From assembly GCA_013823855.1 (NCBI GenBank), contig PNMW01000082.1:124001-188000 (forward strand): a stretch of 64,000 bases of DNA. The letters run 5' to 3'. The stretch comes from Lysobacteraceae bacterium. Lineage in GTDB: Bacteria > Pseudomonadota > Gammaproteobacteria > Nevskiales > Nevskiaceae. Shown here piece by piece: positions 1-64,000 of this stretch (position 1 is its first letter; each line of letters begins with the position of its first letter). The position numbers and the translations under genes were made by a program. The notes beneath the pieces are model-generated. The model was given only the letters and a program-made list of their open reading frames with translations, did no database searches and was not told where the DNA came from.

Positions 1-26
1 CGGCGCCGGCCAAGGCCTTGCGCAAG

Positions 27-740
27 TCAGTCGCCGAGCAGTCCGCGGCTGACGAAGTGAACGTAATCGCGGATCAGGTCATCGAAGCGACCCGCGTACA
101 AAGTCGAGTGATCGCCACCGAACGGCGAGTGGCGCAGACCGCCGATCGCCGTCAGGCCGAAGATCGTCGAACTCATGCCGAGCAGCAACTGGAACTGCAG
201 CTTTTCGCGCTGCTTGCCCGGATGCCGCGTCGCCAGCCGCGGCTCGATCTGGTTCAGGAACGGCGCGCACTGCTTGAGCACCAGCGACTGTCCCAGATCG
301 CCGCCATCGGAAGCCAGACGGGCAACGAAGCGGATTGCATCGCGTCCGGTGTCGTCGGCATGGAACACCTGGATCAGCGGCATCACCAGCCCGGCGACCA
401 GATCTTCGTCAGTCAGTGTGCCGCTGCGCTCGAGCTGGGAAATCTCGTCGATCACCGCCGCGAAGTAAGGCTCGAATTTCGCGCGCACGAACTCGGCAAC
501 GGCGATGACCAGACCCTGCTTGTCGTTGAAGTGGTAGTGGATCGCCGACTGATTGCCCTGCCCGGCCTTCTGCACGATTTCGCGCAAAGACACCGCGCCG
601 ATCGCCCGCTCCGCGAACAGCTTCATCGCTTCGCGCACCAGCGCGTCGCGCGTGCTGACGCCGGATTCCGCACCGCGCGGACGCCGCACGGCACGGGTCG
701 CTGGCTTGGGCGTGGCGGATTTCTTGACAGCCATCAGCAT
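27..740 (-). CDS. TetR/AcrR-family transcriptional regulator
   Basis: 237-residue DNA-binding repressor of TetR type. Residues about 28-75 form the helix-turn-helix domain (RDALVREAMKLFAER, then SLREIVQKAG and the recognition-helix region SAIHYHFNDKQGL); the rest is a helical ligand-binding and dimer domain. The first 20 residues are basic and Ala/Pro-rich. A second ATG two codons in (734) is an equally good start; neither has a clear Shine-Dalgarno. It diverges from a methyltransferase/acyl-CoA synthetase cassette, so a fatty-acyl or xenobiotic ligand and control of that cassette are plausible. That is inference from position only. Confidence 0.85.
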   Translation of the reverse strand: MLMAVKKSATPKPATRAVRRPRGAESGVSTRDALVREAMKLFAERAIGAVSLREIVQKAGQGNQSAIHYHFNDKQGLVIAVAEFVRAKFEPYFAAVIDEISQLERSGTLTDEDLVAGLVMPLIQVFHADDTGRDAIRFVARLASDGGDLGQSLVLKQCAPFLNQIEPRLATRHPGKQREKLQFQLLLGMSSTIFGLTAIGGLRHSPFGGDHSTLYAGRFDDLIRDYVHFVSRGLLGD

Positions 741-764
741 GGGCGGGAAACATGCTCCGGAGTT

Positions 765-792
765 AATGCGCGTCCATTACGATATTCGCATT
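765..792. promoter_or_regulatory. Inverted repeat in divergent TetR/methyltransferase promoter region
   Basis: The half sites AATGCG (765-770) and CGCATT (787-792) are exact reverse complements, 16 nt apart, in the 100-bp gap between the divergent regulator and methyltransferase. TetR regulators often bind palindromes in such gaps. The half sites are short, so this is only a candidate operator. Confidence 0.2.
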
Positions 793-844
793 CAGGTTGG
801 GGCGGCAAGCCCGCAACAAAAAAATTCCAACAGGGAAATTGGCC

Positions 845-1705
845 ATGCCCGAACCGAGGCATTCCACTGCGGTCAGTCCGACCGCGCTGTACACCGGCGC
901 GGTCTGGGCGCGCCACCGCCTGTCGCATCCCGCCTTCGCCACCACCGAAGGCCGGCTGATGTATGCGGCCGGCGCCCCGGCGATGCGCCTGTCGCGCGCG
1001 CTCGGCGGGCCGACGCTCGAAGGCCTGCTGCTGGCGCGGCACCGGGTGATCGACGAGCAGCTGCACGCCGCGATCAAGGCCGGCACGGTGTCGCAGGTGA
1101 TCGAGATCGCCGCGGGGCTGTCGCCGCGCGGCTGGCGTTTCGCGCGCCAGTACGGCGAGCGGATCCGCTACATCGAAGCCGATCTGCCGGCGATGGCCGC
1201 CCGCAAGCGCATGCTGCTGGCGCGAGTCGGCTGCGCCGACGGCCCCCATCACCGGGTGGCCGACATCGATGCCTTCGCCGTCGGCGGCGACGCCAGTCTT
1301 GCCGGCATTGCCGCCACGCTGGACCCCGGCAGCGGAACCGCGGTGATCACCGAAGGCCTGATCAACTATTTCCCGATCGCCGCCGTCGGCGCCCTGTGGC
1401 AGCGCATCGCCAACACCTTGAACGGCTTCCCGAACGGCCTGTACCTGTCCGATCTGCATGTCGGCGGCGAAAATCGCGATATCGCCGTGCGGGCCTTCGT
1501 GCGTCTGCTGTCGGTGTTCGTGCGCGGCCGCGTGCACCTGCATTTCGGCGCTCCGGCCGAGGCCGAAGCCGAGCTCCGCGCTGCCGGATTCGCGACGGCG
1601 TCGCTGCTGTCGCCGGCCGATTTCGCCGACCGCTTTCGCGCCTGCCGGGACCCTGCAGCCCGCCTCGTCCGGGTGATCGGGGCGACAACCGCGGCACGGC
1701 GCTGA
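845..1705 (+). CDS. Class I SAM-dependent methyltransferase (leucine carboxyl methyltransferase/PPM1-like)
   Basis: 286 residues. The N-terminus (STAVSPTALYTGAVWARHRL) and the SAM-binding motif QVIEIAAGLSPRG, followed by an acidic residue in YIEADLP, fit the PPM1/TcmP-like O-methyltransferase family, which methylates carboxyl or hydroxyl groups of small molecules. The substrate is unknown. ATG 845 is chosen because it is preceded by AGGGAA and gives the family N-terminus; an upstream ATG at 797 would add 16 poorly conserved residues. It is 59 nt upstream of an acyl-CoA synthetase, so a lipid-related substrate is possible. Confidence 0.75.
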   Translation: MPEPRHSTAVSPTALYTGAVWARHRLSHPAFATTEGRLMYAAGAPAMRLSRALGGPTLEGLLLARHRVIDEQLHAAIKAGTVSQVIEIAAGLSPRGWRFARQYGERIRYIEADLPAMAARKRMLLARVGCADGPHHRVADIDAFAVGGDASLAGIAATLDPGSGTAVITEGLINYFPIAAVGALWQRIANTLNGFPNGLYLSDLHVGGENRDIAVRAFVRLLSVFVRGRVHLHFGAPAEAEAELRAAGFATASLLSPADFADRFRACRDPAARLVRVIGATTAARR

Positions 1706-1764
1706 GGCTGGAAGTTCGTGAACGACTGTTTCATCATCCGCCGCGCTGCAGCAAGACCATCGCC

Positions 1765-3603
1765 ATGACCCGATCCCAGAAGACTCCGGAAACCGTGCCG
1801 GATCGCGACCGCTCCGGTGATCGCGTCCATCTCGGCGACCTGCTGAAAGGCGTTGTCGAGACGCTGCCGGACGTGCTCAAGGTGCAGCGCGGGCTATGGA
1901 ATCTGGCGACCGCGCGGCCCACGTCGATCGGATCGATCGGCCTGCGCCTGCAGACGCTGGCCGAGACCGCCCCGCACGCCACGGCGCTGAAATTCGACGA
2001 TCGCCGCTGGACCTACGCCGAGTTCAACGCCTGGGCCAACCGGGTGGCCGGAGCCTGCCGTAGCGCCGGCGTGAAGCGCGGCGAGGTGGTCGCGATCCTG
2101 ATGTCGAACCGGCCGGAGACGCTGGCGACGATCGCCGGCGTCGCCAAGCTGGGCGCCGTCGCGGCGATGCTCAACCACAACCAGCGCGGCGCGATCCTCG
2201 CCCACTCGCTGAAGCTGAGCCGGCCGGTGATGCTGGTCGTTGGCGAGGAGTGCGCCGAGGCGGTCGCATCGCTTGCCGAACCGTCGGTCCTCGACGGCAT
2301 CGCCACGAAAGCCTGGGATGGCGCCAACGCGCCGGACGGCTGGCTCGACTGGACCGCCGCCGGCGACCGCGAAGCCTCCGGCAATCCGCCGGAAACGGCC
2401 CGCATCCAGCTCAAGGAAGCCTGTTTCCACATCTTCACGTCGGGCACCACCGGCCTGCCGAAGGCCAGCGTGATGAGCCATCACCGCTGGATGAAAGGCA
2501 TGGCCGGCCTCGGCCAGATGACCCTGCGCCTGAACGCCGGCGACACCCTGTACTGTCCGCTGCCGCTGTACCACAACAACGCGCTGACGGTCTGCTGGGG
2601 TGCGGTGCTGGCCAACGGCGCAGCGCTGGCCCTGAGCCGCAAGTTTTCGGCGTCGCGTTTCTGGGACGAGATCCGCGCCTGTGAAGCGACCGCGTTCTGC
2701 TACATCGGCGAGCTGTGCCGCTATCTGCTGAACCAGCCGCCGAGTTCCCGCGACCGCGCGCATGCCGTGCGGCTGATGGTCGGCAATGGTCTGCGGCCGG
2801 AGATCTGGGACCAGTTCCAGAATCGCTTCGGCATCCCGCGGATCGCCGAGTTCTACGGCGCCAGCGAATCGAACCTGGCTTTCGTCAACGGCTTCAACCT
2901 GAGCAAGACCGCCGGCTTCTGCCCGCTGCCGTACGCGATCGTCGAGTTCGATCACGATGCCGAAGCGCCGCTGCGCGACCGCCACGGCCGGCTGCAGCGG
3001 GTGGCCAGCGGCGGCATCGGCCTGCTGATCTCGGAAATCTCCGAGCGCGCGCCGTTCGACGGTTACACCGACAAGCGCGCCAACGAAGCCAAGCTGCTGC
3101 GCAACGTCTTCAGGAACGGCGACTGCTGGTTCAACACCGGCGACCTGGTCCGCGACCAGGGCTGGCGTCATATCCAGTTCGTCGACCGGGTCGGCGACAC
3201 CTTCCGCTGGAAGGGCGAGAACGTTGCCACCACCGAGGTCGAAGCGGCGCTGAACCGCATCGACGGCGTCGAGCAGGCGGTCGTCTACGGCGTCGAAGTG
3301 CCGGGCTGCGATGGCCGCGCCGGCATGGCGGCGCTGTCGTGGGCGCCGTCCCGCTTCGACGGCGCCGGCGTCGCCGCGCAGCTGCGCGCCTCGCTGCCCG
3401 GCTACGCCATGCCACTGTTCATCCGCCTGCGCCGCGAGCAGGAGGTCACCGCCACGTTCAAGTTCCGCAAGGTCGATCTGAAGCGCGAAGGCTTCGACCT
3501 CGCGAAGATCGACGAGCCGGTCTACGTGCTCGACGGCGGCCGCTACCGGAAGCTGACGCCGGCCCTGCACGCGAAAGTCACTTCCGGAGGTCTGCGCCTG
3601 TGA
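1765..3603 (+). CDS. Long-chain acyl-CoA synthetase (AMP-dependent, FATP/FadD-like)
   Basis: 612 residues. It activates fatty acids to acyl-CoA through an acyl-adenylate, using ATP and CoA. The ANL-superfamily P-loop FTSGTTGLPKAS lies near residues 224-235, the adenine motif EFYGASE near 365, and NTGDLVRDQGWRHIQFVDRVGDTFRWKGEN carries the A7/A8 motifs. The family places a substrate-adenylating Lys near the C-terminus; ATFKFRKVDLK fits. No membrane segment dominates; such enzymes are cytoplasmic or inner-membrane associated. The next gene overlaps its stop by 4 nt, so the two are translationally coupled. Confidence 0.9.
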   Translation: MTRSQKTPETVPDRDRSGDRVHLGDLLKGVVETLPDVLKVQRGLWNLATARPTSIGSIGLRLQTLAETAPHATALKFDDRRWTYAEFNAWANRVAGACRSAGVKRGEVVAILMSNRPETLATIAGVAKLGAVAAMLNHNQRGAILAHSLKLSRPVMLVVGEECAEAVASLAEPSVLDGIATKAWDGANAPDGWLDWTAAGDREASGNPPETARIQLKEACFHIFTSGTTGLPKASVMSHHRWMKGMAGLGQMTLRLNAGDTLYCPLPLYHNNALTVCWGAVLANGAALALSRKFSASRFWDEIRACEATAFCYIGELCRYLLNQPPSSRDRAHAVRLMVGNGLRPEIWDQFQNRFGIPRIAEFYGASESNLAFVNGFNLSKTAGFCPLPYAIVEFDHDAEAPLRDRHGRLQRVASGGIGLLISEISERAPFDGYTDKRANEAKLLRNVFRNGDCWFNTGDLVRDQGWRHIQFVDRVGDTFRWKGENVATTEVEAALNRIDGVEQAVVYGVEVPGCDGRAGMAALSWAPSRFDGAGVAAQLRASLPGYAMPLFIRLRREQEVTATFKFRKVDLKREGFDLAKIDEPVYVLDGGRYRKLTPALHAKVTSGGLRL

Positions 3604-4076
3604 ACATCACGCTCGACATCGAACGCAGCCTGCTGCTGCCGGTCGATCACGCCCGGGCGCTCAGCCTGCTCGACGATCTCGAAGCGACGATCGGCCGCTT
3701 CCCGAACCTGAAGGCACTGACCCCACTCGGGCCGAACCAGTACCGCTGGGACATGCGGACGATGGGCGTGCGGATCGCCAGGATCGCCCACGACCTGAGC
3801 TACGCTGCGCAGTACGAGATCGACCGCAAGGCGGCGGCGATCCGCTGGCAGCCGCTGCGCGGCCACGGCAATGCGCTGATCGCCGGCGAGATCCGCCTGT
3901 CCCGCAACGGCGGGCAGACCGAGATGCGCTTCCGGGTCGATGGCGTGATGCACGAGGTGCCGGTGCCGCTGCTGTACCGGCCGCTGGCCGGGCCGTTCAT
4001 CGTCAACAAGATGACGACCCTGATCGAACGCTATCTGGCGGCCACGGCGGCCGCCCTCGCCACGCCCGCACCGTAG
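3600..4076 (+). CDS. SRPBCC-fold (polyketide cyclase/START-like) protein
   Basis: 158 residues. The GTG start overlaps the acyl-CoA synthetase stop (GTGA), and TTCCGGAGGT just upstream is a strong ribosome binding site. The pattern (N-terminal NITLDIERSLLLPVDHARALSLLDDLEATIGRFP, central beta strands, a long C-terminal helix from IVNKMTTLIERYL) matches small SRPBCC lipid-binding proteins. No catalytic residue is evident. Coupling to the synthetase suggests it binds the fatty acid or its product. It is not recognisable as RatA. A small perfect hairpin (4122-4137, no T-run) lies downstream. Confidence 0.6.
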   Translation: MNITLDIERSLLLPVDHARALSLLDDLEATIGRFPNLKALTPLGPNQYRWDMRTMGVRIARIAHDLSYAAQYEIDRKAAAIRWQPLRGHGNALIAGEIRLSRNGGQTEMRFRVDGVMHEVPVPLLYRPLAGPFIVNKMTTLIERYLAATAAALATPAP

Positions 4077-4209
4077 CCACCGGACGCGGCGGGACGGTGT
4101 CGGAATCGGCATTGCCCGCCCCCGATTCGAGAATCGGTGACCGGCCGCCCGTGTTTCTGGCGATAATCGTGGCGCGCATGTGCGCTGCACCATTTCGCGG
4201 GCGAAGCCG

Positions 4210-4977
4210 ATGATCCGTCGTGTCGTGTTCAACCAGAAGGGTGGCGTCGGCAAGACCACCATCGTCTGCAATCTCGCGGCGATAGCCGCCAGCCGCGGCC
4301 TGCGCACGCTGGTGATCGATCTCGACACCCAGGGCAATTCGACGCAGTACCTGCTCGGCCCGCTGGCGGCGACCGCCGACCGCTCGATCGCCGACTTCTT
4401 CGAATCGACGCTCGGCTTCTCGATCCAGTCGCCGCCGTTCGTGACCTACGCGACCAACTCGCCGTACGAGAATCTCGACGTGGTCGCCGCCAGCACCCGG
4501 CTCGACGACCTGCAGGTCAAGCTCGAAGCCAAGCAGAAGGTGCAGAAGCTCAATCAGGCGCTGGACAAGCTGAAAGGCTACGACGCGGTGTTCATCGACA
4601 CCCCGCCGGCGCTGAACTTCTACAGCCGTTCGGCGCTGATCGCCGCGGACCGGGTACTGATTCCGTTCGACTGCGACGAGTTCGCGCGCCAGGCGCTGTA
4701 CACCCTGATCGACAACATCCACGAGATCCGCGCCGACCACAACGAGGCGCTGTCGATCGAAGGCATCATCGTCAACCAGTTCCAGCCGCGCGCCAAGCTG
4801 ATGCAGCGCGTGGTCTCGGAACTGAAGGCGGAAGGCCAGCCGCTGCTCGATGCCGCGCTGTCGCCATCGGTGCGGGTCAAGGAATCGCACGAGCGCCATC
4901 AGCCGATGATCCACCTCGACCCAGCGCACCGGGTGACCCAGGAATACCTCGCGCTGTACGACTCGCTGGCGCGCTGA
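4210..4977 (+). CDS. ParA-family ATPase (orphan, no adjacent ParB)
   Basis: 255 residues. Deviant Walker A KGGVGKTT at residues 10-17 with the signature lysine, Walker A' LVIDLDTQGN, and Walker B-like VFIDTPPAL are all present. ParA/MinD-type ATPases position plasmids, chromosomes or protein clusters on the nucleoid or membrane. No parB or centromere-like repeat is visible nearby. An upstream ATG at 4180 exists, but ATG 4210 directly precedes the conserved beta strand. The following scp genes are convergent and not in its operon. Its cargo cannot be read from this sequence. Confidence 0.85.
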   Translation: MIRRVVFNQKGGVGKTTIVCNLAAIAASRGLRTLVIDLDTQGNSTQYLLGPLAATADRSIADFFESTLGFSIQSPPFVTYATNSPYENLDVVAASTRLDDLQVKLEAKQKVQKLNQALDKLKGYDAVFIDTPPALNFYSRSALIAADRVLIPFDCDEFARQALYTLIDNIHEIRADHNEALSIEGIIVNQFQPRAKLMQRVVSELKAEGQPLLDAALSPSVRVKESHERHQPMIHLDPAHRVTQEYLALYDSLAR

Positions 4978-4988
4978 GGCCGCCCGCC

Positions 4989-5016
4989 CGTCGTTCCGGC
5001 GACGGCCGGAGCGACG
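4989..5016. repeat. GC-rich inverted repeat between parA and rluB (REP-like or bidirectional terminator)
   Basis: CGTCGTTCCGGC (4989-5000) pairs with GCCGGAGCGACG (5005-5016) with one G-T mismatch over a 4-nt loop. It sits between two convergent genes. There is no T-run on either side. The sequence resembles dispersed extragenic palindromes of GC-rich proteobacteria, but copy number cannot be judged here. Confidence 0.4.
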
Positions 5017-5048
5017 AGGAATGTGTATCCGACCCCGATTAAGGGAGC

Positions 5049-6014
5049 TTATTCGGGCTTGCGCGGCTTGTAGCCGGTCCAGCCGGCCGGCTTGGCGGTG
5101 CGGTCGATCTTCTTGACCGCGTCGCGGCGCGGCACGTCGCCGATCTTCCGTTCCTCGGCGCCAGGACGCGAACGGCGCTCGCGCTGCGGCCGCGCCTTCT
5201 TCGGCGCTTCGAAGCCGACTGCCGCGCGCAGCGCGTTCAGCTCATCCTTGTCCAGCTCGCGATAGCCGCCGGACTTCACGCCACGGCCGAGCACGATCGG
5301 GCCATAGCGAACGCGAATCAGCCGGCTGACCTTCAGATCCTGCGATTCGAACAGCCGGCGCACCTCGCGGTTGCGGCCTTCCTTCAGCGTCACCTTCCAC
5401 CAGGTATTGGCGGCGGACTTGGCTTCGGCGCCGTCGTCCTCGTCATCGAAGGCGACTTCGGCGCGCTCGCCGGCCTCGATCTTGTCGAAGTGCGCAGGGC
5501 CGTCGTCCAGCTCCACGCCCTTGCGCAGCTTGTTCAGGGTTTCGCTGGTGATGCTGCCGAGCACGCGCACCGCGTACTCGCGCTCCAGCTCGAAGCTCGG
5601 ATGGGTGAGGCGTCGCGCCAGTTCGCCGTCATTGGTCAGCAGCAGCAGGCCGGAGGTGTTCAGGTCGAGTCGACCGACCGCGATCCAGCGGCCGGAATCA
5701 AGCTTCGGCAGCTTCTTGAACACGGTCTTGCGGCCTTCGGGATCGTCGCGCGTCACCAGCTCGCCGACCCGCTTCTTGTAGAGCAGCACCTGGGTCGCTT
5801 CCTTGTCCATCGAATGGCGCACCGAGCGGCCATCGACGGTGATCCGGTCACCGGCAACCACCCGCTGGCCGGCCGTCGCCGGATCGCCGTTCACCTTGAT
5901 CCGGCCTTCGGCGACCATCGCTTCGACGGCGCGTCGCGACGCGATGCCGGCATCGGCGAGCACCTTCTGGATGCGTTCGCCACCAGCCTTCGAGCCGCCC
6001 TTCGGCGCGTTCAA
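5049..6014 (-). CDS. rluB: 23S rRNA pseudouridine synthase, RluB type
   Basis: 321 residues. An N-terminal S4 RNA-binding domain (RIQKVLADAGIASRRAVEAM) is followed by the RsuA/RluB catalytic domain, with the nucleophile Asp117 in GRLDLNTSGLLLLTNDG. RluB makes pseudouridine 2605 in 23S rRNA. The C-terminal 60 residues are Arg/Lys-rich and disordered, as usual in this family. The ATG overlaps the scpB stop by 4 nt. RsuA/RluE paralogues are shorter and lack the basic tail; the location next to scpB also favours RluB. Confidence 0.93.
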   Translation of the reverse strand: MNAPKGGSKAGGERIQKVLADAGIASRRAVEAMVAEGRIKVNGDPATAGQRVVAGDRITVDGRSVRHSMDKEATQVLLYKKRVGELVTRDDPEGRKTVFKKLPKLDSGRWIAVGRLDLNTSGLLLLTNDGELARRLTHPSFELEREYAVRVLGSITSETLNKLRKGVELDDGPAHFDKIEAGERAEVAFDDEDDGAEAKSAANTWWKVTLKEGRNREVRRLFESQDLKVSRLIRVRYGPIVLGRGVKSGGYRELDKDELNALRAAVGFEAPKKARPQRERRSRPGAEERKIGDVPRRDAVKKIDRTAKPAGWTGYKPRKPE

Positions 6015-6769
6015 TGGACCACCGCATCGGCGGGCGGCTCGGCGGACGGCGGTGCCGCCTGCTCGTCGACATCGCCCTCCTCGGCCGGCGCGGCCGTCGT
6101 GGCCAGTCCGGCGCCGAGCTTCGACAGCGCGGCTTCCAGTTGTTCGAGATCCTTCACCTCCGGCAGCGCCGGCAGCTGATCGAGGGTTTTCAGGTTGAAG
6201 TCATCCAGGAACTGGGACGTGGTGCCGAACAAGGCCGGGCGGCCGGGCACATCCTTGACGCCGAGCTCGCGGATCCAGCCGCGTTCGCTCAGGGTGCGCA
6301 GGATGTTCGACGACACGGCGACGCCGCGCACGTCCTCGATCTCGCCGCGGGTGATCGGCTGGCGGTAGACGATCAGCGCCAGGGTTTCGAGCAGGGCGCG
6401 CGAATACTTCGGCGGCTTTTCCTGCCACAGGCGGCCGACCCATTCGGCGTACTCCGGGCGTACCTGCACGCGCCAGCCGCCGGCGACTTCGCGCAGCTCG
6501 CTGGCGGTGCCGGAGAAGCGCGCATCGACCCGCGCCAGCGCTTCGCGCAGCTCGCGCTTGCCGAGGTTGAACTCGGAGCCGACGAAGCGCAGCAGCTGCT
6601 CCATCGACAGCGGGCCGTCGGAGGCGAGCAGCAGCGCTTCGATGATCAGGCTGATCGCGGCGAGATCGACCGCCGGCGCGGGATTCGCGTCCGCTTCGGC
6701 GATCGGGGGGTCCTGCAGGTCTTCTTCCACGGGATTCGATTCCTTCAATTTCACGTACGACCGCTGCAT
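6011..6769 (-). CDS. scpB: Segregation and condensation protein B
   Basis: 252 residues. Two winged-helix domains (residues about 35-190) with the family signature TLALIVYRQPITRGEIEDVRGV, followed by an acidic, Ala/Pro-rich tail. ScpB dimers bind ScpA and regulate the SMC condensin. smc itself is at 16.2-19.8 kb on the same strand. Its ATG overlaps the upstream permease stop by 1 nt (TGATG), and its stop overlaps rluB, giving tight translational coupling. Confidence 0.95.
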   Translation of the reverse strand: MQRSYVKLKESNPVEEDLQDPPIAEADANPAPAVDLAAISLIIEALLLASDGPLSMEQLLRFVGSEFNLGKRELREALARVDARFSGTASELREVAGGWRVQVRPEYAEWVGRLWQEKPPKYSRALLETLALIVYRQPITRGEIEDVRGVAVSSNILRTLSERGWIRELGVKDVPGRPALFGTTSQFLDDFNLKTLDQLPALPEVKDLEQLEAALSKLGAGLATTAAPAEEGDVDEQAAPPSAEPPADAVVH

Positions 6770-8289
6770 CAGTATCCCAGCAAAGCCTGCCGGTTCGCGT
6801 CACGCCACCATTCGAAGAACGGCACCAGCACCACCAGCAGCACGACGGCCGCGCCCCAGGGGCTGCCGATCGCCAGAAACCAGGCCGCGCCGGCCCAGCC
6901 GAACTGCATCGCCAGCACGCTGAGGATGTCGAGCGGATCGCGGTTGCGCCGGGCGGCCGCCACCTGCACGAACGAGCGCCGGGTCACCGGGTACGGCCGC
7001 GCCACCTCGATCGCGCAGGCGCAAAAGCCCGCGCCGAAGCCGCAGACCAGGCAGACCAGCCCCACCCAGGGGTCCTGCAGCGCCGCCCAGATCGCGGCCA
7101 GCGCCATCATCGCCAGCACCGGTGTCAGCGCGGCGATGCACTTGTAGGCGATCAGCCGGCTGCGCGGCTGCGGCGCACTGCCGAGCAGCGCCGGCGACTC
7201 TTCGGCACTGATCATCAGATTGGCGATGTACTGGCTGAGCTGGGCCGCGAAGAAGGTGGTCGCGGCCACTGCCGCGGCGAGGCGGTACTCGCCGCTGAAC
7301 AGGTTGCCGTAGAAGAACGCGACGATCAGCAGCGGCTGCGCCGCCAGCGCGATCGCCAGGCGGGCGTCGCGCAGGATGGTCCGCCACTCCTTGCGCAGCA
7401 GCACGCGGAACAGCCGGGTGTCGAACTGCAGGCTCTCCCCGGCCGCCCTCGGCTTCGGCGCTGCCGGCTCCGGGGACTGCACCGCGAGCAGCACCACCGG
7501 AGCGGCAAAGCGCGCCGCGGCGATCAGCGACAGGCTGGCCAGCAGCAGCAAGGTCAGCAGCGCTGCGCCATCGCCGGTCAGCGCCAGCGCCGGCAGGCGC
7601 AGCACGCCGGCCCAGGTGCTCAGCCCCCGGCCCGACAGATCGAGCGCGCCCGCCGTCGCCGGCGGCGCGGCCGGATCGCGGCCGACCAGGCTGCCGACGA
7701 CGAACAGCAGCGGCACGCCGGCCTGCAGCAGCTGCAGCACGCGGCGCGCGCGGACCAGCCCGAACAGCCGCACGGTCAGGCCCATCACCGCCAGCGCGAT
7801 CGCCACCGTCAGCGCCGCCAGCATCACCGTGACCGGATAGGCGAGCAGGAAGACCGGCCGGCCGAGCAGCGCGCCCATGTTGGCAACCGGTGTCACCAGC
7901 AGGATCGAGATCGCCCAGGTGCTGACGATCAGCGACAGCACCCGCATCGCCATGATCCGGCGGAACGGCAGCGGGCTCGACAGGTGCAGGCTCAGCTCGC
8001 GGCCGGCCAGGATCAGCCGGAAGGTGGCGATCAGCGCCGCCATCAGCATGAAGAACTCCAGGCTCAGCAGCAGCACGCCGGAGAACTCCAGCAGCTTGTC
8101 GACCGGCATCGCCTGGTTCGACTTGAACATCGCCCACAGCACGATGCCGGCGCCGCCGTGCAGCAGCACGATGAACAGCGCGTAGAGACCGAGCGCCCAC
8201 AGCCGGTTCTTTCCGAAGCCGAAGGCGCGGATGCTCAGGCGCAGGTCCTGCCAGACCAGCCACGGCAGGCTGCCCGCCGGCAAGCTCAT
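6769..8289 (-). CDS. ABC transporter permease, multi-pass, inserted between scpA and scpB
   Basis: 506 residues with about 11-12 hydrophobic segments, for example residues 30-54, 69-93, 115-138, 142-170, 182-200, 236-265 and 455-490. No nucleotide-binding motif is present. It overlaps the upstream ABC ATPase by 4 nt, so the two surely form one transporter. The paired ATPase is of the export/CcmA-NatA type and there is no binding protein, which suggests an exporter or membrane-remodelling complex. The substrate is unknown. It lies inside the scpA-scpB operon, where these two genes are usually adjacent. Confidence 0.85.
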   Translation of the reverse strand: MSLPAGSLPWLVWQDLRLSIRAFGFGKNRLWALGLYALFIVLLHGGAGIVLWAMFKSNQAMPVDKLLEFSGVLLLSLEFFMLMAALIATFRLILAGRELSLHLSSPLPFRRIMAMRVLSLIVSTWAISILLVTPVANMGALLGRPVFLLAYPVTVMLAALTVAIALAVMGLTVRLFGLVRARRVLQLLQAGVPLLFVVGSLVGRDPAAPPATAGALDLSGRGLSTWAGVLRLPALALTGDGAALLTLLLLASLSLIAAARFAAPVVLLAVQSPEPAAPKPRAAGESLQFDTRLFRVLLRKEWRTILRDARLAIALAAQPLLIVAFFYGNLFSGEYRLAAAVAATTFFAAQLSQYIANLMISAEESPALLGSAPQPRSRLIAYKCIAALTPVLAMMALAAIWAALQDPWVGLVCLVCGFGAGFCACAIEVARPYPVTRRSFVQVAAARRNRDPLDILSVLAMQFGWAGAAWFLAIGSPWGAAVVLLVVLVPFFEWWRDANRQALLGY

Positions 8290-9026
8290 GCGCCGCCCGG
8301 CCCGGTGACCGACAGGAACAGCTCCTCGAGCGTCGAGTCGTCGGCGCCGTAGCGGGCACGCAGCTCGTCGAGCGTGCCCTCGGCGATCAGCCGGCCGCTG
8401 CGGATCAGGCCGATGCGCGACGCCATGCGCTCGGCGACTTCGAGGATGTGGGTGGTGAACAGCACGGTCAGGCCCTCGCGGACCCGCTGGCCGAGGAAAT
8501 CCTTGACCCGGCGGGCGGCTGCGACATCGAGCCCGGTCAGCGGCTCGTCGAGGATCAGCAGCGCCGGGTCGTGGATCAGGGCGCCGGCCAGGGTCAACTT
8601 CTGCTGCATGCCGCGCGACAGGTTCTCGCAGTAGTTGCCGCGCGCGTCCCAGAGATCGAGCCAGCGCAGCAGTTCCTCGCCCTTCTTCTCGGCGATGCGG
8701 CCATCGACACCCCAGAGCCCGGCGACGAATTCCAGATATTCGGTGCAGCGCAGCTTGCCGTAGAGCATCGGCTCGTCGGGCAGGAACGCCAGCTGCTGCT
8801 TGGCGGCGATCGGTGCGCGCACCAGGTCGTGACCGAGCACCTCGATGCTGCCGCCGTCCGGCTGCAGCAGGCCGGCGATCATCCGCAAGGTGGTGGTCTT
8901 GCCGGCGCCGTTGGCGCCGAGCAGCGCGTAGAACTCGCCACGCGCGATGCCCATGTCGAGCCCCGCGACGGCCTGCTTGCCCCCGAACGCCTTCACCACT
9001 CCGCGAAGTTGCAGCACAGCGGTCAT
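8286..9026 (-). CDS. ABC transporter ATP-binding protein
   Basis: 246 residues. Walker A GANGAGKTT is near residue 37, the signature is the variant LSRGMQQKLTLAGAL (usually LSGGQ), Walker B is LLILDEPLTGLD, and the H-loop is TTHILEVAERM. It powers the adjacent permease and overlaps both it and scpA by 4 nt. The variant signature occurs in ABC-2-type exporters. The substrate cannot be inferred. Confidence 0.92.
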   Translation of the reverse strand: MTAVLQLRGVVKAFGGKQAVAGLDMGIARGEFYALLGANGAGKTTTLRMIAGLLQPDGGSIEVLGHDLVRAPIAAKQQLAFLPDEPMLYGKLRCTEYLEFVAGLWGVDGRIAEKKGEELLRWLDLWDARGNYCENLSRGMQQKLTLAGALIHDPALLILDEPLTGLDVAAARRVKDFLGQRVREGLTVLFTTHILEVAERMASRIGLIRSGRLIAEGTLDELRARYGADDSTLEELFLSVTGPGGA

Positions 9027-9876
9027 GCGTCTTCCGCGAGCGCGGTTTCGCCGGCGCCGGCCGCCGCGATGGTCACCGGCATGAACGGCCCGGCCTGGGT
9101 GATCTCCAGCATCGACGACTTGGCCAGTTCGAGGATCGCCAGCAGGCAGACCACGACGCCGGCACGGCCTTCGGCGAGATCGATCAGATCGACGAAGCGG
9201 ATCGGGCCGTTGCGTACCCGGTCGAGCACCGAGCTCATGCGCTCGCGCACGGACAGCGGTTCGCGGGCAATCGTGTGCCGGGTGAACAGCTCGGCGCGCA
9301 GCAGCACCTCGCGGAACGCCAGCATCAGCTCGCGTACGCCGGGCGGTGGTGGCGGACGGGCTTCGACGAGCTTGTCCGGACGCGCCTGCACGACGGCAAT
9401 CTCGCGGCCGACTCTCGGCATCGCGTCGAGGTTCTCGGCGGCGCTCTTGAAGCGCTCGTATTCCTGCAGCCGGCGCACCAGTTCCATGCGCGGATCGCCG
9501 CCGGTCTCGTCGTCATGCGCGGGCGGCTTCGGCAGCAGGATCCGCGACTTGATCTCGGCCAGCCAGGCGGCCATCAGCAGGTACTCGGCGGCCAGTTCCA
9601 GGCGCAGCTCGCGCATCAGGCGGATGTACTCCATGTACTGCTGGGTGATCTTCAGCACCGGGATGTCGAGGATGTCCAGGTTCTGCTTGCGGATCAGGTA
9701 CAGCAGCAGGTCGAGCGGGCCTTCGAAGGTTTCGAGGAAGACCTCCAGCGCATCCGGCGGGATGTACAGATCGCTCGGCAGCTGCGGCAGCCGCTCGCCG
9801 TTGACCAGCGGCACCCGTGCTTCGACCGCGACCGGGGCAGCGACGTCGGCCTCGGCCGGGAACAGGTCCGGCTCGC

Positions 9877-9880
<4 letters not shown>
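9023..9880 (-). CDS. scpA: Segregation and condensation protein A
   Basis: 285 residues. The kleisin-type signature [24 protein letters not shown] lies near residue 50, followed by [37 protein letters not shown] winged-helix region is near the C-terminus. ScpA bridges SMC heads together with ScpB. The N-terminal 35 residues are a variable extension. The ATG overlaps the trpS stop by 4 nt. Confidence 0.95.
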
Positions 9881-10881
<1,001 letters not shown>

Positions 10882-10900
10882 CGGTCGGGAAAAGGAAGGT

Positions 10901-11563
10901 TCAGAACAGCGTGACGATCATCGAGATCAGGCCAAGCATCAGGCTGATCAGCGGCGTCATGATCGCGCCGAGCACGCCGACGAAGGCGAGCAGCAGGATG
11001 ATCGGGAAGGTGTAGGGCTGGATGCTTTCCAGCTGCTGCGCCGGTTTCGGCGGCAAGGTCACCAGCAGCATGCGGCCGACATCGAACGGCGGCAGCGGCA
11101 GCAGGTTCAGCACCAGGAAGCTCAGGTTGAAGCTGATGCCGAGCTGCGCCATCAGGTGCACGCCGAGGCCTACCCCTTCGGTGGCGCCGTAGGTGAACTT
11201 GAAGACGAAAGCCCAGGCCAGCGCCATCAGGAAGTTGGCGCCGAGGCCGGCAGCGGCGACCTTGATCGCGCCGCTCCTCGGGTCCTTGAAGTTGCGCTCG
11301 GCGATCGGCACGAACTTCGGCCAGCCGATCAACAGGCCACCCAGCCCGGCCTGACTGAGCGCGATGAACACGCCGGGCAGCACCAGGGTGCCGATCGGAT
11401 CGACGTGCTTCAGAGGATTGAGGCTGATGCGGTCATACTGCTTGCCGGTGTTGTCGCCGAGCAGCAGCGCGACGCGGCCACGGGCAATTTCGCGAACGGT
11501 GAGCGCCAGCACCAGCGGCAGCAGCGAAACGGCCAGCCGCTGGAAGAGATCGAGGGAGTCCAT
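10901..11563 (-). CDS. Site-2 protease (M50)-like membrane protein with degenerate zinc motif
   Basis: 220 residues. The framework of the short M50 rhomboid-neighbour family is intact: [13 protein letters not shown], a conserved FGW-like GWPKFVPI loop, and the second metal-ligand region [14 protein letters not shown] with Asp161. However, the HExxH zinc motif reads R24-E-I-A-R28 (codons CGC and CGT), so both histidine ligands are arginine. Each change is one transition from CAC/CAT. Several membrane spans are evident. The family normally cleaves transmembrane helices; this copy is predicted to be inactive, perhaps a binding pseudoprotease. Position between yciO and trpS is the usual one for this family. 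Confidence 0.85.
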
Positions 11564-11601
11564 CGGACGATTATACCGGCCGGCTGCGCGCCGACTGCCG
11601 C

Positions 11602-12237
11602 TCAGTCAGCAGCGAGCCCCAGCATCGAGACGTCGCCCTTGCCCTGGCGCAGCAGCACCGGCGCTGCGCCGGTCAGGTCGAGCACGGTGGTCGGTTCGGT
11701 GCCGCAGTTGCCGGCGTCGAGCACCAGATCGACCGAGCGTTCGAGCCGGGCACGGTCGTCGTCGAGATCGTTGAGCGGCTGTTCCTCGTCCGGCCACTGC
11801 AAGGTGCAGCTCAGCAGCGGCTCGCCGATCAGCTCCAGCAGCGCCGCAGTCACCTTGTGCTGCGGCACGCGGATGCCGATGGTCTTGCGCTTCTCGTGCT
11901 GCACGCGGCGCGGCAGCTCCTTGGTCGCTTCGAGCACGAAGGTATACGGCCCCGGCGTCAGCTGCTTGAGCAGCCGGAACTGCCAGTTGTCGACGCGCGC
12001 ATAGGTGGCGATTTCCGACAGATCGCGGCAGACCAGGGTGAACTGGTGATGGCGGTCGAACTCGCGCAGGCCGCGGATCCTTTCGGCGGCATCCTTGTCG
12101 CCGAGCCGGCAGCCGAAGGCGTAGCAGGAGTCGGTCGGATAGGCGATCACCGCGCCCTGGCGGACACGGTCGGCCGCCCGCTGCAGCCAGCGGCGTTGCG
12201 GATCGACGGGGTGCAGTTCAAGCCATTCGGACGCCAT
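11602..12237 (-). CDS. yciO: YciO family protein (Sua5/YrdC-like fold)
   Basis: 211 residues from ATG 12237, whose product MASEWLELHPVDPQRRWL aligns with the family start; an ATG at 12267 would add 10 residues. The YrdC fold motifs VIAYPTDSCYAFGCRLGD, the SxN-like segment and KRKTIGIRVP are seen. Sua5/TsaC proteins make threonylcarbamoyl-AMP for t6A tRNA modification; the YciO branch is a close relative whose cellular role is less settled. Residue agreement with E. coli YciO is extensive (for example RIRGLRE..FTLVCRDLSE, PRRVQHEKRKTIG). Confidence 0.9.
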   Translation of the reverse strand: MASEWLELHPVDPQRRWLQRAADRVRQGAVIAYPTDSCYAFGCRLGDKDAAERIRGLREFDRHHQFTLVCRDLSEIATYARVDNWQFRLLKQLTPGPYTFVLEATKELPRRVQHEKRKTIGIRVPQHKVTAALLELIGEPLLSCTLQWPDEEQPLNDLDDDRARLERSVDLVLDAGNCGTEPTTVLDLTGAAPVLLRQGKGDVSMLGLAAD

Positions 12238-12360
12238 GGCGGCATTGTCCCATGCCTGCGTTGCCACGCGGCGGCGGCATCGATGACGCCGCCAATCGCG
12301 TGGCTATAATCCGGCCCATCCGCGGTTTCCCCGACCGCTGCCTGAGCTTCCGCCGTCGCC

Positions 12361-12912
12361 ATGAATGCCGTGCTCGACCTGATTCCCGCAATCCTGTTCT
12401 TCGCGGCCTACAAGCTGTACGGCATGTTCACGGCCACCGCCGTGCTGGTCGTCGCACTGCTGGTGATGGTGCTGATCACCTACCTGCGGACCCGCAAGGT
12501 GCCGAAGCTGCAGCTGGCGACCGCGCTGGTGGCGACGGTGCTCGGCGGCATGACGCTGTGGTTCCGCGATCCGACCTTCATCCTGTTCAAGCCGACTGCG
12601 ATCTACGGCGCCTTCGCCGTGGCGCTGCTCGGCAGCCATGTGATCGGCGACAAGGTGCTGATGCAGCGCATCCCGCAGAAGGCGATGGTGATGCCCGACC
12701 CGCTGTGGCGGCGGCTGAACCTGGCCTGGGCGCTGTTCTTCGTGTTTTGTGCTGCGCTCAATGTCTATGTCGCGCTGAACTTCAGCGAAGAGGTCTGGGT
12801 GAAGGTCAAGGCGTTCGGCTTCACCGGGCTGATGTTGGTGTTCATGCTGGCCCACATCCCGTTCATTTCCCGCTACCTCGTCGATCCCGCCACCGATGCC
12901 GCTCCGCATTGA
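12361..12912 (+). CDS. yciB: Inner membrane-spanning protein YciB (IspZ/septation protein A family)
   Basis: 183 residues with five or six hydrophobic helices and the family features DLIPAILFFAAYKLYG at the N-terminus, GGMTLWFRDPTFILFKPT in the middle and WVKVKAFGFTGLMLVF near the end. The protein is implicated in cell-envelope maintenance and septation. It overlaps bolA by 17 nt, so the two are coupled, and diverges from yciO across a 120-bp gap. Confidence 0.93.
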   Translation: MNAVLDLIPAILFFAAYKLYGMFTATAVLVVALLVMVLITYLRTRKVPKLQLATALVATVLGGMTLWFRDPTFILFKPTAIYGAFAVALLGSHVIGDKVLMQRIPQKAMVMPDPLWRRLNLAWALFFVFCAALNVYVALNFSEEVWVKVKAFGFTGLMLVFMLAHIPFISRYLVDPATDAAPH

Positions 12913-13168
12913 CAGCATCCGCCGGACGCTCGAAACCGTCCTGGCCCCGACCCGCCTCGACATCGAGGACGACAGCCATCGCCACGCCGGCCATGTCGGC
13001 GCCAAGGGCGGCGGTCACTACCGGGTCTACGTGGTCTCGGCCAAGTTCAGCGGCCGCAGCCTGATCGCCCGGCACCGGATGGTCTACGAAGCGCTGGCCG
13101 AACAGATGAAGGGCGACATCCACGCGCTGTCGATCGTCGCCAAGGCGCCCGAGGAAGCGGCGGAGTAG
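12896..13168 (+). CDS. BolA family protein
   Basis: 90 residues. The BolA class II KH-like fold is seen, with the conserved histidine-containing segment DDSHRHAGH and the signature FSGRSLIARHRMVYEAL. BolA proteins partner monothiol glutaredoxins in Fe-S handling or affect envelope gene expression. The start codon lies within the end of yciB, which is a common partner. BolA and IbaG differ subtly; the H-rich HAGH element favours the BolA branch. Confidence 0.9.
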   Translation: MPLRIDSIRRTLETVLAPTRLDIEDDSHRHAGHVGAKGGGHYRVYVVSAKFSGRSLIARHRMVYEALAEQMKGDIHALSIVAKAPEEAAE

Positions 13169-13196
13169 CGCATCGGGCTGGTCCGACGACAGCCAG

Positions 13197-13288
13197 CTCA
13201 CGCGAAGACGCCAAGGCGCGGAGAACGGCACTATCGGAGGCGCTTTTTGCGCCGGGCAATCGTTGGCGTCCTGGCACCTTCGCGTGAG
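13197..13288. repeat. 92-bp palindromic repeat element between convergent bolA and ligA
   Basis: Outer arms CTCACGCGAAG (13197-13207) and CTTCGCGTGAG (13278-13288) are perfect reverse complements. A second pair, GACGCCAA (13207-13214) and TTGGCGTC (13263-13270), is nested inside, and an inner hairpin GGCGC-TTTTT-GCGCC lies at 13239-13253. The arms resemble the dispersed CTCACGCxAAGxCGC-type extragenic repeats of many proteobacteria. It could be a REP or MITE-like element that also acts as a bidirectional terminator. Confidence 0.6.
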
Positions 13289-13306
13289 ACCGCTTTCGCA
13301 GGATTG

Positions 13307-16145
<2,839 letters not shown>

Positions 16146-16200
16146 CGTTTCGCCTTAGCCCCTGGAATCTTCACGATTGGCCCGACCGCCGCGCCGACGC

Positions 16201-19200
16201 TCAGTTCGCCTGCGCTTCCGCCGCCTCTTCCGCCGTGCCGACCATGGCCACGGCCTGCTGCACGTCGACGCTGACCAGCCGGGACACACCCGGCTCCTGC
16301 ATCGTCACGCCATGAAGGTGCTCGGCCAGCTCCATCGTGATCTTGTTGTGAGTAATGATAATGAATTGAACGCCCTGCGACATTTCCCTGACCACTTCGC
16401 AGAAGCGGCCGACGTTGGCGTCGTCGAGCGGCGCATCGACTTCGTCCATCAGGCAGAACGGCGCCGGGTTGAGCTGGAACAGCGCCAGCAGCAGGGCCAC
16501 GGCGGTCATCGCCTTTTCGCCGCCTGACAGCAGCTGGATCGTCGAATTGCGCTTGCCCGGCGGCCGCGCCATGACCTTGACGCCGCGATTCAGCACGGTG
16601 GCGGTTTCGCCTTCCGGCGCATCGCCGGTCAGTTCCAGGTAAGCCTCGCCACCGCCGAACAGCTGCGGGAAGCGCGCCTTGAAGATGTCGTTGACCTGGT
16701 CGAACGTGGTCCTGAAGCGATCGGTGGTTTCGCGGTCGAGCTGAGCCATCGCGTCTTCGAGCGTGGTCAGCGCGGCGCTGACATCGGCGTGCTGGGTGTC
16801 GATGTAGGCCGCCCGCTCGCGGCCTTCCTCCAGCTCCTGGATCGCCGCGAGGTTGATCGCCCCGAGGCGGTCGATGCGCCGTCCGATCGCCGCCAGCTTC
16901 TCTTCCCACAGTTCGATCGGCAGGTTGCCGTTGGCGTCCGGCGTCAGGTATTCGGCCAGCTCTTCGCGGCTGAAACCGGTTTCGCCAAACTGGCTCTCGG
17001 CCACTTCCCGGCGGGCCCGGAGATTCTCGAACTCCAGCCGCGCCGACTGTAGGCGCTCCTGCGCGGCTTCCTTGCGTGCTTCGGTCGCGCGCAGGGCGCG
17101 GACGCCCTCGTTCTGCGCGGCTTCAGCGGCCGCGAGCTGCTCGCGCGCGCCGCGCAGGCGCTCGCGCGCGACGCTGACCGCCGACCGCGCGGCCTCGACC
17201 TCGGCGGTCTTGGCGACGATCGGCGCATCGAGCTCCTCACCGGCGACCCGGCGTGTCTCCAGCGCCTCGACCAGCGCCTCGCGCTGCTCGGCCAGCGAGT
17301 GCAGCGCCTGATTGGCTGCCGCCAGCGCACTGTTCTGGCTGGCCACCTGGATCTGTGCCTGGTTGCGCTGCTGGCTGGCCTGCGCCTGCGCAGCGCGCGC
17401 CTGATTCAGCGCGTCGCGGCTGACGGCGAGCAACCGGCTGCGCTCGGCGCGCTCTTCGCGCAGCCGTTCGGCGCTGTCCTCGAGATCGCCGAGCCGGGCG
17501 CGCGCCTCGTCGAGTTCCTCGGCCTGCTGCTGGCGTTGGGCGGCCAGCGCTTCGAGTTCCTGGCTCAGGCCGCGGATACGGTTCTCGGTCTGCTCCAGGC
17601 GCACCGCCTGCGCCTGCCGGTGCGCGAGGCGTTGGCCGTGACGGCTGCGGATCTGATCGAAGCGGGCCACGACCGCGCGACGCTCGTTGTCGAGCTGCAC
17701 ACGGCGGGTGTTCATCTCGGTCAGCCGCTGCTCGCCATCGCGCACCTTGACGGTCAGTTCCTCGACCGAGGCTTTCAGCTGCTTGAGCAGCAGGCCACGG
17801 GCGATGACACCGCTGTGCTGCGGGTCGAGCTTCGGGTAGCGGATCCAGGCCCGGCCGCGCCAGACGCCATCGGCGGTGATCACCGATTCGCCGGCTGGCA
17901 GACTCACCGCGATGCGCGCCGCTTCGTCATCCGACGCAGCGGCATGCACGCCGGACAGCCAGTCGATCACCGCCGCCGGCCCGGTGACCCGCGCAGCCAG
18001 GGTGCCGGCCAGTCCCGGGGTGCTCTGTTCGGCGTGCAGCAGGGTCGCGCCGGACTTCGGCCCTGCAGGGGTCTGCGACGACAGCCAGTCCGGCAGCAGC
18101 GGCGCCTGCAGCAGGCCGCTCAGCACATGTTCGACTGCGGCTTCCCAGCCGGTTTCGACCTGCAGCGCCGAATTCAGCCTCGGCAGGTTCGCCCAGCCGT
18201 TGCTGCGCAGCCAATGGCCGAGATCGGCATCGTCTTCGCGCAAGGCCGCCTGCTGCAGGGTTTCCAGCGAGGCCTGACGGCCACGGGCGCTCTGCAGCGC
18301 TTGCCGCGCCTCGTGCAGCCCGGCTTCGACGGCATTGCGCTGCTCGCGCGCGGCCTGCAGTTCGGTGTCGACATCCTGCAGCCGCGACCTGGCCTCGGCC
18401 AGTTCGTCGTCGAGCGTCGCCAGTTCGATGTCGGCTTCGTTCAGCGAATCGCGGATCGGCGCGGAATCGAGCGCGGCGCGCTCGCCGGCGACACGGCGCA
18501 GCCGCTCTTCCAGCTGCGTCAGCCCGCGCTCCTGGCTCTGCACGCGCACGCGCTCGCCTTCGGCGGCCAGCATCGGCGCCTGCGAGCGCTGCGAGAATTC
18601 CTCCCAGCGACTCTGCTGCTCGGCGACCTGCGTTTCCGCGGCGGCGAGGCTTTCCTGCTGTTCGTGCTCACGGGCCTCGGCTTCGCCGGCGCGGGCCTGG
18701 GCCGCGGCAGCCGCCTGGGTCAGCGACTGATGGCGCAGCTGCTCCTGATCGCGGCGACGGGTCAGCTCGAACAGCTGCGCTTCCAGCTGTTCGAGTTCGC
18801 GAACCCGCAGGTTCTTCAGCTCGCGCGCATGCGCCAGATTCTGCTCGTGACGGGCCAACGCGCTTTCGGCCTCGAAGACCTGGGTCTGCTCGGCGTTCAG
18901 TGCGGCTCCGGCCTCGCGCAGCCGGCTGTCGGCAGCATCGCGCGTGGCTTCGGCGGCGACCGCGGCGGCGCGGGCCTCTTCCAGCGCCTCGTCGAGTGCC
19001 GCGATCGACGCTTCCTGCGAGGCACCCTGCGCTTCCAGCGCGCGCAGCCGCAGCAGCAGCACCTCGGCTTTCAGCTGCCGTTCTTCTTCCTTGAATTGCT
19101 TGTACTTTTCAGCGTTCGCCGCCTGCTTGGCCAGCACTTCGAGACGCGCGCGAAGTTCACCCTGCAGGTCATTGAGACGGCTGAGGTTTTCCCGAGTCTG

Positions 19201-19758
19201 CTTGATTCGGGATTCGGTCTCGCGGCGGCGCTCCTTGTACTTGGAGATACCGGCGGCCTCTTCGAGCAATTGGCGCAGTTCCTCGGGCTTGGCCTCGACC
19301 ATCCGCGACACCATGCCCTGTTCGATGATCGCGTACTGGTTCTTGCCGCCGAGGCCGGTGCCGAGAAACAGGTCGGTGACGTCGCGCTTCAGGCACTTGG
19401 TGCCATTCAGGTAGTACTGGCTGCCGCCGTCGCGGGTCAGTTCCCGCTTCACGGCCAGTTCGGCATACGCCGCGAACGGGCCGGTGACCTGGAAGTCGCT
19501 GTTGTCGAAGCTCAGTTCAACGCTCGCACGGCCGGCCGGCTTGCGGCTGCGCGAGCCGTTGAAGATGACGTCCTCGGAATCCGCTCCGCGCAGATTCTTG
19601 ATGCTGGCTTCCCCCAACACCCAGCGGACCGCATCGATCAGGTTCGACTTGCCACAGCCGTTAGGCCCGACGACCGAGGTCAGACGGGAAGGCAGCGGCA
19701 AGCTGGTCGGGTCGACAAACGACTTGAACCCGGCGAGTTTGATTCCGGATAAACGCAT
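16201..19758 (-). CDS. smc: Chromosome partition protein SMC
   Basis: 1185 residues. The N-terminal Walker A SVVGPNGCGKSNLIDAV follows the start MRLSGIKLAGFKSF. Two long coiled coils flank a hinge near residues 520-650, and the C-terminal signature is LLSGGEKAMTAVALLLA with Walker B FCLMDEVDAPLDDAN. With ScpA and ScpB it forms the condensin that compacts and segregates the chromosome. The frame stays open 588 nt upstream of ATG 19758, but that part lies opposite queF. The presence of SMC-ScpAB rather than MukBEF matches pseudomonad/xanthomonad-like lineages. Confidence 0.97.
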   Translation of the reverse strand: MRLSGIKLAGFKSFVDPTSLPLPSRLTSVVGPNGCGKSNLIDAVRWVLGEASIKNLRGADSEDVIFNGSRSRKPAGRASVELSFDNSDFQVTGPFAAYAELAVKRELTRDGGSQYYLNGTKCLKRDVTDLFLGTGLGGKNQYAIIEQGMVSRMVEAKPEELRQLLEEAAGISKYKERRRETESRIKQTRENLSRLNDLQGELRARLEVLAKQAANAEKYKQFKEEERQLKAEVLLLRLRALEAQGASQEASIAALDEALEEARAAAVAAEATRDAADSRLREAGAALNAEQTQVFEAESALARHEQNLAHARELKNLRVRELEQLEAQLFELTRRRDQEQLRHQSLTQAAAAAQARAGEAEAREHEQQESLAAAETQVAEQQSRWEEFSQRSQAPMLAAEGERVRVQSQERGLTQLEERLRRVAGERAALDSAPIRDSLNEADIELATLDDELAEARSRLQDVDTELQAAREQRNAVEAGLHEARQALQSARGRQASLETLQQAALREDDADLGHWLRSNGWANLPRLNSALQVETGWEAAVEHVLSGLLQAPLLPDWLSSQTPAGPKSGATLLHAEQSTPGLAGTLAARVTGPAAVIDWLSGVHAAASDDEAARIAVSLPAGESVITADGVWRGRAWIRYPKLDPQHSGVIARGLLLKQLKASVEELTVKVRDGEQRLTEMNTRRVQLDNERRAVVARFDQIRSRHGQRLAHRQAQAVRLEQTENRIRGLSQELEALAAQRQQQAEELDEARARLGDLEDSAERLREERAERSRLLAVSRDALNQARAAQAQASQQRNQAQIQVASQNSALAAANQALHSLAEQREALVEALETRRVAGEELDAPIVAKTAEVEAARSAVSVARERLRGAREQLAAAEAAQNEGVRALRATEARKEAAQERLQSARLEFENLRARREVAESQFGETGFSREELAEYLTPDANGNLPIELWEEKLAAIGRRIDRLGAINLAAIQELEEGRERAAYIDTQHADVSAALTTLEDAMAQLDRETTDRFRTTFDQVNDIFKARFPQLFGGGEAYLELTGDAPEGETATVLNRGVKVMARPPGKRNSTIQLLSGGEKAMTAVALLLALFQLNPAPFCLMDEVDAPLDDANVGRFCEVVREMSQGVQFIIITHNKITMELAEHLHGVTMQEPGVSRLVSVDVQQAVAMVGTAEEAAEAQAN

Positions 19759-19923
19759 TGACGAAAGGCTTCGGGGGAGTCCGACAGGGCGAATGCCCGT
19801 CGCAGGATCGCGACAGTTTAAGGGATGACACCGGATTGCAGGCTGGAGGCGCGATCCGGGCCGTCGGCAACGGTCGCCATTTGCGACAATAGCGTCGTCA
19901 TTTTCATCACATCGTCCTGAAGC

Positions 19924-20349
19924 ATGTCCACCAAGCCATCGAAAGCGCTGGAAAATTTCCCCAATCCGAATCCGGGCCGCGACTTCGTCATCCGCATGCG
20001 GATGCCGGAGTTCACCTGCCTGTGTCCGAAAACCGGCCAGCCGGATTTTGCCACGCTGTACCTGGAGTACATCCCGGATGCACTGTGCGTGGAGCTGAAG
20101 TCGCTGAAGCTGTACCTGTGGAGCTATCGCGATGAAGGCGCGTTCCACGAAGCAGTGACCAATCGCCTGCTGGACGATCTGGTGGCCGTCACCCAGCCGC
20201 GCTTCATGCGGCTGACCGCCGACTGGTATGTGCGGGGCGGCATCTACACCCACGTCACCGTTGAACACCGTGCCCCAGGCTGGCAGCCGAGCTTCGCCGA
20301 TACCGTGCAGCTGCCGCCGGCGATGTGGCAGGGCTTCCAGGGTCACTGA
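19924..20349 (+). CDS. queF: NADPH-dependent 7-cyano-7-deazaguanine reductase, short (type I) form
   Basis: 141 residues. It reduces preQ0 to preQ1 in queuosine synthesis. The catalytic Cys34 and Asp41 lie in [13 protein letters not shown], with the seven-residue spacing of Bacillus QueF, and the NADPH-binding motif is [14 protein letters not shown]. coli QueF is a longer tandem-domain protein; this is the unimodular form. It diverges from smc. gluQ, which acts on the queuosine anticodon of tRNA-Asp, is 470 nt away on the same strand. Confidence 0.95.
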
Positions 20350-20391
20350 GCCAGACTATCGGCCCCGCCGCTTGCGGCGCGGACCGATTCT

Positions 20392-20706
20392 TCAGTCGAT
20401 CGGGTCGAGCCGGTCGTCGTGCGGCGTCAGGAATACCGGCGGCCAGGTGTCCTCGACGGCATCGAGCAGGCGGTCGAGCGCGTCGGGGAAGATCTGTTCG
20501 AGCGTGCCGACGCGTTCATAGGTCGCCCGGTTCGGCCACTGCGCATAAGCCATCCAGGTGCCCTGCTCGGAGCGGTGCAGCCGCGAACCCAGCGCGCCGC
20601 GCTGGGCTTTGAGCGCGTCGGTCATGTCGGCCCAGGCCGTCACGAATTGCCGGACCTTGCCCGGCTTGACTTGCCATTGGTACAGCACGGCGAAACCGAC
20701 TTTCAT
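20392..20706 (-). CDS. Antibiotic biosynthesis monooxygenase (ABM)-like small protein
   Basis: 104 residues from ATG 20706, whose product MKVGFAVLYQWQVKPGKVRQFVTAW is the typical ABM ferredoxin-like beginning. The pattern of a core strand, a helix DMTDALKAQRGALGSRLHR and a strand TWMAYAQWPN fits a dimeric alpha-beta barrel. Such proteins range from heme oxygenases to quinol monooxygenases and many are uncharacterised. The frame is open 117 nt further upstream, but without family similarity. It is convergent with queF and divergent from gluQ. Confidence 0.65.
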   Translation of the reverse strand: MKVGFAVLYQWQVKPGKVRQFVTAWADMTDALKAQRGALGSRLHRSEQGTWMAYAQWPNRATYERVGTLEQIFPDALDRLLDAVEDTWPPVFLTPHDDRLDPID

Positions 20707-20815
20707 CTGCGAACGGATAGTTTTCGAGCGCCGAAGCGCCCGGGATTGAGCGTCGAACCGGGGCCATGTCCGGCGACAATGGCACCTCACCGAGTGTACT
20801 GAACGAGCTCCGCCC

Positions 20816-21730
20816 TTGGACACCGCCCCCGCCCCTTCCGCACGCGCAGCCTATCGCGGCCGCTTCGCGCCGACGCCATCAGGTCCGCTGCATCTCGGTT
20901 CCCTCGTGACGGCACTCGCGAGCTATCTGGCCGCTCGCCATGCCGGCGGCAGCTGGCTGCTGAGGATCGACGACATCGACGGGCCACGCTGCCGACCCGA
21001 GCACGCCGACACGATCCTGAAGCAGCTCGAGCTGCACGGCCTGCACTGGGACGAAACCGTGCGCTATCAGTCGCGGCACGAACTGGATTACCAGGCCGCC
21101 TTCGAGCAATTGCACAAGCAGGGCCTGTGCTATCGCTGCATCTGCACGCGTGCGCAGCTTGCAGAGATTTCGCCAGCAGGCATCGACGGACCGGTCTACC
21201 CAGGCATCTGCCGCGATGCCGCGCACCAACAGGCCGACTCGGCCTGGCGATTTCGGCTGCCGGATGGCCGGATCATGCTGGACGACCAGCTGCACGGTCG
21301 GATCGAACGCGACCTCGTCGATGACATCGGCGATTTCGTGATCCGCCGAGCCGATGGCCGCTACGGCTATCAGCTGGCCAGTGTCGTCGACGAGCAGCAA
21401 CAGGGCATCACCGACCTGGTACGGGGCGCCGATCTGATCGGCTCCAGCCTGCGGCAAAAGTACCTGATGCAGCATTTCGGCATTCCGGTACCGAACTTTC
21501 TGCACATACCGGTGCTGCTCGATAGCAAGGGTTACAAGCTCAGCAAGCAGAACCACGCGACACCGATCAACGCCTCCAGCGCCGCTCAGAATCTGATTCG
21601 CGGTCTCGATCTGCTCGGTCAGGCACCGTTTGCTGCGGACTGGCACGGACGCGTCGACGAGATCCTGATGCGCGCCGTTCGCAACTGGAATCCAGCCCTG
21701 ATTCCGAAGCGGCTCAACCTGCCAGGATGA
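20816..21730 (+). CDS. gluQ: Glutamyl-queuosine tRNA(Asp) synthetase
   Basis: 304 residues. A catalytic-domain-only paralogue of glutamyl-tRNA synthetase that glutamylates queuosine in tRNA-Asp. The HIGH motif is GPLHLGS, the KLSKQ element is near residue 240, and the zinc-binding CxC...Y...C arrangement (CYRCICTRAQL then VYPGIC) is present. There is no anticodon-binding domain, as expected. TTG 20816 is the only start that retains the N-terminal RFAPTPSGPLHLGS strand, so a TTG start is inferred; the ribosome binding site is weak. Confidence 0.92.
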   Translation: MDTAPAPSARAAYRGRFAPTPSGPLHLGSLVTALASYLAARHAGGSWLLRIDDIDGPRCRPEHADTILKQLELHGLHWDETVRYQSRHELDYQAAFEQLHKQGLCYRCICTRAQLAEISPAGIDGPVYPGICRDAAHQQADSAWRFRLPDGRIMLDDQLHGRIERDLVDDIGDFVIRRADGRYGYQLASVVDEQQQGITDLVRGADLIGSSLRQKYLMQHFGIPVPNFLHIPVLLDSKGYKLSKQNHATPINASSAAQNLIRGLDLLGQAPFAADWHGRVDEILMRAVRNWNPALIPKRLNLPG

Positions 21731-21833
21731 ATCCCGAATCTGCCGAGGCCCGTAAGAACAGCGGCTGGTGCGCTGCAATGGTGCTGTGCATCAAGGTCTG
21801 GCATTCTTGGCGCACCGCAACAAAGTACTCCGC

Positions 21834-22337
21834 ATGAACGACATTCGCGTCATCAAGAAGTATCCCAACCGTCGCCTCTACGACACCAATGTGAGCCGCT
21901 ACATCACGCTGGAGGAAGTACGGCAACTGGTGCTGAGCAATGTCCGATTCCGGGTCGAAGACAAGCGCACCAAGGAAGACATTACAAGGAGCATCCTTCT
22001 GCAGGTGATTTCCGAGCAGGAGGAAGGCGGCAACCCGATCTTCAGTTCGGAACTGCTGACCCACATCATCCGGTTCTACGGCGATCCGATGCAGCCCAGC
22101 ATCAGCCGCTATCTGGAGATGTCGCTACAGCTGTTCCTTCAGCAGCAGACGCATTTCAGCGAACAGCTCAAGGAATTGCTCGGCCAGGCCCAACAGCCGG
22201 TTCAGCGCCTGAAGGACCTGGCGGAACGGCAAGTCCCGATCTGGCGCACGGTCCGCAAGGAGTTCCTCAAGAATCTGTCGCGCGCAAAGGCAGCCACCGT
22301 CGGGCGCGAGAAGAGTGGCACGGAACTTGATATCTGA
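21834..22337 (+). CDS. phaR: Polyhydroxyalkanoate synthesis repressor PhaR
   Basis: 167 residues. The highly conserved N-terminal PHB/PHA accumulation regulator domain begins at MNDIRVIKKYPNRRLYDT and includes YITLEEVRQLVL. A second conserved block is FSSELLTHIIRFYGDPMQPSISRYLE. PhaR represses phasin and PHA genes and is released when it binds PHA granules. ATG 21834 is chosen because the domain begins at once. No phaC or phasin gene lies beside it. Confidence 0.9.
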   Translation: MNDIRVIKKYPNRRLYDTNVSRYITLEEVRQLVLSNVRFRVEDKRTKEDITRSILLQVISEQEEGGNPIFSSELLTHIIRFYGDPMQPSISRYLEMSLQLFLQQQTHFSEQLKELLGQAQQPVQRLKDLAERQVPIWRTVRKEFLKNLSRAKAATVGREKSGTELDI

Positions 22338-22751
22338 AGTGATGCAACGATCTGAAAGCGCTGCTGCAGCCCGCCGGATAAAACTTCGACGGCAGCGTCA
22401 GCATGTCTTCAACCCGCTTCAAATGGTCGCTCTTGAAGAAGCTGAAAGATGGCCAGCGCCTTGACAGCATGCAAAGCCAGATTTGCGCTGCATTGCAGCA
22501 ATTCACAAGCAAACAAAAGGCGCAGTGAACATTATTATTCTTGTCTGCGCCTCTAATCTCTCTTCCAGAAAGGCTAGCTGCCTTTCCTGCATCTCGCCCC
22601 TTGCATCAGGGTTTTTCGTCGATGTCTTTAGTTGTTTTTATCGACTCGACGCCGAGTCTGGCTGAGCCTCACGGCAGTTACAAGCCGAACCGGGTGCTCT
22701 TCCTTGCGGGCTGACCAGCGGCAATCTCTGCGCTGGCCAGCCCGATCAGCC
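22338..22751. other. Gene-poor, A+T-richer gap between phaR and pnp with two hairpins and a possible micro-ORF
   Basis: This 414-bp gap is visibly less GC-rich than its surroundings. It holds AGGCGCAG...CTGCGCCT (22518-22552, 8-bp arms, 19-nt loop; a TTTT follows on the minus strand) and GAAAGGC-TAGCT-GCCTTTC (22568-22586). An ATG at 22403 opens a 41-codon plus-strand frame ending at 22528 (begins MSSTRFKWSLLKKLKDG), with no ribosome binding site and no family I recognise. It may be a remnant of a lost gene. Confidence 0.4.
22708..22743 (-). terminator. Hairpin downstream of pnp (candidate terminator)
   Basis: Arms 22708-22720 and 22731-22743 pair over 13 positions. The single A-C mismatch on the plus strand becomes a G-U pair in minus-strand RNA, which points to a structure of the pnp transcript. 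It begins 9 nt after the pnp stop codon. No T-run follows, so it may be an RNA-stabilising 3' end rather than a classical intrinsic terminator. Confidence 0.5.
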
Positions 22752-24851
22752 TCAGGCGACGTCGACCGCCTTCATCGACAGGCGGATACGGCCCTGCTTG
22801 TCGATTTCCAGCACCTTGACTCTCACGGTCTGCCCTTCGCTGAGTTCTTCCGATACGTTTTCGACGCGCTTGTCGGAAATCTGCGAGATGTGCACAAGGC
22901 CATCCTTGCCCGGCAGGATAGTCACGAAGGCGCCGAAATCCATCAGCTTGGCAACCTTGCCTTCATAGACTTCACCGACCTGCACTTCGCGGGTCAGCGC
23001 CTCAATGCGAGCAATCGCAGCCTTGGCGGCATCACCGTCGATGGCCGCAATGCGGATCGTGCCGTCATCGTCGATGTCGATCGAGGTACCAGTCTCTTCG
23101 GTGATCGAGCGAATGGTGACGCCGCCCTTGCCGATGATGTCGCGGATCTTGTCCGGGTGAATCTTGATCGTCGTGATGCGCGGCGCGAATTCCGACATCT
23201 CGGCGCGCGGCTTGGCGATCGTCGCCGTCATCGACTCCAGGATATGCAGACGGCCGGCACGCGCCTGTTCCAGCGCCTGCTTCATGATCTCGCCGGTGAT
23301 GCCGGTGATCTTGATATCCATCTGCAGCGCGGTGACACCCGAGGTCGTGCCGATGACCTTGAAGTCCATGTCGCCGAGGTGATCCTCGTCGCCGAGGATG
23401 TCGGTCAGCACGGCCCAGCGGTCGCCGTCCTTGATCAGACCCATCGCGACACCGGCGACCGGTGCCTTGATCGGCACGCCGGCGTCCATCAGCGCGAGGC
23501 TGGCGGCGCAGGCCGAGGCCATCGACGACGAACCGTTGGACTCGGTGACTTCGGCGACGACGCGAACGACGTACGGGAAATCCTTGACCAGATCCGGCAT
23601 CACGGCGGCGACGCCGCGCTTGGCCAGACGGCCGTGGCCGATCTCGCGGCGCTTCGGCGCGTTCAGGCGGCCGGTCTCACCGACGCAGTACGGCGGGAAG
23701 TTGTAGTGCAGCATGAACTGGTCGCGGGATTCGCCCTGGAGATTCTCGATCAGCTGGGCGTCCTTGCCGGTGCCGAGCGTGACCACGCCGATGACCTGTG
23801 TCTCACCGCGGGTGAACACCGACGAACCATGGGTGCGCGGCAGGATGCCGACGCCCATGTCGAGACGGCGCACGGTCTTGTTGTCGCGGCCGTCGATGCG
23901 CGGCGCGCCCGACAGGATGCGGTCACGGACCACAGCGTATTCGAGATCGCCGAACGCGGTCTTGATCTTGGCGGCTTCGAACTTCGGCGCATCGCCCGAG
24001 GCCAGCGCGGCGATGGCGGCGTCGCGGACCGCGCGGACGGCGTCCTGACGGGCCTTCTTGTCGGTGATTGCGTAGGCGGCGGTGACATCACCGGTGTAGG
24101 CAGCCAGCGCGGCCGTCAGATCGGCACTGGCAGCGGCAGGCGTCCACTCCGAACGCGGTTTGCCCGCTTCGGCAACGAGTTCGTTGATCGCCTTGATCGC
24201 GGCCTGCATCTGCTCGTGGCCGTACAGCACGGCACCGAGCATCACGTCTTCGGACAGCTGCTGCGCTTCGGATTCGACCATCAGCACGGCGTCGGCCGTG
24301 CCGGCGACGACGAGGTCGAGCTTCGAGTCCTCGAGCTGCTTGTGGGTCGGATTCAGCACATAGGCGCCGTCGATGTAGCCGACGCGCGCCGCGCCGATCG
24401 GGCCCTGGAACGGCACACCGGCGAGCGACATCGCGCACGACGCGCCGAGCAGCGCCGGGATGTCGCCGTCGATCTGCGGATTCGATGACACCACCATCGC
24501 AACGACCTGAATCTCGTTGTAATAACCTTCCGGGAACAGCGGCCGCATCGGCCGGTCGATCAGGCGCGAAGTGAGCGTTTCCTTCTCGGTCGGACGGCCT
24601 TCACGCTTGAAGAAACCGCCCGGAATACGGCCGCCGGCGTAAGTGCGCTCCATGTAATCGACGGTCAGCGGGAAGAAGTCCTGACCTTCCTTGGCTTCCT
24701 TCTTCGCCACCACCGACACCAGCACAACAGTCTGGTCGACGGTAACGAGGACCGCCGCAGTCGCCTGGCGGGCGATGGCGCCGGTTTCGAAAGTGACGGT
24801 GTGGGCACCGTACTGGAATGATTTCTTGATGGGCGCTACGGGATAGACCAT
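22752..24851 (-). CDS. pnp: Polyribonucleotide nucleotidyltransferase (PNPase)
   Basis: 699 residues. Two RNase PH domains (about 1-220 and 310-540), a KH domain ([18 protein letters not shown]) and an S1 domain ([19 protein letters not shown]). It degrades RNA phosphorolytically 3' to 5' and is a degradosome component. It is the last gene of the rimP-to-pnp operon, 48 nt after rpsO. The long RNase III hairpin found before E. coli pnp has no room here and none is seen. Confidence 0.98.
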
Positions 24852-24899
24852 GTTGGGCTCTGTCGAACTCGGGAGGGGAACAGCGAAACCGCGTCGGAT

Positions 24900-25169
24900 T
24901 TAGCGACGCAGACCGAGTTCGGCAATCAGCTTGGAATAGCGGCCTTCGTCTTCCCGCTTCAGGTAGTCGAGCAGCTTGCGGCGCTGGTTGACCATCATGG
25001 TCAGACCGCGGCGCGAGTGATGATCCTTCTTGTTGGCCTCGAAGTGCGGTTGCAGCGTCTTCAGACGCTCGGTGATCAGCGCAACCTGCACTTCCGGCGA
25101 ACCGGTATCACCCTTGGCGCGGGCAAACTTCGAAACAACGGCAGACTTCTGTTCAACGGAAAGGGACAT
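24900..25169 (-). CDS. rpsO: 30S ribosomal protein S15
   Basis: 89 residues, exactly the usual length from ATG 25169 ([21 protein letters not shown]). The S15 signature [22 protein letters not shown] is present. It binds 16S rRNA at the central-domain three-way junction. GGAG lies 8 nt before the ATG. A TTG two codons upstream is less likely. Confidence 0.98.
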
Positions 25170-25250
25170 CGTCAAGCTCCAAGGATGATTTTTACGGTTC
25201 TGTAAACCAGCTATTGTAGCGGCCGTGACCTAGCGTCACAACCGCCGTTC

Positions 25251-26210
25251 TCAGCGGCGGCGAGGTGCGAACGTCGCAGCCAGCATTTCTTTGGATGGCT
25301 CGGGGCCAATCCAGCGTTTCGGGGCAACACGTCGACCAGCCGTGACATCCGCGATGCTGCAGGCCAGGCCATGGGGTCCGTAAACGACCACCGGGCCAGG
25401 TTCGGCACTCGGATACGGACCGCATTCGAGCCCGCGACGCAGGCGAGCGGCATCGAAATCGTCGACATCCAGACGTCGCCAGTCGCCAAGTGCCGCCGAC
25501 AGTGGCATCAGCAAGCCGTTCAGGCGCTCGACGTTGAAGTTGCAGGCGTGCAGGTCCGCCATCGTGACCATCTTCACCTGCTTGAACGGGCCGGTCTCCA
25601 TGCGCCGCAGACCGATCAGATGAGCGCGCTGTCCGAGCAAGGCCGCCCAGTCCTCGCCCAAAGTGCGGATATAGGTGCCCTTCGAGCAGAACACCTCGAA
25701 CGAAAAGCCGGTCGCGTCGACGTCCAGCAGCTTCAGTTCGTGGATCGTGACCCGCCGCGGCTGGCGATCGACTTCAAGCCCTTCGCGCGCCAGTTCGTAC
25801 AGATGCCGCCCGGCCTGCTTGATCGCCGAATACATCGGCGGCACCTGCCCGATCTCGCCGAGCAACTGCGGCAGCACGGCTTCGATCTGCTCGCGGGTGA
25901 CCGATGTGGGATCCGACGTGGCGATGACCTCGCCTTCCGGATCGCCGGTGCTGGTCTGCATGCCCAGCAGCACCTGCGCCTGATAGCGCTTGTCCGATTC
26001 GAGCAGAAAGGCGCCGAGCTTGGTCGCCTGGCCGAAACAGATCGGCAGCAGGCCGGTTGCGAACGGATCGAGACTGCCGGTGTGACCGGCCTTCTCGGCG
26101 TCGTAGAGACGCCGGACCTGCTGCAGCACGTTGTTGGAACTGACGCCGGCCGGCTTGTCGAGCAGCAGGAAGCCGTCGATCAGCGTGCGTTCACGACGCT
26201 GCCGGCTCAT
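25251..26210 (-). CDS. truB: tRNA pseudouridine(55) synthase
   Basis: 319 residues from ATG 26210. The catalytic Asp48 lies in AGHTGSLDPFATGLLP, matching E. coli numbering, and GFLLLDKPAGVSS precedes it. A C-terminal PUA-like region follows. It makes pseudouridine 55 in the T loop of tRNAs. ATG 26210 lies inside the 3' end of rbfA (20-nt overlap) and is preceded by AGGTGAAG. A GTG at 26249 would add 13 unconserved residues. Confidence 0.95.
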   Translation of the reverse strand: MSRQRRERTLIDGFLLLDKPAGVSSNNVLQQVRRLYDAEKAGHTGSLDPFATGLLPICFGQATKLGAFLLESDKRYQAQVLLGMQTSTGDPEGEVIATSDPTSVTREQIEAVLPQLLGEIGQVPPMYSAIKQAGRHLYELAREGLEVDRQPRRVTIHELKLLDVDATGFSFEVFCSKGTYIRTLGEDWAALLGQRAHLIGLRRMETGPFKQVKMVTMADLHACNFNVERLNGLLMPLSAALGDWRRLDVDDFDAARLRRGLECGPYPSAEPGPVVVYGPHGLACSIADVTAGRRVAPKRWIGPEPSKEMLAATFAPRRR

Positions 26211-26613
26211 CTTCACCTGTGCCGCCGCCGGGAGCGTCGGTATCGGCACGATCGACGGCCTGATCGCTGGCGATCGCCGCGCGGATCAAGCCGCCGACCC
26301 GATCGGCGTCGCGCAACGCCATGTCGGCCGAGAAATGTAGGGTCGGCACGTGGCGAATGCGCAAGCGATCGACCAGCAGATGGCGCAGGCGACCGGCGGC
26401 GCCGTTCAGCGCCTTGACCGCCTGCTTGAGTTCCTCATCGGTGCCGAGCTGGCTGACCGACACCTTGGCGTTGCGGACATCGTGGGCAACCACCACGTCG
26501 GTGATCGTCAGACCGCCGATCCGCGGGTCGGTCAGCTCGGTACGGATCAACTCGGACAACTCGCGCTGCAGCTGCGAGTTGATCCGCAGGGTACGGGAAT
26601 ACTCTCTCGGCAC
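26191..26613 (-). CDS. rbfA: 30S ribosome-binding factor A
   Basis: 140 residues. A type II KH fold with REYSRTLRINSQLQRELSELIRTELTDPRIG at the start and HVPTLHFSADMALRDADRV at the end of the domain; the final 25 residues are an acidic tail. It assists late 16S rRNA maturation and cold adaptation. It starts at GTG 26613, with GGAGG upstream and 7 nt from infB. Confidence 0.95.
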   Translation of the reverse strand: MPREYSRTLRINSQLQRELSELIRTELTDPRIGGLTITDVVVAHDVRNAKVSVSQLGTDEELKQAVKALNGAAGRLRHLLVDRLRIRHVPTLHFSADMALRDADRVGGLIRAAIASDQAVDRADTDAPGGGTGEDEPAAS

Positions 26614-26620
26614 TCGGTGC

Positions 26621-29341
26621 TTACGCCTCCGCCTTCACGGTGCGCTTGACCTGAACACGGTCGAAGCACTCGATCTGGTCGCCCGCTTTCACGTCGTTGT
26701 AGTTCTTCACGCCGATACCGCACTCGGTGCCGACGACCACCTTGGTGACGTCGTCCTTGTGGCGGCGCAGCGATTCCAGTTCGCCTTCGAAGATGACGAC
26801 GTTCTGGCGCAGCACGCGAATCGGCAGGCCGCGGCGGACTTCGCCGTCCATGACCAAGCAACCCGCGATGGCGCCGAACTTCGACGAGCGGAACACGTCG
26901 CGCACCTGGGCGATGCCGACGATCTGCTCGCGAGTCTCGGTGCCAAGCAATCCACCGATGGCATCGGACACGTCGTCCAGAACGTCGTAGATGATCGAGT
27001 AGTAGCGGACGTCGAGACCGGTGTCCTGGATGCGACGACGCGCGACGCTGTCGGCGCGAACATTGAAGCCGATGATGATCGCGCGCGATGCCAGCGCCAG
27101 ATCGACGTCGGATTCGCTGATGCCGCCGATCGAGCTCGACACCACGGTGACCTTGACCTCGGCGCTCGGCAGCTTGCGCAGCGCTTCGGCCAGCGCTTCC
27201 GCACTGCCCTGCACGTCGGTCTTGATCATCAGGTTCAGCGACTTCTGCTCCGCCGAACCGTCGCCCATGCGCGCAAATACCTGATCCATGCGCACCGCCT
27301 GGTTTGACGCCAACTTCGCTTCGCGCTGTTTGGACTCGCGCAGGATCGTCAGTTCGCGGGCCTTGCGCTCGTCAGCCACCACGACGATGTCATCGCCGGC
27401 ATCCGGCGCACCGGACAGGCCGAGCACAGCCACCGGAATAGACGGCCCGACTTCCTTCACCGGCAAACCGGCTTCGTTGAACATGGCGCGAACGCGACCG
27501 TAGTGCGCGCCCGAAATGATCACGTCGCCCTGACGCAGCGTGCCGGCACGAACCAGGACCGTCGCCACCGGCCCGCGACCCTTCTCGATCGACGCTTCGA
27601 CGATGGTGCCGCGCGCCATCGTGTCGACCGGCGCCTTCAGTTCGAGCACTTCGGCCTGCAGCAGGATCGCGTCGAGCAGATCGTCGATGCCGGCACCGGT
27701 GAACGACGAAACGCCGACGACCTGCGTGTCGCCGCCGAAATCTTCGGCGACCAGCTCTTCCTTCAGCAGTTCGGTCTTGACTCGCGCGACATCGGAGTCC
27801 GGCTTGTCGACCTTGGTGATCGCGACGATCACCGGCGCGCCGGCGGCCTTCGCATGCTGGATCGCTTCGCGCGTCTGCGGCATCACGCCATCATCGCCGG
27901 CCACGACCAGGATCACGATATCGGTCAGCTGTGCACCGCGAGCCCGCATGCGCGTGAACGCGGCATGACCCGGCGTATCGAGGAAGGTGATGACACCCTT
28001 CTGCGTCTGTACGTGGTAGGCGCCGATGTGCTGGGTGATGCCACCCGCTTCGCCGGCGGCAACGCGCGTCTTGCGGATGTAGTCAAGCAGCGAGGTCTTG
28101 CCGTGATCGACGTGGCCCATGATGGTCACGACCGGCGGACGCGGCATTGCCTTGGTTTCCTGCACATCGCCGGTGGCGGCGTTCATCAGACCGTCTTCGA
28201 CGTCGCTATCCTTGACGAGACGGATCTTGTGCCCCATTTCCTCGACCATCAGCGCAGCCGTGTCCTGGTCGATGATCTGGTTGATCGTCGCCATCAGGCC
28301 GTTCTTCATCATCACCTTGATCAGCTCGGTCGCCTTGACCGCCATGCGGTTGGCGAGCTCGGCCACGGTGATCGCTTCCGGCACTTCGACTTCACGGATG
28401 ACCGGCGCCGTCGGGCGCTCGAAGGTATGCGCGTTCTCGACGTGAATCTGACCGCTCGGCTTGCGCCGGGTCTTCTTGTCACGCTTGCCACCCTTGCCGG
28501 CGGCGAGATGCAGTTCGCGACCACGATCGCCACCGCCACCGGCGCGATCCTTGTCTCGGTCAGCACGTTCCGGCTTCTTGGCTGCGACCGCCGGCGGCGT
28601 TGGCGTCGGCTGCGGGATGATCTTGACTTCGGTGGCACGACGCAGGTTTTCCGCCGCGCGACGACGCGAGGACTCCGCCTCCATGCGTGCGCGATAGATC
28701 GGATCGGTCCGCATCCGCTCGGCTTCCGCGGCCTTCACGCGCTCGGCTTCTTCAGCCGCGGCACGCACCTTGGCTTCCTCCTCCTCGCGCGCGATCCGCG
28801 CCGCCTCTTCGGCAGCTGTCTTGGCAGCGGCAGCAGCATCGACGACCACTTCGACGGCAACCGGGTCGGCCTTGTCTTCGCTGATCGACGCGACCGGATC
28901 AGCCCGGACAGCGACAGCCGGGGCTTCGACTTCAGCGACCAGCGTCGGCACGGCAGCGGGCTGGACAGCAGCCGGTGATGATGCGGCAGCTGTGCTTTCG
29001 GTCGCTTCGACGTCGTCGCTCTTGACGTAGGTCCGCCGTTTGCGAACCTCGATGCTGACGGTCTTGGTCGGCGCACCGCGGCCGCCGCCGAGCTTGAGCT
29101 CAGTGGTTTCCTTGCGCTTGATCGAAATCCGGCTGGCGGCGCCAAGCGTCGAGGTGGCTCCTGCGGTTGATGGCATGCGCGACATCTTCTGCAGATGCTG
29201 CAACAGGGCGATCTTGTCCGAAGGACTGATCGGGGAATCTGCACTCGCCACGGCTACTCCGGCATCCCTGAGCTGCGTCAGCATTTCAGGAACCGGCTTG
29301 CGCAGCTCGGCGGCGAGGTCCAACACGGTAAGGCTGCTCAT
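26621..29341 (-). CDS. infB: Translation initiation factor IF-2
   Basis: 906 residues. An N-terminal IF2_N domain ([18 protein letters not shown]), a long Ala/Glu/Arg-rich charged linker (about 150-330), a second IF2_N-like domain, then the GTPase domain with G1 [13 protein letters not shown]3 DTPGHAAF and G4 TKVDKP. Beta-barrel domains and the C-terminal fMet-tRNA-binding domain follow. It brings initiator tRNA to the 30S subunit. The gene lies in the operon whose first neighbour upstream is tRNA-fMet itself. Confidence 0.98.
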
Positions 29342-29361
29342 CGGCGCGCTCCGGAAGTGGT

Positions 29362-30855
29362 TCAGGCCTTGTTCGACTCAAGGCCACGGGCGGTCATGAT
29401 CAACCGGGCCGCGACGTCATCGTCCATCGGCACTTTTTCAGTCAGTTCGTCGGTCGCAAGATCGGCGAGGTCATCGCGCGTGACCACGCCGGCAGCGGCA
29501 AGTCGATACGCGAGATCTTCGTCAACACCCGGGACGGCAAGCAAATCTTCGGCCGGCTGCACCGATGCAGCCTGCTCAGCCTTGGCCAGCGCACGTGTCA
29601 GCAACACGTCCTTGGCGCGATTGCGAAGCTCCTCGACGATCTGTTCGTCGAATTCCTCGATATCGAGCAGTTCCTCATCTGGCACGTAGGCGATTTCCTC
29701 GAGCGAGGCAAAGCCTTCCTGCACCAGGATCAGCGCCACCTCGGCGTCGACTTCCAGCGCTTCCATGAACATCGCCTGGACGCCCTGATTTTCCTGTTCC
29801 TTCTTCGACTCGGCTTCCGCCGCTGTCATGACATTCAAGGTCCAGCCGGTCAATTCCGAGGCCAGACGCACGTTCTGACCGCCGCGGCCGATGGCCTGCG
29901 CGAGCTTGTCTTCGGAGACCGCGATCGACATCGCGTGCGAATCCTCGTCGACGATGATCGATTCGACTTCCGCCGGCGCCATCGCATTGATGACGAACTG
30001 GGCGATGTTGTCGTCCCAGGGCACGATGTCGATGCGTTCGCCCGCGAGTTCGTTGGACACGCTCTGCACGCGCGAACCGCGCATGCCGACGCAGGCGCCG
30101 ACAGGATCGATGCGCTTGTCCTTGGCCTGCACGGCGATTTTCGCGCGCAGCCCCGGATCGCGGGCGGCGCCCTTGATTTCGATCAGCCCCTGCGCGATTT
30201 CCGGCACTTCGAGCTTGAACAGCTCGATCAGGAACTTCGGCGCCGTACGGCTGAGAAACAGTTGCGGGCCACGAATCTGCGGGCTTACTTCGTAGAGATA
30301 GCCGCGAACCCGGTCACCCGGACGGACGGGCTCGCGCGGGATCACCTGATCGCGCGGAATGATCGCTTCCGTGGTGCCGCCGAGATCGACGATGATCGCG
30401 CCTCGCTCGATCCGCTTGACCAGACCGGTCATCAGTTCGCCGACGCGATCGGCATAGGAATCGACGATACGGGCACGTTCGGCATCGCGAACGCGCTGGA
30501 AGATGACCTGCTTCGCCTTCTGGGCGCCGATACGGCCGAACTCGATCGACGGCAGCGATTCCTCGCGCACATCGCCCGGCTTGGCTTCCGGCTGTGTTTC
30601 CTGCGCGCGCGCAAGCAGGAGTTGACGCAGCGGCGTCTCGAAGTTCTCGTCTTCGTCATCGACGATGGTCCAGCGGCGCCAGGTCTCGTAGTCACCGGTC
30701 TCGCGATTGATCGTGACCCGGATGTCCCACTCGGAACCGTAGTGTTCCTTGCTGGCGGAAGCCAGTGCCGCTTCAAGCGCCTGGAAGATGATCTCCTTCT
30801 CGACGCCCTTTTCGTTGGAGACGACGTCCACCATGAGCAATACGTTCTTGTTCAT
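29362..30855 (-). CDS. nusA: Transcription termination/antitermination protein NusA
   Basis: 497 residues. In order: an N-terminal RNA polymerase-binding domain (residues 1-130), an S1 domain, two KH domains ([12 protein letters not shown] marks the second), and two C-terminal acidic repeats (helix-hairpin-helix-like, [22 protein letters not shown]). The acidic repeats are typical of gammaproteobacteria. It modulates pausing, termination and rRNA antitermination. It overlaps rimP by 4 nt. Confidence 0.98.
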
Positions 30856-31322
30856 GAACCTGTCTTCTCCTTGTCGAAATTCGGAACCAGCTTCGCCTTG
30901 TCAATATCAGCGAGCGGGATTGTGATGGGGCCATCGGCAGTTTCAATCGAGACCTCGTCATCGGTCGCGTCCAGGATTGCGCCCTGAAAGCGACGACGAC
31001 CGGCGATCGGCGCCAAGGTCTGGACACGTGCCACTTCGCCCTTGAAACGACGATAGTGTTCCGGCTTCACCAGCGGGCGATCAAGGCCAGGCGACGAGAT
31101 CTCGAGCCGATAGGCCTGCGTGATCACGTCTTCGACGTCCAGCGTTGCTGCGACTTCGCGGCTGACCTTCTCGCAGTCATCCAGCGTGATGCCGTCCGGG
31201 GCGTCGATGAACAGGCGCAACATGCCGGAACCGTCGCGCGGACTGTATTCCAGCAGTACAAGCTCGTAGCCGATGGCATTCACCACTGGCTCCAGCAATT
31301 CGATCAAGCGATCTCGAAGCAC
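30852..31322 (-). CDS. rimP: Ribosome maturation factor RimP
   Basis: 156 residues. The N-terminal domain LIELLEPVVNAIGYELVLLEYS and the signature AYRLEISSPGLDRPLVKPEHYRRFKG are present, followed by a C-terminal SH3-like domain. It assists 30S maturation. It starts at GTG 31322, with GAGGA 8 nt upstream. It is the first protein gene of the nusA operon, and no clear promoter is seen between it and the tRNA terminator at 31381-31402. Confidence 0.95.
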   Translation of the reverse strand: MLRDRLIELLEPVVNAIGYELVLLEYSPRDGSGMLRLFIDAPDGITLDDCEKVSREVAATLDVEDVITQAYRLEISSPGLDRPLVKPEHYRRFKGEVARVQTLAPIAGRRRFQGAILDATDDEVSIETADGPITIPLADIDKAKLVPNFDKEKTGS

Positions 31323-31380
31323 CCAGCGTCCTCGTCAGGGCCACGCCTTGGCGCAGCCTCGAAACTCTCAAAAAACCAAT

Positions 31381-31402
31381 AAAAAAGGCCCACATGGGGC
31401 CC
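31381..31402 (-). terminator. Intrinsic terminator after tRNA-fMet
   Basis: In the minus-strand RNA, a GGCCC/GGGCC stem (31387-31401 with loop ACATG on the plus strand) is followed by six uridines (31381-31386). It begins 23 nt beyond the encoded CCA of the tRNA. It would separate the tRNA transcript from rimP unless readthrough occurs. Confidence 0.85.
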
Positions 31403-31424
31403 GAATACAGCGTGCAACCTGAAT

Positions 31425-31501
<77 letters not shown>

Positions 31502-31515
31502 CCGTTCAGTTGACT

Positions 31516-31544
31516 AGTATAGCGACTCGATGTTCCTCAAGCAA
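31516..31544 (-). promoter_or_regulatory. Sigma-70 promoter for tRNA-fMet
   Basis: On the minus strand, TTGCTT (31544-31539), a 17-nt spacer and TATACT (31521-31516) place the transcription start about 8 nt before the tRNA 5' end. Spacing and the -10 (5 of 6) fit the sigma-70 consensus well. Confidence 0.75.
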
Positions 31545-31584
31545 CGCTTTTTTTGATCGTAGATGACAAAGTCATCCTGTTCGT

Positions 31585-31669
31585 TGGTGCCGACGCCGAG
31601 ACTCGAACTCGGACGACTTTCGCCGCTACCACCTCAAGGTAGTGCGTCTACCAATTCCGCCACGTCGGC
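31585..31669 (-). tRNA. tRNA-Leu (anticodon GAG)
   Basis: 85 nt with encoded CCA and a long variable arm, as in class II tRNAs. The acceptor stem GCCGACG/CGTCGGC is perfect. The loop TTGAGGT gives anticodon GAG (31633-31635), reading CUC/CUU. The position after secG matches leuU of E. coli; no separate promoter is obvious, so it is probably transcribed with secG. Confidence 0.97.
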
Positions 31670-31720
31670 CCTGCCACTTCAAACCGTGCTGGGAATATGA
31701 TTTCCAGCGCGTCGCGTAGT

Positions 31721-32134
31721 CTACCCTGGAACCTGCGGCTTGGGTGCGTTTTCTGCATCCGCCGGCGCAGATTCTGCGGCCGGAGCCGCCGGAACCTGCG
31801 GGGCCGCGCCTGCATCGGCCGGCGCCGCCGGCAACTGGACTGCTGGGGCCGCCGTCTCTGCGGTAGGCGCTGCAAGACCTTCGACCACGCTCTCACTGTT
31901 CGAGCGACCGTGAACGATGTAAGCCAGCGCCAGACTGAGAACAAAGAACGCCGCCGCCAGCCAGGCCGTCACACGGGTCAGGAAGTTGGCCGAACCGCGA
32001 GCGCCGAACACGGTACCGGAGGCGCCGCTGCCGAACGCAGCACCAGCATCGGCCCCCTTGCCATGCTGGATCAGCACCAGGCCGATCAGCGCGATGGAGA
32101 CCAGCACATGCAGGACTACCAGAATTGTGTACAT
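31721..32134 (-). CDS. secG: Preprotein translocase subunit SecG
   Basis: 137 residues from ATG 32134. Two membrane helices (about 2-24 and 54-75) enclose the conserved cytoplasmic loop QHGKGADAGAAFGSGASGTVFG. The C-terminal 50 residues are an Ala/Pro-rich tail, longer than usual but common in related bacteria. It supports SecYE translocation of proteins across the inner membrane. It lies 23 nt after tpiA. Confidence 0.95.
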   Translation of the reverse strand: MYTILVVLHVLVSIALIGLVLIQHGKGADAGAAFGSGASGTVFGARGSANFLTRVTAWLAAAFFVLSLALAYIVHGRSNSESVVEGLAAPTAETAAPAVQLPAAPADAGAAPQVPAAPAAESAPADAENAPKPQVPG

Positions 32135-32157
32135 GAAAACCGATCGTCTTTCTGAGG

Positions 32158-32940
32158 TCAGGCGTCGCGCGACGCGGCCAGGATCTGGGCCGATGCGCAA
32201 ATCGCGAGGAATTCCGGAGCCTTGAGCGATGCGCCGCCGATCAAGCCGCCATCGACGTCCTCGCAGGAGAACAGCGATGCCGCGTTGTCAGCCTTGACGC
32301 TGCCGCCGTAAAGCAGGCGAACCGAGTCCGCGACTCTAGCATCGTTCGCAGCAATGACGCCACGAATGAACGCGTGCGCTGCCTGCGCCTGCTCAGTGCT
32401 TGCCGTGCGACCGGTGCCGATCGCCCAGACCGGCTCGTAAGCAATCACGGCATTGCGGAAGGCGTCGATGCCGGCACCCGCGATCACGGCGTCCAGTTGA
32501 CGCTTGAGCACCGATTCCGTTTCGTCGGCTTCGCGCTCAGTCAGGGTTTCGCCGATGCACAGCACCGGGATCAGGCCGCCGGCCTGTGCCACGACAAACT
32601 TGCGAGCGACGCAGGCATCGTCTTCGCCGTACAACGTGCGGCGTTCGGAATGACCGACCAGTACATGACTGCAACCGACGTCGTTGAGCATCGCGGCGTC
32701 GATTTCGCCGGTGAAGGCTCCAGGCTTGGCTTGATCACTGAGATTCTGGGCACCGAGCGCAATCGGGGACGCGGCGAGATGCCGATGGGCCGCCTCCAGG
32801 TATACGGATGGCGGACACACCAGCACGTCGATCGCCGGGCACTCGGCCGCGCCACGCACCAAGCCTTCGAGCAGCGCCGCATTGGCTGCCGACGAGCCAT
32901 TCATCTTCCAGTTGCCTGCCACCAGGTAGCCGCGAGCCAT
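32158..32940 (-). CDS. tpiA: Triosephosphate isomerase
   Basis: 260 residues. It interconverts DHAP and glyceraldehyde 3-phosphate in glycolysis. The N-terminal GNWKMNGS carries the catalytic Asn and Lys, HSERRTLYGE the catalytic His, and AYEPVWAIGTGRTA the catalytic Glu. Two adjacent ATGs occur (32943 and 32940); the second is better spaced from GGAGG. It lies between glmM and secG, as in Pseudomonas. Confidence 0.97.
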   Translation of the reverse strand: MARGYLVAGNWKMNGSSAANAALLEGLVRGAAECPAIDVLVCPPSVYLEAAHRHLAASPIALGAQNLSDQAKPGAFTGEIDAAMLNDVGCSHVLVGHSERRTLYGEDDACVARKFVVAQAGGLIPVLCIGETLTEREADETESVLKRQLDAVIAGAGIDAFRNAVIAYEPVWAIGTGRTASTEQAQAAHAFIRGVIAANDARVADSVRLLYGGSVKADNAASLFSCEDVDGGLIGGASLKAPEFLAICASAQILAASRDA

Positions 32941-32960
32941 CATTCCTCCGATTTCATGAT

Positions 32961-34322
32961 CTAGATTTCGACTGCTGTTCCGCGCGCGGCTGCTGCCGCC
33001 CGCACCGTTTCTGCCATTTGCTCAGCCGCCGCGATTGCCACTGGATACTCTGTCGCCTCGACCATCACGCGCACCACTGGCTCCGTGCCGGAAGCGCGCA
33101 GCAGCAACCGCCCTCGCCCCACCAGGCTCGCCTCAACCGCACGCGCTGCCGATCGAACCGACGGCGCGTCCAACAGCGGCTTGGCCTTGCCGGTGATCGG
33201 CACGTTGAGCAGTACCTGCGGCAGCTTGCTCATGTCGCCAACCGCCTGCGCCAGCGTCTGCCCGCGAATCAGCATCGCTTCCAGTACCTGCAGCGCCGTG
33301 ATGATGCCGTCGCCGGTGCGCGAACGATCCAGACAGATGGTATGGCCGGACGTCTCACCGCCGACCACGCCATTGCCGGCGCGCAGCCGCTCCAGCACAT
33401 AGCGGTCGCCGACCGCGGCGCGCTCGAACGGGATATCGAGCTTGATGAACGCCTGTTCCAGGCCGAAATTGCTCATCACCGTACCGACCACCGGGCCGCG
33501 AAGGCTGCCCGTCAACTGTCGCTGCCGGGCAAGAACGTAGAGGATTTCATCACCATCGACCGCCACACCGTCCGCTCGCACCAGCAGGCAGCGGTCGCCG
33601 TCCCCATCCAGCGCAATGCCGATATCCGCGCCGTGCGCCATAACCGCCGCCTGCAGCGCGGCCAAGTGCGTGGACCCGCAACCGTCGTTGATGTTCAGGC
33701 CGTTCGGCGACACGCCGATCGAGATGACCTCGGCTCCCAGTTCGTCGAAAACCAGCGGCGCGACGCGATAGGCCGCGCCATTTGCGCAGTCGACCACCAG
33801 CTTCAAGCCACGCAGCGACTCACCGGCGAATGCGCCCTTGCAGAACTCGATATAGCGCCCCTGAGCATCGTCGATCCGGCGCGCTCGGCCCATTGCTTCC
33901 GGCGGCACACATTCAAGATCGCGCCCCAGATAGCTTTCGATCTCCTCCTCGACGGCATCGCAGAGCTTGTCGCCTTCGCCCGAGAAGAACTTCACGCCGT
34001 TGTCGAAATGCGGATTGTGCGAAGCCGAAATCACCACGCCTGCCTGGGCGCGGTACGCACGCGTGAGGTACGCCACGGCGGGTGTCGGCAATGGGCCGAG
34101 CAGATAGGTCTCGACGCCGGCCGCGGCGAATCCGGCTTCGAGCGCGGACTCGAACAGATAGCCGGAACGACGGGTGTCCTTGCCGACCAGCACGCGCGCG
34201 CCGCGCGTGCGGCCGAATACGCGGCCGGCGGCCCAGCCCAGCTTCAATGCGAATTCCGGCGTCATCGGGGACTGGCCCACGCGCCCGCGGATGCCATCCG
34301 TGCCGAAGAATTGTCTGCTCAT
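32961..34322 (-). CDS. glmM: Phosphoglucosamine mutase
   Basis: 453 residues from ATG 34322 (MSRQFFGTDGIRGRVG). The phosphorylated Ser101 lies in VVISASHNPHFDNG and the metal loop is DGDGDRCLLV. It converts glucosamine-6-phosphate to glucosamine-1-phosphate for peptidoglycan and LPS precursors. The open frame continues 240 nt upstream into folP, without homology. It lies 7 nt after folP. Confidence 0.97.
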   Translation of the reverse strand: MSRQFFGTDGIRGRVGQSPMTPEFALKLGWAAGRVFGRTRGARVLVGKDTRRSGYLFESALEAGFAAAGVETYLLGPLPTPAVAYLTRAYRAQAGVVISASHNPHFDNGVKFFSGEGDKLCDAVEEEIESYLGRDLECVPPEAMGRARRIDDAQGRYIEFCKGAFAGESLRGLKLVVDCANGAAYRVAPLVFDELGAEVISIGVSPNGLNINDGCGSTHLAALQAAVMAHGADIGIALDGDGDRCLLVRADGVAVDGDEILYVLARQRQLTGSLRGPVVGTVMSNFGLEQAFIKLDIPFERAAVGDRYVLERLRAGNGVVGGETSGHTICLDRSRTGDGIITALQVLEAMLIRGQTLAQAVGDMSKLPQVLLNVPITGKAKPLLDAPSVRSAARAVEASLVGRGRLLLRASGTEPVVRVMVEATEYPVAIAAAEQMAETVRAAAAARGTAVEI

Positions 34323-34329
34323 GCCGTCA

Positions 34330-35184
<855 letters not shown>

Positions 35185-35211
35185 GAAGTTCGAATTACGA
35201 GACCGGAAATG

Positions 35212-35236
35212 AAAAGGGCCGGCATTGGCCGGCCCT
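35212..35236 (-). terminator. Terminator between ftsH and folP
   Basis: The perfect 9-bp stem AGGGCCGGC/GCCGGCCCT (35215-35236, 4-nt loop) is followed on the minus strand by TTTTC. It begins 20 nt after the ftsH stop. It should reduce readthrough from ftsH into folP-glmM. Confidence 0.7.
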
Positions 35237-35256
35237 GCTCCCCGCCAGACAGTGGA

Positions 35257-37185
<1,929 letters not shown>

Positions 37186-37228
37186 CGGAAATTCCTCGGA
37201 ATTTGTACGGCAGAGCAGCGTTTTGACA

Positions 37229-37858
37229 CTACACGACCCGATGGTCACGCGCCAGCACGTACACCTCGGGGCTGCGCTGGCGCGATGCCTTGGGTTTCCG
37301 TATCTGCACGGTCTTGAAACGGTTCCGCACCATCTTCAGGAACGCTTCCGATCCCTCGCCCTGGAACAGCTTCACCAGGAACGCTCCTCCGGGCCTCAGA
37401 CGCTGAACCGCGAAATCCAGCGCCAGCTCGCAGAGGTAGATCGAAGACGCCTGATCGGCGACGTCGATGCCGGAGATGTTGGGGGCCATGTCCGACAACA
37501 CAAGATCGGCCGAGCCCACCGGCACCAGCGCTTCGAGCGCCTGCAGCACGGCGTCCTCGCGGAAGTCGCCGCAGATGAACTCGACACCCGGCACCTCCTT
37601 CATCGGCAGGATGTCGAGCGCGACCAGCCGCCCGTTTTTACCAATCTGGGGGCGTGCGTATTGACTCCAGCCGCCAGGCGCTGCGCCCAGGTCGACGACC
37701 GTCATGCCGGCCTTCAGAACCTTGTCGCGTTCCTGGATTTCCTTGAGCTTGTAGACCGCCCGCGATCGGTAGCCTTCCTTGCGCGCCAGCTGCACATAAG
37801 GGTCGGCCTCATGCTCGGCGAGCCACTGGGTGCTGCTCTTGCTGCGCGGTTTGCTCAA
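37229..37858 (-). CDS. rlmE: 23S rRNA 2'-O-methyltransferase E
   Basis: 209 residues. The catalytic tetrad Lys37-Asp123-Lys163-Glu198 is in place, each one position before the E. coli tetrad. The SAM motif is [13 protein letters not shown]. It methylates U2552 of 23S rRNA, a late step of 50S assembly. It lies 43 nt upstream of ftsH, a conserved pairing, and 7 nt after greA; yhbY, found near here in E. coli and pseudomonads, is absent. Confidence 0.97.
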
Positions 37859-37865
37859 TACAGTC

Positions 37866-38341
37866 TCAGAGGTAGCTGACTTTCACGACTTCGAGTTCGC
37901 GGATGCCGCGCGGCGTCTGTACCTGGGCGACATCGCCCTCGGACTTGCCAATCAGTGCTCGCGCCAGCGGCGAATTCACCGAGATCAGGCCGTTCTTGAT
38001 GTCGGCCTCGTCCTCACCGACGATCTGGTACCGCAATTCCTCGCCGGAATCGGCATCGACCAGTTCGACCGTGGTGCTGAATATGATCTTGCCGGTTTTC
38101 GGCAGGGTCGACGGATCGACGATCAGGGCATTCGACAGCTTCGCTTCCAGTTCGCCGATGCGGCCTTCGTTGAAGCCGTGCTGTTCGCGCGCCGCATGGT
38201 ATTCGGCATTCTCCTTCAGATCGCCGTGGGCACGCGCCTCCTCGACTGAAGCGATGATCTTCGGCCGCAGCTCGCTCTTCCGGTGCCGCAGTTCTTCGCG
38301 CAGCGCTTCGGCGCCGCGCAGGGTCATCGGGGTCTTGGTGC

Positions 38342-38345
<4 letters not shown>
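37866..38345 (-). CDS. greA: Transcription elongation factor GreA
   Basis: 159 residues from ATG 38345. An N-terminal coiled coil with the acidic tip ([26 protein letters not shown]) and a C-terminal FKBP-like domain ([21 protein letters not shown]) are present. GreA stimulates transcript cleavage by backtracked RNA polymerase. The ATG overlaps the carB stop by 4 nt, so it is translationally coupled to carbamoyl-phosphate synthase. Confidence 0.97.
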
Positions 38346-41558
<3,213 letters not shown>

Positions 41559-41566
<8 letters not shown>

Positions 41567-42710
41567 GGGCGCTCTCCTTCGAGGCATCGATCAGGGTGAC
41601 GAAGCGATCGAACAGGTAACTGACGTCATGCGGCCCGGGGCTCGCCTCCGGGTGTCCCTGGAAGCTGAACGCCGGGGCGTCGGTGAGGCGGATGCCCTGG
41701 TTCGAGCCGTCGAACAGCGAACGATGGGTGACCACGGCATTGGCCGGCAGCGTCGCTTCATCGACCGCGAAGCCGTGGTTCTGGCTGGTGATCAGCACGC
41801 GCCGGGTTTCGAGGTCCTGCACCGGGTGATTGGCGCCGTGATGGCCGAACTTCATCTTGAGTGTTTTCGCTCCGGCCGCGAGGCCGAGAATCTGGTGACC
41901 CAGGCAGATGCCGAAGGTCGGCAGCTTGAGGGCAAGGAATTCGCGCGCCGCGGCGATCGCGTAGTCGCAAGGCTCGGGATCGCCGGGACCATTCGACAGC
42001 ATCACGCCATCCGGCTTGAGCTTGAGGACGTCGGCGGCGCGGGTCTTCGCCGGCACCACGGTAATCCGGCAGCCGCGATCGACCAGCATGCGCAGGATGT
42101 TGCGCTTGACGCCGAAGTCGTAGACCACGACACGACGGCTGCCACCGCTGACGTCCGGCTCGGCGTTGGTCTTCAGCTGCCAGCTGCCGCGCGTCCAGGC
42201 ATACGGCGCGCCGGTGGTCACCACCTTCGCGAGATCCATGCCCTTCAGGCCCGGCCAGGCCTGCGCCTGCTTGAGCGCCGCCCTTTCGTCGAGGCCGTTG
42301 CCGGCGACGAGGCAACCGTTCTGGGCCCCCTTGTCGCGCAGGATGCGGGTCAGGCGCCGGGTGTCGATGCCGGCAATCGCGACCACGCGCTGCGCCAGCA
42401 GATAGTCGCTGAACGACTGCCTGGAGCGGAAGTTCGACGGCGGGCGCGGCACTTCGCGCAGGATCAGGCCGGCGAGCTGGGTCTTTTCAGACTCGTCGTC
42501 TTCGGGATTGACGCCGACATTGCCGACGTGGGGATAGGTCAGCGTGACGATCTGCTCGCGGTACGAAGGATCGGTGAGGATTTCCTGGTAGCCGGTCATC
42601 GCCGTGTTGAACACCACTTCGCCAACCGTCGAACCCTCGATGCCGATCGAGACGCCATGAAAGATGCTGCCGTCGGCGAGCGCGAGAAGAGCCGGTGTCG
42701 TTTGACGCAT
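41559..42710 (-). CDS. carA: Carbamoyl-phosphate synthase small subunit
   Basis: 383 residues from ATG 42710. The N-terminal synthase-binding domain ([32 protein letters not shown]) is followed by a class I glutamine amidotransferase domain, with the nucleophilic Cys in [11 protein letters not shown] and the His in [11 protein letters not shown]. It supplies ammonia to CarB. No good Shine-Dalgarno precedes the ATG. The frame extends to a TTG at 42776 at the base of a strong hairpin. Pyrimidine or arginine control is likely from the pathway, but no operator is recognised. Confidence 0.96.
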
Positions 42711-42775
42711 GTTGTAGGAGAAGTCCTTGATGAGCTTGAGGTATTCCCCTGCTGCGCGGAGACCGCGCATAAGCA

Positions 42776-42809
42776 AAGGGGGGCCGAACCGCGATGGTTC
42801 GCCCCCCTT
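42776..42809 (-). terminator. GC-rich hairpin between the radical SAM gene and carA
   Basis: On the minus strand, AAGGGGGGCGAACC pairs with GGTTCG-GCCCCCCTT around the loop ATCGC, with one bulged G, and is followed by only three Ts. It lies 81 nt after the radical SAM stop and 66 nt before carA. It could end the upstream transcript or act as a leader structure of carAB. Confidence 0.5.
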
Positions 42810-42890
42810 GCAGGATTAAGGCGCCATTTTACCGGTGCGACGGATAGGCGTCCATCAATCAACTGACATTTCGTGCATAACTCATGCCGA

Positions 42891-43949
42891 TCAGAATCCG
42901 AAACTGCCCTGTCCACCGGCCGATGGCACCCGGAACAGCGTGCAGTCCGGCTCGAAACGCGGACGATCAAGGCCGAGACGGCGGGCCGCCAGCCGATAGC
43001 GCTGGGCGATCAGGTCGGCGAAGGCGCCCTCGCCCTTCATCCGGGCACCGAACCTGGCGTCATAGTCCCGACCGCCGCGCATCTGCTGCACCAGGCTCAT
43101 GACGTGTTCCGCCTTCAGCGGCAGATGCGCGTCCAGCCAGTCGCGAAACAAGGCCTTGACCTCGTGCGGCAGGCGCAGCAGCACATAGCTGGCCGAAGTC
43201 GCGCCGTGATCGCGGCCGGCTTCGAGCACCGCTTCGAGTTCGCCATCGTTCACGAACGGGATCACCGGCGAGAACATCACCCGTACCGGCACGCCGGCAT
43301 CGGCCAGTTGCCGCATCACTTTCAGCCGCGCGGCCGGCGACGCGGCACGCGGTTCGAGCGAGCGCTTCAGCCCCGATTCCAGCGTGGTCAGCGTGATGCC
43401 GACAGTGACCAGCCGGTCGCGGGCAAGCGCCGCGAGCAGGTCGAGATCCCGTTCGATCAGGACGCCCTTGGTGATGATGCCGACCGGATGGCGGAAGCGC
43501 GCCAGCACCTCGAGGACACTGCGGGTGATCCGGTAGTCCTTCTCGATCGGCTGATAGCAGTCGGTGCTGGCGCCGATCATCGTGAACAGCGGCCGATAGC
43601 TACGGCGCCGCAGTTCGGCGTCGAGCAGCTCGGCGGCGTTGACCTTGGCGAACAGCCGGGTCTCGAAGTCGAGCCCGGCCGACAGGTTCAGGTAACCGTG
43701 GTTGGGCCGCGCGTAACAGTAGATGCAGCCGTGCTCGCAGCCCTGGTAAGGATTGATCGTCTGATCGAAGCCGATATCCGGCGAGTCGTTGCGGGTCAGG
43801 ATCGATTTCGCCCGCACCGGGCTGACGATGGTCTGGAACGGCGCCTCGGGCTCCGGCGCCAGATCCCAGCCGTCGTCGACCTTCTCGACGCTGCGCGATT
43901 CGAAACGGCCGGCGTCATTGGTACCGGCGCCCCGTCCCTTGCGCAGCAC
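42891..43949 (-). CDS. PA0069-family radical SAM protein
   Basis: 352 residues. The cluster motif C71-x3-C75-x2-C78 lies in GCEHGCIYCYARPN and would bind a 4Fe-4S cluster for SAM cleavage. The N-terminus KGRGAGTNDAGRFE is typical of this SplB-like subfamily. Its substrate is not known. GTG 43949 is the most upstream start. It stands alone between carA and the M20 hydrolase, probably terminated by the hairpin at 42776-42809. Confidence 0.88.
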   Translation of the reverse strand: MLRKGRGAGTNDAGRFESRSVEKVDDGWDLAPEPEAPFQTIVSPVRAKSILTRNDSPDIGFDQTINPYQGCEHGCIYCYARPNHGYLNLSAGLDFETRLFAKVNAAELLDAELRRRSYRPLFTMIGASTDCYQPIEKDYRITRSVLEVLARFRHPVGIITKGVLIERDLDLLAALARDRLVTVGITLTTLESGLKRSLEPRAASPAARLKVMRQLADAGVPVRVMFSPVIPFVNDGELEAVLEAGRDHGATSASYVLLRLPHEVKALFRDWLDAHLPLKAEHVMSLVQQMRGGRDYDARFGARMKGEGAFADLIAQRYRLAARRLGLDRPRFEPDCTLFRVPSAGGQGSFGF

Positions 43950-43992
43950 GGCGTCCCTCAGGCGTCCCGACTGCCGCGCCGACGGCCGGCCA

Positions 43993-45318
43993 TCAGCGGC
44001 TTCCGGCGCCGGTCATGTAGTCGAGCGTCAGGCCGACCAGCGCCCGCACGCCCAGCGGCAGCCCCGCTTCGTCGACCTTGAAGCGCGGCGAGTGGTTCGG
44101 CGCGTATTCGTCCTTGCCGGCGCCGGGCTTGCGGACACCGACGAACACGAACAGGCCGGGAATCTTCTGCTGGTAGAACGAGAAATCCTCGGACACCGTC
44201 TGCGGCGTCGATTCGATCAGGTTCGCAGCGCCGGCCAGCCGGGCCAGGGTCGGCCGCATGCGAGCCGTCAGCGATGGATCGTTGTAGGTCACCGGATAGC
44301 TGTGGTCGACACCGATTTTCACTTCGGCGCTGGCGCCGGTGGCTTCCGCGGTCCGGGTCGCCGTGCGGCGCACCGCGTCCGCCAGCCTGGTGCGCGCTTC
44401 CGGGTTCAGGGCCCGCAAGGTGCCCTTCATCACCACCCGCTCGGGAATGATGTTGTTGCGCACGCCGCCTTCGATCTTGCCGATGGTGACGATCGCCGCC
44501 CCCTGGGTGATGTCGATCTGGCGGCTGACCACGGTCTGCAGCGCGTTGACGATCTGCGCGCTGGCGACGATCGGATCGACACCGTTCCAGGGAATCGCGC
44601 CGTGGGTCTGGCGGCCGGTGACGGTGATCGTCAGATCTTCGGACGACGCCATCAGGCCGCCGGCGCGGAAGGCCAGCGTGCCGCTTTCGTACTCGGTCAG
44701 CACATGCAGGCCGAAGATCACCTCCGGCACCGGCGCGCGGCTCAGCACGCCTTCCTCGATCATCCGCTTGGCGCCGGCTTCCTCGCCCGGCGGCGGGCCT
44801 TCCTCCGCCGGCTGGAAGATCAGCTTGATGGTGCCCGGCAAGCGGGCCTTGATCTTGACGAAGACTTCCGCGGCACCCAGCAGCATCGCCATATGGGTGT
44901 CGTGGCCACAGGCGTGCATCACCCCGACATCCTTGCCGTCGAAGGTCGATTTCACCGTCGACGCGAACGGCAGGTCGACTTCCTCGGCGACTGGCAGGGC
45001 GTCCATGTCGGCGCGCAGCGCCACCACCGGTCCCGGCCGACCGCCCTTCAGCACGGCGACCACACCGTGCCGGGCGACGCCGGCCTGCACCTCGTAGCCG
45101 AGCGCCTCGAGCTTCGCCGCGACGTAGGCGCTGGTCTCGGCTTCCCGGTTTGAAAGTTCGGGATGGGCATGCAGATGACGACGGGCGCCGATCACCTCGG
45201 CCATCACGCCATCGACCAGCGCATCGGCGCTTTTCGCCAGTCCGGCATCGGCGGCCCGGGCGACAGCGGCGGCGGCAAGCGCGCAGACCGCCACGGACAG
45301 CTTCGACGGCAGATTCAT
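43993..45318 (-). CDS. Exported M20-family metallohydrolase (amidohydrolase)
   Basis: 441 residues from ATG 45318. Residues 1-23 (MNLPSKLSVAVCALAAAAVARAA) look like a signal peptide, so the enzyme is probably periplasmic. M20D metal ligands are present: Cys137 and His139 in HACGHDTH, Glu-Glu in FQPAEEG, a dimer-domain HGAIPW, and a late His in APNHSPRF. Relatives hydrolyse N-acyl amino acids, hippurate or IAA conjugates; the substrate here is unknown. It ends 43 nt upstream of the radical SAM start. Confidence 0.88.
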   Translation of the reverse strand: MNLPSKLSVAVCALAAAAVARAADAGLAKSADALVDGVMAEVIGARRHLHAHPELSNREAETSAYVAAKLEALGYEVQAGVARHGVVAVLKGGRPGPVVALRADMDALPVAEEVDLPFASTVKSTFDGKDVGVMHACGHDTHMAMLLGAAEVFVKIKARLPGTIKLIFQPAEEGPPPGEEAGAKRMIEEGVLSRAPVPEVIFGLHVLTEYESGTLAFRAGGLMASSEDLTITVTGRQTHGAIPWNGVDPIVASAQIVNALQTVVSRQIDITQGAAIVTIGKIEGGVRNNIIPERVVMKGTLRALNPEARTRLADAVRRTATRTAEATGASAEVKIGVDHSYPVTYNDPSLTARMRPTLARLAGAANLIESTPQTVSEDFSFYQQKIPGLFVFVGVRKPGAGKDEYAPNHSPRFKVDEAGLPLGVRALVGLTLDYMTGAGSR

Positions 45319-45349
45319 CGCTACGCTTCCATTCGGGGGACGACCCAGA

Positions 45350-45832
45350 TTAGCGGCTCGCCGACGCGAACGTCTGCAGGGCATCGCCGGTCAGCCGGAA
45401 GATGTGCCATTCGCTCATCAGCCGGGCGCCGAGGCTTTCGTAGAAACCGATCGCCGGCGCATTCCAGTCGAGCACCGACCACTCCAGCCGCCCGCAGCCG
45501 CGGGCCACGGCGATCTGTGCCAGTTGCCGCAGCAGCGCCTTGCCATAGCCCTTGCCGCGATGCGCGGGCTCGACGAACAGGTCTTCCAGATACAGGCCGC
45601 GCCGGCTCAGGAACGTCGAAAAGTTGTGGAAGTACAGCGCGAAGCCGACCGGTACGCCATCCTCGCGGGCGATCAGGCATTCGGCACCGGGCCGCTCGCC
45701 GAACAGCGCCGCCTGCAGGCTCGCCTCGGTGGCCACCACCTCGTGCGCCAGCCGTTCGTAGTCGGCCAGCGCGCGGATCAGATGCAGGATGGTCGGCACG
45801 TCGGCGGCTGTCGCCGGATCGATCGAAAACAT
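45350..45832 (-). CDS. GNAT-family N-acetyltransferase (diamine acetyltransferase-like)
   Basis: 160 residues. The acetyl-CoA-binding motif A is LEDLFVEPAHRGKGYGKALL, with the P-loop RGKGYG, and the family Tyr is in GFYESLGA. The segment GFALYFHNFSTFLSRRGLYLEDLFV is close to spermidine/spermine acetyltransferases, so polyamines are a reasonable but unproven substrate. It lies 9 nt after kup and 31 nt before the M20 hydrolase. Confidence 0.85.
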   Translation of the reverse strand: MFSIDPATAADVPTILHLIRALADYERLAHEVVATEASLQAALFGERPGAECLIAREDGVPVGFALYFHNFSTFLSRRGLYLEDLFVEPAHRGKGYGKALLRQLAQIAVARGCGRLEWSVLDWNAPAIGFYESLGARLMSEWHIFRLTGDALQTFASASR

Positions 45833-45841
45833 GGCGGAACC

Positions 45842-47704
45842 TCAGATCTCGACGTGGAAGCCCAGTTCGACGACATCCTCCGGCGGCAGGCCGTAGAAGT
45901 CGGTGGCGCGGGTCGCGTTGTGGGCCATGAAGGCGAACAGGTGATCGCGCCACAGCGCCATGCCGGGCAACGTGTCGGACGGAATCAGGGTCGCACGGCC
46001 GAGGAAGTAGGTGACGTCGTCGATGTCGATGTCGAGGCCGAGCTGCTCGCTGAGCCGCAGCGCCACCGGCACGTTCGGCGTCTGCATGAAGCCGTAGCGG
46101 ATCACCAGCCGGTAGATGCCGGGCGCGATGCCCCAGCCGCGCAAGCGATCGACCGCCGTCACCCGCGGCTCGTCGACGGTCTGCACGGTCAGCAGCACGA
46201 TGCGCTGGTGCAGCACCCGGTTGCGCTCCAGATGGCGCAGCAGGTAGGCCGGTGCATGATCGCCGCCGGTCATGTAGACCCCGGTCCCCGGGATCAGATG
46301 CGGCGGATCGTCCCTGACCCGTCGGGCCAGTTCCTGGGTGGTTTCCTCGTCTTCGGCGATCCGGCTCTGGAACAGCTTGCGGCCCCGGCTCCAGGTGGTC
46401 ATCAGGGTGAAGATGCACACCGCCATCAGCAGCGGCACCCAGCCGCCGGCCATCACCTTCAGCAGATTGGCGCCGAAGAACGCCAGATCGATGCTCAGGA
46501 ACAGCACGGCCAGCGGGATCACCAGGCCCGGTCGCCAGTCGTAGCGACGGGCGACGAAGAACGCGAGGATGGTGGTCACCACCATCGTCGACGACACCGC
46601 GATGCCGTAGGCCGCCGCCAGGTTGGTCGACGACCGGAACGACAGCACCAGCGCGATGCAGGCCAGCATCAGCATCCAGTTGACCGCCGGGATGTAGATC
46701 TGGCCCTGCTCGTCCCCGGAGGTCTGGATGATGTTCAGCCGCGGCAGCTGGCCCAGCTGCACCAGCTGGCTGGTCAGCGAGAAGGCGCCGGTGATCATCG
46801 CCTGCGAGGCGATGATGGTGGCGAACGTGGTCAGCCCGACCAGCGGGTAGCGCATCCAGCCCGGCGCCAGCTGGTAGAACGGATTGTGGATGCCGTCACC
46901 GGCCTCGAGGATCAGCGCGCCCTGGCCGAAGTAGTTCAGCAGCAGTGCCGGCAGCACCAGGAACAGCCAGGCGCGGCGGATCGGCGAGCGGCCGAAATGG
47001 CCCATGTCGGCATACAGCGCCTCGGCGCCGGTGACCACCAGGAACACCGAACTCAGCACCAGGAAGCCGGCGCTGCCGTTGCGGATGAAGAAGTCCACCG
47101 CATGGGCCGGCGACAGTGCGGCCAGCACCCGGGGACTGCCGATGATGCCGTGCACGCCGAGCGCCGCCAGCACCAGGAACCAGACCGTCATCCCCGGGCC
47201 GAACAGCGCGCCGATGCCACCGGTGCCGCGCTTCTGCATCAGGAAGATGCCGACGATGATCAGCAGCGTGACCGGCACCACCAGCGCATGCAGCGCCGGC
47301 GTGGCGACGCTCAGGCCCTCGATCGCCGACAGCACCGAGATCGCCGGCGTGATCGCGCCATCGCCGTAGAGCAGCGCGGCGCCGAACAGGCCCAGCAGCA
47401 TCAGCAGATAGCGTTGCGAGCCGCGCCGCGCCCGCCAGGGATTGAGCAGCGCCACCAGCGCGATGGTGCCGCCCTCGCCCTTGTTGTCGGCCCGCAGCAC
47501 GATCGCCAGATACTTCAGCGTGACCACCAGGATCAGCGCCCAGGTGATCAGGCTGAGCACGCCGAGCACGTTGTCCTGCGTCGGCTCGATGCGGTGCTCG
47601 CCGAAAAAGCATTCGCGCAGCGCGTAGATCGGGCTGGTGCCGATGTCGCCGTAGACGACGCCGAGTGCGGCGACGCTCAGGCTCAGGGTTTTGCGATCGT
47701 GCAT
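45842..47704 (-). CDS. kup: Low-affinity potassium transporter Kup
   Basis: 620 residues with about 12 membrane helices and a C-terminal cytoplasmic domain. The family start LSVAALGVVYGDIGTSPIYALRECF and the motif NKGEGGTIALVALL are conserved. It imports K+ with protons. It is followed within 9 nt by the GNAT gene, which suggests one transcript. dapB lies 39 nt beyond its start on the same strand. Confidence 0.95.
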   Translation of the reverse strand: MHDRKTLSLSVAALGVVYGDIGTSPIYALRECFFGEHRIEPTQDNVLGVLSLITWALILVVTLKYLAIVLRADNKGEGGTIALVALLNPWRARRGSQRYLLMLLGLFGAALLYGDGAITPAISVLSAIEGLSVATPALHALVVPVTLLIIVGIFLMQKRGTGGIGALFGPGMTVWFLVLAALGVHGIIGSPRVLAALSPAHAVDFFIRNGSAGFLVLSSVFLVVTGAEALYADMGHFGRSPIRRAWLFLVLPALLLNYFGQGALILEAGDGIHNPFYQLAPGWMRYPLVGLTTFATIIASQAMITGAFSLTSQLVQLGQLPRLNIIQTSGDEQGQIYIPAVNWMLMLACIALVLSFRSSTNLAAAYGIAVSSTMVVTTILAFFVARRYDWRPGLVIPLAVLFLSIDLAFFGANLLKVMAGGWVPLLMAVCIFTLMTTWSRGRKLFQSRIAEDEETTQELARRVRDDPPHLIPGTGVYMTGGDHAPAYLLRHLERNRVLHQRIVLLTVQTVDEPRVTAVDRLRGWGIAPGIYRLVIRYGFMQTPNVPVALRLSEQLGLDIDIDDVTYFLGRATLIPSDTLPGMALWRDHLFAFMAHNATRATDFYGLPPEDVVELGFHVEI

Positions 47705-47743
47705 CGGGTGGCGCGCGGACGTGTGGACCGCGCCGACTGTAGA

Positions 47744-48559
47744 TCAGCCGTTCAGGCCGAGCACATCGCGCATTGAATACAGTCCGGCCGGCCGGCCGGC
47801 CAGCCATTCGGCGGCGCGCAGCGCGCCGGCTGCGAAGTTGGTCCGGCTGCTGGCCCGGTGCGAAATCTCGACCCGTTCGCCGTCGCCGAGGAACAGCACC
47901 GTGTGATCACCGACCACGTCGCCGCCGCGTACCGTCGCGAAGCCGATGGTCTCGCGCTTGCGCGCGCCGATCTGCCCTTCGCGGCCGTAGAGGGCATTGC
48001 TGCGCAGGTCCCGGTCGAGCCCGGCCGCCGCCGCCTCGCCGAAGGCCAGCGCGGTGCCGCTCGGCGAATCGACCTTGTGCCGGTGATGCGCCTCGACGAT
48101 CTCGACGTCGTAATCGTCACCCAGCGTGCGCGCCGCCAGTTCGACCAGCTTCAGCGCGACATTGACGCCGACCGAATAGTTGGCGGCGATGCAGACCGGA
48201 ATCTGCCGGGCAGCGGCCGCAATCGCGTCCTTCTGCTCCGGCGTGAAACCGGTGGTGCCGATGACGATCGGCCGGCCAGCCGCCACGCACGCGGACAGCG
48301 CCGCCAGGGTCGCCGCCGGTCCGGTGAAATCGACCAGCACGGCGACCTCCGCCAGCGCGGCCGGCAACTGGTCGGTCAGGGCGACCCCGGTGGCCGCGGC
48401 GCCGATCAGGGTGCCGGCGTCGCTGCCAAGCAGCGGGTTTCCGGCCCGCTCGATGGCCGCGCCGAGACGCAGTGCGGGCGTGCGCAGGGTGCTGTCGATC
48501 AGCGCACGGCCCATGCGGCCGGAAGCACCGAGGATCGCGACGGCGAGAGGCTGGTTCAT
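47744..48559 (-). CDS. dapB: 4-hydroxy-tetrahydrodipicolinate reductase
   Basis: 271 residues. It acts in lysine and diaminopimelate synthesis. The NAD(P)-binding loop is [14 protein letters not shown], the catalytic signature is [16 protein letters not shown], and ANYSVGVN is present. It follows dnaJ by 51 nt, a conserved neighbourhood in gammaproteobacteria that usually continues into carA; here four genes intervene. Confidence 0.97.
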
Positions 48560-48610
48560 GAAAATGGCTTCTGGGTCAGGGCGGCGGCAGGCGCAGCAGC
48601 GAGGCTGCGC

Positions 48611-49735
48611 TCAACCCGGCTTGATGTGTTGTTCGAAGAACTGCTTGGCATTGGACAGCCAGGAACTGGCCGCCGGGCTGTGCTTCTCACCGCCCTTGTC
48701 GACGGTTTCGCCGAACTCCTTCAGCAGGTCCTTCTGCTTGCGCGTCAGATGCACCGGCGTCTCGACGACGACGCTGCACAGCAGATCGCCCTGCGGTCCG
48801 CCGCGCACCGGCTTGACGCCGAGCCCGCGGAGACGGAACACCTTGCCGCTCTGGGTGCCCTCGGGAACGGTGAGCTTGGCGCGGCCGTTCAGCGTCGGCA
48901 CATCCATGTCGCCGCCGAGGGCCGCCACCACGAAGCCGACCGGTACCTGGCAATGCAGATCGTTGTTGTCGCGCTCGAAGATCTCGTGCGGCTTCACTTC
49001 CACCTGCACGTAGAGATCGCCAGCCGGTGCGTTGCGCTCACCGGGTTCGCCTTCGCCGGACAGGCGGATGCGGTCGCCGGTGTCGACACCCGGCGGGATC
49101 TTCACTTCGAGCGTCTTTTCGTTGCGAGTCTTGCCGGCGCCGCGACAGGACTTGCAGGTATCGGTCACCAGCGTGCCGCGACCGCGGCAGGCCGGACAGC
49201 TCTGCTGCAGCACGAAGAAGCCTTGCTGGACCCGTACCTGACCCTGGCCGCGGCAGGTACTGCAGGTCGGCGCCGGCTTGCCATCGGCGGTGCCATGGCC
49301 ATTGCAGGGTTCGCAGTCGCGAACGGTCGGGATCCTGATCGTTTCGGTGGTGCCGAACACCGCCTGCTCCAGCGACAGCTCGATGCGATAGCGCAGGTCG
49401 GCGCCGCGCCGCGGTCCGCCGCGACCGCCGCCGAAGATGTCGGAGAACACGTCGCCGAAGATGTCGGCGAAGCCGCCACCGCCGAAATCGCTGCCGCCAC
49501 CGCCGCCACGCTGCAGGCCTTCGTGGCCGTACTTGTCGTAGACCGCGCGCTTCTGGGCGTCGGTCAGCACTTCGTAGGCCTCGTTGGCTTCCTTGAATTT
49601 CTCCTCGGCCGACTTGTCGCCCGGATTGCGATCCGGGTGCAGCTTCATCGCCAGCTTGCGATAGGCCTTCTTCAGTTCGTCATCGGCGGCCGTCTTGGCG
49701 ACGCCAAGGACTTCGTAGTAATCGCGCTTGCTCAT
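48611..49735 (-). CDS. dnaJ: Chaperone protein DnaJ
   Basis: 374 residues. The J domain with HPD lies in [20 protein letters not shown], followed by a Gly/Phe-rich linker (about 70-110) and four CxxCxGxG zinc repeats ([32 protein letters not shown]) before the substrate-binding C-terminal domains. It stimulates DnaK ATP hydrolysis and delivers substrates. A terminator separates it from dnaK. Confidence 0.98.
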
Positions 49736-49819
49736 GGTGTCGGTGAGGCAGGAGGCAGAGGGGGTGACGCGGTTCCGGCCGGCATCTCGGCGAGTCCGCT
49801 TGCGAAGGTCCCGTCACGC

Positions 49820-49873
49820 AAAAAGCGGGAGGCTTGAGAGGGGCTTCCGAGCCTCACCCCTCACGCCTCCCGC
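49820..49873 (-). terminator. Intrinsic terminator between dnaK and dnaJ
   Basis: On the minus strand GCGGGAGGC (49873-49865) pairs perfectly with GCCTCCCGC (49833-49825) and is followed by TTTTTGCG (49824-49820). Secondary pairing within the 31-nt loop, between GAGGGG and CCCCTC tracts, strengthens it. It starts 16 nt beyond the dnaK stop and would give dnaJ a lower dose than dnaK. Confidence 0.75.
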
Positions 49874-49889
49874 CTGACGGGCAGAAGCC

Positions 49890-51812
<1,923 letters not shown>

Positions 51813-51855
51813 GGTGTTGAGTACTCCAGTGTTCGGTGAGTTATTGATGCAGGCT

Positions 51856-51883
51856 ATTTGTTGGCTGGCAGCAGGGTTTCAAG
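51856..51883 (-). promoter_or_regulatory. Candidate heat-shock (sigma-32-like) promoter of dnaK
   Basis: On the minus strand CTTGAAA (51883-51877) equals the sigma-32 -35 consensus. After a 13-nt spacer stands CAACAAAT (51863-51856), only loosely like the CCCCATnT -10 element. It lies about 45 nt before the dnaK start. Confidence 0.35.
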
Positions 51884-51915
51884 CTGCCATCGACGACGCG
51901 CGGGGCGTCGCCGAC

Positions 51916-52458
51916 TTACGGTGCTTTGGCGACGATGACCATCGCCGGGCGCAGCAGGCGGTCGTGCAGGCGGTAGCCCTTCTGCAGGACGCTGATCACG
52001 TGATTGGCGGCGACGTCGCTGCTCGGCACGGCGGACACCGCCTCGTGGAAATCCGGATTGAACGGCTGGCCGGCCGGATCGACGATGCTGATGCCGTGCT
52101 TGTCGAAGAACTTCAGCAGCTGGCCGTGGGTCAGGGTCATGCCTTCGCCGATCGAGCTGGCGGTCGCGTCCGGGTTGGCTGCGGCCTTGATGCCGAGCTC
52201 GAGGCTGTCGTTGATCGCCAGCAGGTCGCCGAGCACCCGCTCGGTGCCGAACTTGCGGGCGCTGTCGATCTCGCGCTCGGCGCGCTTGCGGACGTTGTCG
52301 AGTTCGGCCAGCGCGCGCAGCTGGGCGTCGCGCGCCGCGGCGGCAGCGGATTCGACTTCGGTCAGCTTGGCACTCAGGGCCTGGTACTCCTCGATCGACA
52401 CCGAGGTGATGTCGTTTTCCTCGGGCGCAGCCGAGGGCATTGCGGATGATTCCGTCAT
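51916..52458 (-). CDS. grpE: Nucleotide exchange factor GrpE
   Basis: 180 residues from ATG 52458. A long N-terminal coiled coil is followed by LRALAELDNVRKRAEREIDSARKF and the beta domain (PFNPDFHEAVSAVPS, VISVLQKGYRLHDRLLRPAMVIVA). It releases ADP from DnaK. A TTG four codons upstream is less likely. The 92-nt gap from hrcA holds a small GGGGCG/CGCCCC hairpin at 52502-52517 without a T-run. Confidence 0.96.
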   Translation of the reverse strand: MTESSAMPSAAPEENDITSVSIEEYQALSAKLTEVESAAAAARDAQLRALAELDNVRKRAEREIDSARKFGTERVLGDLLAINDSLELGIKAAANPDATASSIGEGMTLTHGQLLKFFDKHGISIVDPAGQPFNPDFHEAVSAVPSSDVAANHVISVLQKGYRLHDRLLRPAMVIVAKAP

Positions 52459-52550
52459 CGTGATTTCCAATCGGTTCAGGGTGTTTCAGGCAGATGATTC
52501 AGGGGCGATGACGCCCCCGCGCCTCGCCTGATCAGCCTTTTTGGGATGCT

Positions 52551-53597
52551 TCAGCGGCTTTCAAGGCCGGAGCCGAGCCCGGTGCCGAGCAGGCGCGCGG
52601 TTTCCGACACCAGCGGGATGATCCGCTGGTAGGCCATCCGGGTCGGACCGATGACGCCAAGCACGCCGGCCACCTGGCCGTCGATCGCATACGGCGCGGT
52701 GACCAGGCTGCAGCCGTCGAGCACCTGGTAGCCGGACTCGCCGCCGATGAAGATCTGCACACCGGAAGCGGTCAGGCACTGGTCGAACAGATCGAGCAGG
52801 TCGCGCTTCTGGTCGAGCACGTCGAACAGCCGGCGCAGGCGGCCGACGTCGGACAACTCCTGGAAGCCGAGCAGGTTGGTGCCACCGGCCAGCACGTAGT
52901 CGTCGGCCTCCTCGCCCTTGAGCGCGGCTTCCGCGAGCGCCGCCGCTTCGCCAAGCACCTGGTTGACGCGCTTCTGCGCTTCGACCAGCTCGTCGGCCAG
53001 ATTGCGGCGCAGGCTCAGCAGGTCCCGGCCGGCGAAGGTCTCGTTGATGATGTTGGCGTAGCGCTCCAGTTCCTGCGAGCTGTAGTCGCGGCCCATGTCG
53101 AGCACCCGGTTCTGCACTTCGCGCTGATTGACCACCAGGATCGCCAGCACCCGGCCGCCGGACAGGTTCAGGAACTCGATGCGCCGCAGCACGGTGACGT
53201 TCCGGCGCGGCACGGTGACCACGCCGGCCATCGAAGACAGGCGGCTCAGCAGGCCGGACACCGTCTGCAGCATGTCCGCCGACGACTTGTTTCCCGGCAG
53301 CAGCTCGCCGGCGATCCGCTCCAGCTCGGCCGCCGACAGCGGCTCCGGCGCCAGCAGGGTGTCGACGAAATAGCGGTAGCCGGCCTGGGTCGGCACCCTT
53401 CCGGCCGAGGTGTGCGGCGAGGCGACGAAGCCAAGATCCTCGAGGTCGGCCATCACGTTGCGGACCGTCGCCGGGCTCAGCTCGACCTTGAAGGCGCGTG
53501 CCAGCGTGCGGGAACCGACCGGCTGGCCATCGTGCAGATGGCGCTCGATCAGCAGCTTCAGCAGTTCGGCAGCGCGGGGGTCGAGTTTCTCGGACAT
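52551..53597 (-). CDS. hrcA: Heat-inducible transcription repressor HrcA
   Basis: 348 residues from ATG 53597. The N-terminal winged helix contains DGQPVGSRTLARAFKVELSPATVRNVMADLEDLGFV, then SPHTSAGRVPTQAGYRYFVD; a GAF-like and dimer region follow. HrcA represses chaperone operons at the CIRCE palindrome and needs GroEL to fold. No canonical CIRCE is visible upstream of hrcA, grpE or dnaK. The frame is open far upstream into the nadK region, without homology. Confidence 0.95.
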   Translation of the reverse strand: MSEKLDPRAAELLKLLIERHLHDGQPVGSRTLARAFKVELSPATVRNVMADLEDLGFVASPHTSAGRVPTQAGYRYFVDTLLAPEPLSAAELERIAGELLPGNKSSADMLQTVSGLLSRLSSMAGVVTVPRRNVTVLRRIEFLNLSGGRVLAILVVNQREVQNRVLDMGRDYSSQELERYANIINETFAGRDLLSLRRNLADELVEAQKRVNQVLGEAAALAEAALKGEEADDYVLAGGTNLLGFQELSDVGRLRRLFDVLDQKRDLLDLFDQCLTASGVQIFIGGESGYQVLDGCSLVTAPYAIDGQVAGVLGVIGPTRMAYQRIIPLVSETARLLGTGLGSGLESR

Positions 53598-53697
53598 GGG
53601 CCTGGCAAGGTTGACGGCAGCACAAAGCGGGCGGACAAGAATCGCATGCAAAAGGCTTGCTTCACCGGCCTTTGAAGACAGGGTTTCATGATAATTT

Positions 53698-53722
53698 GCA
53701 CTCAACGAGAAAAACCAAGTGC
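53698..53722. promoter_or_regulatory. CIRCE-like inverted repeat in hrcA/nadK divergent region
   Basis: GCACTC (53698-53703) and AAGTGC (53717-53722) form a 5-bp inverted repeat related to CIRCE half sites, but the spacer is 13 nt instead of 9 and the outer TTA/TAA are absent. It lies about 100 nt upstream of the hrcA start and just before nadK. GATAAT (53690-53695) on the plus strand and TATCAT (53693-53688) on the minus strand are possible -10 elements. Confidence 0.25.
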
Positions 53723-53747
53723 GCCGCCGGCACCCTGACTGTCCCCT

Positions 53748-54677
53748 GTGACCTCCAGCCTTTTCCAGACCGTCGGCGTGATCGGCAAGCGCCGCGATCC
53801 CCGGGTCACCGACACGCTCGCCCGGCTCTGCGCCCTGCTCCGCGAGCAACGCCGTGAAGTGCTGGTCGAAACCGAAACCGCGCGCCTGCTGCCCGCCGGC
53901 AGTTGCAAGACCGACAGCCGCGAGGCACTGGCCAGCCGCTGCCAGCTGATCGTGGTGATCGGCGGCGACGGCACCCTGCTCGACGCCGGCCGCAGCCTGG
54001 CCAGTTCGGGGGTGCCGATCCTCGGCGTCAACCAGGGCCGGCTCGGCTTTCTGGTCGATGTCCGCCCGGAAGACATGGGGGCCACCCTCGCCGCCCTGTT
54101 CCGCGGCGAGTACATCCGCGAAACCCGGCTGGTGCTCGAAGCCCGCGTGCGCCGGGCCGACGGCGGCCTGAGCCTGCCGTGGATGGCGGTCAACGACGTG
54201 GTGATCCGCAACCAGGCGGCGATCCGCATGGTCGAGTTCGCCACCTACCTGGCCAGCGATGTCGGCGACGGCGGCGGCTGGGAGTTCATCAGCCAGCACC
54301 GCGCCGACGGCTTCATCGTGTCCACGGCCACCGGGTCGACGGCTTACGCGCTGTCCGGTGGCGGGCCGGTCGTGCACCCGGCGCTGGCGGCGCTGGCGCT
54401 GGTACCGATCTGCCCGCACACGCTATCCGACCGGCCGATCGTGGTGCCGGCCTCGCGCACCGTCCGCATCGTGCTCGGCCCCAATGAAACCGGCGCGACG
54501 ATGACCTGCGACGGCCAGATCGGCACCGCGCTGAGCCCGTCGGATGCCGTCGAAATCCGCCGCTCGCCACAGGATCTGGTCCTGGTCCATCCGCGCAGCT
54601 ACAGCTACTTCGAACTGCTGCGCGACAAGCTCGACTGGGGGCGCATCCCGGTCGGCACGCCCAAGAAATCGTCCTGA
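53748..54677 (+). CDS. nadK: NAD kinase
   Basis: 309 residues from GTG 53748. The GGDGT motif at 72-76 holds the catalytic Asp74, followed by LGVNQGRLGFLVDV and the second family block DGFIVSTATGSTAYALSGGGPVV. It phosphorylates NAD to NADP. It diverges from hrcA and precedes recN by 10 nt; grpE/hrcA-nadK-recN is a recurring order in gammaproteobacteria. Confidence 0.96.
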   Translation: MTSSLFQTVGVIGKRRDPRVTDTLARLCALLREQRREVLVETETARLLPAGSCKTDSREALASRCQLIVVIGGDGTLLDAGRSLASSGVPILGVNQGRLGFLVDVRPEDMGATLAALFRGEYIRETRLVLEARVRRADGGLSLPWMAVNDVVIRNQAAIRMVEFATYLASDVGDGGGWEFISQHRADGFIVSTATGSTAYALSGGGPVVHPALAALALVPICPHTLSDRPIVVPASRTVRIVLGPNETGATMTCDGQIGTALSPSDAVEIRRSPQDLVLVHPRSYSYFELLRDKLDWGRIPVGTPKKSS

Positions 54678-54687
54678 CCCGCACGCC

Positions 54688-56364
54688 ATGCTGCGCAGCC
54701 TGCAGATCCGCAACCTCGCGATCATCGACGAGCTCAGCCTCGACTGGTCGACCGGCTTTCATGTGCTGACCGGCGAGACCGGTGCCGGCAAGTCGATCCT
54801 GATCGACGCGCTGGGCCTGGTCATCGGCCTGCGCGCCGATGCCTCGCTGGTCCGGTCCGGTACCGACAAGGCTGAAGTGGCAGCGGAATTCTCGGTGGCC
54901 GACTGCGCCGCAGCCGCCGACTGGCTTTCCGAACGCGAGCTGCGCGAGGGCGACGACTGCACGATCCGCCGCGTCGTCCACGCCGAAGGCCGGACCCGTG
55001 CTTTCGTCAACGGCAGCGCCGTCAGTGCCACCGAGCTGCGCGAACTCGGCGAGCGGCTGGTCGAGATCTTCGGCCAGGGGGAAAGCCGCTCGCTGCTGAT
55101 GGCCGACGCCCAGCGCCGTGCGCTCGACGAGTCGGGCCGTCATCCGGAACTGCTGGCCGCCGTCGCCGCCGCAGCGCGCTCGGTGCAGCAGATCGACGCC
55201 GACATCGAAGCGCTGCGCTCGGCGCAGGGTCGCGATCCCGCGCAGCTCGACTACCTGCGCTTCCAGCTGCAGGAACTCGACGCGCTGGCACTGACGGCCG
55301 ACGAACTGGCCGGGCTCGACGCCGAACACAAACGGCTGGCCAACGCCGGTCGCCTGATCAGCGACGGCGACGGTGCCCAGCAGCTGCTCTACGGCGGCGA
55401 ATCGAGCATCTACGACCAGCTGTCGCGGGCCTTGTCGGTGCTGCACGGGCTGGCGCCGCTGCATGAAGGCTTCGCCGAGGCGGAAACCCTTGCCGCTGGC
55501 GCCCAGGCGCAGGTCCGAGAAGCCGCCGATTCGCTGCGCCGGCTGATCGAACGGCTGGAGCTCGATCCGGAGCGGCTGGCCGAAGTCGAAGGCCGCCTGA
55601 GCGCGATCCACGACCTGGCGCGCAAGCACCGTGTCCGCGCCGATGAACTGGTCGAACGCCACGCCGCGCTGCGCGAGGAACTGGGTGGCCTCGAGGATGC
55701 CGGCGCCTCGCTGGCCCGACTCGAAGCCCTGCGGCTGACCGCGCTGAAGGCCTACGCCTCGGCGGCGGCAGCGCTGACCACGGCACGCCAGAAGGCCGCG
55801 CTGGTCCTGGCCGACGCGGTGACCCGCCGGGTCCGCGAGCTGGGCATGCCGAATGCCGAATTCGTGGTTGCCGTCGAGCCGCTCGGGCGCGACAAGCCGA
55901 CCGCCCACGGCGCCGATTTCGTGCGCTTCGACTTCTCGGCCAACCCCGGGCAGCCGCCGAGGCCGCTGGCCAAGGTCGCCTCGGGCGGCGAACTGTCGCG
56001 CATCAGCCTCGCGCTGCAGGTCAGCCTGCTGTCGGAGGAAGGGGCGGCGACGATGATCTTCGACGAGGTCGACGCCGGTATCGGCGGCGTCACCGCAGAC
56101 GTGGTCGGCCAGCAGCTGGCGGCACTCGGCGCCCATCGGCAGGTGCTCTGCGTGACCCATCTGGCCCAAGTGGCGGCCCGCGGCAGCGAGCACTACGGCA
56201 TTGCCAAATCGGTATCCGACGGCAAGACGCGCACCGGCGTCAGAAGGCTGGATCGCGCCGCACGAATCACCGAGCTGTCACGCATGCTCGGTGGTGATGG
56301 CAGCAGCGGCAGCACCGTGACGCTGGCCGAGGAACTGCTGAGCCGCGCCGCAACGCGCGGCTGA
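54688..56364 (+). CDS. recN: DNA repair protein RecN
   Basis: 558 residues, SMC-like. Walker A GETGAGKSILIDAL is near residue 30, two coiled coils flank a short hinge, and the C-terminal signature is VASGGELSRISLAL with Walker B MIFDEVDAGIGG. It works in double-strand break repair. In many bacteria it is SOS-controlled, but here only 10 nt separate it from nadK and no LexA box is seen, so nadK-recN are probably cotranscribed. It is convergent with fur. Confidence 0.97.
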   Translation: MLRSLQIRNLAIIDELSLDWSTGFHVLTGETGAGKSILIDALGLVIGLRADASLVRSGTDKAEVAAEFSVADCAAAADWLSERELREGDDCTIRRVVHAEGRTRAFVNGSAVSATELRELGERLVEIFGQGESRSLLMADAQRRALDESGRHPELLAAVAAAARSVQQIDADIEALRSAQGRDPAQLDYLRFQLQELDALALTADELAGLDAEHKRLANAGRLISDGDGAQQLLYGGESSIYDQLSRALSVLHGLAPLHEGFAEAETLAAGAQAQVREAADSLRRLIERLELDPERLAEVEGRLSAIHDLARKHRVRADELVERHAALREELGGLEDAGASLARLEALRLTALKAYASAAAALTTARQKAALVLADAVTRRVRELGMPNAEFVVAVEPLGRDKPTAHGADFVRFDFSANPGQPPRPLAKVASGGELSRISLALQVSLLSEEGAATMIFDEVDAGIGGVTADVVGQQLAALGAHRQVLCVTHLAQVAARGSEHYGIAKSVSDGKTRTGVRRLDRAARITELSRMLGGDGSSGSTVTLAEELLSRAATRG

Positions 56365-56373
56365 TCAAGGACT

Positions 56374-56817
56374 TCAGACGCGCCGGCTGGAGGCCTGCTT
56401 CAGATGCGGGCAATCCTTCTTCTGGCATTCGCCATACATGATCAGGTTGTGCTCGATCAGCTTGAAGCCAAGCGAATCGGCCTTCTCGCGCTGACGCTTC
56501 TCGATGATCTCGTCCTCGAATTCGTCGACCCGCCCGCACTGCATGCAAACGATGTGGTCGTGATGATGGCCACGTTCGAGTTCGAACACGGCATGACCAC
56601 CTTCGAAGTGGTGACGAGTCACCAGACCTGCGGCCTCGAACTGGGTCAGCACGCGGTAGACCGTGGCCAGGCCGATGTCCTCGCCGCCGTCCATCAGGCG
56701 CCGGTAGATTTCTTCGGCCGACAGATGACGCGTCGGGCTGTGCTCCAGCATCTCGATGATCTTGAGGCGTGGCAAGGTCACCTTCAGTCCCGCGTTACGT
56801 AGATCCTGCGATTCCAT
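56374..56817 (-). CDS. fur: Ferric uptake regulator Fur
   Basis: 147 residues. The N-terminal winged helix (LKVTLPRLKIIEMLEHS, LSAEEIYRRLMDGGEDIGLATVYRVL) and the metal-binding region (HHHDHIVCMQCGRVDEFED, plus late Cys in YGECQKKDCPH) are present. It is an iron-responsive repressor. It is divergent from bamE, a neighbour pair widely kept in gammaproteobacteria. No convincing Fur box was identified in the 109-bp gap. Confidence 0.97.
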   Translation of the reverse strand: MESQDLRNAGLKVTLPRLKIIEMLEHSPTRHLSAEEIYRRLMDGGEDIGLATVYRVLTQFEAAGLVTRHHFEGGHAVFELERGHHHDHIVCMQCGRVDEFEDEIIEKRQREKADSLGFKLIEHNLIMYGECQKKDCPHLKQASSRRV

Positions 56818-56926
56818 GAGACTTTCCTAAGGTGCGAAACAGGGGCGATCGGCGGATAACATGCGCGGAACGTGGCCTAAACGGCCTTGCGCTATTATCG
56901 CACCTCGATTTTCAGCCACAACCCAT

Positions 56927-57373
56927 ATGCGCCCGGCCATTCGTTCGATCCTTGCATCCCTGCTGAGCTTGAGCCTGTCGGGCTGCTTTCTCGTCTACAA
57001 GCTGCCGACTCGGCAGGGCAACGTGATCGACCAGAAGCAGTTCGACCTGCTGAAGGTCGGCCAGACCCGCGAGCAGGTGAAGTTCCTGCTCGGCACGCCG
57101 ATCGCCACGTCGCCGTTCCGCAACGACCGCTGGGATTACTTCGGCTATTACAAGGATCCGCGCGGCAAAGTGTCGACGCGCACCATCAGCCTGTACTTCG
57201 CGGGCGACAAGCTCGACCGCATGGAAGGCGTTCAGATCGCGAGCAACGCCGCTGCGGCCGGCAGCGCAGCCACTACCGACAGCGCGGCCACTGCGACGCC
57301 GGACGTCGAGCCGGAAACGCCGGCCAGCCAGGATCCGCTGGCCAAGGGCACCGAATCGAAGGGCAGCAACTAG
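56927..57373 (+). CDS. bamE: Outer membrane assembly lipoprotein BamE
   Basis: 148 residues from ATG 56927. The signal peptide ends in a lipobox LSGC with Cys20 as the lipidated residue. The BamE fold is recognised by KLPTRQGNVIDQKQFDLLKVGQ, QVKFLLGTP and RWDYFGYYKD. The C-terminal 45 residues are a Thr/Ala/Ser-rich tail beyond the usual domain. It is part of the BAM complex that inserts outer membrane beta-barrels. Its stop overlaps the convergent rnfH stop by 4 nt. Confidence 0.95.
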   Translation: MRPAIRSILASLLSLSLSGCFLVYKLPTRQGNVIDQKQFDLLKVGQTREQVKFLLGTPIATSPFRNDRWDYFGYYKDPRGKVSTRTISLYFAGDKLDRMEGVQIASNAAAAGSAATTDSAATATPDVEPETPASQDPLAKGTESKGSN

Positions 57374-57639
57374 CGCCTGCCGGATCGCCGCAGCCGCTCG
57401 CGGCTTCGGCGCGCCTGCTTCGGGTCCGCTTTCAGCGGCAGACAGATCTCCAGGCGCTCGCCCTCGTTCAAGCGGTCGTCGAGCGCCTTGACGCGACCAT
57501 AGACGGCAGCTGCAGCGCCGTCCGGCAAGGTGATCGCTGCCGCCGACAGGGCTTCGGCGATGGTCGCATCAGCCGGCAGGTCGATCAGCAGCCGCTGCAT
57601 GCCAGCATCCCGCGTCGCCATCACCAACTCGACTTTCAC
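57370..57639 (-). CDS. rnfH: RnfH family ubiquitin-like protein (RatB)
   Basis: 89 residues. The ubiquitin-like core [29 protein letters not shown] and [30 protein letters not shown] is typical. Its function is uncertain; it is the RatB partner of the RatA-RatB toxin-antitoxin proposal in E. coli. It starts at GTG 57639 with GGGAGG upstream. ratA, normally directly upstream, is absent: smpB diverges only 22 nt away. Confidence 0.92.
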
Positions 57640-57649
57640 GCTGCCTCCC

Positions 57650-57655
57650 TATAAT
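57650..57655 (+). promoter_or_regulatory. Consensus -10 box directly before smpB
   Basis: A perfect TATAAT ends 6 nt before the smpB ATG (57662), placing the expected transcription start at about the A of the start codon. No good -35 is seen at 17 nt. It implies a leaderless smpB mRNA. Confidence 0.5.
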
Positions 57656-57661
57656 TCATCG

Positions 57662-58156
57662 ATGAGCCAGCCGAAGCGTAACGGGAAGCAGAAGGAATCG
57701 CCGGCAGATCGCGAGATCGCCCAGAACCGTCGTGCGCGCTTCGAATACTTCATCGAGGACAGCTTCGAAGCCGGCATCGTGCTGCTCGGCTGGGAAGTCA
57801 AGAGCCTCCGGGTCGGCAAGGCCCAGATCACCGAGGCCTACGTGATCATCAAGGACGGCGAAGCCTGGCTGCTCGGCGGTCACTTCAACCCCTTGCTCTC
57901 CGCTTCCACGCACGTCGTGCCGGATGCGACAAGGACCCGCAAGCTGCTGCTCAGCCGCCGCCAGATCGACCTGCTCAGAGGCAAGGTCGAACGGTCCGGC
58001 TACACCATCGTGCCGCTGGACCTGCACTGGAGCCACGGCCGCGCCAAGCTGAACATCGGCCTCGCGAAAGGCAAGAAACTGCACGACAAGCGCAATACCG
58101 AGAAGGACCGCGACTGGCAGCGCGAGAAGGGTCGCGCCATGCGGCGCGATGCCTGA
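57662..58156 (+). CDS. smpB: SsrA-binding protein SmpB
   Basis: 164 residues from ATG 57662. It binds tmRNA and delivers it to stalled ribosomes. The beta-barrel shows [32 protein letters not shown] and [16 protein letters not shown], with the basic C-terminal tail [13 protein letters not shown] that enters the mRNA channel. There is no Shine-Dalgarno; a TATAAT box stands directly before the ATG. tmRNA is encoded 331 nt downstream on the same strand. Confidence 0.96.
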
Positions 58157-58487
58157 GCTGACGTGGCTTCGGCGGTCGCCGCCACGCCCCGCGCTCACCA
58201 AATTCGGACATGGCGCTCAAACAGCGGGCAGCTTGCACTGGCTTGGCGCAAATCCTGATTCGCAAGAGCTGCTTGTAAGGGCTGACTTCTTTTTCTGAAG
58301 CCCCGGGAAAGATGAACTTCCTGAAATCATGGAAACTCATCTTTCTTATCGAGCCGCCTGCTCACGGCGGCGCGCAAGGCCTGTCCAGGCCGCGCCGCCT
58401 CCAGGCGACAACGGAATCCAGATCGGCCAGTCTTGAGCGGCATTGCGGAAGGAAGGCCCCAGTGAGTGTGCTATCGTCTGCCGACAC
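58157..58487. other. Intergenic region smpB-ssrA with inverted repeats
   Basis: No convincing gene is seen in these 331 bp. There is a 9-bp inverted repeat GAAAGATGA...TCATCTTTC (58307-58345, 21-nt loop) followed by a GCCGCC/GGCGGC hairpin (58353-58371), possible 3'-end structures of smpB. A -10-like TATCGT (58472-58477) stands 10 nt before tmRNA; no good -35 matches it. Confidence 0.4.
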
Positions 58488-58843
58488 GGGGGTGACATGG
58501 TTTCGACAGTGACTGGAAACTCGACGTGCATGCCGAGGTGCTTTCTTCCTCGTAAAACTTGAAAGCAAACAAGCTAGTTGCGAACGACGCTAACTACGCC
58601 CTCGCCGCTTAATCCCGGCGAGCGGTTGCCCCGGTGGTGTTGATGCCCCGGAAGCAGCCGTCGACTCTCATCAACTCGCGATAAAGGCAGGTCACTTGCC
58701 AATACGCTAAAACCCAAAGTGAATAGGTGAGCGCGATCCGTGCCTGTCCGGGAGCGTTCAATGAAAATCAAAGACCGGCTAAGCATGTAGATCGAAGAAC
58801 GGAAGGTTGTTGGACGCGGGTTCGATTCCCGCCACCTCCACCA
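58488..58843 (+). ncRNA. ssrA: Transfer-messenger RNA (tmRNA, SsrA)
   Basis: 356 nt. The 5' end GGGGGTG pairs with CACCTCC before the encoded CCA, giving the tRNA-like acceptor stem, and TTCGATTCC is the T loop. The tag reading frame is 58580-58612 and encodes ANDANYALAA followed by TAA; E. coli has ANDENYALAA, so Glu4 is Ala here. It rescues stalled ribosomes and tags proteins for ClpXP and related proteases. smpB lies upstream. Confidence 0.97.
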
Positions 58844-58851
58844 TTTCAACG

Positions 58852-58874
58852 AAGGCCGCCTCGCGCGGCCTTTT
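58852..58874 (+). terminator. Intrinsic terminator of ssrA
   Basis: The perfect 8-bp stem AAGGCCGC/GCGGCCTT with loop CTCGC (58852-58872) ends in TTTT. It begins 9 nt after the tmRNA CCA. Confidence 0.85.
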
Positions 58875-59234
58875 GCGTTGCCGCCGAGATTCCGGCGCCG
58901 ATCATCGGTGCCGCGACGCCGATCGGCAATTCGTCAAGATTCCGCCACCGGGCCTGCGCCATGGTGTGCTTATTGCTTTCACGTCCGAGAAAATGCCAAA
59001 TTCGTTTCGGTCCCACTCAAGCCCGGCAGCGGGCGCACCACGGATGACGTCGGCGTCATCTGCTTGCTGCCGACCCTCTGTCCCGTGGCTGCGTTGCCGC
59101 GCTGCAATCCGGACTTTCCCGGGAAGAGCAGACGAATTGGCGTCTTGTCGAAAATCGGTGCTTACTCATCGATAATGCCGTCGAATCACCCCCTAAATTT
59201 TCCTTTTTCGAGATCTTTCCGCTAAAGTATTGCG
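58875..59234. other. Intergenic region between ssrA and the hydrolase/synthase locus
   Basis: In these 360 bp, short frames are open but none has a family signature or ribosome binding site. The last 55 nt are markedly A/T-rich (TTTTCCTTTTTCG, TAAAGTATT) and probably hold the promoter of the downstream hydrolase, though no clear -35/-10 pair stands out. No second copy of the tmRNA 3' end is seen in the window. Confidence 0.4.
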
Positions 59235-60053
59235 ATGAGCGCTAATAATCTTGTTTTCATTGTCATGGACAGCTGCCGTTACGACAGCTATCAGCGGGCC
59301 AAGCGGCCGAACATGGACCGTATCGGGGAGGGCTCGAAGCGGTATTCGTTTGCCTCCTGGACCAGCCCGTCGCATTACACCTACCTGATGGGGATGATTC
59401 CGCATACCAGTCCGCAAGGCGTTTTCGCGTCGGAGGTCTACAAGAAGGACTTCTCGCTCTGGGTCGACCGGCTGGGCGTCAAGGATCTGTCGTTCAAGAG
59501 TTTCGTGCCGCAGCTGTCGCTGCCGCATGTGCTGCAGCAGAACGGTTATCGCACATCGGCCAAGGTGTCCCTGCCGGTGCTGAACCCGTTCTCGCATTTG
59601 AACAAGCACTTCGACGATTACAAGCTGATGGCGAATCACAACGATTTCGCCGGCATGGTCAAGCAGATCGAGTTCGACGAATCGGAGCCGCAGTTCTATT
59701 TCCTGAACCTCGGCGAGACTCACTACCCGTTCATGCTGGACCCGAAGAACATGCCGCACATCTCGGGCGTGCACGGCGTGTTCAAGCGCATGGACGACAA
59801 CCTCGGTCAGGAAACCGAGGACAAGTTCTTCGACGACGAGCAGATGCGTGACCTGCATGCCCAGCAGGTGCGCTGCGTCGAATACGTCGACGAGGTGCTC
59901 GATGCGCTGATCGCCAAGGCGCCGGTCGGCACCCACTTCGTGATCACCGCCGACCACGGCGAATGCTTCGGCGAAAGCGGTTACTTCGGCCACGGCCCGA
60001 TCGTTCACGAGAAAGTGCTGGAAGTTCCGTTCCTCGAAGGCAAGAAACGCTGA
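59235..60053 (+). CDS. Sulfatase-fold (alkaline phosphatase superfamily) hydrolase
   Basis: 272 residues. N-terminal LVFIVMDSCRYDSY carries metal-ligand Asp12. The nucleophile region reads T43-S-P-S-H, where sulfatases have C-x-P-S-R, so no formylglycine can form here and Thr43 is the likely nucleophile, as in phosphodiesterases and phosphoglycerol/phosphoethanolamine transferases. The second metal site is ITADHGECFGE (Asp240, His241), followed by His254 in YFGHG. The protein ends soon after this block and is short for the family. No signal peptide or membrane span is seen. It lies 64 nt before the synthase gene and is probably cotranscribed with it. Confidence 0.8.
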   Translation: MSANNLVFIVMDSCRYDSYQRAKRPNMDRIGEGSKRYSFASWTSPSHYTYLMGMIPHTSPQGVFASEVYKKDFSLWVDRLGVKDLSFKSFVPQLSLPHVLQQNGYRTSAKVSLPVLNPFSHLNKHFDDYKLMANHNDFAGMVKQIEFDESEPQFYFLNLGETHYPFMLDPKNMPHISGVHGVFKRMDDNLGQETEDKFFDDEQMRDLHAQQVRCVEYVDEVLDALIAKAPVGTHFVITADHGECFGESGYFGHGPIVHEKVLEVPFLEGKKR

Positions 60054-60117
60054 TCCGGTGCTGCGGCCGGCTGCTGGAAAGTCGCAAACGAGTGCAGGGT
60101 CAGATGGGAGAGCGGCA

Positions 60118-63100
60118 GTGGTTCACGAAAGCTTCGATGTAGTCGGGATTACGCCAGCGGATGCATCGCACCCGGGAACCGCAGTCGCAACGGCGCGTGC
60201 CGGTGGCGTCGGCCTGCTCGACCTGGAGTTCAGCCGCGACGATGCCCGTGCAAGCGCCGCGTTCGATCGTCTGCTGACCGCAACCGACGCCCGCATCGGT
60301 CTGCGCGTCGATCTCGGCCACGCCGCACTTGCCCGGCGGTGGCTGTCTGTCGCAGCTGATCGCCCGCTGACCCTGATCCTCACCGGTTCCTCGACCCAGC
60401 AGGCCGCGCTCGCCGCCCAGCTGGCACCTGGCGGCCAGCATCGCGTACTGGTCGAGATCATCGACGTCAGCGACCTCGGCCGCTTTCCATTCGCGCACCA
60501 CGGCGTCGTCGCCAAGGGCCACGAGGCCGGCGGCTGGGTCGGTGCCGACACCAGCTACATCCTTGCCCAGAAACTGCTTGGCAAATCTGCGCTTCCGGTG
60601 TTCATGCAAGGCGGCATCGGCGTGCACAGCGCCGCTGCGCTGCGGGCGATGGGCGCGGCCGGCGTGATCTTCGAGGACCAGCTGCTGCTGCTCGCCGAAT
60701 CGCCGCTGCCGGAAGTGCTGCAGAACGAGCTGGCTCGTCTGAATGGCGCGGAAACGCGCCTGTTCGGCGAACTGATCGATCAGCCCTGCCGGGTCTACTC
60801 GCGGCCCGGCACGGCACAGCTCAAGTCGGCGGAGGCCGACAACAATGCCGTCGAAGCCGGCGATCTCGCGGTTGCCGACTGGCGCACGCGGCTGACCGCC
60901 AAGCTCGGCTGGAATGGCGGCGAACAGTTCATGCCGATCGGCCAGGGCATCGGCCTGGCGGCGACCTATCGCAGCCAGTACCGCAGCGTCGGCCGCTTCA
61001 TCCAGGCGGTGCGCAAGGCCAGCACCCAGCACGTCAGCTCGGCGGTCGCGACCGGCTTCATGGCGCCGGGCGGCGCACTGGCAAAGTCGCACGGCACCAC
61101 CTATCCGATCGCCCAGGGTCCGATGACCCGCGTTTCGGATTCCCCCGAATTCGCCTACCAGGTGTCGAAGAACGGCGCGCTGCCGTTCCTGGCGCTGGCG
61201 CTGTACCGCGGGCCGCAGGTGCTGGAGATGCTCCAGCAGACCAAGGCGAAGATGACCCAGGCCGACGGCAGCGAACTGCCCTGGGGTGTGGGCATGCTCG
61301 GCTTCGTGCCGCACTCCCTGCGTGAAGAGCAGATTGCCGCCGTCTGGCAGTGCAAGCCGACCTACGCGCTGATCGCCGGCGGCCGTCCGGATCAGGCGGC
61401 GCTGTTCGAGAAGGAAGGCATCCCGACCTACATCCACGCGCCAGCGCCGGCGCTGCTGCGCATGTACATCGAGCAAGGCGCCAAGCGCTTCGTGTTCGAA
61501 GGCCGCGAGTGCGGCGGCCACATCGGACCGCTGGCCAGCTTCCCATTGTGGGAGCAGATGATCGAGGTGCTGCTCGCCGACGTGAAGCCGGGCACCGAGT
61601 CTGGCTACCACATCCTGTTCGCCGGCGGCATCCACAATGCCGCATCCGGCGCGATGCTGGCCGCGCTCGCAGCACCGTTGGCGGCGCGCGGCATGAAGGT
61701 CGGCTGCATCATGGGCACGGCCTACCTGTTCACCCAGGAAATCGTCGACTCGGGCGCGGTGGTCAAGGGCTTCCGCGACGCCGCGATCTCCTGCGACAAG
61801 ACCGTCAATTTCGAGACCGGCCCCGGCCACTCGACGCGCTGTGTCGATACCCCGTTCTTCCGCGAATTCCGCGAAGCGCGCAAGGAACTGCTGCGCGAAG
61901 GGGTGGGCGCGGATGAGCTGCGCGACCGCCTCGAAGACATGAACATGGGCCGCATGCGCGTGGCCTCGAAAGGCCTGAACCGCGACGCCTCCGGCCAGAT
62001 CGTCGAAGTCAGCGAAGCCGATCAGTACAAGGACGGCATGTTCATGATCGGCCAGATCGCCACGATGCGCGACGGCGTGGTCACGCTCGACGCGCTGCAT
62101 CGCGAAGTCACCGTCGGTGGCATGGCAATGCTGCAGGCGGTGGTCGGCGCCAAGGCGGCCCGCAAGCAGGAAGCGAAGCCGGCGGACATCGCCATCGTCG
62201 GCGTCGGCACCCTGCTGCCGAAGGCGACCCTGGCTGAGAAGTACTGGGAAAACATCCTCGACCAGGTCTGCGTGATCGGCGAAGTGCCGAAGGACCGCTG
62301 GGACTGGAAGATGTATTTCGATGCCGACCGGCGTGCGCGCGACAAGGTCTATTCGCGCTGGGGCGGCTTCCTCGACGAAGTGGCCTTCGATCCGATTTCC
62401 TACGGCATTCCGCCGAAGTCGATGAAATCGATCGACCCGATGCAGCTGCTGACGCTCGAGGTCGCGCGCCGCGCGCTCGCCGATGCCGGCATGGGCGATG
62501 GCGACTACGACCGCGAGAACACCAGCGTCATTCTCGGCGCCGGCGGCGGTCTCGGCGACCTCGGCACCCAGTACGCCGTCCGTGCAGAGTTGCCGCGTTT
62601 CGTCGACATCGACGACAAGACGGTCTGGGAACGCCTGCCCGAGTGGACCGAAGAATCGTTCGCCGGAACCCTGCTCAATGTCGCCGCCGGCCGGGTCAGC
62701 AACCGCATGGATTTCGGCGGCCTGAACTTCACCATCGACGCCGCCTGCGCCTCGTCGCTGGCCGCGATCTCGATCGCCGTCAACGAACTCGAAGCCGGCC
62801 GCAGCAATGTCGCCATCGCCGGCGGCATCGACACCGTGCAGAGCCCGTTCGGCTTCCTGTGCTTCTCCAAGACCCAGGCGCTGTCGCCGGACGGCAAGCC
62901 GAAGACCTTCGACCAGAACGCCAACGGCATCGCGATCAGCGAAGGCCTGGCGGTGGTCGTGCTGAAGCGGCTCGCCGACGCCGAAGCCGCCGGGGACCGC
63001 ATCTACGCAGTGATCAAGTCGGTCGCCGGCTCCAGCGACGGTCGTGCGCTGGGCCTGACGGCGCCACGTCCGGAAGGCCAGAAGCTGGCGCTGAAGCGCG

Positions 63101-64000
63101 CCTACTCGCGCGCCGGCTTCTCGTCGGCAACCCTCGGCATGGCCGAAGCGCACGGCACCGGCACTCCGGTCGGCGACAAGGCCGAAGCGCGGACGATCAC
63201 CGAATCGCTGGCCGCGGAAGGGGCCGCGCCGAAGACCGTGGCGATCAGCTCGGTGAAGACCCTGCTCGGCCACACCAAGGCCAGCGCCGGCGTCTCCGGC
63301 CTGATCAAGGTGGCGCTGTCGCTGTACCACCGGACGCTGCCGGCGCATTACGGCGTCGACAAGCCGATCGACACCATCGCTGATCCGAACGCCCCGGTAT
63401 ACCTGCTGAAGGATGCGCGGCCGTGGATCGCCCATCCGGATCACCCGCGTCGCGGTGGCGTCTCGGCGTTCGGCTTCGGCGGGACCAACTTCCACGCCGT
63501 GCTCGAGGAATACCGCGGCAGCTTCGGCGCCAGCGGCGCCTCTGGCGCACCGCGCTGGCCGCAGGAGCTGTTCGTGTTCCGCGCCAGGGATGAAGCCGCG
63601 CTGTCCGCGGATCTCGGCCGTTTCGTCGCGGCGCTGAAGGCCGGCAGCAACGTCAAGTTCCGCGATCTCGCGTACTCGCTGAGCAAGCAGGCGGAAAGCC
63701 GTGCCGGCGCAGCGGTCTGCGTCGCCCTGGTCGCCAAGGACCTCGCTGGCCTGCAGGCCGATCTCGAAGCGACGATCGCCAGCCTCGGCGGCAATGGCCG
63801 GCCGCTGCCGCCGTCGGCGCGCTACTCGAAGTCGGTGCCGGCGACCGCCCCTCGGATCGGCTTCCTGTTCCCCGGCCAGGGTTCGCAATACGCCAACATG
63901 GGCCGCGAGACCGCGCTCTATGTCGATGAGCTGCGCGCGGCGCTCGAATTCACCGACGCGACGCTGCGCAGCGCATTTCCGGCGCTGCTGTCGCGCACCA
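60118..64000 (+). CDS. Modular Pfa/PKS-like synthase with tandem N-terminal FabK/PfaD-like domains (3' end beyond window)
   Basis: 1294 residues are visible from GTG 60118 (GGGAG 7 nt upstream; an in-frame GTG at 60058 is possible). Domain order: a flavin-dependent enoyl reductase/nitronate monooxygenase-like barrel (about 1-300; KGHEAGGWVG with Trp140 where His is usual); a second such barrel (about 325-650; EGRECGGHIG with His468); a ketosynthase (about 689-1132) with Cys877 in DAACASS, His1012 in HGTGT and His1052 in GHTKAS; then the start of an acyltransferase (GFLFPGQGSQYANMG, from 1248). The ketosynthase resembles polyunsaturated fatty acid and glycolipid synthases (PfaA/HglE-like). The product is unknown. 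Confidence 0.85.
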   Translation, partial: MVHESFDVVGITPADASHPGTAVATARAGGVGLLDLEFSRDDARASAAFDRLLTATDARIGLRVDLGHAALARRWLSVAADRPLTLILTGSSTQQAALAAQLAPGGQHRVLVEIIDVSDLGRFPFAHHGVVAKGHEAGGWVGADTSYILAQKLLGKSALPVFMQGGIGVHSAAALRAMGAAGVIFEDQLLLLAESPLPEVLQNELARLNGAETRLFGELIDQPCRVYSRPGTAQLKSAEADNNAVEAGDLAVADWRTRLTAKLGWNGGEQFMPIGQGIGLAATYRSQYRSVGRFIQAVRKASTQHVSSAVATGFMAPGGALAKSHGTTYPIAQGPMTRVSDSPEFAYQVSKNGALPFLALALYRGPQVLEMLQQTKAKMTQADGSELPWGVGMLGFVPHSLREEQIAAVWQCKPTYALIAGGRPDQAALFEKEGIPTYIHAPAPALLRMYIEQGAKRFVFEGRECGGHIGPLASFPLWEQMIEVLLADVKPGTESGYHILFAGGIHNAASGAMLAALAAPLAARGMKVGCIMGTAYLFTQEIVDSGAVVKGFRDAAISCDKTVNFETGPGHSTRCVDTPFFREFREARKELLREGVGADELRDRLEDMNMGRMRVASKGLNRDASGQIVEVSEADQYKDGMFMIGQIATMRDGVVTLDALHREVTVGGMAMLQAVVGAKAARKQEAKPADIAIVGVGTLLPKATLAEKYWENILDQVCVIGEVPKDRWDWKMYFDADRRARDKVYSRWGGFLDEVAFDPISYGIPPKSMKSIDPMQLLTLEVARRALADAGMGDGDYDRENTSVILGAGGGLGDLGTQYAVRAELPRFVDIDDKTVWERLPEWTEESFAGTLLNVAAGRVSNRMDFGGLNFTIDAACASSLAAISIAVNELEAGRSNVAIAGGIDTVQSPFGFLCFSKTQALSPDGKPKTFDQNANGIAISEGLAVVVLKRLADAEAAGDRIYAVIKSVAGSSDGRALGLTAPRPEGQKLALKRAYSRAGFSSATLGMAEAHGTGTPVGDKAEARTITESLAAEGAAPKTVAISSVKTLLGHTKASAGVSGLIKVALSLYHRTLPAHYGVDKPIDTIADPNAPVYLLKDARPWIAHPDHPRRGGVSAFGFGGTNFHAVLEEYRGSFGASGASGAPRWPQELFVFRARDEAALSADLGRFVAALKAGSNVKFRDLAYSLSKQAESRAGAAVCVALVAKDLAGLQADLEATIASLGGNGRPLPPSARYSKSVPATAPRIGFLFPGQGSQYANMGRETALYVDELRAALEFTDATLRSAFPALLSRT

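Follow-up and report, generated by a model that had tools for sequence, protein, structure and literature searches.

Among the described systems closest to the locus studied here are the lipid synthases of Beijerinckia indica and Azotobacter vinelandii, listed as Type P by Shulse and Allen, which yield long alkyl chains, e.g. behenic acid (PMC3098273); ArsA makes C23-C25 fatty acids, according to the accessible part of PMC4824345. The Beijerinckia plasmid protein shares with our gene A the two reductase barrels ahead of KS-AT-ACP-KR, and its DH-PPTase-type partner is in part resembled by ours, whereas the type found in our window has KS-AT added to the partner, five ACPs, no type III PKS and a KS of another subclade. 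The available portion of PMC13291983 reports pfaD-pfaA fusions from Ottowia, Aquimarina and Flavobacterium and draws a parallel with Renibacterium; compared by that description only, the fused pfaDA and pfaBC-PPTase clusters of Aquimarina and Flavobacterium have in common with our locus a reductase placed before PfaA and a PPTase partner, but accompany PKS-NRPS genes, and this portion mentions neither two barrels nor a lost catalytic His. The PfaA-PfaC-PfaD synthase resembles gene A in passing the PfaA model cut-off, in its order of KS, AT, tandem ACP and KR, and in its neighbouring KS group, although in gene A the reductase is fused and of a predicted FabK/NMO type. Two enoyl-reductase barrels of one synthase are known to pair in thraustochytrids, where ERb and ERc form a heterodimer and both carry the catalytic His (PDB 9SDD; available part of PMC13311796). 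They are two proteins, 89% alike (PMC3098273), whereas the barrels of gene A, which may pair in a similar way, are located in one chain and one of them lacks the His.

The window, i.e. the whole stretch of 64,000 nucleotides that was analysed (contig positions C2:124001-188000), ends inside gene A, and the adjacent downstream stretch was added to obtain the complete gene. The frame on the forward strand is free of stop codons from 60058 through the end of the window, and gene A continues into the adjacent contig sequence as far as its stop at C2:193576, with no internal stop or frameshift found up to that point. The putative start, a GTG at 60118 preceded by GGGAGAG, gives a product of 3152 amino acids, or 3172 if counted from an upstream GTG; among 11 loci, including our own, the start codon at this place is GTG in six and ATG in five. 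Residues of the KS are numbered below from 60118, and W160 and His488 of the barrels from 60058.

Table. Features of the locus within the window
Feature	Position	Strand	Evidence
Alkaline-phosphatase-superfamily hydrolase, ends just before gene A	59235..60053	+	Sulfatase PF00884 over cut-off; STM4013-like, under that model's cut-off
Gene A, barrel1-barrel2-KS-AT-ACPx5-KR-DH megasynthase (first 1294 of 3152 codons)	60118..64000	+	frame, domain models
Barrel 1, FabK/NMO-like, proposed pseudo-enoyl-reductase	60136..60957 (approximate edges)	+	profiles, motif
Barrel 1 active-site loop AKGHEAGGWVG	60511..60543	+	
Barrel 2, predicted FabK-like FMN enoyl reductase, QGPM motif and His488	61045..62127 (approximate edges)	+	profiles, motif
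Barrel 2 active-site loop FEGRECGGHIG	61495..61527	+	
Ketosynthase (KS) domain, C877/H1012/H1052 intact	62173..63522	+	
Acyltransferase (AT) domain, beginning only, truncated by window end	63862..64000	+	

The full frame and the domain models bear out the earlier note, made from the window alone, in its view that two barrels are fused ahead of KS-AT in an intact megasynthase; the downstream extension, which it had proposed as a check for degradation, adds five tandem ACPs, a KR and a DH to the open frame. Its identification of the three KS active-site residues was also confirmed, and the chain-extending KS is predicted to be functional. Motifs of KS, AT and KR are retained in all 21 aligned proteins and the DH motif in 13 of 14 window-type proteins, with N in our own genome at the position usually occupied by G. 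At the sequence level, the integrity of the gene, its domain order and the active-site motifs of KS, AT, KR, DH and ACP can be regarded as established, as can the missing barrel-1 His, the KS-tree grouping and the gene neighbourhood described below. The best curated model for gene A is that of PfaA (TIGR02813, 1468 bits, cut-off 1010).

Searched alone, barrel 1 matched the FabK model TIGR03151 at E 3.6e-7, far under the model cut-off, and scored 19.8 bits against nitronate monooxygenase PF03060, under the cut-off of 28, which barrel 2 passed with 42.5 bits. Barrel 2 shares the catalytic His with FabK, which forms homodimers according to an interface table in the available part of PMC13311796, but is fused to a synthase and, though matching TIGR03151 at E 3.6e-16, stays far below its cut-off (59 vs 453 bits). 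A profile of 39 relatives matches solved FabK chains across its positions 15-299, those of barrel 1, at E 4.9e-24, and the PfaD model TIGR02814 was matched by neither barrel alone at E 0.01. By curated models, both barrels are therefore predicted to be of the FMN enoyl-reductase/NMO type, FabK/NMO-like rather than PfaD-like, so that the first 650 residues, for which an unrelated fold had been considered, appear by sequence to have a FabK/NMO one. The earlier label "flavin-reductase-like" needs correcting in that they are not flavin reductases.

The two barrels differ in a feature that the earlier note, counting two reductase barrels, had overlooked. The catalytic His of the GGH loop is present in barrel 2 of all 47 distinct proteins compared and in barrel 1 of none; its place in barrel 1 is taken by W in 42 of them, including our own (W160, as against His488 in barrel 2). 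These proteins derive from 68 loci (L010-L077), of which frames on the + strand only gave 61 rows (none from L014, L020, L021, L022, L025, L026 and L028), reduced to 47 by dropping the partial L059, L071 and L073 and merging identical rows. Since one pattern in the contig scan, KGHEAGGW, biases this sample toward W in barrel 1, the result was checked on a second, non-overlapping sample found by profile. There, the His was found in barrel 1 of none and in barrel 2 of all nine proteins, none of which exceeds 51% identity to a protein of the first sample. Barrel 1 is also the faster-evolving of the two: mean pairwise identity is 40.0% vs 59.9% for barrel 2, which is the more similar in 1080 of 1081 pairs, and 19 of 274 positions are conserved at 95% in barrel 1 vs 103 of 361 in barrel 2. 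The 'NMO' rows, taken as the longest frame of each locus, were left out of the barrel tree because most of them have branch lengths of 4-6 changes per column and are probably mis-framed; the divergent pairs L065 and L076 were also omitted.

As barrel 1 lacks the catalytic His, the two barrels are probably not two working reductases, and we infer that barrel 1 is a conserved pseudo-reductase making a built-in pseudo-dimer with barrel 2. It is unlikely, though worth considering, that barrel 1 acts as an additional reductase or serves to handle FMN/NADPH, with another residue in place of the His: the W itself, the loop Glu (47 of 47) and the GG motif (46 of 47) are well kept, but the replacing residue varies (W, R, F, Y or Q among the 47, also E and A in the second sample) and overall conservation is low. 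Because its other conserved residues are retained, barrel 1 may still bind FMN or use other chemistry. The loss of this His across all relatives examined is a new observation; in the open-licence literature, a search for a pseudo-enzyme barrel found only the thraustochytrid ERb/ERc paper (PMC13311796), the term nitronate monooxygenase was absent among the matches listed for its combination with PKS, and nothing was found on Nevskiaceae genera.

The two-barrel region was matched in 56 of the 100 genomes compared, our own included, and the fusion also occurs in Acidobacteria, Methylocystis, Streptomyces and Beijerinckia. Tandem-barrel synthases were found in six phyla: Pseudomonadota, Acidobacteriota, Actinomycetota, Bacteroidota, Candidatus Binatota and, by contig title, Chloroflexi. 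In the KS tree, from which L053 is absent as no KS was obtained, 39 tandem-barrel rows form one group apart from 13 KS-first (PfaA-type) rows; when the tandem group is set against all 19 other rows, its support is 90/98, rated by the program as neither shown nor rejected. This group adjoins the PfaA-type proteins, whose reductase is separate, an outcome of the KS phylogeny that the earlier note had called for. The layout thus belongs to a known, little-studied branch of bacterial lipid synthases and is not a one-off. Contrary to the earlier supposition, the fusion is not unprecedented, given the pfaD-pfaA fusions in the available portion of PMC13291983 and the same two-barrel layout in Beijerinckia indica. 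Our own KS falls in a different subclade from the Beijerinckia/Ars KS. We know of no chemical product for this subclade.

Gene B, downstream of gene A, encodes KS-AT-DH with a PPTase-like end, its C-terminal half, which is fused behind the KS-AT, matching Beijerinckia's ArsD-like protein at 31% identity. The PPTase motif WxxKEA is degenerate, reading LAAAKRAA in our genome (G000) and in G016 and likewise changed in G014, and the only PPTase found in our genome is AcpS-sized, both of which count against the favoured reading as regards activation of the ACPs. The change, common to these three genomes, might indicate a decaying locus that is losing its genes; this is the least probable of the readings considered, as both giant genes are open and 86-87% identical to their G016 counterparts (two neighbours, 94-95%), and the motifs of the other domains are intact. 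Tandem barrels recur in related genomes together with conserved downstream genes, which the earlier note had named as a supporting outcome. The upstream alkaline-phosphatase-superfamily gene is present in 12 of 14 window-type loci, our own included, which are a selection from the genomes with a two-barrel match. Conserved neighbours comprise AP-superfamily and hexapeptide-transferase genes.

The PfaA score, the tandem ACPs and the KS adjoining the KS-first group would all suit a Pfa-type polyunsaturated fatty acid synthase in which PfaD has moved to the front of PfaA. This is improbable, and we rejected a plain PUFA synthase in view of the missing PfaD and FabA-like domains: no FabA-like DH/isomerase (PF07977) was found in genes A and B at E 0.001, whereas the PfaC-like second protein of a KS-first locus (G200), taken as a control, has two such domains and two KS domains; our genome (88% complete) holds no PfaD-family protein over the cut-off, its best TIGR02814 match reaching 19.6 bits vs 449, while PfaD exceeded it in all five KS-first genomes tested of the eight in the tree; and neither barrel alone matches this model at E 0.01. 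PUFA synthesis is therefore unlikely. A phenolic lipid is equally improbable. An ArsA-ArsD-like alkylresorcinol/phenolic-lipid synthase, whose head group would come from a type III PKS with its gene at another locus, would fit the two-barrel KS-AT-ACP-KR layout shared with Beijerinckia (Type P) and the ArsD-like C-terminal part of gene B, but the KS lies in a different subclade, and no type III PKS was found in our genome (88% complete) or, with that of Beijerinckia as the query, in the 14 window-type loci. It is present in nine other loci, Beijerinckia included, although two rows of the Ars subclade, L146 and L150, show no match within 20 kb. A phenolic-lipid synthase was set aside for want of a type III PKS; on that evidence, what is made is not a phenolic lipid of the ArsB/C type.

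We consider it rather likely that genes A and B together make up a type I fatty-acid/polyketide synthase that works iteratively and belongs to the ArsA-like branch, the neighbour of PfaA, with barrel 1 as a pseudo-reductase and a long, mostly saturated product. The AT would load malonyl onto the five tandem ACPs, the KS would condense and the KR reduce, and dehydration would be performed by the PKS-type DH domains at the end of gene A and in gene B. Barrel 2 with FMN would then reduce the enoyl-ACP, for which His488 is proposed to serve as the acid, in the manner of FabK. Within the one chain, barrel 1 most likely occupies the position that the other subunit has in a FabK-type dimer, and may help in holding the ACP. 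The product is most likely a long, mostly saturated acyl lipid; the chain would probably pass to the free ACP and the alpha/beta-hydrolase and be modified by the conserved AP-superfamily and hexapeptide-transferase neighbours. The earlier suggestion of an unusual lipid is supported to the extent that a special lipid is probably made.

A bolder proposal, for which the chances seem somewhat below even, is that the whole branch is characterised by an asymmetric single-chain enoyl-reductase pseudo-dimer, whose dead barrel, retained despite divergence across phyla, could, by shaping, docking or gating its living twin, influence which cycles fully reduce the chain, and that the Nevskiaceae lipid is an undescribed one modified by two enzymes of the AP superfamily, by hexapeptide transferases and, perhaps, by a sulfotransferase. 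If the favoured reading is right, the tandem-barrel fusion marks a lipid-synthase lineage across six phyla in which one barrel is kept as a pseudo-enzyme, and provides a clean test case for the role of a dead domain in a megasynthase. It would also point to a lipid pathway, so far undescribed, that the relatives of Nevskia have conserved. Some of these relatives (Hydrocarboniphaga, Panacagrimonas and Sinimarinibacterium) are named strains with culture-collection numbers.

The frame of gene A, the megasynthase gene, is unbroken from 60058 as far as the window end, and degradation or a frameshift further downstream was not borne out, since neither a stop nor a frameshift was met before the end of the gene. 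The start assumed in the earlier note is preceded by GGGAGAG, and the same site is GTG or ATG in all 11 loci compared, the own locus included. Extension and domain annotation give the order barrel 1, barrel 2 (both enoyl-reductase barrels of FabK/NMO type), ketosynthase (KS), AT, five ACPs, KR and PKS-type DH, and the KS active-site residues C877, H1012 and H1052 are all present, as claimed. Opposite gene A (60100-64000) the minus strand is also open, over 1299 codons; this antisense frame probably just mirrors high-GC codon usage.

Features of the synthase locus (C2, contig of the window, which occupies C2:124001-188000 of the own genome, G000; L008 and L009, fetched loci with local coordinates)
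Feature	Position	Strand	Length	Remarks
Gene A	60118 (GTG start) to C2:193576	+		one frame, followed into the contig beyond the window
Gene B	L008:11612-16528, beyond the window		1638 aa	KS, AT and PKS-type DH by Pfam
Trio	L009:2888-5312 and onward	minus		convergent
AP-superfamily proteins (two)	window 59235-60053; L008:16610-18208			flanking the synthase genes

The partner protein encoded by gene B has a PPTase-like end, recognised only by a motif and a match to an ArsD-like protein. The WxxKEA motif is replaced by LAAAKRAA in the own genome and in G016, and likewise in G014; KEA is kept in 12 of the 14 aligned relatives. A single PF01648 PPTase was found in the own genome, within a 139-aa frame.

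When each barrel was searched alone, the FabK-like fold proposed earlier was upheld at sequence level for both, and barrel 2 also exceeded the NMO cut-off, but the likeness to PfaD was not recovered, as neither barrel matched that model. The catalytic residue proposed for FabK and PfaD is a histidine, according to the accessible text of PMC13311796. In the corresponding loop (GGH in FabK), all 47 distinct proteins have histidine in barrel 2, while barrel 1 always has another residue (W 42, R 2, and F, Y and Q once each), the tryptophan opposite the FabK histidine being read straight from the alignment. Because the scan for named contigs used a pattern containing this tryptophan, a second sample was taken by profile search of 398 genomes drawn from the phylum, of which 10 matched, own included. 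The nine other proteins, none of which exceeds about 51% identity to a member of the first set of 47, retain the histidine in barrel 2 (9/9) and lack it in barrel 1 (0/9; W 3, F 2, R 2, E 1, A 1). Barrel 1 also diverges faster than barrel 2. When barrels were placed in a tree together with five PfaD proteins, 18 barrel-1 rows formed one group (100/99) and 18 barrel-2 rows another (99/96); thus, the two-barrel arrangement probably predates the split of the lineages carrying it.

The dead barrel 1, without its histidine, probably serves as a permanent dimer partner, by analogy with the thraustochytrid heterodimer, in which two barrel copies on separate chains are able to pair (PMC13311796, accessible text). 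The parts present would suffice for full reduction of every added two-carbon unit. FabA-like domains, present in the control protein, were found in neither gene A nor gene B, which speaks against a polyunsaturated fatty acid as the product. Five of the eight genomes in the tree with KS-first synthases, i.e. PfaA-type with KS in front, were tested for a separate reductase, PfaD; all five have one above the cut-off and the own genome has none. The reductase is therefore most likely provided by the fused barrels.

The barrel-KS fusion, presented in the earlier note as a departure from known synthases, is not new: a pfaDA fusion (PMC13291983) and Type P, the ArsA/ArsD class including Beijerinckia indica (PMC3098273), are in print, as far as the accessible parts of these sources go. 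No report of the lost barrel-1 histidine, or of this gene cluster, was found in the open-licence literature, and the dead barrel 1 is a testable oddity within an otherwise known kind of synthase.

Tandem barrels recur in related genomes, which the earlier note had named as support: the two-barrel region was matched at E 1e-20 in 56 of 100 genomes (own included, a few matches being partial only), though not in G011 and G012 of the same genus. The 44 loci on named contigs belong chiefly to Nevskia, Hydrocarboniphaga, Panacagrimonas, Sinimarinibacterium and kin; the others among them come from Acidobacteria, Methylocystis, Methylobacter, Azoarcus, Anaerolineales, Solirubrobacteraceae and a Bizionia, and five plasmid records matched, that of B. 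indica among them. Hydrocarboniphaga effusa (NZ_AKGD01000001.1) carries two equal-scoring copies (L045, L058) about 200 kb apart. The PfaA model at E 1e-200 was matched in 12 of 274 genomes drawn from the class; by the place of KS in the frame, four loci are two-barrel (own, G060, G219 and one of two in G097) and eight others that were read are KS-first.

All 39 tandem-barrel rows fall together in the KS trees. Their SH-aLRT support is 98 in a quick tree of 90 rows; a careful tree built from 58 rows separates the tandem group from 13 KS-first rows with support 100/100, and from all 19 other rows with 90/98 (not starred). Most tandem rows came from barrel searches and most KS-first rows from KS or PfaA-model searches, so the tree gives no frequencies.

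Tandem-barrel genes occur in three contexts. A type III PKS lies near the gene in nine loci, Beijerinckia included, and near six of the eight rows of the corresponding KS subclade; none was present within the 20 kb fetched for its members L146 and L150. Glycosyltransferase-like and ABC-transporter-like genes accompany seven loci (ORFs of four judged by eye), and the annotation of a Streptomyces tandem-barrel locus includes a glycosyltransferase. Several members of the same family carry a further tandem-barrel synthase (L099-L112), which lies beside genes judged by eye as glycosyltransferase-like, ACP-like, condensation-like and ABC transporter, a setting that would fit an exported glycolipid.

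The third context, that of the window, was compared in 14 loci, own included, and conserved surrounding genes were found in 12-13 of them. The upstream AP-superfamily hydrolase, the phosphodiesterase-like protein and a hexapeptide transferase each occur in 12/14, and are absent from G059 and G064, which come from different families within the order. An alpha/beta-hydrolase and a free ACP (identified by eye from its ESID motif) occur in 13/14 each. A trio is found in 12/14, comprising a sulfotransferase-like protein, a 510-aa protein with no Pfam match and a long membrane protein, HlyD-like by eye only, without a domain scan. These neighbours were not found in the seven glycosyltransferase-type loci, save for alpha/beta-hydrolase matches (27-43%) and a single weak hit for the membrane protein; thus, the modifying genes belong with the window type. 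Between genomes, the two AP-superfamily proteins are 67-95% identical, whereas gene A is 52-86% identical (best aligned piece). In the two flanking AP-superfamily proteins, the nucleophile position seems by eye to be Thr/Ser, not the Cys of sulfatases.
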